Below are positions 1-64,000 of a stretch of DNA of 64,000 nt, one piece after another. Under the pieces are notes generated by a model. The model searched no databases, had not been told where the DNA came from, and was given only the letters and a program-made list of their open reading frames with translations. Source of the DNA: Sciurus carolinensis (taxonomy: Eukaryota; Chordata; Mammalia; Rodentia; Sciuridae). Numbering within the stretch: the first letter of the stretch is position 1; each line of letters opens with the position of its first letter. Location: contig NC_062232.1 of the NCBI RefSeq assembly GCF_902686445.1, positions 69,333,440-69,397,439 of the forward strand. The letters run 5' to 3'. The position numbers and the translations under genes were made by a program.

Positions 1-1140
1 ATAGACACATGAGTTCTTTTTGGTCCCTCAGAATTTTGAGAATAATTTTGCTCAAAAATAGGGCATAATACAAATTTTGTTAATTCCTTTTCTGCTGTAT
101 TAACAGCAGTCAGAATTCTTGGTCTCAGGATTTCTCCAGGGGCATGGCAAGGCACCAGAGTAGGAGCTTTCAAATGTAAATTATAGAAGTCCCATGTTAA
201 TTCTTCTTCCTCTACATCTGAATGACTTCAAGTCTGAATAGAAACTTCACCCAGACTATCAGGTGACTCTTTCCACAGAAACAGGCTTGGGGCTGGTTCC
301 TGAAACTTCCTTTTTTATCAACAAACAATTCTCCAGAAGACAAAGAGTCCTGGAGGACGAGCATTTCTGACTCTTAGATCTGAAGCACTTAACACCATTT
401 CTAAGACAAGTGCTCAAATCTTCCAAAAACCACAAATCAACATCTTGGTCCAAATAAAATCAAGTTTCTATCACAGTCCAATCTAAATTTCCATAACCTG
501 CCATCGGGCTCTCAATCCCCATGCTATCTCTCTTCTCATCAAGAGGCTTTGCTCTGAGGGGCTCTGCCTGAGCAGGGAACAGTCATGTTCTTTCTTTTGG
601 CTTCCATCCTTCTCCCCAGGGAGCAGAAACCATGCTGTTTCTGGAAGGCTGGAAGCTGTGGTGGAGACACACATATTTAAACTAGGAAACTCGTTGGGGA
701 ATTTTCCCTTATAAGTTCCAGATTTTCTCTGATTTCCTGATTAGGATCCTTTCTTCCCAGGATTCTAAACTTTTGCATCTATCTCAGTCAAGTTAGTTCT
801 CAGTCTCATACAGTCAGAGATGCAGGCAGAACTGCCTGACCAAGTCTGCAGCATTCAAAGTGATCAGATCTCCATTTACATTTCAAGGACTGTAGGAGTT
901 GCATTCTTTCCACTGAATTTTCACTCTGGCTAAGAACTGAATATAGTCGAATAGATCTATTTTTATTCCTCTCTGTAGAGGGCGAATTCCTCAGGCTTAA
1001 CATCACACAATTAAATTCCCTTTCCTTTCTTACTACTAAACTTATTCACACATGCGCACTTCTCACAGGAAAAGGGCCAAGCAACCTTACCTTTCTTCTT
1101 TCTTCTAAAATCTTCTCAAAAAGTCCCTGTTTGAGTGCCA
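1..1140 (-). mobile_element. Internal 5' part (leader and presumed gag region) of an old ERV
   Basis: Read on the minus strand, this stretch follows a primer-binding site (1123-1140), which places it as the leader and start of gag of a retrovirus whose 5' LTR lies to the right. A good splice-donor match (AG/GTAAGG read on the minus strand, 1085-1092) lies 30-odd bases after the site, the usual place for a retroviral major donor. The longest minus frames (259-453, 483-674, 806-1006) are short and separated by stops; I recognise no matrix, capsid or nucleocapsid motif in them. The assignment therefore rests on the primer site, donor and position. The element runs off the left edge of the window. 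Confidence 0.5.
1123..1140 (-). other. Primer-binding site, tRNA-Lys3 type (decayed)
   Basis: The plus strand here matches the 3' end of tRNA-Lys3 at 15 of 18 positions; the three differences are C-to-T or G-to-A transitions. A 2-base spacer (1141-1142) separates it from a TG (CA on the minus strand) that would be the LTR end. This defines a minus-strand ERV with its LTR to the right. Confidence 0.65.
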
Positions 1141-1142
1141 AA

Positions 1143-1960
1143 TGGGGGGGTTCTCGCTGCCACGTCCCACGTGAACAAGAAAAGGGTTAACTGTGGGAGG
1201 AGGATGTTGGCGGTTTTTCTATTACCCAAAAAACTTATCTACTCAATGAACACACAACAACCAATACTCTTTTCATATAAGAGGAGTCCTGATGGGTCTG
1301 GCCATTCCAGCTCTGGCCTCTTACAACAACATGGAGTTGCCCAACTCTCCTTTATTTATAATATATAGGAAATGTAATGTATAAAGCTGCTCTCCCCGCC
1401 CTTTCTGGTGCAGCCATTTTCCCCACCTCCCAACCACTTGTCAATCTGTGAACATCCTAGCTAGCTATTGGTTCATTAGTCAGCTTGCAAGTATCCTTCT
1501 CCGATATTGGTCCCGTTAACCCGGCGGAATTCAATTGCTTTACTGTAGCTACTCCGCCATCTTTTCTCATCCTTCTGTCTCTCCTCCTCACTTTCTTTAT
1601 CCTCCTGGCTTTCACACTCTCTCTAGCATGCACCCTTTCTTTTCCTTTCTCTTTCCCTCTCATTTTCTCTCTTAACCTGCAGGGAGACACTCTGTTTGCT
1701 TAATAAACTCCCTTATGTGATTTCCCGTGTCCGGTGTGGTTTCCGTGGGATTCCTTACAGGAAAAGGGGGCAAGGACTGGGAGGAGCTTCCTCTGTGGTG
1801 GACAGGATAGGGTGGAGTTAGGGCAGTCATCCTCTTAGGGGAAAATTTTGGAAGGAGATAGGGAACCACTCCCATGCAGTGCCACATACTTCCTGGCAGT
1901 TCCTAGAAGCCAGGCCTCTACATCCCATGGCTCAACCTAGTCTGATTCTGCTATATAAGG
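1143..1960 (-). mobile_element. 5' LTR of the minus-strand ERV, interrupted
   Basis: On the minus strand the LTR ends in CA next to the primer-binding site and contains AATAAA (about 1351-1357) just after a TATA-like stretch. It is split by a plus-strand solo LTR at 1373-1759. The outer (right) end is not clear; 1960 is an estimate from where the sequence stops looking LTR-like. Confidence 0.45.
1373..1759 (+). mobile_element. Solo LTR (5-bp duplication), inserted in an older LTR
   Basis: Starts TGTAATG, ends TTACA, and is flanked by exact GGAAA copies at 1368-1372 and 1760-1764. AATAAA lies near 1702. Pieces of its middle (a CTGTCAATCTGTG-like motif, then an ATTGGT...GTCAGC.TGCAAG block) recur in the same order in the solo LTR at 4103-4458, so the two belong to related families. 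The 5-bp duplication fits ERV3 or some ERV1 elements. Confidence 0.7.
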
Positions 1961-2411
1961 ATGACTTCCCACACTTCAGTATTTGTTTTATACTACTGTC
2001 ATGAAAAACTTCCACTAATTTAGTGATTTAAAGCAACAACAAAAAATTATCTTTCATTCCTGGAAGACAGCTGTCAGAATGGATCTCACTGTATAGGTGT
2101 CATCACTGATGAATTTCTTTCAAGATTAATGAGACAATTGCTTTCTCGACTTCCCCACTTTCTAGAGGCTGAGCACATTCCTTGGTTTCTGGAGCCCTTT
2201 CATCTTGAAACTAACAATGACTGGCCTAATCTTTCTCAGGATGCTCTCTCTGATTCTGACTCTTATTCTTCTGTATTTCCCTTTTAAAGATCACTATGAT
2301 AATAGCCAAGTTATGGCCAGCCTTGTTGCCTGTCAACAGATTAAAGAATAAAAGAAAATATGGCACATGTGATACCCACCGTTTACCAGTGACAAGTTCT
2401 GCTCCTTCTAA
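1765..2411. other. No gene recognised
   Basis: The left part may be the rest of the minus-strand LTR. The remainder is ordinary AT-rich sequence with no recognised repeat, RNA gene or long open frame. Confidence 0.4.
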
Positions 2412-2808
2412 TGTTGAAGTTTGAACACTAGAGAAGCATGCCAAAGCAAGTATATTAAGAAGGTTTTATTTAAAAGTAGTAATAATACAGACTTCTCCAG
2501 GGAGGGATAAGAGGGCCATGGCTGATGTTCTAAAGTCCCAAGAAGTGAGCGCACTCTACATCTTTTATAGGTTAAAGTCTCTTTTGTTCTCCAGTTCTCT
2601 CCCCCCTTATCTTTCCCTTCCTGCCTGCATGACTAGGCTGGGTTTTGCAGGTAAGATGTAAAATGTGAGAAGCAGATGGAGCAGGGGGAGGGCCAAAGTG
2701 ATTCAGCCAGGCAAGGACCCAGGGGGCATTAATTAGCAGCTCCCTGCCTGTAGTCCTTGACAAGGGCAGGTAAATTTGGTAATCAATGAGCTCCGGAGAT
2801 CCTTAACA
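2412..2808 (-). mobile_element. LTR (minus strand) with adjacent polypurine tract
   Basis: The minus-strand copy begins TGTTAAGGATCTCC at 2808 and is preceded by a purine tract (GGGAGAATGGAA), the usual arrangement of a 3' LTR. The other end is taken at TGTTGAAG (2412). AATAAAAC on the minus strand near 2465 may be its polyadenylation signal. The U3 start and purine tract recur at 63921-64000 with about nine differences in 80 bases, so the same family borders both ends of the window. Confidence 0.55.
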
Positions 2809-2924
2809 TTCCATTCTCCCAGGGGTAGTCTCCAACTTCCAGAAGCAGATGGCTTCATGGCTTCATTTCCTCAATTTGACCCGATCCCCTATTTCTACAC
2901 TAACTGCCTGTCCCCAATTCTGGC
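2809..2924 (-). mobile_element. Short ERV internal remnant next to the LTR
   Basis: Includes the purine tract and about 100 bases of flanking internal sequence shared in part with 63965-64000. It stops where L1 sequence starts, so the provirus is truncated here. Confidence 0.4.
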
Positions 2925-3530
2925 TTCACATGTACTCAATGGAGTTTTACTTAGTCATAAAGAAGAATGAAATTATGGCATTTGCTGGTAAATGGATGGG
3001 AGTAGAGAAAATTGTGCTAAGTGAAATAACCCAGACTCAAAAAGTTGGAGGTTGAGCCCAGCATGGTGGTGCATGTCTATAATCCCAGTGACTCATGAAA
3101 CTGAGGAAGGCAGGAAGATCTCAAGTTCAAAGTCAACCTCAGCAACTTAGCAAGATCCTGTCTCTAAATAAAATATTTAAAAAGTCTGGGAATGTTGCTC
3201 AGTGGTTAAGTACCACTGAGTTCAATCCCTGGTACCAAAAAAAGAAAAAGAAAAAAGTCAAGGGTTGAATGCTTTTTCTCCTATGTGGAAGGTATATATA
3301 CATACACAGAGAGAGAGAGAGGAGGAACAAAAAGAGGATCTCATGAAAACAAAAGGGAGAACAACAGAGTATAGGAAGAGAATTGAGGAGGAAAGACTAA
3401 GAAGGTACATAGGAGAAGTACTGGGTAACAAAAATCTACCAAATTCTGCTTTCTCCGTGTACAAATATATGCTTTATGTCTGTATATACATTAATATAAT
3501 TATAAAGTTCTAATTAAAATACTAATACTA
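2925..3530 (+). mobile_element. L1 3' end (ORF2 tail and 3' UTR), split by a SINE
   Basis: Frame +2849..3055 contains the end of L1 ORF2 (MEFYLVIKKNEIMAFAGKW), and the 3' UTR resumes after the SINE at 3055-3256, with a TATATACATACACAGAGAGA tract. The 5' part of the element is missing. Related ORF2 tails occur at 18446-18679 and 38600-38730. Confidence 0.75.
3055..3256 (+). mobile_element. B1-dID (MEN-type) SINE
   Basis: Left part is B1/7SL-like (CATGGTGGTGCATGTCTATAA); right part is ID/tRNA-like (GCTCAGTGGTTAAGTACC); the tail is A-rich. An imperfect flanking repeat (about 12 of 16, AAAAGT..AGGTTGA) fits a target duplication within the L1. Confidence 0.85.
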
Positions 3531-4102
3531 CTTCTACTACTAATAATAATGATAATCATTATAAAAGGGGAATCAGTACAATAGAGAAAGAAGATCAGGA
3601 GCAGAGATGAGGGGAGAAAAGAGAAGATACAGTGGAAAGAGATTGATCAATTTATGTTATTTGCCTGGACAAATGTGAGATAACAAATCCCACTATTATG
3701 TACAAAATAGTCTTTACATTACATTTGATCTATCTGGACAATGCAGGGTTATATATTTATCTTTAGTTCAGAAGGTTATTGACTTTAATTCCACATGCAA
3801 GAATTAATCTACAAATAATTCAATCCTTAATTGTCCCTTACCATACAATACAACCTATTTACATACATCAGGGATTAGGATGTGGAAAATTAGGGGAGAA
3901 TGGAAAGATAATTATTTTGTTTATCATACTCCCCAAACTAGTTGAGCCTTATTTTAATATCTCTAAATAAGAATATCTGTCACAGGATTCATAAATTAAA
4001 AAAAAAAAAAAGTAAGTTTAGAAAGTGCAAAGTATAGAAACTGTCACATAGAATGCACTCAACTGTAACAGCAAAATCGTTTAGGGGAATTATTGTAATT
4101 AT
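3531..4102. other. No gene recognised
   Basis: AT-rich sequence with short A runs (about 4000-4012). I see no repeat family or conserved frame. Confidence 0.4.
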
Positions 4103-4458
4103 TGTAAGGAATCCAGCCTCCCTACCACCTGTCAATCTGTGCTCTGCCCGCCTCTTACGTTATAGGAATTTCCGACTTACGCTGCTGCCATCTTGCTGCC
4201 TCCCACGTTATGTCCTAACATGTTATTGGTCCATCAGTCAGCCTGCAAGAATTCTCCCCGATTGTTTCCTCCCAGCCCAATATCTGAGAGAAGCCAAACG
4301 CCATCTCTTCTTCTTTTCTTCCCTTCTCCCCACCGCCCCCCAGCGAATGTGAATCCTCCGCATAAAATAAAGTCCCTTGTGTGAGATCTTGTGTCTGCGG
4401 AGCAGCGTTTTTTCTGGGAGCTACTGGCGAGCCACAACTGAGCCAGCAACCCCTAACA
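4103..4458 (+). mobile_element. Solo LTR with 5-bp target duplication
   Basis: Begins TGTAAGGAATCC and ends CCCTAACA. ATTAT flanks it on both sides (4098-4102 and 4459-4463). AATAAA near 4367 sits in an AATAAAGTCCCTTGTGTGA context like the AATAAACTCCCTTATGTGA of the LTR at 1373-1759, which supports shared ancestry. It is GC-rich against AT-rich surroundings. Confidence 0.75.
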
Positions 4459-4463
4459 ATTAT

Positions 4464-7400
4464 TATTAACAGCATTTTATTTACATATACTACATTAGCA
4501 TATAATAATTTGCCAGCATACATTTCACTTGTTTCTTAACATATATTCAAATTCAATTGAAACAGGGAAGCTGATTGGTAATGTCTCTTTCAGTGATTGA
4601 CCTCATGTATCATGCCTTAGCCTGCTTCTGAGGTTAGCAGTAAGAGCTGGTATTGGTTAATCTTTCTGAAAGGGAGTTTTTGGTTGTTTTCTCCCAAAGT
4701 GAGTTGTGACTGAATTAACATTCAAGCTGTGGAATGAAATGGCTGTAAAGAACAAGAAAATTTGCGACAAAACTTTCTAAGAATTAAAAGTGACTCTTAG
4801 ATAAATGTATGGTTTTCTTAACTCATCCTCTATTATTGCTTATATGTCCAAATTATTATTTATTATTATCACTTCTGAGATTTCCCTTTTCAGTTGCACT
4901 TTTGTCTTCAGTTGGTAGCACCTGCTTACTTGTTCAATGAGTCTGATTCTCAATAAATTTCTGACCATGGAGGTAGGACTAAAAACGTTTCACAATGAAT
5001 GTAAAATCGTTAGTAGTTTTGCTTCTCTAATATCTGTGTTTTAGAGGAGACAAGAGACTGGAAAGGGCAGTGCTTTAGCATTTTTAGCATTTTAAAATGT
5101 TGCTTTATCAAGATCAGTTGATTGTCACATTTCAATAAAAATATCAATTTCAAGCACAAATGCAAAAGCATAAGTTAAGATGCAACAAAAGTTTAGGAAG
5201 GGACATGTAATTTTATGTAGTTTGATTCACACACAACATTACAAACTCTACAGTCAGGGTCAAACATAAGTTAAAGATAAAAAGGTTTTAAGGTAAGATT
5301 TAAAGAGGCAGAGAGGCACTGGAGTGGGCTCTGAATAAGAGGGGGATCAAGAAAGTGTGAGATACCCATGCTTAAGGCATCAAGTGATGTGTTTTTTGAT
5401 CTTCAAAAGTAAAATGAAAGGGAGCCTACACAGAATCATCTCATCCAAAGCACTTCACAAGTGTTAAGCCCACTGAGTGAAATACGGAGCATCCCTGAAG
5501 CACAGGCTCATTGAAGAACTCATACATAATTTGTCATTGAAATGAAAGAATGTGATAAACATAATGCCCATTAACTTTATCCCCATAATATTCTGTTACT
5601 CAAAATTTATGAAATAGAACTAATGCCTTCTAAGCCCTTATTTCAAATGTCCTCAACTATAGGAAATTTAGAATAATTCTATGAGAATATCTGAATTACA
5701 AAATATATTGGAAACAACTTTCAAGCTTTCTTATATTTAGCATTTTCTGAATAACTATGGGTTTCTGGCAAACAATTCACTTTGACATATGCCCATTTAT
5801 TTGGGCATTTTAGAACTTCATAGATGAATAGTTCCAAGGTCAGTTCACTAATAAGAATTTGTCAGTTTGACAGAAAAGCAATTTCTACAGTTATTAAAAT
5901 ATAAAAACACAATTTACATTCCAGTTAGTTTCACACTGCCATTTTTGATAAACAGTGCTAAGGGAAGAGGTAAAGACAAATGTTTAGTGAATTCTAAAAT
6001 GTGCCAGGACAGTGTACAGACCAAAAAGAATGACATTAAATGCAACAAATAGGTTATTTATTTCACAAAAAAGAATCATATTAATGAAGAAACATGAAAA
6101 CAGAGTCAGTAGCCTTTGCCAGGTAAAATCCAGTTGCAGTCTCCAAAACTTTCTGTTTCCCCCCTTTCTTGTAAAAATGAGCATGGAAAAAGGTACTTTT
6201 TCTTAAACATTGACAGATATGTATCAAATTATTACATAAAGATAGTCTCACCCCAGCAAAACATTTGCTTACTCTCCACCCATTCTCCTTTCTTTGGTTA
6301 GGAAATTAAACACAACACATACCAAAGATACAATAAACTTGTTAAGGCACTGGGTGATGTAATGATACCTTACAACTTATCATTGCATGCCTGTGCTTTA
6401 ACAAGTTAATGGCAAGGGAAATTGATTTTTATGATTTTCTGAGTCTATATTCAACTACTAGAATTGGGATGTTCCTACTTCCTTGAACATATAGTGGGGG
6501 TGAATAGTTAAATAAAAGCAGGGCTCTGACAGCAAGAGAGAGTAGCTAACAAATAGGAAACAAACCATGTGTGCTGTACCATGTTTGATAACAAAATTTA
6601 TTAAACTGGGGAGAAAACAATACTTTAGAGATATTGAGTTAGTACATTCAATTATTATATTAACATTATATTATTATGAAGGTTAAATATAATAATATAT
6701 TTTAATCAAAAGATAATGACAAAGTTGTACCTAACATATATGCAGTATGCAGTGATGAACAGAATTTGACAAATTGTTACACTGAATACGTTTGAGGTGC
6801 ATTTGAATCATTATTTGTAAATAGTGACAATAATTTTAATTTTTTCACTGAGATAGAAATCTAGAGGTAAATTAACAAAAATTTGTTAGCTCATTGAAAA
6901 GAAAAAAAATAATGACTTTGCTCAGGAAAAGAAAAATGAAATATGAAATATGGTGGAGCAAAATATTCTAATTGACTTAACCTACAGAATAGAACTTCCA
7001 AGTATCAACTTTAATGTTTTCTTTTTGTAGTTGATTTTTAAAGAATTTAGACATAATGACTGATAAAAATGTTTATAAAATTTCCATTCTCTGACATTTT
7101 TGAAGCTAAAGATTATATTTTAAAGCATGATAAAACTAAAAAGGTACAGGTAAGACAAAATTATAATTAATATTTGGAGTTTCTTTAGCATCCATGAGCA
7201 TGCAAATTCAAATGAGTTATTATTAGTACACAAAAGGACTGAATTTTTATGGAATTATAATGAAATTTTAATTTAAATGATATCATAAAACTATCATTTC
7301 ATAAACAAATTGACGAAGCCATTTTAAAAATATATACATTCATAGATATGAGGTTCTCCATTGTATAAATAAAATACAAAATGTTGAATGTTATAAAGTG

Positions 7401-7963
7401 GAATGTTTTTCAGCCATGTTGAATTGTTTCATAGAAAAAAGTAGCAGTGATGTAATTCATCTTAGATTTTCCTTACTCTTATGAAATCTTAGAATTATTT
7501 TTTTCCATTTCAAGTTTCCAGTCCTTTAATGAAAAGGTAAAGGTTATAGAAAGTCAAAGTGCTGGCCGTAATTTTAAACATGCTATTATTAAAACGATTT
7601 ATTCCGTGATGGGTATTATATTATGAAATTACATACCATGATAGGCATAGAATGTGATACAAAGATGACAAATTTATAGCACTTGCCCTCAAGGAGTTCT
7701 GTATCTAGGAGGGAGATTCAAAGTCATTTTTAAATTAAAATAAATCAAAATAGTTTGTGGCCAATGTTATATGTAACATACATATAAATTGCTATGAAAT
7801 TGAACAGGTGGTGGTGTGAGTTTGTGACACCTGTCATCACCAGTAGAAACAGACAAACTGGGACAGAAAAACTCAAATAAAATGCAATATTTACAATAAA
7901 TTTAAACTGATAATTTATTAAACTTGGTAGGAATAGAAGACCAAAAGCAGCAAGATTCAGATG

Positions 7964-7964
<1 letters not shown>
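4464..7964. other. AT-rich intergenic sequence, no gene recognised
   Basis: About 3.5 kb without a frame over about 65 codons that resembles a protein, and without a repeat I can name. It may contain ancient repeats too decayed to recognise by eye. Confidence 0.4.
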
Positions 7965-8005
<41 letters not shown>

Positions 8006-8027
8006 GCACACGTGTGTGCGCACACAC
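7965..8027. repeat. (CA)n microsatellite with a purine-pyrimidine near-palindrome
   Basis: A (CA)n run to about 8002 is followed by GCACGCACACGTGTGTGCGC and more CA. The minus frames that cross it are low-complexity artefacts. Confidence 0.95.
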
Positions 8028-9059
8028 AAATGCTATAGAGAAATCTTCTGTGAAAGGAAAATTCAAGCAATGTGGCACAATCATTATTTTCTTAATTTTA
8101 TGACATTACTACAGATACCCCATCCTTTAGTAAACAACACCCTAATCAGTCAGCAGTCATAACATTGAGATAAGATATTCCAGCAGCAAAATGTAAAGAC
8201 TACTGAAGGCTCAGGTCATCATTTGAATTTTTAACAATGAAGTATTTTAAAATTAAGTTATATGTATTAATTTTTAGATAATGATATTGTATACTTGCTA
8301 GTACTCATCATAAGGCAAAAATAAATTTACATGCACTAGGAATCCCCCAAAATTGTGCAATACATTTTATTGCCATATTCACTTCATTGTTGTAGTCTGG
8401 AACTGAACCAGCAATGTCTCTAAGATATGATTTTAAGTATGTCATGTATTCAAAACCATGAAGTAGGGGAAAAGGGCAATGGAAGAGAAGAAATACTAAA
8501 AATATTAAATTTAAACAAACCTCCCTTACATACAGGAAGACTTGAAAATATTTAATGAAAGACAGTACCTACAGAAATTGCCATACATTGGCTATCATCA
8601 AGACACAGTCAGTAAGGTTAATGAACTTAATAGAAAAATGGCCAGATAAAAATCTCAAATCAGTTATAATCTCAACTACATTTACATTAGTCTTCGTAGC
8701 TTTAGCAGTTTATTTCAGTAGACAATTTTGCATTAAGTAACTTAAGAAAATATGTCAAGGATTTTACGTTTCAGTCAAACTGAACTTTAAACATAAATAT
8801 AATAGACTAACTTTTATTAAATCAGAAGGACTCAGAATTTACTCCCTTGAATCCTTCCTAGGAATTTACTAGAAAACAATTAGATTATATGAATATATAC
8901 TATGATTTTATAATGTAATGATCAATATATAGAATAATTCTTTAAAGATGTGGCAACAGAGATAACAGAAAAGAAGAGTAAGACACTGATTTTTTAAGTA
9001 TTAATATCTTTTTAGGTATTAGTGATAGAGAATATAATTTATTTTCAAGTTCATATGGA
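8028..9059. other. No gene recognised
   Basis: AT-rich sequence. I see no named repeat or protein-like frame. Confidence 0.35.
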
Positions 9060-9720
9060 ATATTCTTGAAAATCAATAACCTAGGCTTCAAAGGAAACTA
9101 TGGTAATTCCAAAAAGCAGGGAGTATTCAGGAAGCATAACCTGAACATAATACCACTACAACATAACCTACAATATAATATCGCTAAAAATTAGTAGTGG
9201 TTTTAAAATCACTCCACTTCTAAATTATACACACAAACATATGAACACACAAGCACTATTTAAGCAACTCTTGGGATTTTAATTCTAAAATTAAATTTTG
9301 GAATTCTTTCCAAGCAGTAATGAAAACGTGGCATATTAAAATCTGTGGAGTACTACCAAAACAGTTATTGAAGGAAAGTTTGTGGCATTAAATAACTGCA
9401 ACAATAACTATCAAGACAAATGAAAATAAATTAAACACTCATTTTAAAAAGCTGAAAATAGAACATGTGAAGAAAGAACTAAAACATATAAAAGCAGAAG
9501 TTATTAGAAAAAACCCAGCCGAATAAGTGTTTCTTCCCCCCCCCCCCCAAAAAAAAAAAATCCACACCATTAGCTAAACAAACCAAGAAGGAAAGGGATA
9601 AAAAATTAAAAATTAATTAAAAATTTATCCTTAGAAGGGATAATTAATCATCAAAATGACAACAATAACAAAAAAACCCATAAGGGACTGCATTTCTCAA
9701 TTAAAAGGTACAGCATTTGA
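9060..9720 (+). mobile_element. Decayed L1 ORF2 fragment (tentative)
   Basis: Phrases such as AAAACAGTTATTGAAGGAAA, GTGGCATTAAATAACTGC and GAAGAAAGAACTAAAACATA follow the order of L1 ORF2, with many breaks. A (C)13(A)12 run at 9536-9560 interrupts it. Confidence 0.4.
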
Positions 9721-9724
9721 GAGA

Positions 9725-10050
9725 TCTATTAAGTTTTGGGGGATGCCATAACAAAATACTACATTGTTTATACAACAGAAATTTGTTTTCTCATCATACT
9801 GGAGACCATAGGTTCAAGAAGAAATTGTCATTAGGATTGGCTTCTTCTGAGATCTCTCTTCTTGACTTTCAGATGGCTGCCTACTCCATTAGTCCTCACC
9901 AATCAGACTGCATTTGAACGTACCCTAAAGGCCTCTTTTACAACACAATCACTACTTTAAAGACCCTATCTCCAAATATACTCATGTTATGAAGTACTGG
10001 TGTTAGGAATCCAACATATTAGTTTTGAAGGTACTTAAATTAGCCCAATA
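9725..10050 (-). mobile_element. Ancient MLT1-like LTR
   Basis: Plus-strand phrases (ATGCCATAACAAAATACTAC, ACAACAGAAATTTGTTTTCTC, CTTCTTCTGAGATCTCTC, GACCCTATCTCCAAATA, GGTGTTAGGAATCCAACATAT) follow the order of a very common mammalian MaLR (MLT1) LTR read in antisense. Confidence 0.6.
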
Positions 10051-10129
10051 AAATAATCTAAATGAAGTGTATAGTTTTTGAGGAAAAAATGTAATTTAAT
10101 AAAATTAATTCCATTTCAGACAGTAAGCA

Positions 10130-10727
10130 AAAGACAGTCAATAATCATAGCAACATTGTTCACAGTTTCCAAAAGGTGGAAGCAATTTAAGTGTCTATAA
10201 ACAAATTAATGAATGAATAAAATAGGTTATATATATCCAACAGAATATTATTCAGCCATAAAAGGAAACAATATTCTTATACATATTACAACATGTGAAA
10301 CTTGATTAAAAGTATGCAAAGTAAAATAAGCCAGATACAAAAAAAAAAAAAAAAAATTGGATGGTTCCAGTTATATGTAAGATGAGATAAATGAAAAGAT
10401 GGAAAGTAGATTAATGTCACTGAAATAGATGATTAGAAATTGTTAGAGTGACAAATTTTGTGCATATTTTAATATACTAAAAATTGATATTATCATGAAT
10501 AGACATTTCTCCAAAGTGTATATACATGACTGATAAGCAAATTGAAACCACAATGAGATACCATTTCACATACACTAGGATGTCAGTAAAAAAAAACTAT
10601 TGGCAAGGATTTGAAAATATTGGAACTTTCACAAGATTCTGGTCAGAATATAAAATAGTGAATCAACTTTTAGAAAATAGCCTGGCAGTTTTTTAAACTG
10701 CTAAACATAAATTAACATGTTAACCAG
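10130..10727 (+). mobile_element. Old L1 3' fragments
   Basis: Two pieces of L1 ORF2 tail lie side by side: one around 10150-10450 (AATATTATTCAGCCATAAAA context, then an internal A run) and one around 10500-10727 (GAAACCACAATGAGATACCA context). Both are heavily mutated, and their order shows rearrangement or separate insertion. Confidence 0.6.
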
Positions 10728-10904
10728 TATAGTAGGCGGCATAATTATCCCCCAAGTATATCCATACTCCTAATCTGTGTATAGGTTACATGACAGTGAA
10801 GGGATTAAGGTTTCAGAAGCAATTAAGTTTGCTAATCAGCTGCTTATGACATGGAATTTCTGCAAGAGCCCAACATATCCACAAGTTTCCTCATTAAATG
10901 ATGC

Positions 10905-11220
10905 TCTTTGATTTATGATGGGGTTATGTCCCAATAAATCCATCATAAATTGAAAACATTTTAGTAAAATGTATTTAATACACCTAACTTCCCTTAAATC
11001 ACAGGTTTGAAACATGATACACTATAATGTATACCCTCATTATCACGAAGCTAACTCAGAGCTGTTGCTGCCCAGCTAGTCACTGCCCAGCATTGCAAGA
11101 AAGTATTATATCACACATTTTTTGCTCCAAGAAAGTATCAATATTGAAAATTCAAAGTATGGTTTCTATTGCATACATTTTGTTTTTACACTATTATAAA
11201 GTAATTCTAAATTGGATCAA
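10905..11220 (+). mobile_element. Ancient mammalian DNA-transposon-like repeat (tentative)
   Basis: Contains TTTATGATGGGGTTATGTCC, ATTTAATACACCTAACTTCC and GTATGGTTTCTATTGCATAC in the order of a common ancient mammalian repeat with palindromic ends. The exact family name is uncertain. The 10728-10860 stretch just before it also looks repeat-derived. Confidence 0.45.
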
Positions 11221-11489
11221 CAAAAATAAAAGATGAGAAGTTTGAAGATGAAACATTGCTAACAGGGAGATGAGAAGCAGGGAGTTCATTGGAGTTGGAA
11301 AAGGCATGTGAATTAATTCTCCCTGAGACTCTCTAGAAAGAACTCAGTTCTGTTCACAACTTGGTTTTAGCCCATTTAGACTCATTTTGGATATCTGAAT
11401 TCAAGTACTGTTAAGATAATAAATTTTTGTTGTTTTAAACTATTTTTTGTGCTGATTTTTATGCAAGCAATAGAAATTAATAAACCTAG

Positions 11490-12020
11490 CATCTATAAAC
11501 TTAATATACATCTAAGACAAATGAAAACATGTTTATACAAAAATTTGTACATGAGCATTCACAGTAGCATTGTGCATAATATCCCAAAAGTATAAATGAT
11601 TCAAATTTTCATTAACTGATGAATGAATAAACAAAATATGGTACATCCATATAATAGAATATTATTCAAAAATAAAAGAGAATATAATACTATTACAGAC
11701 TATAGCATAAATGAACCTTGAAAACATGCTAAGTAAAAGCAATAGTCATAAAGAATCACATAGTTCATGATTTTATTTGTGTAAAACATTCAGAATAGGC
11801 ATATCTATCAAGAAAGAAAGTACATTGGAAGTTAAGACTGCAGAGTAGAATAGGGAAATGAGTGTTAATGAGGATAGAGTTTCTTTGCTGTAATAATGAA
11901 ATTTCTAAAATTGATTGTGATAATAATTGTTTAACTTTGTGTCTACATTGAAATACTTTGAATTATACACCTTAAATGTGAGAATTATAGGATAAATGAT
12001 TTAAATATCAATAAAACTGC
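11490..12020 (+). mobile_element. Ancient L1 3' end
   Basis: Contains ATGGTACATCCATATAATAG, ATTATTCAAAAATAAAAGAG and a terminal TTTAAATATCAATAAAACTG typical of old mammalian L1 3' ends. No open frame remains. Confidence 0.65.
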
Positions 12021-12474
12021 TGCCAGAAAGGAGGAATTGGATTTTTTCCTCTTAAACTGCACAATGTCTTTAGGAAAATAAGAAAGTCATGGGTTTGCAG
12101 ATAACTATAAAATATTAGAAAAAACACTGAGAATTATTTGAAAAATTGGGTTTTCCTTTCTGACATACCTTTTCATATGAAGGAGTTTTCACTAGCAGAA
12201 CACCCTTGATATCATTTTAACTCCTTTCCTAAGTTGGAAATAAGAAGATATGAAAGGTGAATTTGGAAACAGAATGTAGTCTTTCACAAACTATCCCTTT
12301 GTTTGCTTTTTCCTTCTGGAAGTGAGCTTTCCTTGACTGGTATGAAGTAATCCATGGACAGATTTTTTTGCCTGTGAAATATGGGATCTACATTAGTTTT
12401 GTTCTGTTGAGTGGGTCTGCCCTGTTATATTGCTCAGAATTAGGAAACTCACTTATCCTTAGTTATGAACTATA

Positions 12475-12612
12475 TTTTTTAGTTGTATATGGACACAACA
12501 CCTTTAATTAATTAATTTATTTATTCATTCATTTTAATGTGTGCTGAGGATCGAACCTGGTGCTTCACACATGCTAGGCAAGTACTGTACCACGAGGTAC
12601 AACTACAGCCCC
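12475..12612 (-). mobile_element. ID SINE (tRNA-derived)
   Basis: Plus strand runs TTTTTTAGTTGTATATGGAC to a TGCTGAGGATCGAACCTGGT box and ends CAGCCCC. On the minus strand this is an ID-family body with A-rich tail. Confidence 0.85.
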
Positions 12613-12684
12613 ATGAATCACATTTCTTGGTAAGGAAGTGGATATCCTAGATTCCCTCTCCCTTTCTTTTTCCCTCTACCTCTC

Positions 12685-12765
12685 GCTCAATGGGGACTCA
12701 CTATGTTGCCTAGGTTTGTCTCAAACTTGTGGATTCAAGTGCTTCTCTGGCCTTAATCCTGCAAG
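12685..12765 (-). mobile_element. B1/7SL-like SINE fragment
   Basis: ACTCACTATGTTGCCTAGG followed by CTCAAACTTGTGGATTCAAG is the antisense of a B1/Alu-type left arm. Only about 80 bases remain. Confidence 0.55.
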
Positions 12766-13279
12766 TTTATTTCTCAATTGATTGAAAATTCAGTTGGAGA
12801 AAATGAATATTAATTTTTAAAATTCTTTAAACCCCAAACAAGCTTATGATGTATTTATTGGATGCCAAAATAACTATTTCCTAAATGGTAAATATACAAT
12901 AGGCATGTCAGCCTATTCATTGCTTTGTTGTACCTCCAAAGCAGTTCCCACACTTTTATATTTACACTCTTTTTCTTTAACTTTGTGTGATTACAAATGG
13001 AAATTAACCATTGGGAGACAAAAAGGTTCAGTTCATGTTTATCTTCACCGTATATGTAATCATTCTAATTAAGTACCTTGTCAGTGTTTAATTTTATTGG
13101 TGAAGCTTGCGTTTTGATTGTCTTTGGCAGGAGCTGGAAATAACTCTATCCCACACTTTGATTTTTATCAATACCTTCATGAAAACCAATATCTGTTATA
13201 AAGCATTGCTTACAAGAGATGACTGAACTTTGGGCATCTGATTCACTTATTAATATACCCACAGAAATAGTCACAAACA
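12766..13279. other. No gene recognised
   Basis: No repeat or protein-like frame seen. Confidence 0.35.
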
Positions 13280-13472
13280 CTGAGGACTGTGGTGCATACC
13301 TGTAATCCTTGTAGCATGGGAGGCTGAGGCAGGAGGATAGAGCGTTCAAAGCCAGCCTCAGCAACTTAGCGAGGCCCTAAGCAACTCAGTGAGACCCTGT
13401 CTCTAAATAAAATATAAAAAAGTGCTGGGGATGCGACTCACTGGTTAAGTCCCCCCTGGGTAGACTAGATAC
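13280..13472 (+). mobile_element. B1-dID SINE
   Basis: B1 part (GGGAGGCTGAGGCAGGAGGA), linker (TCTCTAAATAAAATATAAAA) and ID part (GGGGATGCGACTCACTGGTT) are all visible. The usual second tRNA box is disrupted after CCCCCCTGGGT. Confidence 0.85.
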
Positions 13473-13569
13473 CATCTCCACACACCTCATCTCAAACTGA
13501 GTTCAGAAAAACAAAACAAAACAAATCACAAAACAGGAGAAAAGAGAAAGGATAAAATCATTACTATTC

Positions 13570-15650
13570 CATCATGTTTCAGATTTGGTAATTCACATTT
13601 TATATTTGTAAATTTCAGCCAACATTCATCTTGAGAGATGAGTTTTTCAAAATATCCTATTGTTATTATTTGTAATATATGTAGAATCTATAGCAACATC
13701 TTGTGTATTGTGATTGTTTTTGTCATCCCTGGAATTACTATGTAGGCCTTATTTCTTATATTTTTAATCAATCTTGCCAGAAATTTATTAACTTTTTAAT
13801 CTCAAAGAACAAACTTTGTCTTTATTGTTGTTCACTCATTTATTTTACTATAAACTAATTTTTATTTTTATTTTCATCTTCTCATTTGTCCATGTTTCTT
13901 TGTATTCCCTAGATAAACTTTTTCTAGGTTCTACAGACTAAGGTTTGGTTCACTATCTTTCAACCTTCTTTCCTAATTATATGATTTTAGGTTTATAAAT
14001 ATTCTTCTAAGTACACATTTAGTTCTACAGGTGTGTCCTAATCAATAAGGACACATTCTGAGAAATATATCATTAGACTATTTTGTCAATGTTCAGACAC
14101 CATGTAGTTTGCTACATAAACCTAGATGATATAGGTTAATTATTTGATATGGCTCCTTGATGCAATCAAAAGATGCAGCAAATGAAGCTGCTGTGAACAT
14201 AATATGGAATAATGATTTAGAGTAGACATTTTTAATAGGAGTATACTTTAAATGTATAATAAATACATAAACCAGTAACAGTCATTCATCATCATTATTG
14301 AATATATATACATACTATACATATATATGTGTACATATATGTATGTATATATGTACATATATAAATGTGTTACCTACATTTCAGTTTTGGTTGAAAATAT
14401 TTACTACTTTTCATTTTGATATATTCCTTAACTCATTTCTTTATTTGGAAGTGTATTTCTTATTTCAAGTATCTGTGGTTTTCTATTTATCATTGTATTA
14501 TTGACTTTTAAAATCATACTGTGTTCAGATATGTCCTTGAAATTTGCTTAGACTTGCTTTATGCTTAACTATATGAAGAATTTTTATAAATGTTTTGTGC
14601 CTTCTTGGAAGTATGTGCATATTGGGACTTTTTGGTATAGTTGTTTCTTTAGGTAAATTACATCAAGCTTCTTAACCATGTTTATACATTCAATTTTTGT
14701 CTGTTGGATCACTTTTTATAAGGATGTCAATTTACTTTAGAATTTATACCTTTTCCTTTATAGTTCTTTATATTTTTTCCTGTGTACATTTTGAAGCAGT
14801 TTTATGAAGTCCACTGAAACTAGGAATGATATGTCTACATGTTAGTTTACCCCTTTATTGTAGGCAATTTTCCCTAAATGTTATGTGTAATTAATTTGGG
14901 TTAAATACTTGCTTTCTATTATCAAAGGACATATTTTATAATATTTGTAAGTGCATACTTTGAATATAACGCCTAGCTCTTTTTTCACAAATTTTATGTA
15001 TTTCAATGTAAAAATGTGCATTTCATACACAGATTTTGAGTTGAGTTTTTGCAACATTTTCTTTCAAATGAAGTACTTGGATTTAAAACCTTTCATCCTA
15101 GCAGGGCACAGTAGCAGACACCTGTAATCCCAATGGCTCAGGAAGCTGAGGTATGATGATCAAGGGCATCCTCAGCAATTTAGACAAACCCTAAACAACT
15201 TAGTGAGATCCTGTCTCAAACTAAAAAATAAAAAATACTGAGGATGAGGCTCAGTGGTTAGGCACTCCTGGATGCAATCACTAGTAACAAACAACAACAA
15301 CAAAATCCTATTTTATGTTATTTCTCCTACTTCTTAGTTTTTATTTTTTCCTTCTTTTTTGTTTCAGTTGAATTGCTTTGTTTTATCATTTCATCTCCCT
15401 GTAAGTATTTTGGGAAATACATTATTTGTTTCTTTTTCTTTTCTCCTTGTGGAACTTACATCCAAAGTGACTTGTTAAAGTGAAATAGTAAGAATACTTT
15501 AGTATGTCCTTAATAATATGAGATACTTAGGATTCAATTCAATGATCTTTTTACTTTTATGCTATTACTGTCTTGTGTCTTAATTCTATTCATGATTTAT
15601 TTATTTAAAATAGTATCATCATTATTTGATCCAACCAATATTCAGTTGAA
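13570..15650 (-). mobile_element. Decayed L1 (ORF2 region), split by a SINE
   Basis: Antisense phrases of L1 ORF2 recur in order: an AATCTTGCCAGAAATTTATT box, a TTGTCTGTTGGATCACTTTT box and a TTTATGAAGTCCACTGAAAC box. No frame survives. An AT/TATACA-rich tract lies at 14301-14366. The SINE at 15100-15305 interrupts it; the right limit is approximate. Confidence 0.55.
15100..15305 (+). mobile_element. B1-dID SINE
   Basis: B1-like left arm (CAGACACCTGTAATCCCAAT), linker (AAAAAATAAAAAATACTGAG) and ID-like right arm (GGCTCAGTGGTTAGGCACTC), ending in a CAACAACAACAA tail. Confidence 0.85.
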
Positions 15651-16274
15651 TTTGCCCATGTCTTAGGACAAGTTTCTCAAAAGCAACCTTTTAAATGAAT
15701 ATTCTAGTACAGATGATTTATTAAGGATATGCACTCAGTAGAAATCACAGTAAAGTGTAATAAGTCAAGCAAAGTTATATTTTCCATTGAAGTCCTAGCT
15801 ATAACCACATCCTATAGGTGAGTTTTTAAGTATTTTTGTATGTATTAGTGGATATTCTCCTATTTTGTCATAAGTGAAAGTAAGGGAGCTGGGCTTTCAT
15901 ATCCCTGCATCGACTTTTTCCCATTACATAACACAGCCTGGTTTATATCACAGTTTTTGAAATGAATGATTAGACAAAAGAAAAAATGCTTATTCTGACC
16001 CACACCATTTTTGAACCATTGTAGATATTTAAAAACTCAATCTCATTTCCTCTTTTGTCATATGAGTTACACTCCTATATGCAAAAGACTTTTCTTATTT
16101 TTTATTGGAACCTCCTTATAATCATGTTTTATCTTAGAAATTTTCTTTAGTCTCTTTATTAAGACACTCAATATGAGAATTATCAGGGTTTGAGACAAAT
16201 TATTCAAAGTTTTGCTTCTTTTTTACACTAATCTATTTAAATTCTTATTGACAAGAATTTTTGCTTTTTTTGCA
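15651..16274. other. No gene recognised
   Basis: AT-rich sequence between L1 remnants; nothing further identified. Confidence 0.3.
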
Positions 16275-17014
16275 ATTTTATTAGCATATTATAATTATAA
16301 ATAATGATGAGGTTCTTTATATGTATTCATAAATGTGTGTAACTATTCTTTCTGTTTCCATCCTCAGAATTACTCCCCTTTTTTCTCCCCCATCCTCCCC
16401 TGATTCCATTCTTCTACTCTATTGATCTTACTTCTACTAATTTATGCTTTTAATTGGTGCATTATAGTTACAGGTAAAAGTGGAATTCATTGTGATATAC
16501 TCATCCATGCACATATCATAGTTTGATCAATTTGATTCCACAGTCTCTCCCATTTCCCATCCTTTCTGCCTCTCCCTTGATTCCCTTTCTCTACTAGTCT
16601 TCTGTCTTCTGATTTCACAAGATCTACTTTAAAAGAAATTTTATTTCTTCCTTCCACATATGAGAGAAAACATTTAACCCTTGGCTTTTTGAGTCTGGCT
16701 TATTTCACTTAGCATGGTAGTTTTCACTTCTGTCCATTTACCAGCAAATGCCATAATTTCATTTTCTTTATGCCTGACTAAAACTCCACTGTGTGTATAT
16801 GTACACACCACACTTTCATTTTTCATTCTCCAACTGAAGAACACCTAGGCTGATTCAATAATTGGCTACTAAGAATTGTGCTATGCTTCTATAAACACAA
16901 GTAGGCATGGATTGCTATAGTATGATTTTTAGTTCTTTCCAATAAATACCAAGCAGTAGGATAACTGAGTCATGTGGCGGTTCCATTCCTAGTCGTCTGA
17001 TTGCATTTTAAAAA

Positions 17015-17220
17015 TTTATTTCTTTCATTCATTGTACTGAGGATTGAATCCAGGGGCATTCTATCACTGAGTTAGAGCCCCAGCCCTTTTTATTTTTTTA
17101 TTTATTTACTTATTTATTTAGAGACAGAGTATCACTAAGTGGCCCAGAATGACTTCAAACTTTTAATCCTCTTGTCTCAGTCTACAAAGTTGCTGGTATT
17201 AATGCCCTGCCCATTCCTGG
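17015..17220 (-). mobile_element. B1-dID SINE
   Basis: Antisense ID part (TGTACTGAGGATTGAATCCA, TCACTGAGTTAGAGCCCCAG), a TTTA-rich linker, then antisense B1. It interrupts the L1. Confidence 0.8.
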
Positions 17221-17383
17221 TCTTTAGAGGAATCTCTGTACTTCTTTTCAGAGTGGTATTACTAATTTTTAGTCCCACCAACAATGCATGAGTGCACCTT
17301 TTCTGCATCTCCTCACCTACATTTATTGTTTTTTGTATTCTTAATAATTGCTATTCCAACTAGAGTGAGATAAAATCCCAAGA

Positions 17384-17834
17384 TGTTGGGACTAATGACA
17401 CGTTAACTAACTCAGGTTGACTCCTTACTCCCTGGCGAGTGAGCAAGATCAAGGCTCAAAGGTGGTTTCAAAGGTTAATGACGATAAATCGGGCCACTGT
17501 TAGGGATTGGTTAACAACAGTTCTGCTAACGTGATCAGCTTGTGCTTGCCATATAGTCCTATGGGACTCTCGCCTGCATGAATCCTCCGTGCCTTGCTGA
17601 CCTTTAAACTGATTGGTTTCCACCTAGCCCCCACCCTACATAAAAGCCATGTGACTTCCTCAATAAACAAGTTCCTGCTGTGACTGGTCTCCCTGACACG
17701 TCTGATTGTCCTCCGTCTGGAGTGCTGGGAACTGGCGGTCAGTTGGCCCTACCTATCCTGGTCTGACCTTGTTGGTGAGTGCTCCCTTCCCTTGTTGCTG
17801 GTGGAGAAGAGCAAGGGGGCTTAAGACCCCGACA
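17384..17834 (+). mobile_element. Solo LTR (6-bp duplication) inside L1
   Basis: Starts TGTTGGGACTAATG and ends GACCCCGACA. CCAAGA (17378-17383) and CCAAGG (17835-17840) flank it, and the L1 reads through directly when it is removed. TATA-like TACATAAAAG lies at about 17638 and AATAAA at about 17662. The 6-bp duplication suggests an ERV2 (class II) element, but its sequence is unlike the 23.7-kb provirus LTR. Confidence 0.8.
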
Positions 17835-18171
17835 CCAAGGTAGTTTTAATTTGCATTTCCATGATTGTTAAGGATGGTGAACTTCTTTCTTCCCTGTATT
17901 TGTTGATAATTTTCATTTCTTTTTTAGAGAAATATCTGTTTAGGTCATTTGTCCACTTATTGATTGGCTATATTTTGGTATTATTTTAAATTCTTCATAT
18001 GTTCTGAATATTAATCTCCTATTAGAAGAGTACTTGGCAAAGATGTTTACTCATTCCCTAGGTTATCTGTTTACACTCTAAATTACTTCTTTTGCTATAC
18101 AGGGACTTTTTAATTTAAATCTACCCCACTTATTAATACTTGGTTTTATTTGCTGAGCTTTACGGGTCCTT

Positions 18172-18762
18172 TTTTAAAAATATGTTCTTTTTAGTTATAC
18201 ATGACAGTAGAATGTATGTTGGCCTATTATACATACATGGAGAATAACTTTTTCTAATTAGGATCCCATTTTTAAGGTTGTATGTGACACAGAGCTACCC
18301 TGGTTATGTCTTCAAAGTTATGGAAAGTTATGTATGATTAATTCTACTGTCTATCCTATTCTCCTCACCCTCCCTTCCATTTGTTTCCCTTTGTCTACTC
18401 AAATGCACTTCTGTTCTTCCCCTCCCCAACTTCCTTTGTTGTGAGTTAGCATCTATGCATCAGAGTCCTTCGGTTTTCTTGGAATTGGCTTATTTCACTT
18501 AGTTTAATATTCTCCCATTCTATCCATTTACCAGCAAATGCCATGATTTCATTCTTCTTTATGGCTGAGTAATATTCCATTGAGTATACATACCACATTT
18601 TCTTTATCCATTCATCCATCAAAGAACACCTAGGTTGTTTCCATAGCTTGACTATTGTGAATTGAGCTACTGTAAACATTGATGTGGCTATGTCACTGTG
18701 CTATGCTGATTTTTAACCACTTGACCCAGTTATCCCACTCCTTGGTCTATACCCAGGATTCT
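18172..18762 (-). mobile_element. Second L1 nested in the first, with 5' inversion
   Basis: A 5'-truncated L1 whose 3' UTR starts at about 18172 and whose ORF2 tail is readable on the minus strand at 18446-18679 (YSMEYYSAIKKNEIMAFAGK). At about 18713 the strand flips: TTGACCCAGTTATCCCACTC is L1 ORF2 in plus sense to about 18757. This is the 5' inversion that twin priming produces. Host L1 resumes at about 18763 (GAGATCAGTGCCTGCACCAA). Confidence 0.75.
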
Positions 18763-20342
18763 TTTTAAGGAGATCAGTGCCTGCACCAATATGTTGGAAT
18801 GCTGACCCTATGTTTTCTTCTAGCGGTTGCAGTGTTTCTTATCTAATTCCAAGGTCTTTGATTCTCTTTGAGATGATTTTGGGACAGGGAAAGAGAAAGG
18901 GATCTATTTTCATTATTCTACTTATGGATATCTACTTTTCCTAGTATCTTTTGTTAAAATATATATATTTTTTTCTCCAAGATATATTTTCCCACCTTTG
19001 TCAAGAATCAAATGGCTATGTATGTGATTTTTTTCTCTATGTCTTTTACTCTATACTCTTGGTCTTCATTTGTTTTTTTTTCAATTCAATTCTGTTTTTC
19101 ATACTATAGCTCTGTAGGATAATTTGAGATCCAGTATTGTGATGAGACTGAAATCACTCTTATTGCTGAATATTGTTTTAGCGATTCTGGGTCTTTTATT
19201 CTTCTATATGTATTTTAAGACCGTTTTCCTTAGTCCCATGAAAAACATCAATGGTATTTGGATAGGAATTAGATTGAATTTGTAATTCAATGTTTTTCGT
19301 AATATGGCCATGTTGACACTATTAATTCTGGTCTTTCCAGGAACATGAGGGATCTTCTGAGGTAATTTTCAATTTTTCTTCAGAGTTCAAAAAATTTAAT
19401 TGTAGAGGTTTTTCATCTCCTTAGTTAGATTTATTCACAGGTATTTTTTAAGGTTATTGTGAATGGAATTGTTTTCCTGATTTTTTTTCTCAGCAGATTC
19501 ATTGTTGGAGTATAGGAAAGCCATTGATTGTTCTTGATATTCTATGCTGCTACCTTGCTGAATTTGTTTATCAGCTTTAGAAGTTTTCTGGTGAAATTTA
19601 TTGGGTTTTCTCATTATATGATCATGTAATCAAAAAAGAGATCATTTGACTTCTTATTTTCCTATTCATATTACCTTAATTTTCTTATTTTTCCTCTGAC
19701 TGGATTTTCAAGAAATATATTGAATAGGAGTGGGGAAAATGCACATTCTTGTCTTGTACCTAATTTTAGAATAAATTCTTTCAGATTTTCTCCATTTAGT
19801 GTGATGTTGGATTTGAATTTGTTATACATAGGTTTTATGATATTGAGAAGTGTTCCTTATATCTGTACTTTCTTCGGTAATTTTTACATGAATGGATGCT
19901 GAATTTTTTCAACAGGTTTTTCTATTATCTGTTGAGATGATCGTATGATTTCTGTCCTTAATTCTATATTTATATATATATATATGCTTTCATTGAACTA
20001 GCTTCATCTCTGAAATGTAACCAACCTGATCATGATGTGTATTCTTAAAGTGTTTTTCAATGCAAATTGCTAATATTTTATTAAGTAATTTTGCATCTGT
20101 GTTCATCAGTAGTTTCTGATTTTATCTTGTTATTGATTTCTAATTTCATTCCATTATGATCTGATAAGATACAAAGATATATCCAATATTTTAATTTGCT
20201 AATACTAGCCTTGTATCCTGAAATTTGGTCTATTTTGGAAAAGTTTTCATGTACAGCTGAGAAGAAAGTGATGTTGGTTATTGATGGATGAAAAATTCTA
20301 TATGTTTCTCCAGTCTATTTTCTTAATGGTATTTTAAAATAT

Positions 20343-20503
20343 ATTTTTAGTTGTCAGTGGACCTTTATTTTATGTATTTATTTATTTATTTATTTATTTA
20401 TTCATTCATTCATTCATTCATTCATATGAAGTTCTGAGAATCAAACTCAGTGCCTCATACATGATAGGCAAACATTCTACCACTGAGCTATAACCCCAAC
20501 CCC
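20343..20503 (-). mobile_element. ID SINE with expanded TTTA/TTCA tail
   Basis: Antisense ID body (AATCAAACTCAGTGCCTCAT, CACTGAGCTATAACCCCAAC). The tail holds a (TTTA)n(TTCA)n microsatellite at 20369-20424. Confidence 0.85.
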
Positions 20504-21377
20504 TTAGTAGTATTTTCAGGTCTATCTGAAGAGTCTTTACCTAGTTTATGGTTGGATGACTTATCTGTTGGTGAGGGAGATATGTTGAAATCAACTAGTA
20601 ATGTGGTATTGGGGTCTAGTTGAATCTTCATATTAGTAATATGTGTTTTATGTAGGTGCACCAACATTTCAGTCACAATTATTTATAATCATTGTATATC
20701 ATTGTTGAATAGTTCCCTAAATCAGTAAGAGACCTTCTTTGTTTCTTCTGATTAATTTTGGCTTAAAGTCTTTTTTTTCAAATATGAGAGTAGGTACTTC
20801 TTGTTCATATTTTCCATTTGCATGATATGTCTTTGTCTATCCTTCCACTTTATACCTGTAAAGTGAGTCTTTGGCAAACAACATTGGTTGGTTCCCATTT
20901 TTTCATCCACTCTGATAGTCTATTTCTTTTAATTAAATAGTTGGCATTTATATTCAATGTTACTATAGTAAGGTAATCTTTATTTCTCTTAGATTGATTT
21001 ATTTCTAAAGTTTAATTCAAACATGATTGTGTTTTACTTGGCTCTTCTTCTATTGAGGTTCACCTATTCTTTGAGTGTCACCCCCCACTGCATGTCATAT
21101 TTCTGCAAATATGGCATTGCAGTCATCAATTATTTTAGTTTCTGTTCATTTAGGAAGACTGAATTCATTTTCAATTCTAAAGGAAAGTTTTCCTGGATAT
21201 AGCAAACTTGGTTGGCATCCATTGTCTTTCAGGGCTTGGACTCATAAATTCCTCCTGTCTTAGAGTCTGGGCTGAAAGACGATCAGAAAGACTACTGGCT
21301 TACATTTAAATGTGTATGGCATTTTACCCTCATGTTTTAAAAACTTTTATCTTCGTTGTCTAGATGAGATGTTTTTA

Positions 21378-21513
21378 AATTTTTTTTTAGTTATAGATGG
21401 ACACAATACCTTTATTTTAGACATTTTTGTGTGGTGCTGAGGATCAAACCCAGTGCCTCACATGTGCTAGATATGGTAGGCAAGCTCTCTACCACTGAGC
21501 TATAACCCCAGAC
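21378..21513 (-). mobile_element. ID SINE
   Basis: TTAGTTATAGATGGACACAA tail junction, then GGTGCTGAGGATCAAACCCA and a CACTGAGCTATAACCCCAGA end. A short internal repeat (GCTAGATATGGTAGGCAAGC) marks a small insertion. Confidence 0.85.
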
Positions 21514-22300
21514 CTATATGAGACATTTTAATTATAATGTGTCTTAAATGGGATCATTTTTTATCTTATTATTTAGTGTTCTTAATGTCTCCTGCATTTG
21601 GATTTCCGTAGCATTCCCAAGATTTAAAAAAGTTTCTGATAATTCACTGAGAGATTCTGTATTTCTCTAGTTTGTATTTGATGCCTTTTTCTCAATGATT
21701 CTTTTTGGTTTTTTTAATGTTATTGCATATTTCTTGTATATTCTGGTCATGTTCTTTTATTATCTTTTCTTTATTGCTGACTGTGTTTTCAAGGTTATAT
21801 ACCTCCTCTTCATAACATGAAAACGTACCTTCTACATGAACTAAACTATTGATAACTCTTTTAACTGAATTTTAACTTCATTTATTTAGTATTTAATTTC
21901 CAGGATTTCTGTTTGGTTCTTTTTCATAATTGTTGTATATTAATTGAAATGTTCTTTCACTTCCTATATTCTCTCATAGTTTTTTCCTTAAATCTTCTTT
22001 TAGTTCATTGTACTTTCTGTGTACTTTCTAAATTCTTTATCTGCTATTTCCTCCATTTGTAGTGTTAATGGGATCAATTGTTGGACTGTTGTAGGCTCCT
22101 TGGAGTGACTTCTTCTCTTAGTTTTTCATATTGTTTGCATTTCTATTCATCTTCTAGAATGATTATCTCTTCTACTTTTATGCAATTGACTTTTTAGTGA
22201 GTTTCTTTCTTTTTCCTAAGTTTCCCAGGCTTGGCAACTACTTAAGTGTCAATACTCTCACTCAACATGTATCTACTAGTAAGCCAGCATCTCTTTTAGA

Positions 22301-22816
22301 GAAGATGTTAACTGGAATCATTTCAGAACAAATCCATTAACTGATGAATCTTAAGGAGAAAAACTTACTGAAAATATTCCCAACAAGTCTTCTGATTCAT
22401 GTAATGTTCTTTAATGGGTTGAGAAGTTAGGCATTAAAGAGAGTGAAATTATTATTAAAATGTATAAGAGTGGAAAAGGAAAATAACATAGAGGTGAAAA
22501 GTGAATAAAATAAAGTAATACAAGCTAAGATTAAAAATAAGAAAAAATGTAGGGAGTGACACAGTATCTAGTTTTGAAAGAAGAAAGGAAGTATAAACTT
22601 TTAACTTAAGGTAGGAAAAGAAAGATGGAAAGAATAATTCCAATGAATGCTTTAAAGTATTAGAAGAAATAAAATTGGCTGAGTTGAGTACCACGATATT
22701 GAATAATATGGGCCCACATAATCAATTCCACATGGAAAATAATAAAATAATAATTATGAAATCAAACTGACATTATAGCTATTTTTGATATTCCATGCTG
22801 AGTTATTTCAAGTGGG

Positions 22817-22820
<4 letters not shown>
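22301..22820. other. No gene recognised
   Basis: A/G-rich sequence, possibly the 5' region of the neighbouring L1. The 79-codon minus frame here is low complexity (Phe/Leu/Ser rich). Confidence 0.35.
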
Positions 22821-22853
<33 letters not shown>

Positions 22854-23042
22854 GTACCTGTGATTGAATCTAGAGGTTTTGAACCACTGAGCCACATTCC
22901 CCCCTTTTTTATATTTTATTTAGAGATAGTCTTGCTGAGTTGCTAAGTGTCTCACCAAGTTGCTGAGGCTTGCTTTGAACTCACGATCTTCCTGCCTTAG
23001 TCTCCCGAGTCACTGGGATTATAGGCGTGTGCCACCTCACCC
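22821..23042 (-). mobile_element. B1-dID SINE with 32-T (poly-A) tail
   Basis: The pure T32 tract (22821-22852) is the antisense A tail, then the ID part and the B1 part (TCCCGAGTCACTGGGATTAT). The long uninterrupted tail suggests a comparatively recent insertion. Confidence 0.9.
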
Positions 23043-23045
23043 ATT

Positions 23046-23122
23046 GAGGTGCTGGGGATTGAAACCAGGGCGTTGTACTTGCAAGGCAAGCACTCTACCA
23101 ACTGAGCTATCTCTCCAGCCCC
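23046..23122 (-). mobile_element. Compact tRNA-like ID copy
   Basis: Read on the minus strand it starts GGGGCTGGAGAGATAGCTCA, has an A box (TAGCTCAGTTGGTAGAGTGC) and a B box (GGTTTCAATCCCCAG), and ends about 77 bases later. Both Pol III box regions are present. It abuts the B1-dID SINE with almost no spacer and has no clear A tail of its own. A true tRNA is unlikely because the anticodon stem does not pair well. Confidence 0.65.
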
Positions 23123-23666
23123 GTTTGGGAGATTTCTTACTGAGTGTTTCTGATTTGGATTTCATGAGGATTTGAACCCTTAAGAAAATACCCATTTCTC
23201 TGCTTTGCTTCTAAGTTTTCCAGGTTGTTGAGGTGGTGATCACAATAGCACAACTGTGATACAATTCTTGGAGTCTCTCTATAATCTTAGATGTGTGTCC
23301 TGATACCTGCTAACTATCACAAGAGACAGTCCCTAATTGTCTGTGACTTAGCAGTTAGATATTACTCAATTAGGTGATACGTTCTTGTTTGCCCTCCTGA
23401 AGAAAAGCTCCATTTACTCAGAGCTGTGAATTCTAGTAGGCTCCCCCTTGTACATTTCAGAATGTATGGCATGTGGTAGAATAAGGTAGAAGTATGGTAG
23501 TCTGGGTAATGCAGTGCTTGGAGATGAATGACTATTACCTGCTCTGAAGTGCACAAATCACATTTCAGTGGGTAATATTTCAGCCCACTGAATAGTGTCA
23601 GGTATCTGTGGAACACTCCTGATTAAGCCCCTTTGTGTGTTTTCGAGTGGTGCAGGCAAAAGGTTC
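23123..23666. other. No gene recognised (provirus left flank)
   Basis: Continuous with 29413 onward before the provirus inserted. No repeat family or protein-like frame identified; possibly ancient L1 or HAL1 5' sequence. Confidence 0.35.
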
Positions 23667-23672
23667 TTCACT
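23667..23672. repeat. Target-site duplication, left copy (TTCACT)
   Basis: TTCACT lies immediately left of the LTR and again at 29407-29412. A 6-bp duplication is typical of betaretrovirus-like ERV2 insertions. Confidence 0.95.
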
Positions 23673-24064
23673 TGTCCGGCCCGCGGGACATCAAAGCAGG
23701 ACAGCAAACCTAAGAGAGAAGAAATGAAGGGACAAGAGACACAGGGAGTGACAGCAAGACAGGAATTCTGATCAAGCTGCAAATTTTTATTGTTCTCATG
23801 GGTATTTATGCTGAGGGAATGAAGAGTATGACGAGGTGCAGGCTGGTTGGCTGTGTTCTTCTATTGGGCTCCTAATAGGGTGCAAGTTCGCACTGGCGGG
23901 AAGGTGAGGTTCGCGCCGGTGGGAAGGTGAAGTCCCGGAAGAGAAGCCGTGGGCACCATAGGCGCCATACTGTCAGAATTATCAGCCAGGAGTGGGGGAG
24001 GGGCGCTGCTGCTTATTGTAAAGGTCAGAATGTTCTCAGAATGAGAACTTCTTGGTCCCTGACA
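23673..24064 (-). mobile_element. 3' LTR of the provirus
   Basis: 392 bases; minus-strand copy begins TGTCAGGGACCAAGAAG and ends GGACA. AATAAAAATTTGCAG (minus strand, near 23789) is the probable polyadenylation signal. It has lost one base near its right-hand terminus (TGTCCGG where the other copy has TGTCCTGG). Confidence 0.95.
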
Positions 24065-24078
24065 TTTCCCCCTTTCTT
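24065..24078 (-). other. Polypurine tract
   Basis: Minus strand reads AAGAAAGGGGGAAA immediately before the 3' LTR, the expected plus-strand primer of reverse transcription. Confidence 0.9.
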
Positions 24079-24185
24079 ATATAAAATTATTGACCATTTT
24101 TCAATAGCCATATTTTAAGGGGGTGATAGAGGTTATGTGGCGAGGCGGGTGTGTGGCTTGCTTGAACAGGTACAGAGCTGGAGTG

Positions 24186-24345
24186 ACAATCCCTCGGGAA
24201 CTGTGCCTGTCTTAGGTTGTCCGTGGCAGAGCAACATCCTTACCCGTCATTGGATAATGAGGCTCTAGCCCTCATTTCCTGTCTTAGGTTGGTATGAGCT
24301 ATCACCAATCTTACCCGTCATTGGCTGTCCAGTTCAGCTCACAGG
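24186..24345 (-). promoter_or_regulatory. Constitutive transport element (CTE), type-D retrovirus type
   Basis: Between the TM stop and the 3' LTR lie two direct copies, about 71-72 bases apart, of a paired motif. On the minus strand each has CCAATGACGGGTAAG (24310-24324 and 24239-24253) followed by ACCTAAGACAGG (within 24278-24292 and 24206-24218). Outer arms can pair: GAACTG at 24330-24335 with CAGTTC at 24198-24203. This two-fold arrangement and these sequences match the CTE of Mason-Pfizer-type viruses, whose two internal loops bind the host export factor NXF1 (TAP) and send intron-containing RNA to the cytoplasm. Seen: the four motifs and spacing. Known: CTE function. Inferred: that this copy would still bind NXF1. 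Confidence 0.85.
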
Positions 24346-25808
24346 GGTGATGGTTTTTGAAGATCACCATCGTGATCCATCATCTCCAGTCGATGGTAAT
24401 GAACCTGAATAGGTTTCGCCTGTATAGCCTCGATTTGAGCTCTAAGAAAAGCCATGATCTTGTTGAATATCAAAGGACCTATAGATACGATAAGCAGCAA
24501 GCAGAGGAGGGGACCTAGGAAGGGAAGGAGATAGGGAAGGAGTCCACTGAATCCAGTCCATAGTGAATTATCAGCCAGTGCTCGTCGGCATTTTTCTAAG
24601 TCTTCCTGCAGCTGTTTGATCTTGTCCTTAACAAATCCTGACTTGTTGGCATAGAAACAGCATTTTTCCTGCAAAGCCAGACAAATGCCTCCCTGTTCGG
24701 CAGTTAGAAGGTCTAAACCTCTCCTATTTTGTAGGACCACTTCTGCTAAGGAATCCACCTGATCTTGAAGATCTTGTATGGTGCTTGAGAGTATCTGTAC
24801 ATCAGAAATCAATTGTCTGGATATGATAGAAGCTACCTGAGCAGGATAGACAGCAATAACTTTAGAGGATGTGGCGGGCAAATGAACCCAAAGCAAGGGG
24901 CAACCTTTATTTTTAAAATATGGATCCCGCTGCCAGAATAGTCTCGTGGGTGTATGAGGGGTGTGTAATATAACCAAAACCAAAGGAAGGTTATAAGATA
25001 TTTGTGTAATGAATTGTTGAGCAATGGCTTCTGTGACTTGAATTAATGCTTGCCGCGCCTCAGGAGTAAGCTCTCGAGGAGAAGAAGGGTCAGAATCTCC
25101 CCTTAAAATATCATTAAGAGGCAAAAGCACATAGGTGGGTAGTTTTAAATATGGTCTTAGCCATTGGATATCCCCTAGTAATTTTTGGAAATCGTTAAGA
25201 GTATGGAGATGGTCCACACGCAATTGTATATTAGGGATTTGAATTTGATTAGTTTGAAGTTTGAGGCCCAAGTAGGTGTAGGGGTCCTGTGTCTGAACCT
25301 TATCAGGGGCTATCTGAAGTCCCAAGGTAGTAAGGGCTTTATAGAGATCCAAATAACAATTGTTAAGATCATAGGTATTAGGTGCAGCGATTAACAAATC
25401 ATCCATATAATGTAATATATAAACTTGTGGCCACCGCTCTCTCACAGGGTCTACTGCTTGAGCAACATATTTTTTGCAAAGACTAGGTCTGTTAGCCATA
25501 CCCTGGGGAAGGATCTTCCATTGAAATCTTTGCATAGGACCCTGAAAATTGATGCGGGGGAGGCTGAAAGCAAAATAGGGTCTGTCCTCAGGATGTAAAG
25601 GAATAGTAAAAAAGCAATCTTTTAAGTCGATGACCATTTTATAATAGTCCCTAGGAATAGCTACCGGTGTAGGGATGTGGCTGTAATGCCTCCATCGGGC
25701 GCATAACCTTATTGATAGCGCGCAAATCCTGTAAAAGGCGCCATTTGCCTGATTTCTTCTTAATAACAAAAATAGGAGTGTTCCAGGGTGAGGTTGAGGG
25801 TTCCACAT
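24339..25808 (-). pseudogene. pol reverse transcriptase fused in frame to env TM
   Basis: An open 489-codon frame. From its first ATG to about residue 43 it is out of frame with pol. After a frameshift near 25675-25690 it reads true reverse transcriptase: [17 protein letters not shown], the catalytic HYMDDLL (YMDD at 25398-25409), thumb and connection. Near 24810-24830 it passes without a stop into env TM: a coiled region, the [10 protein letters not shown] segment, a CX6CC motif, a membrane anchor ([17 protein letters not shown]) and a cytoplasmic tail. RNase H, integrase, SU, the SU/TM cleavage site and the fusion peptide are gone. Upstream pol is also cut by a TAG at 25822-25824. No natural start would give pure RT-TM without the frameshifted lead, and function is unproven. 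Confidence 0.9.
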
Positions 25809-25952
25809 GGCCGGCTGTCAACTATTCCTGTACTAACATGGAGGCAGCCTCTAATTTTTCTTGGGTAAGGGGCCACTGATCCACCCACACAGGAGTTTGA
25901 GTTTCCCAAATAATTTTGTCTGCATGGGGTACAGGAGGGTCAGGGACCGACA

Positions 25953-26765
25953 CTAAAAATCCAAATACCCAAGTCCAAATTTGTCTGTTTTTTGTATGGG
26001 CTGTACAGGCTCAACCTGTCCTTGTCCTAGCCTCCCAAGGCCTGTACCAGGGATAAAGCCCATACGAAGCATTTGATGAGTGACTAAAGAGTCGGGACTA
26101 GCAAGAATAACTTTCATTTGGCTTAGAATGTCTCGTCCCCAAAGGTTGACAGGGAGATCAGGAACAACGAAGGGGGTAACAGTTCCTTTATTTCCTGTGT
26201 TATCTTTTGTGTCAGTCCGATTGAGCACCCTGGAGCTAACTAAGGGGTTTTTTGATTGCCCTATTCCTTTAAGGTCAGTTAGTGATGAGGTGAGGGGCCA
26301 TTCTGATGGCCAATATTTTTGAGAAATAACTGTGGCATCCGCACCAGTATCTAGGATCCCTTGGAATTTCTTTCCTTCAATAAATAAGGTAAGAGTGAGT
26401 CTTTTGTGGGAGATAGGTTGGACCCAATACACATCAGAGGAACCTAAAGAGACTGTGTTTCGTGGTGAATTTTGGGTGGCAGGAGTGTTTCCTGAATTGA
26501 GGGGAAGGAGTATTAATTGTGCAATTCTTGTTCCTGCAGGGATGGCCGCTACTCCGTTAATAGCTGTAGCCCGTATTTTAATTTCTCCAGTGTAATCATT
26601 ATCAATGATGCCAGGGAAGACCTGAACACCTTGTAAGGTGGTAGAAGCTCTCCCAAGAATAAGAGCACACATATGAGGTGGAGGGGGGCCTACAACCCCA
26701 GTGGGTATTATTTGGGGTCCTTGTATAGAGTCTAATATTGTATCGATGGAGGCACAGAGGTCCAA
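25953..26765 (-). CDS. pro: Retroviral dUTPase-protease with G-patch (pro), open frame
   Basis: About 270 codons open from the LDLCAS motif (the first codon here is TTG; the frame enters from the gag overlap) to the stop at 25953. In order: dUTPase with LDLCAS, the [12 protein letters not shown] box and a [12 protein letters not shown] box (residues about 1-115); aspartic protease with [11 protein letters not shown] and the WGRDIL box (about 130-215); and a glycine-rich G-patch ([19 protein letters not shown], about 233-251). This dUTPase-protease-G-patch order is typical of betaretroviruses. It would be made only by -1 frameshifting out of gag, and gag here is broken, so expression by the viral route is unlikely. 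Why this frame stayed open while gag and pol broke may be chance and youth. Confidence 0.85.
25956..25962 (-). promoter_or_regulatory. pro-pol frameshift site (GGATTTT) before the pro stop
   Basis: Minus strand reads GGATTTT directly followed by the pro stop TAG. This is the form of slippery site used at pro-pol junctions in some betaretroviruses (the GGAUUU-type heptamer of MMTV). The -1 frame continues into pol ([20 protein letters not shown]). Confidence 0.65.
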
Positions 26766-28854
26766 TCCTGCGCTGCCTGGGGTAGTGCGTTGGAGGGAGG
26801 TGATTGTGGAGAAGGACAGGGGACCTGGATTGGGTTGGGAGTCTGAGAGGGAACAAACCTTATTGCCCCTGGGTTTGTTCTGGGGGTGGTCGGGGCCAGG
26901 GGCTGGCCCCGAGAGGAGTTTCCCGAGAAGTTAGAGGGAATAGGCTGTCCAAGGGCATTGGTCTTGGATCTACACTCCTTGGCCCAGTGGCGACCTTTAC
27001 CACATTTAGGGCAAAGGGTGAGCGGAGGTGGTTTAGCCCCTGTTTGAGGAGATATGGGTCCTTGACCCAGTCTCCCTGTTGGGCAGTCTCGCACAAAATG
27101 GCCAGGTTGTTTGCAAGTAAAGCAAGTACGTGGGCCAGGGTTGTGAAGGGGCTTGGTGAAGGCGGCGTCAATGGCGAGACCCATGGCATGGGCTGTTCCT
27201 ACCCCGGCACACAGCCTAATGAAGTCAGAAAGGTCCCCTTTATCTTTATGGGGCCGAAGAACATCTTGACATATCGGGTTGGCATTTTCAAAGGCAAGAT
27301 ATTTTACAAAGGAGCTCTCATTTTCACTTGGTCCAAGTAAGTGCTCCACAGTTAGATTAAGCCGGGCAACAAAGTCACTGTAAGGCTCGTCAGGACCCTG
27401 ACGAATTTTTGCTAGGGAGGTGGTGGCCGAGCCCTTTTGAGGGAACCGTCTCCAAGTGTGCAAACCAGCAGTTTGAACCTGTGCTAGGAGCCCAGTAGGG
27501 AAGCGCGCCTGTTTAGGGTTAGTATCAAATGGCGCATTACCCACTAGTTTAACATAGGTCCAGAATTTAGAGGAAGCCTTGGTTGAATTTTTTGAGCAGT
27601 TTCCCGACAATATTCCTTAAAATCTGCATTCCATAACAGGAAGTCACCCGCACTGAGGGTGGCTTGGGCCAAAAATTTCCAATCGTTAAGGGTGAGCCAT
27701 TGTGTACTATGGTTCTCTAGCAAGGCCAGTGTATAAGGTGCAGTGGGGCCATACTGTGTACAAGCCTTTTTAAGTCTTTCAAGAAAGCGGAGGCTCAGCC
27801 TTTTATAAGAACCAAGGACTCCACTCTGTCCAGAGGTGGGCTCCTCCTCATCCCCTGATTCCTGGTCCCCCTCTTGTTCTCTCTCTGGTTCTACCTCTTG
27901 TTCCTCCCCTGATTCCTCTTCCTGACTTCCTTTTAAATTCTCTGCCTCAGTTTGGGGGGGCTGATCTGCTTGACTGCAAGTGACTGGAAAGGCAAGAACA
28001 GGCTGACCACGTGGCTTCACCTTACGAGTATTAAGGGGTTTGGAGCCAGTTTGTGTTAACTCCGTGCCCAAGGCCAGTGAGCGAAGTTCGGCATCAAGGG
28101 CCTTTAGTTCTTTTAAAAGTTGGATTTATTCCCACCTATGTTGGAGAGACTTGCGTAAAGGGGTTAGATTAGGCAAGGGAAGCGGGGAAAAAATGTCTGG
28201 GGGGGGGGCAGTAGGTCCCTGAAGGGCCGGAGCACAAAAGGCAGGGGGTATATAAGAGGGAGATGGATTTTTAAGAGGTGGCAGGTCTGGAGAATGGTAT
28301 CGAGCCGCTACCTCCTCCAGGGTAGCCTCATCCTCTGGGGTCAACTCACCATGGGGATTTAAAACCGGATAAATCTTAGGGGGATTTTTAGGGGACTCTT
28401 TTGGTAAGGTGGGGTCTGGGAGGTTTCCGGGGTCTGGGAGGGTTCCAGGGTCCTGAGAAGGCTGAGTAGGGGGCATTTGAATACTAACTGAAGGGCATGC
28501 CGAGGGGGGGCGAGAGGTGGATTGCATTGCCTGCTCCCCAATTTTTACAAGTTTTAAAGTACCACTGTCAAAGGGTGAACTTTTAAGAATCTCATTAATT
28601 AAATTTTAATAAGAAAAGGCAGTGATGGGCACCTTTTGAGGACCAAAAGTCTCATAATAACCTTTGAGGCAGTCTCCTACTCTGAGCCACCTTTTACCAT
28701 CAATTGACCCCTCGAGGGGAAACCAAGGACACAAATCCTCTATGTATGAAAAGAATGATCATAAATCCTTTTTCTTAACACGCGCTCCCCGAGTCTTGAG
28801 GGCCTCCTTGAGACCCGTCAGAAACAAATCATGTGACGAAACTGCTTGTCCCAT
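26732..28854 (-). pseudogene. gag: Betaretroviral gag, broken
   Basis: Starts at ATG 28854 with MGQAVS, a myristoylation-type matrix start, about 140 bases after the primer site. In-frame stops lie at 28759-28761 (codon 32), 28606-28608 and 28126-28128, and an indel in an A run near 27586-27595 shifts the frame. Open pieces are 28126-28527 (proline-rich linker), 27544-28071 (Glu-rich segment, then capsid start) and 26732-27610 (capsid end and nucleocapsid). The last holds two zinc knuckles, CFTCKQPGHFVRDC and CPKCGKGRHWAKEC, and a Pro-rich tail. The end overlaps pro in the -1 frame, as in betaretroviruses; I found no clear gag-pro slippery heptamer. Particle formation is not possible from this copy. 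Confidence 0.9.
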
Positions 28855-28993
28855 GGTGTGTCACTCACCTTGCGCTGGCCTCACTCTCTTCCTGGATCTG
28901 ACTCCCAGTTGCGTTTACCGAGGTGATCCCGAATCCCGCTTGGCCAAGGCTTCCCCGGAGGGCGGCGTTCGCTTCTCAGACAAAGGCTCGAGT

Positions 28994-29011
28994 CAACCAC
29001 GTTGGGCGCCA
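28994..29011 (-). other. Primer-binding site, tRNA-Lys1,2 type
   Basis: Minus strand begins TGGCGCCCAACGTGG two bases after the 5' LTR, matching the first 15 of 18 bases complementary to tRNA-Lys1,2; the last three differ. Type-D viruses such as MPMV use this primer. Confidence 0.9.
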
Positions 29012-29013
29012 AC

Positions 29014-29406
29014 TGTCCTGGCCCGCGGGACATCAACGCAGGACAGCAAACCTAGGAGAGAAGGAATGAAGGGACAAGAGACACAGGGAGTGACAGCAAG
29101 ACAGGAATTCTGATCAAGCTGCAAATTTTTATTGTTCTCACGGGTATTTATGCTGAGGGAATGAAGAGTATGACGAGGTGCAGGCTGATTGGCTGTGTTC
29201 TTCTATTGGGCTCCTGATAGGGTGCAAGTTCGCGCTGGCGGGAAGGTGAGGTTCGCGCCGGTGGGAAGGTGAAGTCCCGGAAGAGAAGCCGTGGGCGCCA
29301 TAGGCGCCATACTGTCAGAATTATCAGCCAGGAGTGGGGGAGGGGCGCTGCTGCTCTTTGTAAAGGTCAGAATGTTCTCAGAATGAGAACTTCTTGGTCC
29401 CTGACA
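29014..29406 (-). mobile_element. 5' LTR of the provirus
   Basis: 393 bases, about 97% identical to the 3' LTR. AATAAAAATTTGCAG on the minus strand (near 29131) is the probable polyadenylation signal. Several differences from the 3' LTR are at CpG sites where this copy keeps the CG, so it looks like the less decayed copy. Confidence 0.95.
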
Positions 29407-29412
29407 TTCACT
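29407..29412. repeat. Target-site duplication, right copy (TTCACT)
   Basis: Exact partner of 23667-23672. Confidence 0.95.
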
Positions 29413-30001
29413 GTCTGCTTGGGGTTGTCCTCAGGAAATGTTTCTGTAGAGTCCCGGGTCTAAAATGATTTGTGTCTACTGGCAACTCTGGGATGTATGG
29501 CTGTGCATTGCTAGGGCACAGGACCTTCTTTCCTGGTTGCTGTGGTTACCACAACAGCTACTGGTGCTTGTTAGCAAGTCCAGAGGCCCAAGTCTATAGG
29601 CTTTGTGGGCACTGCATCTGCTAGCCATTTCTGTTGGGTGCAGGAGTGCACACAGCTCAGGGTTGTTGACAACTGTTGTGGATTACTGAATCCCTTCACT
29701 GGGGTTCCTTGGTAGTGGCTATGTCTAAGCACTTAGCAGTGTGCTGTCTGGTAGTGTGTGACTTGTGAATGCATGCTCTCTCTGGATGGTTTGGGCAGAG
29801 AAGCCTCCCTGCTCATTGCTGCAAATCACTTGGTTTTACACCTTACCTTCACTGGGGGTAGTGTGTCCATTGACCTGTATTCACCTGAGTTCTGTTAGCC
29901 CAGCAGATGTGAGGAGCAATGGTTTGGGGTTGTCACTCCCTGGTAGTGACTTGTTCTTGGGTTAGTTTATCCCTACTCCCTTATCTGCAGTTTGGGGAAG
30001 G
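29413..30001. other. No gene recognised (between provirus and pseudogene)
   Basis: Less AT-rich than the surroundings, with several 60-70 codon frames but none protein-like. It was contiguous with 23123-23666 and with 31128 onward before two insertions split it. Confidence 0.35.
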
Positions 30002-30013
30002 GGTTTCTATAAT
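30002..30013. repeat. Target-site duplication of the NAXE pseudogene, left copy
   Basis: GGTTTCTATAAT here against GGTTTGTATAAT at 31116-31127 (11 of 12). It abuts the poly-T tract. Confidence 0.8.
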
Positions 30014-31115
<1,102 letters not shown>

Positions 31116-31127
31116 GGTTTGTATAAT
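31116..31127. repeat. Target-site duplication of the NAXE pseudogene, right copy
   Basis: GGTTTGTATAAT, partner of 30002-30013; it fixes the 5' end of the retrocopy about 29 bases before the start codon. Confidence 0.8.
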
Positions 31128-32330
31128 CTTCAGCTAGTAGTGATTCTTCTACAAGGCACTTCTACAGGTATTACTGAGACAACCCACTTCAGAGGTGTTT
31201 CCTGTGGTTTTATTTGTTCTTAGCTTTAGATGGAGAGAGACTATATAGATTTAATTTCTTCTCAGGAAGGTGCCTAGATGTGGTTACCACAAAATTGCTG
31301 CTCTGTCCAGCATAGCTTTCTGTCAACAATTTGTGTTGAATTGTACAGTTTTCTTCAATATTTTTACAGCTCCTACCCAGTTTTTTTTTTTTTTCTTTTG
31401 TTAATGTGTTATAGCTAAACAAAATAGTTGGGTTTGTTTTGACAAAATCATACATGCATGGAATTTTCTTTATTGCATTTCAATCTCCTCTCCCCTTTCC
31501 ATTTCCCTCCCCTCCTCCATCCCTTTATTCTCTTTCCTGTACTCTGCTAGTCTCCCTTTCATTCACTTTTAACTTGGTCTATATTTCTTTCCAACTGTTG
31601 TTAAGGAAGTTAGCTTGTGGGGGTTATTTCTCCCTCTTTATTCCTTTGTTCCCCCTCACCCCAGTCCTATTCAGGATATGGCTCAGGGTCAGGGAGTTCT
31701 TTCCTTATTTTCTGCTCCAGTAGCCAAATTTCAAGTCCCTCCAAGTCTCAAACTGTCCAATATTGAGTTTTTGAGTATTCACTCTGCCACTCACTTCTCT
31801 GGTCAGCTGTTCTTTCACTGCTTTGATTCTGGGCTGCATAGCCATCAGGGGTTGCTGCTTAGGCCCACTCTGCCATTGTTTCATTTCCAGAGATTTTCTT
31901 CTTACTGAATATAAAGAATATACACATTCAAAAGTACAGAGGAGCAGAAACACATAGACACAAACACTGATTTATTTATATTGCTTAAACATGTAACAAG
32001 TCACATGTTTTGCTCAAATAAATTGTTCAAAAACATGTCTTGGCATACAAGTTCAAAAGGCAAGAGACAAAAATACATTCTATCTATTTTATGAACTATA
32101 TGAAATTGTGATTTCTATAGGATAAGGATAGAATATTGATAATTTATATGATTCAATTTAATATAAACCAGCAATTTTTTCCTATCAATTGTGCATTGGA
32201 TTTACCACTTTCATAGGAATATTTAGTCACATTTCATCAGATTATGTAATTTTAGTAGAGCATCATAATAATTAGGATAACAAAGTCTTCCAGAAACTTA
32301 CTGCTCTCATATGCTAAAGCTCTTTTGTCA
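31128..32330. other. No gene recognised
   Basis: Contains a T/C-rich stretch (about 31380-31600). Frames of 80-100 codons occur on both strands but are low complexity and not protein-like. Possibly ancient L1 5' sequence. Confidence 0.35.
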
Positions 32331-32450
32331 GCCAGTTGTGGTGACACATGCCTGTAATTCCAGCAGTTCCGTAAGCTGAGGAAGGAGGATGGTAAGTTCA
32401 AAACCAGCCTCAGCAACAATGAGTACCAAACTAACTAACTAACTAACTAA
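32331..32450 (+). mobile_element. Truncated B1 part of a SINE with (ACTA)n tail
   Basis: GTGGTGACACATGCCTGTAA and CAGCCTCAGCAACAATGAGT are B1-like. The ID part is missing. ACTAACTAACTAACTAACTA ends the copy. Confidence 0.8.
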
Positions 32451-33611
32451 ATACATTAATAAAGCTTTTTCTTCAATAAAGAGTATTAATTATGAGGCAG
32501 ATTTTCTATCATGTCCTAATCACTTACATCCTCCTTCCATTCAATATCTCTGATTGAAGGTCAGAAGAAATTTCTAAATGCCTGTGTCTGTTCAAATCTA
32601 TGGTTTCTCAAATTCTAATGCTTTTTAGACTTGTTGTTTTCTAAAATAAAACCCATGAATATAGCAAGAATATTAAGAAGTTTACTCAAATATAACATTT
32701 CTTTCATTTATTTAAATAAAATGTAGTATTTTGTTTATTTGTATTTGAAAAGTATAAGATTGGGACCCTAGAATTAGTAGCCTTCCAGACCAGTAAACCA
32801 GAATTTTTCCTACTCTTCATTCTGCTGATCTGTGAATGACCAGGAGTTCAAGTGACTTTGCAAGTAATACTATAAAAAAGCTAACTTTGAATTAACCAGG
32901 ATAATTTATTTGGTTTATGTGAAGGAATGTCAGTACTCCAGCTTGGTATGGCAGTTTTTTGTTCATAAGAGACACAGACTACTTCTAGTTCTCTGTTCAC
33001 TCTTTTACAGAGTTACCACTGTTTTCATTGTAAGAAATGTTTGTTACAACTCCTACTATAAAAAGGCAGCATGACAAATGGCATAAATTTGAAAATGTCA
33101 CTCAATCCTCTTAATCTCTTTAAAGAAGACTTTTGAGAAATGTCAATTAAGATTTTCAATAGACCAGCAACTCTATGGATGGCCATCAATGGATGCAAAG
33201 GTGTATGTTAAATATAGCAAAATACCCAGGATATCAGGTGCCAAGTAAAACACTAGGATTCTATTACTGCAGAAGGAATAGTGAATGGTTAACAAAGGTA
33301 ACCATTCCTCTTCTATTAAAACCATCTTTAGAATATAACAGTTAATAGTAAAAAAAATTACATTTCACCAGGTTTTACTAGCATCACTATCCAAAACTGG
33401 TGAAATACAGAAATAAGAAAAGCAGCTATTTGTCAATATATTCTTACTGACTGCTGAGCTAAAATTCCTTACAAGTTATTTTCTTTACATGTGCAAAACA
33501 AAATGTCAACATTGAAAAGTAATGTTGAAAAATATTGATTTAAAAAATGAACTTATAACACAATGACAGCTTTCAATAATGCTTGGTTTACTCTGAAGAA
33601 ATAAAACAGTG
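32451..33611. other. No gene recognised
   Basis: AT-rich sequence; no repeat or frame identified. Confidence 0.35.
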
Positions 33612-33705
33612 AAGCTCAAGTCATCAAGATGATTTGAGCTTAATTTAAAAACCTGCCTTGTCCATGTGATTCTGCCGTCTTGATGACTTAAGCTTAATTT
33701 AAAAA
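33612..33705. repeat. Palindrome with a displaced third arm
   Basis: 33612-33641 is a near-perfect palindrome (arms of 15, 13 of 15 pairing). A 24-base segment (33628-33651) recurs at 33682-33705 with two mismatches. Perfect 12-base inverted arms lie at 33617-33628 and 33678-33689. The spacer contains a 20-mer (33656-33675) that recurs exactly at 34335-34354 in a MaLR LTR, so part of this is a rearranged MaLR LTR end. Confidence 0.85.
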
Positions 33706-34139
33706 TGCTATATTTCTTTGAGGTTTTATTAAATGTACATAAATTTAAAGATAGTAAATGTACCATGTAATTTATATTAGTGATGTTTATTAGAAATGCT
33801 ACACTTTCTCTGACATTTCAAAATAATCTAGGTTTTCACATAAAACTGGTAAAATCAAAAGTTAAATGTTAGCATAATAGAAGAAAGCTAGAAATATGAT
33901 GTGCTTATTTTGATGGGGGCAGAAGGATATTCTTACATGGTACACCGAATGTTTTCCATTTGTAGCATTAACTTACGTGAAACACAAGCATTAATAAAAT
34001 TGGTAAAATATAACTGCAACTTACACCCATGACAAAAAGAATAATTTTAGATGGCATTTGTATATTATAAACTAATTTTTTAAAATTTGTGATTATAAGA
34101 ATTTTGAAAAATAGAATGTTATAATTTATCTCTTAAATA
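33706..34139. other. No gene recognised
   Basis: AT-rich; nothing identified. Confidence 0.3.
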
Positions 34140-34497
34140 TACCCTCAAGGTGCATTTAGTAATTGTTTGGTCTGCAGCTGTTAGTGCTATTTGATGGTGG
34201 TGGAATATTTAAGATATCGGACCTAATGGAAGAAAGATAGGTCATTGTGGGCATGTTCTTTAAGTTGATATTGATATCCTGCTCCCTTCCTCTTTTTCTG
34301 TTTTTGCTTCCAGAACCACTAAATGTGTAGATTTCCTTGTCCATGTGATTCTGCTATGATATACTGCCCTAACACATGAACAAAAGCAGTGTTTCTAGAA
34401 AGCCATTGACTAAAACCTTTGAAACTCCTAGTCTCATAAAACTTTGCTCTTTTATCCCTTTTGTTACAGTGACAGAAATCTAACACAGAGAGAGTAA
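34140..34497 (+). mobile_element. ERVL-MaLR LTR
   Basis: Phrases such as CTAATGGAAGAAAGATAGGT, TTTCTAGAAAGCCATTGACT, ACCTTTGAAACTCCTAGTCT and GTGACAGAAATCTAACACAG follow the order seen in the other MaLR LTRs of this window. Confidence 0.6.
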
Positions 34498-34989
34498 AGT
34501 TTAAAAGTCATTCCAACACTTATGTTACCTAAGTTTTTATAAGCCTCCTCCTTTGTATTATGTGTTAATGCTTCAATTTCTGTAGTTAAATTAACAAAAT
34601 ATTCAGATCTTTACATTTTTTTATCTTCATATATTGTGATCACTGCCTTCAAAACACCTTTCCAATCTTACTTACTTAATATGTCCTCTCTCCAAATTAT
34701 CTATATTGATAAGAAAAAACAGAATTGAATGGAAGTATATGCCAGCATGCCTGTTAGAGTCTAGAGTACATAAGGTGACAGAGTGGTTTAATATATCTTC
34801 ATCCTTGGTTTACATTCTGAAGAGATAAATCAAACACCAAAACAATACTGCAATATGATAAATATTACTATACATGTTATAATATGATATATGGTATTAT
34901 ATTACATTTTGTGGGCTCTGATAAGAAAGAACACACATAAAAAAGGACTGATGGATAATGGAGGCAGAAAAATAGAAACTCCAAGAATT
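34498..34989. other. No gene recognised
   Basis: AT-rich left flank of the L1. Confidence 0.3.
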
Positions 34990-35004
34990 AAAAGTGAATG
35001 CTAG
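34990..35004. repeat. L1 target-site duplication, left copy
   Basis: AAAAGTGAATGCTAG, exactly repeated at 39041-39055; a third near-copy is at 39257-39271. Confidence 0.97.
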
Positions 35005-36029
35005 GGTTTTCAAGATGGTGGACTAGAGGGTGGCTGCATTTCATGTTGCTCCAGGACTCAGGATTCAAGAAGAGGAGATATTGAGAGACTTTGGACCAAC
35101 TCAAAGCCGCTGGGTGAGTCTCTCCTGTTGGGGAGGCGTCCCAGATGGTGCAGTAGTCCCGGAACGCAGGGAATTTGTGAAGTAGAGTCGCCCGGCGAGA
35201 CACCACTCCTCCCGCTGGAGCAGTGAACACGGACAACTGGGAGCATCGTAGAGGAGGCTGCTCCGCAAAACGATTGGACTCAGAGTGACCACACGGGGGC
35301 TCCAGGTGGTTGCTTGAAGGAGGAGGCGCATAGCGGGTTAGGTCGCTTGGACTCGGAGCGACTGCACCAGGGCTCAAGGTGGCTGCTCGGAGGAGGGGCT
35401 GCACAGTCAGATGATTAGGTGCAGAGCAGGGTCCCAGGACCTAGGAGCTTCTTGGTGGAAAAGGCGCACAGAGATAAGCTAAGGGGCGGAGTGAAGGTTC
35501 CAGGACTGCGGGCAGCTTCTCTGAGGAGGGGCAGCCTAAGGAGACTCTTTGGTGCAGGGTGAGGCTCCCAGGCCCAGGAGGTAGGTCCAGGCCCCTGGGA
35601 ACGTTGCAGAGGAAGGCTGCCCAGACAGGCGGTCGTTGTGGATTGAGGGGAACCTCTAGGAGGGGAACTGACCAGCGAGACCTCCCCACCGGGTGTGCCT
35701 TCCCCGCCAGGTGACGTTTTCCCACAAGGAGGGTAAAACAAGAGACAGAGGCCCAAACAGGCCTTGCCACAGTCCACAGCCTAGTTCCCCTTTGGATGAC
35801 CATTGGTCAACAAGTAGAGGCACCTCTGCCCACTAGCAGCGAATATACCCCACCTGAGGGTCACTACCCCTAGAGAGGCAGCTTCCTTGGGGAGCACTGC
35901 ATTATCAACTTCCTCCAAGACTTCAGGCTACTGAAGGATAAGAGGGGATATACTAGAAATCTTCAGGGACATTATAAGTCAATAGAGGAAATCTGCAATA
36001 TCTCAGCAGTCCACTGATACCTGAAAAAT

Positions 36030-37073
36030 ATGAGAAAACAAGGGAAGAAAATGCCCCAAACAAATCTAGATATTACATTAATAAAATCCAATGACAGCAT
36101 GACAGAAGAAATGACGGAAAGGGAGTTCAGAATGTATATAATTAAAATGATCAGGGAAGCAAACGATGAGATGAAAGAGCAAATGCAGGCACTGAAGGAT
36201 GAGATGAAAGAGCAAATGCAGGCATTGAATGATCGCACCAATCGACAGTTAAAAGAGCAAATACAGGAAGCAAAAGATCATTTCAATAAAGAGTTAGAGA
36301 TATTGAAAAAAAAAAAACCAAAGGGAAATCCTTGAAATGAAGGAAACAATAAACCAAATTAAGAACTCCATAGAAAGCATAACCAATAGGATAGAACACC
36401 TGGAAGACAGAACCTCAGATATTGAAGAAAAATATTTAACCTTGATAACAAAGTTGACCAGAGAAGATGGTAAGAAATCATGAACAGAATCTCCAAGAAC
36501 TATGGGATATCATGAAAAGGCCAAATTTAAGAATTATTGGGATTGAGGAAGGCTTAGAGAAACAAACCAAAGGAATGAACAATCTATTCAATGAAATAAT
36601 ATCAGAAAATTTCCCAAATCTGAAGAATGAAATGGAAAATCAAGTCCAAGAGGCTTATAGGACTCCAAATACACAAAATTACAACAGACCCACACCAAGG
36701 CACATTATAATGAAAATACCTAACACAAAATAAAGACAGAATTTTAAAGGCTGTGAGAGAAAAGAACCAAATTACATTCAGGGGGAAACCAATACGGATA
36801 TCAGCAGATTTTTCAATCCAGACCCTAAAAGCTAGAAGGGCCTGGAACAACATTTTTCAAGCTCTGAAAGAAAATGGATGCCAACCAAGAATCTTATACC
36901 CAGCAAAACTTACCTTCAAATTTGACGATGAAACAAGATTCTTCCATGATAAACAAAAGCTAAAAGAATTTACAAAAAGAAAGCCAGCATTACAGAACAT
37001 TCTCAGCAAAATATTCCATGAGGAAGAGATGAAAAACAAAGAAGCAAATCAGCAAAGGGAGGAATTATCCTAA
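36030..37073 (+). pseudogene. L1 ORF1 (RNA-binding protein), broken
   Basis: Start MRKQGKKMPQTNLDITLIKS at 36030. A coiled coil follows, including an 11-codon unit repeated twice (DEMKEQMQALK, then DEMKEQMQALN; 36165-36230). A frameshift in the A run at 36305-36316, another near 36461-36466 and a third between 36733 (TAA) and 36753 break the frame. Later pieces show the RRM-like part (LRIIGIEEG, RPTPRHIIMKI) and the C-terminal domain (ISADFSIQTLKARRAWNNIF, QPRILYPAKLTF). ORF1p trimerises through the coiled coil and binds L1 RNA. Confidence 0.9.
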
Positions 37074-37133
37074 AGGAACTGTCAAATAAAGGAGGAACCA
37101 AGTCATGTCAAAAAAAAAAAATAAATAAAATAA

Positions 37134-38674
37134 ATGACTCAAATGACTGGGAATACAAATCATATCTCAATAATAACCCTGAATATTAATGGCCTGAACT
37201 CATCAATCAAAACACACAGACTGGTAGATTGGATTAAAAACAAAGAGCCAACAATATGTTGCCTGCAAGAGACTCATCTCATAGAAAGAGATACCCATAG
37301 ACTAAAGGTGAAAGGATGGGGAAAAACATACCATGAACATGGACTCAGCAAAAAAGCTGGAGTATCCATCCTCATTTCAGATAATGTGGACTTCAAGCCA
37401 GTTAGTCAGAAGGGATAAAGAAGGACATTTCATACTGCTTAAGGGAAGCATAAATCAGCAAGACATAACAATCGTAAATATCTATGCCCCAAACAGTGGC
37501 TCATCCATCTATGTCAAACAAATCCTTCTCAATTTCAGAAACCAAATAGACCATAACACAATAATACTGGGTGATTTTAACGCACCTCTCTCACCACTGG
37601 AGAGATCTTCAAAACGGCATGGTATTGGTACCAAAATAGACAGGTAGATCAATGGTACAGAATAGAGGACACGGATACAAACCCAAATAAATACAATTTC
37701 TCATACTAGACAAAGGGACCAAAAATATGCAATGGAGAAAAGATATCCTCTTCAACAAATGGTGCTGGGAAAATTGGAAATCCATATGCAACAGAATGAA
37801 ACTAAACCCATATCTCTCACCGTGCACAAAACTAAACTCAAAATGGATTAAGGACCTTGGAATCAGACCAGATACCCTGCAGATTATAGAAGAAAAAGTA
37901 GGTTCAGATCTTCAACATGTCGGCTTAGGACTAGAATTCCTCAACAGGATTCCCATAGCACAAGAAATAAAAGCAAGAATCAATAACTGGGATAGATTCA
38001 AATTAAAACGCTTTCTCTCAGCAAAGGAAACTATCAGCAATGCGAAGAAAGAGCCTACAGAGTGGGAGAAAATCTTTGCCAATCATACTTCAGATAGAAC
38101 ACTAATCTCCAGAATCTATAAAGAACTCAAAAAACTCTACACCAAGAATACAAATAACCCAGTCGACAAATGGGCTAAGGAAATGAACAGACACTTCACA
38201 GAAGAAGATCTACAAGCAATCAACAAACATATGAAAAAATGTTCAACATCTCTAGTAATAAGAGAAATGCAAATCAAAACCACCCTAAGATTCCATCTCA
38301 CCCCAATTAAAATGGCGATTATCAAGAATAGAAGCAACAATAGGTGTTGGCGAGGATGTGGGGAGAAAGGTACACTCATACATTGCTGGTGGGGCTGCAA
38401 ATTAGTGCAGTCACTCTGGAAAGCAGTGTGGAGATTCCTTAGAAAACTTGGAAAGGAAGCACCATTTGACCCAGCTCTCCCACTCCTTGGCCTATACCCA
38501 AAGGACTTAAAATCAGCATACTACAGAGATACAGCCACATCAATGTTCCTGGGTGCTCAATTCACAATAGCCAGATTGTGGAACCAACCTAGATGTCCTT
38601 CAATTGATGAATGGATAAAGAAACTGTGGTATATATATATATACAATGGAATATTACTCAGCCATAAAGAATGA
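37134..38674 (+). pseudogene. L1 ORF2 remnant: endonuclease start and C-terminus, RT deleted
   Basis: Start MTQMTGNTNHISIITLNING leads into the APE-type endonuclease (LQETHL, KKAGVSILIS). A frameshift near 37415 continues it (NIYAPNSGSS, IILGDFNAPLSPLERSS). At about 37607-37615 the sequence jumps to the C-terminal third (Trp-Tyr-rich segment, then MQWRKDILFNKW from 37727), skipping the fingers, palm and catalytic Y/FADD region: roughly 2 kb compared with a full ORF2. The last 315 codons are open and include the Cys/Trp-rich C-terminal region (RCWRGCGEKGTLIHCWWGC). It cannot reverse-transcribe. Confidence 0.9.
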
Positions 38675-38810
38675 TAAAATTATGGCATTTGCAGGCAAAT
38701 GGATGAAATTGGAGAATATCATATAAGTGAGATAAGCCAATCTCAAAAAACCAAAGGACAAATGATCTTGCTGATAAGTGGATGATGACACATAATGGGG
38801 GGTGGGAGGG

Positions 38811-38842
38811 GTTAGTGTTAGGGTTAGAGTTAGGGTTAGGGA
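38811..38842 (+). repeat. Telomere-like TTAGGG units in the L1 3' UTR
   Basis: Three exact TTAGGG units and two one-off variants (GTTAGTGTTAGGGTTAGAG then TTAGGGTTAGGG), in a longer G-rich 3' UTR tract. G-quadruplex formation is plausible. The tract is part of the L1 3' UTR rather than a chromosome end. Confidence 0.9.
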
Positions 38843-39040
38843 GGGGGGCAATAATGGAGGAAGGAAGGACTGTATAGAGGGAAAGGAGGGGTGGGAGGGA
38901 TGGGGGGAAGGGAAAAAATAACAAAATGAATCAAACAACATTACCCTATGTAAATTTATGATTACACAAATGGTATGCCTTTACGCCATGTACAGACAGA
39001 GAAACAACATGTATCCCATTGTTTACAATTAAAAAAAAAA

Positions 39041-39055
39041 AAAAGTGAATGCTAG
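39041..39055. repeat. L1 target-site duplication, right copy (shared with the SINE)
   Basis: AAAAGTGAATGCTAG; it also serves as the left flank of the SINE at 39056-39256. Confidence 0.97.
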
Positions 39056-39256
39056 AAGCCGGCACTGTGGCACACGCATATTTGTAAACCCAGTGGCTTA
39101 GGAGGCTGAGGCAGGAGGATTTTGTGTTCAAAGCCAGTCTCAGTAAAAGCGAGGTGCTAAGCAACTCAGTGAGACCCTGTCTTTAAATAAAATACAAAAT
39201 AGGGCTGGAGCTGTGGCTCAGAGGTCATGTCCCTGAGTTCAATCCCCGTACCCAAA
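39056..39256 (+). mobile_element. B1-dID SINE sharing the L1 target site
   Basis: B1 arm (GGAGGCTGAGGCAGGAGGAT), linker and ID arm (GGGCTGGAGCTGTGGCTCAG). Left flank AAAAGTGAATGCTAGAA, right flank AAAAGTGAGTGCTAGAA (39257-39273), one mismatch. Confidence 0.9.
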
Positions 39257-39557
39257 AAAAGTGAGTGCTAGAAATAATTTTTAAGAAATCATGTAACAGA
39301 AGTAAAAATTGCCTTGATTTTCTCATCTGCAGACTAAAGAGAATTGAAGAAGAAGACCATTGAATGTGAAGATATTTCAATGTGTAGTCCCCAAACTAAA
39401 ATGCAAAGGGAAAAAAGAATTAAAAGGAATACATTATTCAAGATCTGTGGGACAATTATGAAAAGTACAACATTTGCTTAATTTGAATATAAGAAGAGAA
39501 GAATAAAGAGATGGAAAATATTTGATGTTATATAATTAAGAGTTTTCCATATTAAAT

Positions 39558-39637
39558 GACTAGGTCTTGGTGTGTATTTCAGTGCTTACCTAACATGTAC
39601 ATGGTCCTGGGTGTGATCCCCAACACTGCAAAAAATA
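39558..39637 (+). mobile_element. Short ID-like SINE fragment
   Basis: CAGTGCTTACCTAACATGTA then GGGTGTGATCCCCAACACTG resembles an ID body followed by an A-rich end. Confidence 0.55.
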
Positions 39638-39639
39638 GA

Positions 39640-40760
39640 ACTAATAATATATCAATGAACAGACTTGGGAAGCTCAGAAGACACTAACCAGGAAAAATTC
39701 TAGAAATCCACAATTGGGTGTATCATATTCAAAATTAATAAAATCAAAGGAAGTAAAATAATGCATCAAAGAATCCCCCAAATAAAACTGTCTTACCTGG
39801 AGAGAATCAAAGATGAGAATTATATCAGAATTCTCATCAGAAATCATACATACAAGATGGAAATACAATGAAATACATAGTATTAAAGAGAAAAATCTAT
39901 AGTTCTATAACCAACAAAAGTGTCCCTCAAAATGTGTAAAGGAATACTTTCTCAAATAAATCAAAACTGAGGGAATTTGTGACAAGTAGACCTGCCTTCA
40001 AGGAATGTTAAGTTCTTCAGGAAGTAAAAACATCCTTACTTATTCATTCTATGGGATTAGCACTACCCTATTACCAATGCCAGAAAAAATATATCACTAA
40101 AAATTTTAAAAGATCAATATTCCTTAAAGTTGTAAATGCAAAAATCTTCATCAAAATTCTAATAGACTATTTCCATCAGTATCCTAAAAGGATTATACAC
40201 TGTTATCCAAGTGGAATTTTTTTCCAGGAATACAATATTGGAAGCAGAAATGCATATTAATTGATATAATTTATCACATTAATAGAATAAATGGGAAAAG
40301 ATAATGATCATTTCAGTTGAACAGAAAAAAAGCATTTGACAAAATCCAGCATGCTTTCTTGATTAAACCAACCAACAATAACAACAACAACAACAAAAAA
40401 GAAATGACCAAACAAAAACCAAATAACCTCTATAGATAAAGAAAATAAAGATTTTTTTCCAACATGATAAAAACATATGGAAAACACATACCTAAAATCA
40501 TAGTGGTGAAATACTGAAAGACCTTCCCTCCATAATGGAGATCAGGGACAAGAGCATCTGCTTTCACTACTACTACTCAACATTGCATTGGAAATTTTAT
40601 CCACAGCAATTAGAAAAGAAAAAGACATACAAATTGAAAAGGAATAAGGAAAACTACGTCCCAAAGTACATAGACATGATCTTATACATAGAAAAATTTG
40701 AAGAAAACAAACACATACAACTATTAGAAAAAAAGTGAATTTAGCCAAATTGCAAGATGA
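39640..40760 (+). mobile_element. Old L1, rearranged (ORF1 end and ORF2 RT region)
   Basis: 39690-40020 resembles the end of an L1 ORF1 (TACAAGATGGAAATACAATG, AATAAATCAAAACTGAGGGA, CAAGTAGACCTGCCTTCAAG). 40060-40760 resembles ORF2 around the reverse transcriptase (ATAGAATAAATGGGAAAAGA, AATGGAGATCAGGGACAAG). Many stops and deletions. Confidence 0.6.
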
Positions 40761-41304
40761 TTCTCTGGGTTCTTAGGCTGACATGGTCTCCATTACCTGA
40801 TCAAACGATAATGGTTCTACTATCCTGGTACATAGGAATGTAACATTATTATAGTTGGGTGAAATATGATAGGACTCATGTTTCTCACATGTTGAGAGGG
40901 AATTTATAAATGAACAAGAGTAGGTAGAATGAACCATGTAGTAATATATTCAAGTTGAGGACATCAGTAATAACTCATTTTAATGTGCTTATATATAACA
41001 ATATTGTAGATATGTATTACATGACTTAGGGCACACAGAAATAAATATTTCTGAGTCTTTATTGATATAAACCAAATGAGTAAGTTAATGAGGGAAAAAT
41101 GGCAAATTCCATTTTAGAAGAATTTCAATTTAATTACACAGATGCTCCATCTTAAAATAGGACAGGACAACTCATTCCTTAAAGATAGGTTTTTCGTAAT
41201 GATTTTCTTCTAAGGAATACCATATGCAAAAGGGAAAAGTAACTTTATAGTGGAAAATTCTGACAAACACTAAATTAGTCATATTATCATGTTGAAAAAT
41301 CAGT
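40761..41304. other. No gene recognised
   Basis: AT-rich; nothing identified. Confidence 0.3.
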
Positions 41305-41515
41305 AATTGCTGGGAATGGTGACACATGCCTGTAATCCCAGCGACTTGGGAGGCTGAAGCAGGAGGATCCCAAGTTCAAAGCTAGCCTCAGAAACTTAGG
41401 GAGACCAGCAATTTAGTAAGACCCTGTCTCGAAATGAAAAATACAAAGGGCTTGAATGTGGCTCAGTGGTTAAGTGTTCTTGGGTTTAATTGCTTCTTTT
41501 TTACAAAAAAAATAT
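41305..41515 (+). mobile_element. B1-dID SINE
   Basis: B1 arm (CATGCCTGTAATCCCAGCGA), linker (GTCTCGAAATGAAAAATACA), ID arm (GAATGTGGCTCAGTGGTTAA). Confidence 0.88.
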
Positions 41516-42009
41516 TCAATAGTCACGTAAACAATGTATCTTTAAGAAAATCACACTTCCCCTTTGTGTTAGTTCTCCAACAATCACATAATGCCAGTCT
41601 AATCATGAAAAAAACCAGACAACTTGCTAGAGAGAGGCATTTACAGTTAAACTGAACAGTATTCCTCAAAACTGTCAAGGTCATCAAAAATGAGGGAAGT
41701 CTATGAAAACATAATAGCCAAGAGGAGCCTTGGATGCATTCTGGAACATAAACATAATAGTCTATTTAAAAAGCTAAGGGAATCAGCAAAATATATAGTT
41801 TGGTTGATTATAAAATTAAAAATGTGTACTGTTTGAAAGTACACTAGCAAATTTTAATAGTTGCTGCAGCTGACTGATCAGTATAACTGGTATACTAAGT
41901 GGTCTCTCTACTTTTGTGTACATATGAGAAATTTATAATAACGTTTTAATGTTATGATTTTAATCCCCACACAAACTCACTTAGAAGTTTAACAATTCCT
42001 GAGTAGTTT
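41516..42009. other. No gene recognised
   Basis: AT-rich; nothing identified. Confidence 0.3.
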
Positions 42010-42540
42010 TCCCTTTAGATTTTACCATCTTTATTGAGATAAAAATCATATACTACACAATTCACCCATTCAAAATGTAAAATTCAATGTTTGTTAATTT
42101 TTGAATTTGTGTTTTATACCATATGGACAGGGTTGTGTCACTATCAACACAGTGAACTTTAGAATACCTTCCCTTCTATAAAAGAAAACCAATACTTATT
42201 AGCAGTAACTTTCAATTCCTCCCAATCTCCTCATCCCTACGAAACCATTAATCTTCTCTTTCTCTCTCCTCTAATTTACACACACACATTTCCAATATTC
42301 TTTGAATATTTCAAATAAATAGAATCAAACAACATGTGGTATTTTGTAATTGATTTGTGCCAGTACACATAACATTTTCCAAGCTTATGTCATCAATATA
42401 ATCTATAAGGACTTCATTCTTTTTTGCGCCATACAATATCAAATTGTATGAGTATATAAAAAGTTATTTACCTTTTCATCGGTTGACAGAGTTTGGAAAG
42501 TTTAAACTTTTGACAAAGTTTAAACTATAAACAATGTTAA
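42010..42540 (-). mobile_element. Ancient L1 3' end
   Basis: Antisense old-L1 phrases: TTTATTGAGATAAAAATCAT, AATTCACCCATTCAAAATGT, AATAGAATCAAACAACATGT. Confidence 0.7.
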
Positions 42541-42628
42541 TGTTTTGGGAGGGCTTGGAGGGGACTGAACTCAGGAACTTCCACATGTTAATGAAATACT
42601 CTACCACTCATTACATCCCTAGCTCTTT
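42541..42628 (-). mobile_element. ID-like SINE fragment
   Basis: GGGGACTGAACTCAGGAACT, then ATACTCTACCACTCATTACA, resembles the antisense of an ID body. Confidence 0.5.
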
Positions 42629-42649
42629 AATCCATTGGTTTATACCTCT

Positions 42650-42960
42650 CTTTTCTTTTATAAACAACTTTATTGGAAAATAATACAAATGCCATCAATT
42701 TAACATTTAAAGACACAGTGCAATTCTCTTCTTTAATCATAGAGTTGTGCAACCATCACCACAAAAATTTTAGACCATATTCATCAAGCCAACAAAGAGA
42801 TGACAAATCCCACACCAGTTAGCACTCAATTTTTGTTTCTTCCAAAGGTCACAGGCCTATGCAACTACAAATCTAATTCGCCTCTATAGATTTTTCTATT
42901 CTGGACATTTCACATAAACAGAAATATATAGTACATGATTTTTTATGATTAAATAATTTT
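42650..42960 (-). mobile_element. Second ancient L1 3' fragment
   Basis: Covers the same part of an old L1 3' end as 42010-42540 (AACTTTATTGGAAAATAATA, GAGTTGTGCAACCATCACCA, TTTCTATTCTGGACATTTCA), so it is a separate insertion or a duplication. Confidence 0.65.
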
Positions 42961-43160
42961 ACTTTGTATGGTGTTTTCATTTTTACTAAAATATATAAGG
43001 ATATTAATCTCCTTATTTTTATTCATCTTGGAATTTGTTGAATTCCTTGTTTATATACATAAGTATTCCTCCACATTTTGGGAAACTTAAACCATTATTT
43101 CTTTGAAACATTTCAGCTTCATCTTGTCTTCTCTTTTAACGGCAGTCCCATTAAACTCAT

Positions 43161-43585
43161 TGTTATGGTTTATATATGAGGTGTCCCCTAAAACTTCATG
43201 TGTACACAGTACAAAAAGTTTAGAGGTAAAATGATCAGGTCATGAAAGCTTTAGCCTAATCAATGCATCAGTCCATTGATATGGATCAACTTGACAGTAA
43301 CTGTAGGTAGATAGAGTTGTAGGTGGGTGATAAGTCAATCAGGACATGACTTTAGGTTTATATTTTGTCCCTTGTAAGTGGAGCTCTTCTGCTTCCCAGT
43401 GACTAGTCCTAAGTTACTTTCCTCTGTCACACCTTCCATTGACAATGTTCTGTCTCACCTTGGGTCAGATATCTATGGATGGAGAGTTCTGAAACCATGC
43501 GTCAAATACACTTTTCTTCCTCTCATTGTTCTGTCAGGTATTTTGGTCACAGTGATTAAAAAAAAAAAAAAAAAAAAAAAACAAT
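43161..43585 (+). mobile_element. ERVL-MaLR-type LTR with A-run end
   Basis: TTATGGTTTATATATGAGGT, GTCCCTTGTAAGTGGAGCTC, GACAATGTTCTGTCTCACCT and an end with TTTTGGTCACAGTGATTA plus A23. The same phrases occur in the LTRs at 49290 and 62811. Confidence 0.65.
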
Positions 43586-43589
43586 TCAC

Positions 43590-46500
43590 TAAAACATCTA
43601 TTTTTATGGTTGGGATTTTAAAATGCCCCCAGTGGTGCACGTATTGATCACATATTGATGAATTTGTTCTTAAAAGAGCAGCGTTCAGAGTTGTGGATTT
43701 TGGAAGGGATTGGATCATAAAGGCCCTAACCTCATGAGTGGATTAATTCATCCATTGATTCATTACTTAATGTGCTATTGGGAGGTGGTTGAAACTTTAG
43801 GAGGTAGGACCAAGTTGATGGAAGTAGATTATTGGGGGCATCCTCTTGAAGGATATATTTTGTTTTCAGCACTCCTTCTCCTCTCTCTGCTTCCTGGTCA
43901 CCTTTCCTTCTCCTTCTTGCCTCCTCCTCCTTCTCCTTATTCTTTTCTCTCTCTTTCTCTTTCTCCTTCCTGATCACCATGAGATGAGTTGGTTTGCTCC
44001 ACCATATATTCTCCACCAAAAATAATGGGCCCAAATGACCATTGACTCAAACTTCTGAAACTATGAACCAAAATAAATCTTTCCTATTTTTAAGGGCTTT
44101 TTTTTTTTTTTTCTCAGCTCTTATCACAATGACAAAAGCTGAATAACAGAAACTGGGTGCCCTAAATGGAACCATGATTGTGATATATTGAACAATATGG
44201 TTTAGAAGCTTTTGGAATTGGTTTATAGAAGTTTGGAAAAGTTTAGAGAAAACAGATTAAGAGAAACCTTAGAATGCTGAAAACCAGATTGTAGAAAATA
44301 AATGCTGTGCATATGAAGTTTCAGTTAGAAATGAGGAGTTTACTGGGAATTGGACTAGAGGCCATTCATACTACATCCTGGCAAAGAACTTGCCTTCATT
44401 TTGTCTATGTCCTGAGACTTTTCAGAGACTGTGCTTAAAGGGAATAGCCTAATTAATCTGGTAGAGAAAACTTCAAAGCAGAATAGCATTCAGAATTGGC
44501 ATGGGCATGTGCATTGGTGACTTCATTAAGTTGAATATATAGTGAGAACGGGGAACAAAAATCAAAAGGGAAAGATTTGAAAAACTTGCAGTTTGGCCAG
44601 AAAAAGATGTATTTAAATGGGACCAAGAAGGGCGTGTTTACTAAATAGATTAGTGTCATTAAAAAGAAGTCAAGTATCCAGCACTAGGACATTAGGAAAG
44701 AAGTCTTGAGGGCATTGTAGGAATTGACTAGAACCCCACCCACTGAAATTTCAATTAGATAAAAGTAAAAACTTGTTTGAAAGACTTTATTTTGAGAAGA
44801 TAAGCCCTATACCCTTGTCACACAGGGATACCAAAGCAATTGTTTTCCTGATATGCTATGTGTGATCCCATTTTCAACTATTCAGTCAGTCAGAGGTCAC
44901 TGAAGCCGTAGTCCAGGGGGGTCCCATTACTGCTCAAATCAGTGGTTGATCTGGACATTGCTCACAAGATGCTGGTTTCATAGGTGTCCTGGCCCGCAGG
45001 ACATCAACGAGGACTGCGAACCTAAAAGAGAAGGAATTAAAGGGACAAGAGACGCAGGGAGTGACAGCAAGACAGGAATTCTGATCAAGCTGCAAATTTT
45101 TATTGTTCACACGGGTATTTATGCTGAGGGAATGAAGAGTATGACGAGGTGCAGGCTGGTTGGCTGCGTTCTTCTGCTGGGCTCCTGATAGGGTGCAAGT
45201 TCCCACCAGCAGGAAGGTGAGATCCCGGAAGAGAAGCAGGGACAGCGCCATAGGTGCCATTTTGTCAGAACTATCAGCCAGGAGTGGGGAAGGACGCTGC
45301 TGCTTATTGTAAAGGTCAGAACGTTCTCAGAATGAGAACTTTTTCTTGGTCCCTGACACTTAGGCACACAAAATTCAAGATTTGTAGGGTTGTGGTGTCT
45401 TCCACTGAGATTCCAAAGGGCAGTCAGAGTAGTTAGGCAGTATGTGATAGTGTCAGAGATTCTTGCTGCCTCCTGCATAGAAAAGGATCAGTAAACCGCA
45501 AGGGGGTGTAAACCAGCTGAGAAAAAATAATCAGAAATTATAAAAATAAAATAAGGACTCATTTATTAGTTGAAAGTGGGGGCAAGGTGTGTGACCACCT
45601 TTGATGGAGACTGGATCTGACAATAAAATGGAGTCTGAGCAGTCATTTATATGGGCAGGTACACCAGAGGGATTCAGTTTGAAGAACTTCTTCAGGAAAT
45701 CAGGAAGAAGATGGGAAAAATAAGTTGTTTGGGGCTTAGCAGGTTGCATGCACCTCTTTTCTACCTCTGGGAAGCTGCGTTTGAATCTAGGGACGTCTGA
45801 GCCAAGGCAGGGTGTTGGTATAATCGGAGCAGTCTCAATCTGTGGAATTTCACTGGGAGTTCCCAGAAAAGCAACCCTCCTGCCTTGTGATGGCTCAAAC
45901 AAATCTATGATTCATACACAACCTCCAACGAGCAATGTTGCGAAAAGCACTTGAGATGGTGGTGTGTGAAGCTATGAATATGAAGCTCAAGTTTCAAAAG
46001 AAATCCCAGGAAGTTAGAAATGCCAAGAATGTAGAACGTCTGCCAAGGAAAGTCACATACAACTAGTAAATCCAGTCCAAGTGAGTAGTTATGTGGGCTG
46101 TAGCCAGGAAGACCATAAAAGTGGGGCAGTCTAAGTCTTTTGGAGATCATATCCCAGGACAACTTGCTCCAGATGCCTGACATGGGACTAGAAGATGTAA
46201 CATTTTCCTTGCTAAGATTCAGTTTTGCTTTGGTTCCATCTCTTTCTGTGACTCCATTGCCCCTTTGGGAATGGGAAATTTTTACCCTAGGCTTGTCTCA
46301 CCATTCTGTTGGGAGTATTAAATTTGGTTTTCATTTTTTTTTTTTTTTTAATTTTACTTTTACAGGGGCTCACAAGTAAGAGTTGCCTTGAGTCTCTGAG
46401 AAGACTTTGTATTTGGATTTTTGACTAAGAATAGAACTGTTAAAATTTTTTGATACAAGATGAATTCATTTTGCATTGTGAGATGGGCATGAGCTTTTGG

Positions 46501-46990
46501 AGGCCCAGGGAGGAAAACTGTCTTTTGAAATGCATACGTTGAAAGTTTGGTCCCTAATGCAGCTGTGTTCAAAGGTAGGGCATTTGGGAGATGGTTGGAT
46601 CATCAGGGCTCTGACCTCATGAGTGAATTAATTCATTGTGGACATATAGTTTTACAGGCTATTGGGAGGCAGTGAAAACTATAGGTGTTAAGGCTTAGGT
46701 GGAAGAACTTGGTCATGGTGGGGGGGGGGGCGGTCCTTGAACAGTATATTTTTGTCCCCAACCTCTTCTCTCTCCATTTTCTGGCCACCATGAGATGAGC
46801 GGATTTACTCCACCACACAATCCTCACCATGATGATCTGCTTCACCACAAACTCCAAAACAATGTAGTCAAATTATTGTTGAATGAAACTTTTGAAACCA
46901 TGAGATAAAGTAAAACTTTTCCCCTTTTAACTTGTTTATATCAGGTATATTTTACAATGACTGCAAGCTAACACTTGTACATTGATACAC
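43590..46990 (+). mobile_element. MaLR provirus (LTR-internal-LTR), decayed
   Basis: Two related LTR-like blocks, 43590-44150 and about 46540-46990, share phrases in the same order (GGTTGGATCAT / GATTGGATCAT, CTCATGAGTG.ATTAATTCAT, ATGGGAGG-like, TGATCACCATGAGATGAG / GGCCACCATGAGATGAG, CTTTTGAAACCATGA / CTTCTGAAACTATGA). The sequence between, with TTTGCATTGTGAGATGGGCA and TTTGGAGGCCCAGGGAGGA just before the second block, is typical of non-coding MaLR internal regions. No gag or pol frame is open. A solo LTR (44985-45358) is inserted in it. Limits are approximate. Confidence 0.55.
44985..45358 (-). mobile_element. Solo LTR of the same family as the 23.7-kb provirus
   Basis: Begins TGTCCTGGCCCGCAGGACA and ends GGTCCCTGACA (plus strand), following the provirus LTR throughout with a shortened GC-rich middle and more differences than the two provirus LTRs show. 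Flanks are CATAGG (44979-44984) and CTTAGG (45359-45364), 5 of 6. Formed by LTR-LTR recombination that removed the rest of a provirus. Confidence 0.92.
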
Positions 46991-49289
46991 TTGTACGAGT
47001 ATCACATTTCTCTGAGAATATATTCAGTTTTCTTTATTCGTTTTTCTATCTTCATTTCAAATTAAACTATTACTGTTGATTTGTCTTCATGTTTGCTAAT
47101 TCTTTCATTCATTGGTTTAGTTCTGCTCCTTAATATCACTAGAGAATTTTTCATTTCAGCTATTGTGCTTATTGGCACCAAAGTTTACATTTATTTCTTT
47201 TCAATAATTTCTATCTCTTTACTGATATTTTGTGACTGAAGAGATACGGTTGTCATTACCTTCTTTTATTTTTCTAAGTATGATTTACTTGACTTCTTTG
47301 AACACATTTATAATGGATGGTTTGATATCTTTGTCATATTAGAGAACTAGGATTTCTCTAATATAGATCCTTTCTCTTTTTTTTTCCTATGCATGAGTTA
47401 AACATTTTTTGTTTCTTGTATTTTTTAAATTTTTATTTAAAAGTGGATACTTTGAATTATATATTGTTTCTATTTTCGTTATTCATACTCCCTTTGACTT
47501 TTTTGCTTCTTGTTACTTTATTATTAGGAAACTAAGTGATTGCCTAGCAGTTTCTTGTCTTGTCTGTTTACTTCTATTCATGTGAAAACTTCTCTCACTT
47601 TTGCCCTGTAAGTAGACAGTGATATGAAGAAGGGAGTCCTTGACTTCTAATCTGTGCTTACCTTGAACTTAGTCTTTGCACATGTGAATGGGAATCTGAA
47701 TTATCTTGCTTTCTTGGTCTTCCTGTAAATATACTGTATCCTTCTATGTGGAACTGGGGAGGGACAGAGGTAGTCCTGTGTCCCTAGATAAATTTGTTCA
47801 GTGACAGTAACTGAGACAAATAATATTCTTACTCAATGACATCAGTTGACTATTTTATCCAGGCTTATTTTTCTTTATGGGAGCTAATAGCAATTGCCAT
47901 TTTTGAAAAATATAATCCACATGAGAATTGTAGGCACATAATTTTATTATTCATTTAAACTGAAGTATAAAGGTTTTAATTTAGAGGAATACTTTCAAAT
48001 CTGCACACTGATTAAACACCAGTATTGCTTTCCAGCACAACTCATGGACACCATTCAATTACATTCATTCTTTTGTAAAAATTATCCTATACTCAAGGGG
48101 TCACAACATGCAATAATCACAGTGATCCTGGAGATGCATAGCATAGCAGCCTTATTGCACAGGTTCTGGCAGATCTGCACAATGTAGTCAGTTAAGTCAA
48201 GGCAGATTAAAGTGCTTAAGAAAAACAGTTGTGTCATTTCTAAAGAAATCCATCACATGGACTCTTGCATCAATACCCAAATAGGGGAGACAGAGAATGG
48301 AGGAACTACTTCTAGGTCAGCATATTTGTAAGTGGATGAGTTGTTTTTATGGATCATGGTCCATGGGGAGTAAGAGTAAAGTTAAAGAAATACTATGTGA
48401 ATGATCAATGTGGAAATAAAACTAACAATTATGGGAAAAGTTCAATGTAGTTAGAAAATACAATTTGAATATAAAGACAAAAAGTTGCAAAAAAGAAGAA
48501 AAATTTGTATAGATAGTGTAGAATGCAGTAGTTCTTTTTTTTTGTTGGCTTTATAGTACTTCATCATCAAACTTTTCCAGTTTCAATTCCAGTATTTAAT
48601 TCAGCACACATTCAGTTCAGTGTTATTTACTCTAAGTGTTTACAATTACCCACTGTTAGTCCATTGTTTTATGAATGTATACTTGAGTGGTGACTTCGTA
48701 CAAATATGATTTTCAGAGAAAAAGAGGAAAATATTTTTGTTTAAAGACATGGAAATCCAGTTGGATTCTTTGAACTTCCATGGATTTTATTATTTTAATT
48801 CTCTTCTCCCTGTTTCGAGACCACTAAAGTGTCAGACCACCATGATGAGTGTGCCAAAACAGTATTCTTTGAACAATGGAGTAGAAATAATATGGTGCTT
48901 AGTGGCAATTCTAATGATATGTAGAACCCATTTTCCTACCCCTTCTATCATATGTTACATTTTACCTTGCCGATTTCTCCAGGTGCTAGAAATGCTATTG
49001 TAACTAGAAGAATGTGTGAAAACTGTATGGAAACTTTACATTGACTATAAGAAAATTTAGAAGAGCAAAGTACAGACTTTATAAACCTCAGATAATTCCT
49101 GTAATGTAACATTTTCTCTCCTTTCCTTATCTAATAATTTTATAACAAGTTTCTGCTAGACAGGGTTTTGCAGGCAATCACATTTGAGACAGGTTACAAA
49201 AACTTACTAATGATGATGTTCTGTATTTAGATATCATCTGGAAAAAAATAGTAAATTTTTTTAATGGTTTAGTTTTGAAGTAGCTCCCA
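46991..49289. other. No gene recognised
   Basis: AT-rich. 46991-47560 may be antisense ancient L1/HAL1 sequence. The frame 48737-49003 (88 codons) has no recognisable domain. Confidence 0.3.
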
Positions 49290-49690
49290 AAAGTTGATAT
49301 GTAAGAAAATGAAAGAATTTTCAGAGCTGAAATATTTAGATTACGAGTGTTGTAACCTAGTCAGTGGAAAACCCCACCAATATGGATTAACTGGGCAGTA
49401 ACTGTAGTTAGCTAGGACATGTCTAGAGGAAATAGATCACTAGGGTTGTGTCTCTGTGGTTTATATTTTGTCCTTGGTGAGCAGAACTCTCTGTTTCCTG
49501 GTCTTCTGGTCTTGAACTGCTTTCCTCTGCCACAGTCCCTACCCATGATGTTTTGCCTCACCTTGGTCCCGGAGCTAGCTGACATAGACTGAACCTCTTA
49601 AACTATAAGCAAAAATAATTTTTTCTTCTCTAAATTGTTTTTGTCAGATATTTTGGCCACAGAGATGAAAAAGATAACTAAAGCAATATT
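49290..49690 (+). mobile_element. ERVL-MaLR-type LTR
   Basis: ATGGATTAACTGGGCAGTAA, GAGCAGAACTCTCTGTTTCC, CATGATGTTTTGCCTCACCT and an end at TTTTGGCCACAGAGATGAA follow the same order as 43161-43585. Confidence 0.65.
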
Positions 49691-50199
49691 TTCTATAAAC
49701 CAAATGCTGAAAAATTTTAATAATCATAATTGTTTTCTAGACAAAAATGATTATTTTGATTTACCCATTCAGTTGATGCTATTGACACTCTATGTACCAT
49801 ATTTCCCCTTGAAAATATTTTCCTTACATTCTACTAAGCTCTGAATTTATGTATATAAATACATGTATATGTAGGCATATGCAAAATATACTTTTTTTAG
49901 TTTACATAATTGCTTAGTAATTGAATAGTGATTATATAGAAAGGGTAATGCCAGAATTATGTAATTTATTGTTCTGACACTTGCTTTTGTAGAAAGGGTA
50001 ATTTTCTTTGAATTGTAAATTATTTGTCCTATTGTTGTTATGATGATGTATTATAAAAAAATAATTGAACTGGGAAATTGCTAAGTTGAGCTTGTTTAAA
50101 TTTGCAAGACACTATGATAATATCAGATTTTTTAGAAAAATAAGGATTTTTATTATAAATTTTATAAAGCTTACTTTTAAAATATAACATTTCATTCTT
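49691..50199. other. No gene recognised
   Basis: AT-rich; nothing identified. Confidence 0.3.
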
Positions 50200-50560
50200 G
50201 TGTGTGTCACCTTTCCATCACTGAGATAAAAACCCTGAGGTAGTCAACATATAAGGAGAAAAGGTTTACTCTGTGTTATTATTTCAGAGATTTTAATACA
50301 TGATCTCTTGACACCATTGACTGTGTCATGCCATACATCACAGGAGTGAGCATATAGTTGAGGAAACTGCTGATCTCATGGTGTCCAGAAAAAAAGAGAG
50401 TTACAGAAGGGGAAAGGATCCCAATATCCTGTTCAAGGTCATGTCCAAATGACTTAACTTCCATTCATTAGTCGCTTCCTAAAGGTTCCACCACCTCCCA
50501 ATAATGCATTAGACTGAAGACCAGACTTTCAACATGTTATGTGGGAGGACAGGGTTGAGA
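50200..50560 (-). mobile_element. ERVL-MaLR-type LTR
   Basis: Antisense order: CACTGAGATAAAAACCCTGA, AAGGAGAAAAGGTTTACTCT, TTCCACCACCTCCCAATAAT, GACTGAAGACCAGACTTTCA. Confidence 0.55.
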
Positions 50561-53334
50561 ATTTGGGAAAGTAAGAACGGTTTGGAACAGTAGCTATTAG
50601 GAATTCAGTCAGTATAATTAAGATTTTTATCCACAATTGTGCATAGCCTGAGATCAGAATCAGTAAAGATCAGAGATTATGTAAATCTGAGTTGAACTCT
50701 CTAAATATTTAAGTCTACATTCTAATGTCTGCAGCATTCAAATCCAATGTTTCAAAATTCACTCCTCCTGGACTTCTTTTAATAACAGGCCTCACAGTTA
50801 TAAAGTTGAATCACAGTTGGTGGGTCAATGAAAGAAGAAAAGAAAAAGAATTAAATTTCAACTGCTTAAAAAGTAATAAAACATAATCAATTCAATGCAA
50901 AACTCATTATATATATGTTATTATATATAAATTATATATATTTTATTACAAATATACATACATATTATATACTTATAAAAATCTGCTAGTGAATAAAATG
51001 CTCTATATCAAAACAAATCAAAAATCATATTTTTCATTTAAGTAGAAATTAAATATTAGGTCATATCTTTTAATCTCTTGTTTTATTTCCTTCCTAAAGG
51101 AAGAGGAAACATCAAATTCTGAAATCATTTTACCCCACGCATTTTTTCTATTTAAATATCTGTTAATGTGACTTTAATGTGACATTTAAGATATGTGTGA
51201 CTATTTTGTGTATTCAAAAAAAAGTAAGACTTTAAAAAATATATAGTGCTTTAAGGAAGCATTCTTTGAGTATATTCAAATAATGAGTAGTCTCCAAATT
51301 TTCTATCTGAAAGATATTGCAAGTGAACTATTCTATAGTTCTTATTTTCTAGGAAGATAAAAGCTGTCTGAGATTGACACCCACAAAGTACATTTGCTAT
51401 TTCTATTAAAAATCACCTTCTTTGAGTTTAATGTTTTAAAGAATGAAACTGACATGTGAAAATGGATTCACTGTACTTAAAACAATAGATGGAGAGGAAA
51501 AAAGTAATAATATATCAAAAATGAATAAAATGATTAGAAAGAACATCACCACTGGTCATAAAATCTCAGTAGATTTTCATCAAATCCCTGTGCCAGTCCT
51601 CAGAGAGAATTCAGTTTCTTCTTTGAAATGAGAACATATTTTCAATCAATTAAATTAGTTTAAGTAGCCAAAGTAAGGTAGATACATTTTGAAGAAAAAA
51701 ACACCATCTTGGAGAAAGAAATGCCCTTTCTACATTGTCCAAGATCAGGCAAAATGCTTCAGACGATAGACATAGTAAGTACCTTAGTCATCATAATCAC
51801 AGAAGCATAGTTCCAGATTTCCACAGGCAGACTCACTAAGTGATATCACTAAGTGGTATCAGAGAATGGCTGTCTGTTTGGTCAATATAGGGAGAAGTTT
51901 GTGGTGGAGTTAGCATGTTAGAATGCTTATTGGTCTTAAAAGAGACATAGCTTGCAATTTTAAACCTGCAAAAAGTTAGTTCTGTAATATTATTAACATT
52001 CTCTTTGTTCCATATCATTACCATCTATGTAATAAAGTGGGTAGGAAATAAGTGTCCCCTCAGATTTCTAACATTGTCACATTTTTCTCATTATATTTTG
52101 CATTTTTATTGTAGTCTGATAGTGGGAACACTGTGACATCATCAAACATTTTGTTTTGGGTCCCAACTCTTACTCATGTTCCAAGTGACAGCTACATCTC
52201 AATGAAGACCAGAGCACCTTGAACTATGAACTAACTTGTTGAGTGATAGTTTACTGAAGGATTTAGAAATAAAAGACACCATTTTCTATGCAAATTTGAA
52301 ATTAGTTGGTAAGAATCATCCATGTAGGACAGAATTTATTAGAAAGTAGGTAACGTGAAGTATTCTTTAATGGTATTTTAAATTTAATATTCAATTTTGG
52401 GGAGATTGTCCACTCAGTCAACATTAATTCAACTCATACTATATTTCCCATTATTTTTCCTATTTTTTCATAGTTCTAAAAAAACTAAAATAGACTACAT
52501 GTGAAATATAGTATATTTTGCTTATGCTCTGGTACTAAACAGATTTATGTTACCTGCAGCCAAGCCAGGGAAACTTCCTGTATGCCAGATGGCCATATTA
52601 GGTTGTTAAGCTGCATACAAAATAGGCAAATGATGTAAAAAGAAAAAAAACAAATTTTATGCAGTTTAATCAAACTGAGGAGAACCAGTTAAATTTCTAT
52701 TCTACTAGTTCCATACACAGAACAGGGTTAAAATTTATAGAATCAAAAGCCAAATGATCTATATATGTAGATTTAGCTTGGCTGTGCTAGACAGAGACAA
52801 GTCAGTTTCAGTTTCCTCGGCATTGTTGGGGAGTGGGGGATTGTTTTCAGTATTCATGCTCAGCATTAGGAAATTCAGATGTAGAAAAGCACATATCATG
52901 AAGTTGCCTTTAATTTTGAAGTAGCTAAGGTTTGTCCTCTAGTAAATTTGAATATTTAGCCACATGATGTCTTTATTTGCAAACATGCCGGTTAAAATCT
53001 TATAAATATTAGGTAAAATATGTATATGCAAAATCAAATAATTTTTAAAATGTAAATTCTTTATTCTTGATATTTGAAACTGCAGATGTCCATTACTGAT
53101 GGAAAATAACTATTCAAGTAGTTTTAATAAGCTTTTGAAGAGAAAGGTCAAGATATTTGGTTTTGTTTGCCTGAGTCTATTGCTCCTATCACGTTAAATA
53201 ACACATGACTACCATTATTATACGTATTTTATGCTTACTAAGAACATATTGCTACTATATTATAAGTTCAGTGAATATACAATAGATGACCTCTTTTCTT
53301 ATTTTGCCATTGCTACTGGTCAGATCCAACAGCA
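50561..53334. other. AT-rich intergenic sequence, no gene recognised
   Basis: Includes an ATATAT-rich stretch near 50910-50970. Nothing else stands out. Confidence 0.35.
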
Positions 53335-53523
53335 TGTGTGTGAATGCTAAAAAACTCTTAAATAGAGTGCTTTCTCGCCCCTCGGGCCGCTCCCCACTCA
53401 GCCATCTTAATGGTCTGAGGGGCCAGGCTCCAGCTTGCTTTAAATTAAACCTCGTTATGTGCCTTGCATTACTGTGTGTGCACTTTGACTCTCTGGGGAT
53501 CAGTCAGAACGGGACCCTAACAC
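53335..53523 (+). mobile_element. LTR 3' fragment (GC-rich)
   Basis: GC-rich block in AT-rich sequence (CCCCTCGGGCCGCTCCCC), then a TAAATTAAACCTCG polyadenylation-like region and an end at GGGACCCTAACA. The layout resembles an R-U5 end. The 98-codon frame 53286-53582 crosses it and is not a gene. Confidence 0.5.
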
Positions 53524-53759
53524 AATTATTTTCATTTAGGAAGAGCAAGCAGAAAATACTTGATCTTATTTCTTTTGCATGACACCTGGGTTAAACAGAT
53601 GACATTAACTGTCCCAGACTCTTTACACTGAGATTGTATATTTCCTCTGCTTGGGAATAGTGAATATAAACAGGTACTGTTTTTTCTTCTTACCTGTTAT
53701 CTTCCAAGTTTTTATCTGATTTAGTCCCCCAAACCTTCTTATCACTAATGAAGTTAATC

Positions 53760-53997
53760 ATCTAGAACAGGAGTTAGTAAATTACAGATCATAGGCCAAA
53801 TTTGGTCTGCCGACTCTTTTTGTAAACAAGATTTTATTAGAATACAGCCACCCCCATTTGTTTGTAAATTGGCTATAATTTGTTCCTGCTACAATAGCAG
53901 CAGACTTGAGTAGTTTTGACAGATATTGTATGGTTTACAAAGCCAATAGTATCTATTACCTGACCTTTTACAGAAAATGTTTGCCAAACTCTGGAAG
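53760..53997 (+). mobile_element. hAT-Charlie-type nonautonomous DNA transposon
   Basis: Terminal inverted repeats: CAGGAGTTAGTAAATTAC at the left and TTTGCCAAACTCTGG at the right. Internal phrases GGCCAAATTTGGTCTGCC and TTGTAAACAAGATTTTATTA match a very common mammalian MER-type element. I could not confirm an 8-bp target duplication. Confidence 0.65.
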
Positions 53998-55345
53998 GTA
54001 ACACCACATCACTTGCAGTGTAATTTCAAATCCATTTATAAATGGAAGGAGTCTTATTCATTTAATGTTTTCCTTTTAATTTTTGGATAGGCTTTACTTT
54101 TACATAGTGAAAAAACTCAAAATGCATAAAACGTTTTATAGTTAGAAATTTCACTCTCACCCCATCTCCATTTCCCTGCTTCATCTTTTCTCTTATATAT
54201 CACTGTTTTGATTAGTTTATAATTTAACTTTCTAGTGTTTATCTATTTAATGATAAGTCAATGCAAATATATCTGTATGTTTTTGTCTTTGTGGGTCTCC
54301 CCTTTCTTAAACAATAAGATGTAGGAGCATCATAAAATATTTTGTATCTAATCATTTTTATTAAACAATGTGGTTTGCATGTTTCTTCATATTAAGGTAC
54401 ATTTTTTTTCTCCTTGTTTTTATAACTTCATAGTATTATATTGTTTATGTTGCAATTTGAATAACAGTTCTGCATTTTTTGATGCTTGGCTTATCTTTAT
54501 TGCTTGCTATTAAAAGCAATGCCACAATGAATATGTAGACATTCCTGAAAAAATAACGTAGTCTTAATTTAAATGCTGTATAGTCTGTGTTGGTTGTTCA
54601 TTATACACATTATTCTTATATGAAAATGTATATATATGTGTGTGTGTGTGTGTCTATTTCATATCTGGAGAGTACTCATTTGACTTTGATATCAGCATAG
54701 GGAATACAGCAAAAACAGTTGGGCAAGGTTAAGAGTTGAGGAAATAGGATAGGAATATAATTTGTAATCTACTCATCATAATTTAATACTGTGTAACTAA
54801 AGTGCAAATGGTAGGAGTTAGAAAATATCCATATTGGTTATGTGGTTAGGGATGCTACAATTTCAGTACTGTAAACAATATAATTCTGCTTTCAGTTATA
54901 GGAATAAGAATATACTCACACATATTATATAAACAATTCACAGCCAAGAGTATATGAATCTGTGTAAAATCCCCAAGGACAAAGGCAATATGAAAAAAAA
55001 TAGAAAATCAATCTGAAAAGTTAGTATGAACAAGTGAAGTAATTTGTACATTTAGGGCACATTGACAACAATGATCTTAATAAATAAAGCAAGAAAATAT
55101 ATCTATAGCATCTGCAATCTCAACAAAATTAGGGAGAAGCTGAAGACTAGTTAAATGCAAATGAAATTTGTTATTTAGCACCCTGCTAGGCCATCTTAAA
55201 ATCTATGAAATGTTAGTTCAAACTAAATAATTTTCTTATTGTTACATAAATACAGTTTTTATGAAGTCAATGTTTTTATAGAGAGAGAACTAAATAAAAG
55301 TATATTAAATAAAAAATATTCTTGGAGCAAATGTATGATGATTAG
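53998..55345. other. No gene recognised
   Basis: AT-rich, with a (TG)n microsatellite at 54629-54653. Part of 54050-54560 may be an ancient LINE fragment. Confidence 0.35.
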
Positions 55346-55754
55346 TGTTAGCACAAAAAAAGAGAGACTGGGATGAGTGCAAACTCCATGGATCAGCTCT
55401 CTTATTCAGGAACAAAGTCTCACACAGGAACGGGGGTGCAAGGATGAAATGGCGTTGTGGAACTCAGTTTCTTGGTGGAAAGTGAGCCCCCAAACAAAGA
55501 AAAGCACTGGATTTATATAGGTTATTTTGAGGGGTGGTCTACTGAACATATGTCAGTTTTGCTTAGATGGTAAGGAAGGTGGGCCCTTTCGGTCAAGATC
55601 TGTGAACTGTGCCTAAAAAGGATTTTGCTTTAGAAGAGATAACACCTCCTAGAGACTGTTTCTTTTGAGGATGATAAAACATATCCTCTTTGCCTGCAAC
55701 CAGCATCCGGAAAACTTGTCTTGGGAGATGAAAGCTGTCAATGCATGACCTTCA
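55346..55754 (-). mobile_element. LTR-like element with purine tract
   Basis: TGTTAGCACAAAAAAAGAGA at the left and GCATGACCTTCA at the right would be LTR ends. Right of it, TACTCCCTTTCCTTTTCC is a polypurine tract on the minus strand. No target duplication found. Confidence 0.4.
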
Positions 55755-58440
55755 TTTTTACTCCCTTTCCTTTTCCTCAGGCCTCATTATTTTGGGAATT
55801 TCTTATTCTCCATATCCATTGATTAGAAATAACACAAAAAGACATGATGAGTTGGGTATGGGAAGGGGATCCACTTTTTGGCTATTTGGTTTTGTGTCTA
55901 CCTCAGAATGCTTTTGAGAAAATTAATTTCATCTGATAGTTGAATGGAAATGATGAGGTTTTAATATTGTCCTCCCTGCTGTCTTTCTAGTCTTTATAGT
56001 CCAATATTACATTGCCTAGGAAGCTGGACCACCCTTGCTAATCAATATATCATCTAATTTGCATTCATCCCCAAAACCAATGTACATGTTCTCATTTTCC
56101 ATGTACCCCTTTCATTAATCCCTTAAGGGAAAGATGAAGCCTCAGTATCAAACTTTTGTTACTATTTTTATTTTTAACAATCATCATAGGTAACACTTGC
56201 ATGTTTAAATGGAGAACTTTTAGGTATAGTTTGACTTTAATTATGCTGTGGTAGATTTATTCATTGTATAAGTTTTTCATTCATCCCTAAGCAGAACTTT
56301 CTGGAATATATCTTGACATTATTCTCATTTGGATGTTGTATTCTTGAGCTCTTATGAAAATCGGATCAATGGGAATCATAATTGAAGAAGGTGGTTTTTT
56401 TGACAATGATCTTAAATGAAGGTAGATGAAAATAGTAGTAAAATGGTCTCTGCTGTGTCCAATATTTTTAGCTAGGTTCTACAAATATGGGAGGCAGAAG
56501 CAAAGATTACTAAGGAATACACACTATTCAATTTAACTTTGGATTTTCATTTTCTATATGACAGAATTCCACATAGAAAATTGCCTGAAACTCCATTATC
56601 TATCCAGTGAGTATAAAATGTTTAATAAATATCAGTGGGATTTGATCTTGTTACTGTAAAGAAAAAACACACACAATATAAAATAAAACACTAAGAGATA
56701 TTATAATTATTTTCTCTGATTTTTGATGCTGAATTTTTTTGTGTAAGATTTATTAGAGGCAATAGTGTGAAGAAGAAAGAAAGAAAGAACAGAAAAAGGA
56801 AAGAAAAAACTGAACTTAGTACAACATGACAGGCCCCATTTTGTTCATTAATTGTCTAGCTTTCAAATTCAAGTTCTTGCAAAATTAAAAAAAAAATGCT
56901 GTTGTAGTACAAAATATTCTTTCTTTTGATTTCTGTTTCAGGAGTCTCAATATTAAGATAATCAGCAATCCAGTGACTTTTTTTGTTATAGGAGAAACAA
57001 GAAAAATTGGATTTTATGTGCAATTTTAAAAAACAACCTTGATTGCTGAAGATACTTAATTGTTGGAAATCATTGGACAGTTTATGTGTAAGCTTTTTTA
57101 AATGAACATATTGGAAACGGCTTTATTCTTTCATTCTCATTATAAAACTTAAAAACAAAAAAATAAAATTAGCATCATTTTCTTATATTACCCCTTGAGA
57201 AGGATAGTCGCTGTGGTCTTCTTCTTGTAAACAAGCAGGAAACTAATAAGGGCTGAATTCGACTGATCATATTCTATAGAACAACCACAGTATATGCCTG
57301 GATTTAAGAGATAAGGAGAAATCCATTAAATTTCCAGCTCTAACAATCATCAACATAGTCTACATCTCTAGGGACTTGACTGATGAATAGGGGAAACAAA
57401 TCAAAGAGGCTAGAAGGAAAGTAAACACAAGTTTAAAGCAACAATGACTTGACTCAGAAGTAAGTTACAAGAAAAGTTCCAATATGTCTTACTAGAATTT
57501 AAGAAAGAATTTTGTTTTAACAAGGCAAAAACTTGACTAGAGTATAAAACATTAAAAAAAAATACTTCCTTAAGACTTAAGTGCAGTGATTAGAAACATC
57601 ATTAAAGTAAGGCATCTGTTGAAATCCTTTGTGAGGCACCCAACTCACCCACATGCACTCATAAATGAAAGCTTAGTTTTACTAATGTGGTTGTTTTAAT
57701 ACTAAACATAACATGATTTGCATTTAAAGAACATACAAATTAAATATGCAAAGGCTGTAAAACTTAGAAAATGGTGGAGATACTTCTCTGTGGATTTAAA
57801 GAATATATGTAAACAAAGTGAGTAAATATTCATTATGAAGGTTTCCCCACTAGATATCAAGTTGACATTATTAGATAGAAATGGATAATGTATTTTGAAA
57901 TTAAAGATAGACTAGGAAATGAAGATAGAACATTGAAATAGGACAGGGATATCATTTCTAATGTCCTATCATATGATTTTAAATGAGACATAGCATTAGC
58001 CTTATTATTTTCAATTGATTGTGAAATTTCTTTTCAATAAAATGAACACTTTGTTTTTATAAATAATTGTGTAATCTATACACATCTGAAACTCACCTTG
58101 GGTGGAGTAGAGTTACTTCGGAGAAGAGTTAAAGAAACGTGTAGCTATATTGCCAGTTAGTGGTTTTTCTTCTATGGACACAGGCCATGCTTGAATATGC
58201 AAAGCCTGAGATAATTGGAGGCAGTTCTTAGGAACATTCATATGCAAGAACTTATTATTGTTTTCATTATCTGATTCTATCAAGCAAACATATTCATTTG
58301 AAACAGTTATTGTTGCTAATTGTCTAATTTTCTCATATCAGTTTGCATGTGCAAATACTATCCCAAAGTCCAAGATTTTTCTTTCATGTGTTTGAATAAA
58401 ATAAAATATTCAGGATGAGGATAATTTGGATATGGTATTA
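55755..58440. other. AT-rich intergenic sequence, no gene recognised
   Basis: No protein-like frame, RNA gene or named repeat seen. Confidence 0.35.
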
Positions 58441-58481
58441 CATTAGTCAGGATTCTCTAGAAGAACAGACAGAACCAACAG

Positions 58482-58519
<38 letters not shown>

Positions 58520-59045
58520 ATTATAAAAAGGGTATTTATTAGATTTGTTTACATAATCTGAAGCTGGATAGTCCCATAACGACAATCTGAAGGCTGGAGA
58601 ATTGTAGGAACCAGTAGCTGCACAGTCCAAGAAGCTGGAGTCTCAGAAAAAGAGGTATCAGTGATAATATCTTGGTCCAGATTTAAGACCTGAAAACTCC
58701 CTGAAGAGTCACTGGGTTCTGCTTTGGAAGAGTGAAGGAGTTGCAATCTGATGGCCTCAGGCAATTGCAACAGAAAATAAGAACTTGTTCAAGAAGTATT
58801 GAGCTCGCATCTGCTGTTGCTCCTTGGAAATTCCATCTTCTATTCCACCAAGTCTCCAAACTATTGTGCAGTGCTGCTCACACTTAAGGTGGGTCTATGC
58901 TTCAGTTTCCTGCTCCACATGCGAATCATTCCAAGAAGCTCCCTCACTGACATACCAAGAAGCCTCCTAATCTTAGGCCTCTCTTACTACAATTAAGTTG
59001 ACAATTCAGATTTGCCATTACAGGTATTGAGAACATATTAGAATG
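58441..59045 (-). mobile_element. LTR-like mammalian repeat (tentative) with (AC)n
   Basis: ATTAGTCAGGATTCTCTAGA, GAACAGACAGAACCAACAGA and a TTATAAAAAGGGTATTTATT block match the antisense start of a common mammalian LTR-type repeat. An (AC)17 run (58484-58517) has expanded inside it. Confidence 0.5.
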
Positions 59046-61929
59046 GCATTCAACCATGTTCTTCGTGTATGAGTATTGCAGAAGTAAGGAGAGTAAAGTT
59101 ACTCATTTCATTAAATATATACCTGAAAGAATAACCATACATGTATTTCAATAAGTTCCCAAGCTATTTAATTTTTATTCCTGAAAGATATAACTCATTC
59201 TGTTCAATTATTTCAATCTCTAATCACAAATTCAAATGACCCATAAATTACTATTATTTTTTAAGTTGTAGTGGCAGAGCAGCAAGGGCTATATTCAAAA
59301 CATAAAAGGGACCACTGTTATATTTCCCTACTATCAATTTCTACGTTCCACTTCTCTTGAAAAATGGGCAACAACATCTCTAAGGTGCTTCCTGCTGAAA
59401 GAGGGTGAAGTTTGGGAAGTAACCCAAAGTTCTATTCTCTATCAGGTGAGACATGGGCAGGTAGGGTATTCAGCATCAGAGCAGTTCAGAGGTCCACAGT
59501 GGCAGATCGCAGGTGACTGGACAAGGTAGACATAGGGCAGGGATCATGCTAAGACAACAATAAACAAGACAGCAAAACATTACTTTTTTGTAAATAGCAC
59601 AAAAGCAATTAGTATTTTAGCCAGTCTCTAAAAAACATGAGGACAGTAACTCATAATCTTATCAGTGAAAAACAGATCAAGTTCATCAATGTAGGGAGTT
59701 AGGAAGATTTGTAGGTCTATTAGATCAGGCTCAAATTAACTCAGGACAAATTTGTGACTCTTGAGTCCTTTGTGATTATTATTATTCACTTCCACACAAG
59801 AACACTTCCTTTATAATCAACTTTCTTACTTTTGGTAGGGCTGACGCAAGTGTACATCTTAGGTTAATTTAATAAATTGCTTTTCCTTTTAAATATTCAT
59901 GTAGGACTTTGCTTAGGCTCTACTCTCCTGCCAGGTGTTTAAGAACAAGTTGGTCAAAACTCACCTTGTTCCTATCTTAAGAGTCAGCTGAGATTCCTCA
60001 GTGATCACACTTGAGGACGTGTGTGAAGCCACTTGGTTCCTTTAGCTTTCCTCTTCCAGTGGTGCCATCTGCCAGGATGTGTCACAGTTTTGTTGACCAT
60101 ACATGGCTTCTCTTACAAGCATCAGGGACATTTCTCTCTCCAATGACCTTCCTCTTTGCAGAATGTGCACAGGTTGGCTTCCTGTTCTCTAGGGTTCTCT
60201 CGATCTTAATCAGCAGATCAGGTGAATCAACAGAATTTCAGGGCCCATAAATGACCCATAAATTCTTGCATTACAAAATTAATTTTGGAAAGAGTGTTTT
60301 GCGAATTGATGAGAATAAGTTAGTTACATGATAAATGGAAAATATTTTTTGTGTATTGGTTGAGATTTTGACAACATCAGCTGTAATAATTGCTACAAGA
60401 AAATAGTGATTACAGTATGAGAAGTGAAATCTTCTTTGTGAATAAAGGAAAAATATCCTAAGAATTTAAAATCCACAATGGTCATAAGTAGCCTGTCCTT
60501 CTTATTGTGTTGTATACATGATAATTTACCAATCAATTACTGAATAATATCATTGATTACTACCATGCCCCTGGACCTATTTTAACTTAGTGAAACAGTA
60601 GATATTGCTTAAGACCTTGTGACAGAATTAAGAAAATGACAGAATTTCAGTATATATAGTTTCAATGACATTATAAATTCTTTGGGAAGAAAAGACTAAT
60701 AAATTAATAAGACAATAAGCATTAAAGAGGTGCTGAATCAAAAGAGATTACATGCAATAATGATTTAGAGATTGGATAAATATTGAAAGTCTAGAATAGT
60801 TTTTGGAAAGCAAACTTTAACCAGGAGAAAGCTAGCATGAGCAGTTTGCTAAATAGAAATAATTCTTCAAACAGAACTCTATGAGGAGGTTGAATATAAA
60901 ATAAGACACAGAGGTAGAATTGCTATAAAATGTATAAATGGGGATGGGGAACATGGCCTACTCACCTTTCCTTATTTAAACATATGTACTTTATGAAATT
61001 ATTAAAATATAACATTTTCTTTCCCCTATTACATATATAAAATTAAAATTCAATTATATCCTTTCTTTTCTTTTTTCTTTCTTTTTCTTTCTCTCTCCCC
61101 TGCCCCATCTCTATTACTTTTCAAAGGCTTTCTACTGAAACTGGAATTAAATCTTTGGTATGCAAAGTCTCTCAGAACATGACATGTCCTACATTCCTCC
61201 TTAATACTTTCTCTTGCCTTTCCTATTCTTGCTCTTCATACTCTAATTACACAACTATTTGGAGTATCTTAAGAGTTCATGAACAATTTGTTAAATATCT
61301 AATATATTTTGTACTTTATTTTGTAATTTTATGAAGGGATGAAATAAGATAATAATTCACAATAAAATTTCCTTAATGGATCTGCCCAAACATTTTTATA
61401 ATTAGCAGATCCTTACAAGGAGATTCCTTTTTGAATACTTGTAGCTGAACAATATTTCAATTGTAATAGGAAAAATTAAAATTACTCTTCAAAATGTTAG
61501 GCTATAGATTAAATGTCACAAAATTTGTGTTTCTAATTGAAGAACAATTACTATCCCACAGTATCTAAAACTATTTCAATTTTTCAGAATTTGGAGGAGT
61601 CAGAAGTATTGACACAATCTGGATAATAGTTATTGAAGCTAATAAACACCCTACAATGCACAGTGTAGCCCCTCACAACAGACAATATGTAACCCCAAAT
61701 GTCAGTACTGACCAGGTTGAGAAACTCTAGTCTAAAATTACCAAAGGTTACTACTTATTATAATACTTTAAGAAGTAGAGTTTTCATGTATTGACATTAT
61801 TTTATGTAAGATGGAAACAACAAATAATACTACAGTATGACTATTATTTATTTATGTAAACATGAAATATATGCATGAGTAGAATGTGTGATACAATGTA
61901 ATCAATACATTTCCTCTCTCTTCTGTTTC
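59046..61929. other. AT-rich intergenic sequence, no gene recognised
   Basis: Contains a C/T-rich run at about 61060-61110. The 79-codon frame 60011-60250 has no recognisable domain. Confidence 0.35.
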
Positions 61930-62151
61930 TAATTTTATTTATTTATTTATTTATTTTGTGTGTGTGTGGGCATTGAACCCAGAGGTGGTTTATCACTGAG
62001 CTATGTCCCCAGCATATTTTTAATTTTTTAAGACAGGGTCTCAATAAGCTGCTTAGGGCCTTGCTAAGTTGCTTAGGCTGGCTTTGAACTTGCAATACTC
62101 CTGCCTCAGTCTCCCAAGCTGCTGGAATTATAGGTACCACCATCAAGCTCT
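61930..62151 (-). mobile_element. B1-dID SINE
   Basis: TTTA/TG tail, antisense ID (GGCATTGAACCCAGAGGTGG), then antisense B1 (CTCCTGCCTCAGTCTCCCAA). Confidence 0.88.
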
Positions 62152-62204
62152 TGTTAATTTTTTTTTAAAAAGAAAAGGAATTTTTTTCAGTCTTTCTGTA
62201 TTGT

Positions 62205-62645
62205 AACTGTGTCAGTTATCTTTTGCACTGCTGTGACCAATGACAGAAAACAAAGAAGAAAAAGTTTACTTTGGCTTATGGTTTCAGGGTTTCAGTCCAT
62301 GGTCAGTCAGCTCCATTGCTTTTAGGACTATAGTGAAGACGAAACATGGTTGAAAGACCTGGCAGAGGAAAGCTCTTCACCTCATGGCAGCCAGGAAGCA
62401 GAGAGAAAGGTCAGAGACAAGAAATGGAGACATGCTCATGACCTCCAACCAGGCTTCACCATCTATAATTTCTACCACCTCACAATAATGTCATCAAATT
62501 TTTAATCCATAAACAAAATAATCCATTGATAAAGTCAATCTTTATGATCCAATTACATCATGAAAGCCCCACCTGTAAACATTGCTGCATTGGGGTACAA
62601 GCCTTTAATACATGAGTCTTTGGGGGACATTCTGAATCCAAACTG
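62205..62645 (-). mobile_element. ERVL-MaLR-type LTR
   Basis: Antisense order: CACTGCTGTGACCAATGACA, GTTTACTTTGGCTTATGGTT, GCAGCCAGGAAGCAGAGAGA, CTTTATGATCCAATTACATC, GACATTCTGAATCCAAACTG. Confidence 0.65.
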
Positions 62646-62810
62646 AAAGTTGTGTGTATTCATTCTGGAGCTTGAGCATTGTTAGGATAGCTGAAATCAG
62701 TGTCTGTTAGGCATAGGATAAAAATTTTCTAAGTGAGTTGCAACAAGCTTGTGCAGATTTACTGGAATTGAAAATGGTTAACAGTAACCTTCTACAGATA
62801 TACCTTGTTA

Positions 62811-63089
62811 TAGTTTGGATATGAGGTGTTCCCCAAAAGCACCTTTGCTAACTCAGGAACGTTCAGAAATGATCAATTTTTCAGAACTGTAATCTAATCA
62901 GTTCACTGCAGTTTGAATGAACAGGTAAGGCATGGCTGGAAGAAATGGGTCACTGTGGGTATGCACTGGAAGGGTGCATCTTTTCTTGTGACCCCTTCCC
63001 TTCTCTCTGTGCTTCCTGGAGGCCACATATGGAACTGCATTCCTCTACCGTAAGCTTCTGCCATGATGTTCTTCCTCAGCATGAACCCA
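62811..63089 (+). mobile_element. MaLR-type LTR, cut by the ERV insertion
   Basis: TATAGTTTGGATATGAGGTG, TTCCCCAAAAGCACCTTTG, CATGATGTTCTTCCTCAGCA match the LTRs at 43161 and 49290 but stop at 63089, where an ERV LTR begins; the rest should lie beyond the window. Confidence 0.6.
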
Positions 63090-63533
63090 TGTTAGGGTCG
63101 TGGCACCCACCACCCGCAAAGGAAGACTCCAAGAGACCTTCTCATGCAACACGCACAGGGTTTATTGTCCAAGCATGCTGGGGCCCACTACATGTCCTTA
63201 CAGCAGGACAGAGGCAGAGAGCCCCGAGCCAAAGTACAGCGGTCTTTTTATAACAGCAAGCAAACAAGCAGTTTTCTTGGGTGGGCAAATTTATGGTTTT
63301 ACCAGCAATTTGGTGATGTTTATTCAAGGTTAACTCCCGATTTACTAGCAATTTGGTGATGTTTACACAGGATTAGCTCCGGAGCTCAGTTCCTTATCTG
63401 TTTTAGTCACAAAACTACAACAAAATGCAGGTGGGGGTTACATTATCTTTTCTGGGCCATTTTCTGACGTTTTTAGTTAACCCTCTCCAATCATTTAACT
63501 TTCTCATGTCCTTTGGCCTGAGCAACTCTTACA
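63090..63533 (-). mobile_element. 3' LTR of a gammaretrovirus-like ERV
   Basis: 444 bases; minus strand begins TGTAAGAGTTGCTCAGG and ends CCCTAACA. A polypurine tract (minus AGAAGGGGGAAA) is at 63534-63545 immediately before it. The four bases left of it are CCCA; the matching duplicate would be beyond the window. Confidence 0.8.
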
Positions 63534-63563
63534 TTTCCCCCTTCTCTTGGTCGGTCTCTAATC

Positions 63564-63920
63564 CTAGAGACCGTCTGAGTCACCCAGGGCTGTGTATTGT
63601 TGTCTAATTACCATTAATTTGACATCTCCTATCCTTTCTTGCACAAAGCCTATGATTCTAAGTATACAGGGTCCTATAGTTAAAGCTAGCAGCAACAATA
63701 TTAGGGATCCCACTATAGCGGACACCAGAGTAGTTAACTGAGGGGAAAAATTGAACCAGGATTCAAACCAGCTCTGACTAGCTTCCCAATCTTTCCTTCT
63801 GTTTGTTAGTCCTTCTCTGACTTTTGCCATGGATTCCCTCACTACTCCAGAATGATTAGCATAAAACCAACATTCTTCTCCCAGGGCTGCACATAGACCT
63901 CCTTGCTTACAGTCTTTAAA
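63564..63920 (-). pseudogene. env: Gammaretroviral env TM, C-terminal part
   Basis: Open from about 63911 to the stop at 63564. It starts within the conserved ectodomain just before a CX6CC motif (CAALGEECW region), then a helical segment with WFESWFNFSPQL, a membrane anchor (TTLVSAIVGSLILLLLALTI, then GPCIL), and a tail ending QQYTALGDSDGL, typical of gammaretroviral p15E-type TM. Upstream, at about 63920, the coding sequence is replaced by LTR U3 sequence of another family and stops appear, so SU and most of the TM ectodomain are absent here. Confidence 0.88.
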
Positions 63921-64000
63921 GGCAGGTAAATTTGGTAATTAATGAGCTTAGGAGATCCTTAACATTTTATTCTCCCGGGGCAGTCTCCAACTTCCAGAGG
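63921..64000 (-). mobile_element. U3 start and purine tract of the 2.4-kb LTR family
   Basis: 63921-63964 is the first 44 bases of the U3 seen at 2765-2808, and 63965-64000 matches its upstream purine tract and internal sequence (about nine differences in 80). In coding direction an ERV internal end and U3 start run straight into the TM of a different ERV. Confidence 0.75.

What the first reader, a model, noticed from the sequence alone, without database searches (positions are those of the whole stretch)
24186..24345. A well-preserved type-D constitutive transport element in a squirrel-type ERV
Four motif blocks, CCAATGACGGGTAAG and ACCTAAGACAGG, each present twice about 71-72 bases apart with pairing outer arms, lie exactly between env and the 3' LTR. 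In MPMV-type viruses these are the two NXF1 (TAP)-binding loops that export unspliced RNA. Seen here: the motifs, their spacing, and 15 of 15 bases identical between the two copies of the first motif. The surrounding gag and pol are broken, yet the element is almost unchanged. Whether it still exports RNA, or has been spread or co-opted in this genome, is inference.
Basis: partly seen in the sequence, partly recalled or inferred. Interest (0 to 1): 0.78.

Follow-up and report, generated by a model that had tools for sequence, protein, structure and literature searches.

The report
Squirrel retroviruses' shared RNA export element
A retrovirus relic in a grey squirrel genome carries a short RNA element of the kind that lets unspliced RNA leave the nucleus, and close copies of it sit in other, quite different retrovirus families of the same genome, as if passed between them.

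Summary
[quoted passage not shown] All four motif blocks are exact, and its inner half matches the published SRV-1 half-CTE. The core is 24204-24327; alone it folds as one hairpin with two equal 6x6 internal loops. The 160 nt given fold otherwise.

"Well-preserved" holds for the loops only: the middle stem is weaker than in all 41 sister copies examined, and intact motifs at this insertion age need no selection (P about 0.43).

The genome holds 1,089 exact inner half-CTEs (control 0). The 100 places listed fall into six types whose stems differ yet pair. Outside the motifs the window type's CTE is 83-88% identical to that of a family (A3/D) with unrelated flanks and distant pol, and similarity stops at the element's edges. 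Best reading: a roughly 120-nt cassette passed between retroviral families by recombination. NXF1 binding and any host use are untested.

The parts
24204..24327 (-). core CTE: hairpin with two 6x6 internal loops
   Evidence: minimum-energy fold of these 124 nt; mean pair probability 0.83 inner, 0.93 outer
24310..24324 (-). motif 1, outer loop 5' strand (1a)
24278..24289 (-). motif 2, inner loop 5' strand (2a)
24254..24277 (-). apical stem and loop
   Evidence: the only spacer whose shuffling always weakened the hairpin (0 of 60 shuffles as strong)
24239..24253 (-). motif 1, inner loop 3' strand (1b)
24206..24217 (-). motif 2, outer loop 3' strand (2b)
24339..25808 (-). 489-codon ORF: reverse transcriptase piece fused in frame to env TM (fusion near 24823)
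25953..26765 (-). dUTPase-protease-G-patch ORF
26732..28527 (-). gag remains, capsid split over two reading frames
29014..29406 (-). 5' LTR; 6-bp target duplication at 29407-29412
23673..24064 (-). 3' LTR; 6-bp target duplication at 23667-23672
28997..29011 (-). primer binding site, Lys1,2-like (tRNA recalled)
24065..24078 (-). polypurine tract

Best explanation
It is a type D CTE. In unspliced proviral RNA it folds into a hairpin whose two equal internal loops each offer an AAGACA strand to one NXF1-NXT1 heterodimer, so intron-containing RNA is exported without a viral adaptor (loops and fold of the core shown here; binding and export inferred from SRV-1/MPMV). In this genome such elements sit in over a thousand places and in several class II ERV families. 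The window's family, a type D lineage with SRV-like TM, has a CTE that is close kin of the CTE of another endogenous family (A3/D); the 120-nt cassette passed between families by recombination, more likely from A3/D into the type D lineage (direction tentative). This one copy is internally deleted and its CTE is probably weaker than its sisters'.
For: Motifs exact. SRV-1 half-CTE arms: 14 of 14 and 15 of 16 bases; as duplexes both form the same 6x6 loop. Core fold; 1 of 500 spacer shuffles reaches both loop probabilities. 1,089 exact inner halves, control 0. Among the 100 places listed, stems of six types differ but pair: apical own means -6.2 to -10.4, swapped -2.6 to -6.0; middle -13.5 to -16.6, swapped -7.2 to -11.0 kcal/mol; both loops above 0.5 in 88 of 100 cores. 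Transfer: arms outside motifs A1-A3 0.88, A1-D 0.83 with flanks at 0.40-0.50 (shuffled baseline 0.47); best upstream match of any of 12 A3/D copies to any of 41 A1 copies 0.53; no TM, LTR or gag match in 7 loci of other types; window-D RT 46%. Yardstick: within A3/D the arms (0.79) differ more than the integrase (88% aa), yet A1-A3 arms are at 0.88.
Against: Core stability alone is ordinary (z -1.19; 22 of 200 shuffles as stable). With 16 nt or more of flank on both sides the outer loop of this copy is lost, and at 50 nt the sisters' median falls to 0.08 too. In the hairpin-only test of the 160 nt, middle-stem spacers of this copy do no better than shuffles (38 and 28 of 60), and 64 of 200 all-spacer shuffles still form both loops. 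Some swapped middle arms pair as well as own ones (best swapped -18.0). Integrase: A3 and D are 64-66% identical to SRV-5, closer than to the stand-in P0001 (55 and 49%), so P0001 overstates the distance. RT comes from one D copy, integrase of A3 from one copy. NXF1 binding untested.
Confidence: 0.7

Rival explanations
1. Plain descent with constraint: these families inherited one CTE from a common class II ancestor, and selection kept it while everything around it diverged.
For: All types examined keep the CTE at the same place, before the purine tract. A1, A3, D and B share part of the middle arms (A1-B 0.73-0.74 in those arms). Integrase of A3/D is 64-66% identical to SRV-5.
Against: Arms are free to change as long as they pair (B, C and E against A1: 0.66, 0.57, 0.56). 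Within A3/D the arms changed more than the integrase, yet A1 and A3 share 0.88 of them. RT groups D with E (83/78), CTE groups D with A1.
Confidence: 0.25
2. Chance motif repeats with no structure.
For: The 160-nt fold is no more stable than shuffles (z -0.67). The inner pattern turns up in 2 phage contigs of the viral collection by chance.
Against: Match to the independent SRV-1 sequence, 1,089 genome matches against 0 for the reversed pattern, covarying stems.
Confidence: 0.02
3. The CTE has been co-opted by the squirrel and is kept by selection at this locus.
For: Loop motifs intact after millions of years.
Against: Intact motifs are expected with P about 0.43 without selection; the middle stem is weaker than in 41 of 41 sisters; the closest copies lie in proviral remains. 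Host transcripts could not be examined.
Confidence: 0.03

Closest known systems
CTE of simian type D retroviruses (SRV-1, MPMV)
   Same: Place after env and before the 3' LTR; two-fold symmetric hairpin; AAGACA loop strand; 14 of 14 and 15 of 16 bases of the SRV-1 half around the loop.
   Different: One loop letter (AAUGAC for AAAGAC), in both loops; stem letters outside the loops differ (A1 copies match the known SRV-1 arm letters in 9.9 of 23 on average by a crude count).
SERV-K/MER11 transport element of macaque HML-2 (PMC11379458, passages read)
   Same: An export element gained by recombination between ERV lineages; shared pol-env deletions among copies.
   Different: About 1000 bp and said to lack clear homology to known elements; here the cassette is the type D CTE itself, about 120 nt, with sharp edges.
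Tap-binding motifs of bat group VII betaretroviruses (PMC3621094, passages read)
   Same: CTE-type motifs in endogenous betaretroviruses; authors discuss gain of a CTE along with env.
Gunnison's prairie dog retrovirus and ERV-PDRV.1 (PMC7354474, outline and passages read)
   Same: Type D betaretroviruses of Sciuridae.
   Different: GPDRV has a tRNA-Gln primer site; none of 8 published primers matches this provirus clearly better than shuffled ones. The words transport element and CTE do not occur in the paper.

Membership tests
Type D CTE | lies between env and the 3' LTR | tested here: met
Type D CTE | two-fold symmetric hairpin with two internal loops | tested here: met
   met by the 124-nt core and by 88 of 100 other copies' cores; in wider context this copy loses the outer loop
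Type D CTE | conserved AAGACA in each loop (PMC4330393) | tested here: met
   both loops
Type D CTE | sequence kinship with a proven CTE | tested here: met
   SRV-1 half
Type D CTE | binds NXF1-NXT1 and exports unspliced RNA | not testable with these tools
   needs gel shift and reporter
Type D betaretrovirus | betaretroviral gag-dUTPase-pro-pol with TLV_coat-type TM | tested here: met
Type D betaretrovirus | 6-bp target duplication and Lys1,2 primer site | tested here: met
   that these are typical is recalled
Any Rfam family | match at gathering score at this place | tested here: not met
   only weak hits to unrelated families
CTE-related element of mouse IAP; CTE in an intron of NXF1 | sequence kinship | not tested
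   no sequence at hand; known from citations

The most novel reading that the evidence does not exclude
The type D CTE travels as a discrete RNA cassette of about 120 nt between unrelated retroviral families. The squirrel genome, with 1,089 exact NXF1-type half-elements and at least six stem types, holds the record of it: a type D lineage carrying the CTE of a resident endogenous family. Type D viruses could thus take their export signal from endogenous elements, which would account for the CTE of simian type D viruses.
Probability: 0.55. Interest if true: 0.8.

Novelty: new member of a known kind. Interest (0 to 1): 0.6.

Why it matters
The element is of a known kind. Its setting is what I found in none of my paper searches: a large natural set of CTEs with covarying stems in one genome, and signs that the cassette moves between ERV families. 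That would make the origin of the simian type D CTE directly testable (a 2001 paper argues for a cellular origin; I saw only its title, in a reference list; it is not held). It also offers a comparative data set for an RNA that no Rfam family matched here.

Tried and rejected
Rfam at gathering score and at E up to 10: nothing relevant. Pattern scan of viral contigs: two contigs that read as phage coding sequence. Protein-guided scan of viral contigs: no relative. Kinship with the prairie dog viruses: not supported. The 160-nt fold as support: rejected, it shows the inner loop only. Test of energy parameter sets: void, all sets gave the same numbers, so loading them had no effect. Host co-option: no support. 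Intact motifs as a sign of selection: rejected by the LTR clock. Rows dropped: RT was found in the pieces of D and E only, not in those of A3, B and C; E copy L142 was left out of the RT tree because its match is split over two frames; in the integrase comparison A3 copies L137 and L143 gave no match and the C copy matched over 35 residues only, so they were not used.

Full report
What is in the window. The window comes from a grey squirrel genome or one indistinguishable from it. The ORF 30367-31086, a NAXE (YjeF_N) retrocopy next to the 5' LTR, is 100% identical over its length to a Sciurus carolinensis protein, and contig C1 of the window's genome has the same length, 208,993,527 bases, as the contig listed for another S. 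carolinensis NAXE protein. SINE-like repeats fit a squirrel (SINE names recalled). On the minus strand lies a provirus of 5,734 bases, 29406 to 23673, with two LTRs that agree in 384 of 395 columns with one gap, a 6-bp target duplication, a polypurine tract and a Lys1,2-like primer site (tRNA recalled). It has gag p24, zinc knuckles, dUTPase, protease, G-patch and RT domains, which match solved retroviral protease, dUTPase, Gag, polymerase and envelope chains. Gag p24 is split over two reading frames, RT over two. The 489-codon ORF taken for env is RT fused in frame to the TM subunit near 24823; the rest of pol and the SU part are absent. TM is 77-79% identical to the env proteins of SRV-1, -4 and -5. 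RT is 74% identical to an unnamed protein (P0001), 67% to the Desmodus ERV and 60% to SRV-5.

The observation. Both motifs occur twice, exact, 71 and 72 bases apart, and nowhere else in the window within the mismatches allowed. Of exact 14-mer direct repeats 31-120 bases apart the whole window has five runs; two are these motifs. An outside yardstick is the pair of primers for the SRV-1 half-CTE in PMC4330393 (passages read): the window matches 14 of 14 bases of one arm and 15 of 16 of the other. That paper says each half carries a conserved AAGACA in its internal loop and takes one Tap-p15. As duplexes the SRV-1 arms and the window's arms form the same 6x6 loop beside ACCU/GGGU. The one differing base is in the other loop strand, AAAGAC in SRV-1 and AAUGAC here, in both loops.

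Fold. The 160 nt fold at -44.8 kcal/mol with the inner loop only; the fold with both loops is 3.3 kcal/mol weaker. The core 24204-24327 alone folds into the expected hairpin. With the motif blocks fixed and the spacers shuffled, 1 of 500 controls reaches both observed loop probabilities (13 the inner, 11 the outer). In a coarser, hairpin-only test of the 160 nt, 8 of 200 shuffles were as stable and 64 of 200 formed both loops; shuffling the apical spacer alone never matched the original (0 of 60), but shuffling either middle arm did in 38 and 28 of 60 and either outer arm in 21 and 20 of 60. Total stability of the core is ordinary (z -1.19, 22 of 200 shuffles as stable). Flanks of 16 nt or more on both sides bring in a competing fold.

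Copies in the genome. The 160 nt gave 1,232 candidates in the window's own genome; the 40 that were scored all matched at 98-100%. The exact inner-half pattern occurs 1,089 times (536 and 553 on the two strands; reversed-pattern control 0). The 100 places that one search listed, on contigs C1-C3, were all read. By apical stem and flank they are 41 A1 (the window's type), 39 B, 11 A3, 5 E, 3 C and 1 D (thresholds mine). The pattern fixed only the inner motifs. In the outer half, free to vary, both cores are exact in 67 of 100, one in 27 and neither in 6.

Covariation. Stem sequences differ between types and pair within them. Apical arms: own means -6.2 to -10.4 kcal/mol, swapped between types -2.6 to -6.0. 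Middle arms: -13.5 to -16.6 against -7.2 to -11.0, though some single swaps do as well (best -18.0). Outer arms: -7.8 to -14.2 against -6.1 to -9.0, with no gain in D and almost none in A1. Both loops exceed probability 0.5 in 88 of 100 cores and in 81 of 100 with 30 nt of context. This points to selection on the structure while these families replicated, not to selection on the window's copy.

The window's copy. LTR divergence, 10 mismatches by BLAST or 12 in 392 columns by MAFFT (K2P 0.031), gives 0.85 expected changes in the 54 motif bases, P(no change) 0.43, and an age of 3.5-7.1 million years at assumed rates of 2.2-4.5e-9. The middle stem is weaker (-8.1 kcal/mol) than in all 41 A1 sisters (mean -13.6). 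Its 5' arm differs from 32 of them at two places, from 6 at three, from 1 at four; 2 have another length. The outer-loop probability of sisters is at or below the window's in 4, 4, 0, 0, 2 and 5 of 41 at 3, 10, 16, 20, 30 and 50 nt of context; at 50 nt the sisters' median is itself only 0.08, so the predictor, not only this copy, has trouble in long context.

A cassette shared between families. Of 30 loci around the best CTE matches (the window's own included), 30 have the TM piece upstream, 29 some LTR similarity downstream (35 nt to full length), and 9 the same RT-TM fusion, so the deleted form has propagated. The other types are different. In seven loci (one A3, two B, one C, one D, two E) nothing matched the window's TM, LTR or gag, while the CTE aligned in all seven: 89% A3, 88% D, 78-79% B, 73-75% C and E. 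A GP41-type TM ORF lies upstream in the B array and in C; the ORFs tested between integrase and CTE gave no env domain in A3 (3 ORFs), D (2), E (9) and the single B locus L129 (1). In all seven a purine-rich tract follows the CTE closely (read by eye). Outside the motifs CTE identity is 0.88 for A1-A3, 0.83 A1-D, 0.79 A3-D, 0.66 A1-B, 0.57 A1-C and 0.56 A1-E, against 0.47 for shuffled sequence (largest 0.54); the flanks of A1 against A3 and D are at 0.40-0.50. No A3 or D copy exceeds 0.53 upstream identity to any A1 copy; ungapped identity is near chance from 12 nt upstream, and downstream after a first 12 nt at 0.41.

Pol tells another story. RT of the window and of D are 46% identical. The RT tree joins the window with P0001 and the Desmodus ERV (100/98), and D with E (83/78, below the strong mark). 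Integrase pieces of A3 and D are 88% alike (84/86); they are 55% and 49% identical to P0001, the stand-in for the window's family, but 64% and 66% to SRV-5, so P0001 overstates the distance. Even so, within A3/D the arms differ more (0.79) than the integrase (88%), whereas A1 and A3 share 0.88 of the arms at far lower pol identity. Recombination of the cassette explains this better than descent. Direction is tentative: A1 arms are nearer to A3 and to D than these are to each other, and the flanks within A3 are more diverse than within A1, so A3/D looks like the donor side.

Mechanism. Shown here: position, loops, fold of the core, covariation, copy number, sharp-edged similarity. Inferred from work on SRV-1/MPMV (PMC4330393, PMC4330390, PMC10746203; passages read): direct recruitment of NXF1-NXT1 and export of unspliced RNA. 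Inferred without test: transfer by template switching between RNAs packaged together.

Literature. The listings showed no report that I could recognise of a CTE in a squirrel ERV; the library is open-access only. PMC3621094 (passages) reports Tap-binding motifs in bat group VII betaretroviruses and discusses gain of a CTE along with env. PMC11379458 (passages) reports another, longer transport element gained by recombination. PMC8775094 (passages) on simian endogenous retroviruses does not mention a CTE.

Noticed in passing
window 24339-25808 (-); L003-L032: RT fused in frame to env TM as one open frame of 489 codons; 9 of 30 loci (the window's own included) carry the same junction, so this internally deleted form has propagated.
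   Followed up: partly
window 44985-45358 (-): Solo LTR of the same family, 84.5% identical to the 3' LTR, with a 6-bp target duplication agreeing in 5 of 6 bases.
   Followed up: partly
window 30147-31086 (-): NAXE (ApoA-I binding protein) retrocopy just upstream of the provirus, annotated as a protein in S. carolinensis.
   Followed up: partly
G000:C2:73039852-73047922 (part in L135): Four type B half-CTEs at an exact spacing of 2,673 bases, in a tandem array whose units are about 98% alike.
   Followed up: partly
window 24310-24324 and 24239-24253 (-): The same letter (AAUGAC for AAAGAC) stands at symmetric places in both loops of this copy, while the outer loop strand reads AAAGAC in 31 of 39 type B copies.
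   Followed up: partly
L003-L032: Sister copies fall into two LTR groups, about 78% and mostly 87-95% identical to the window's LTR, with nearly the same CTE and TM.
   Followed up: no
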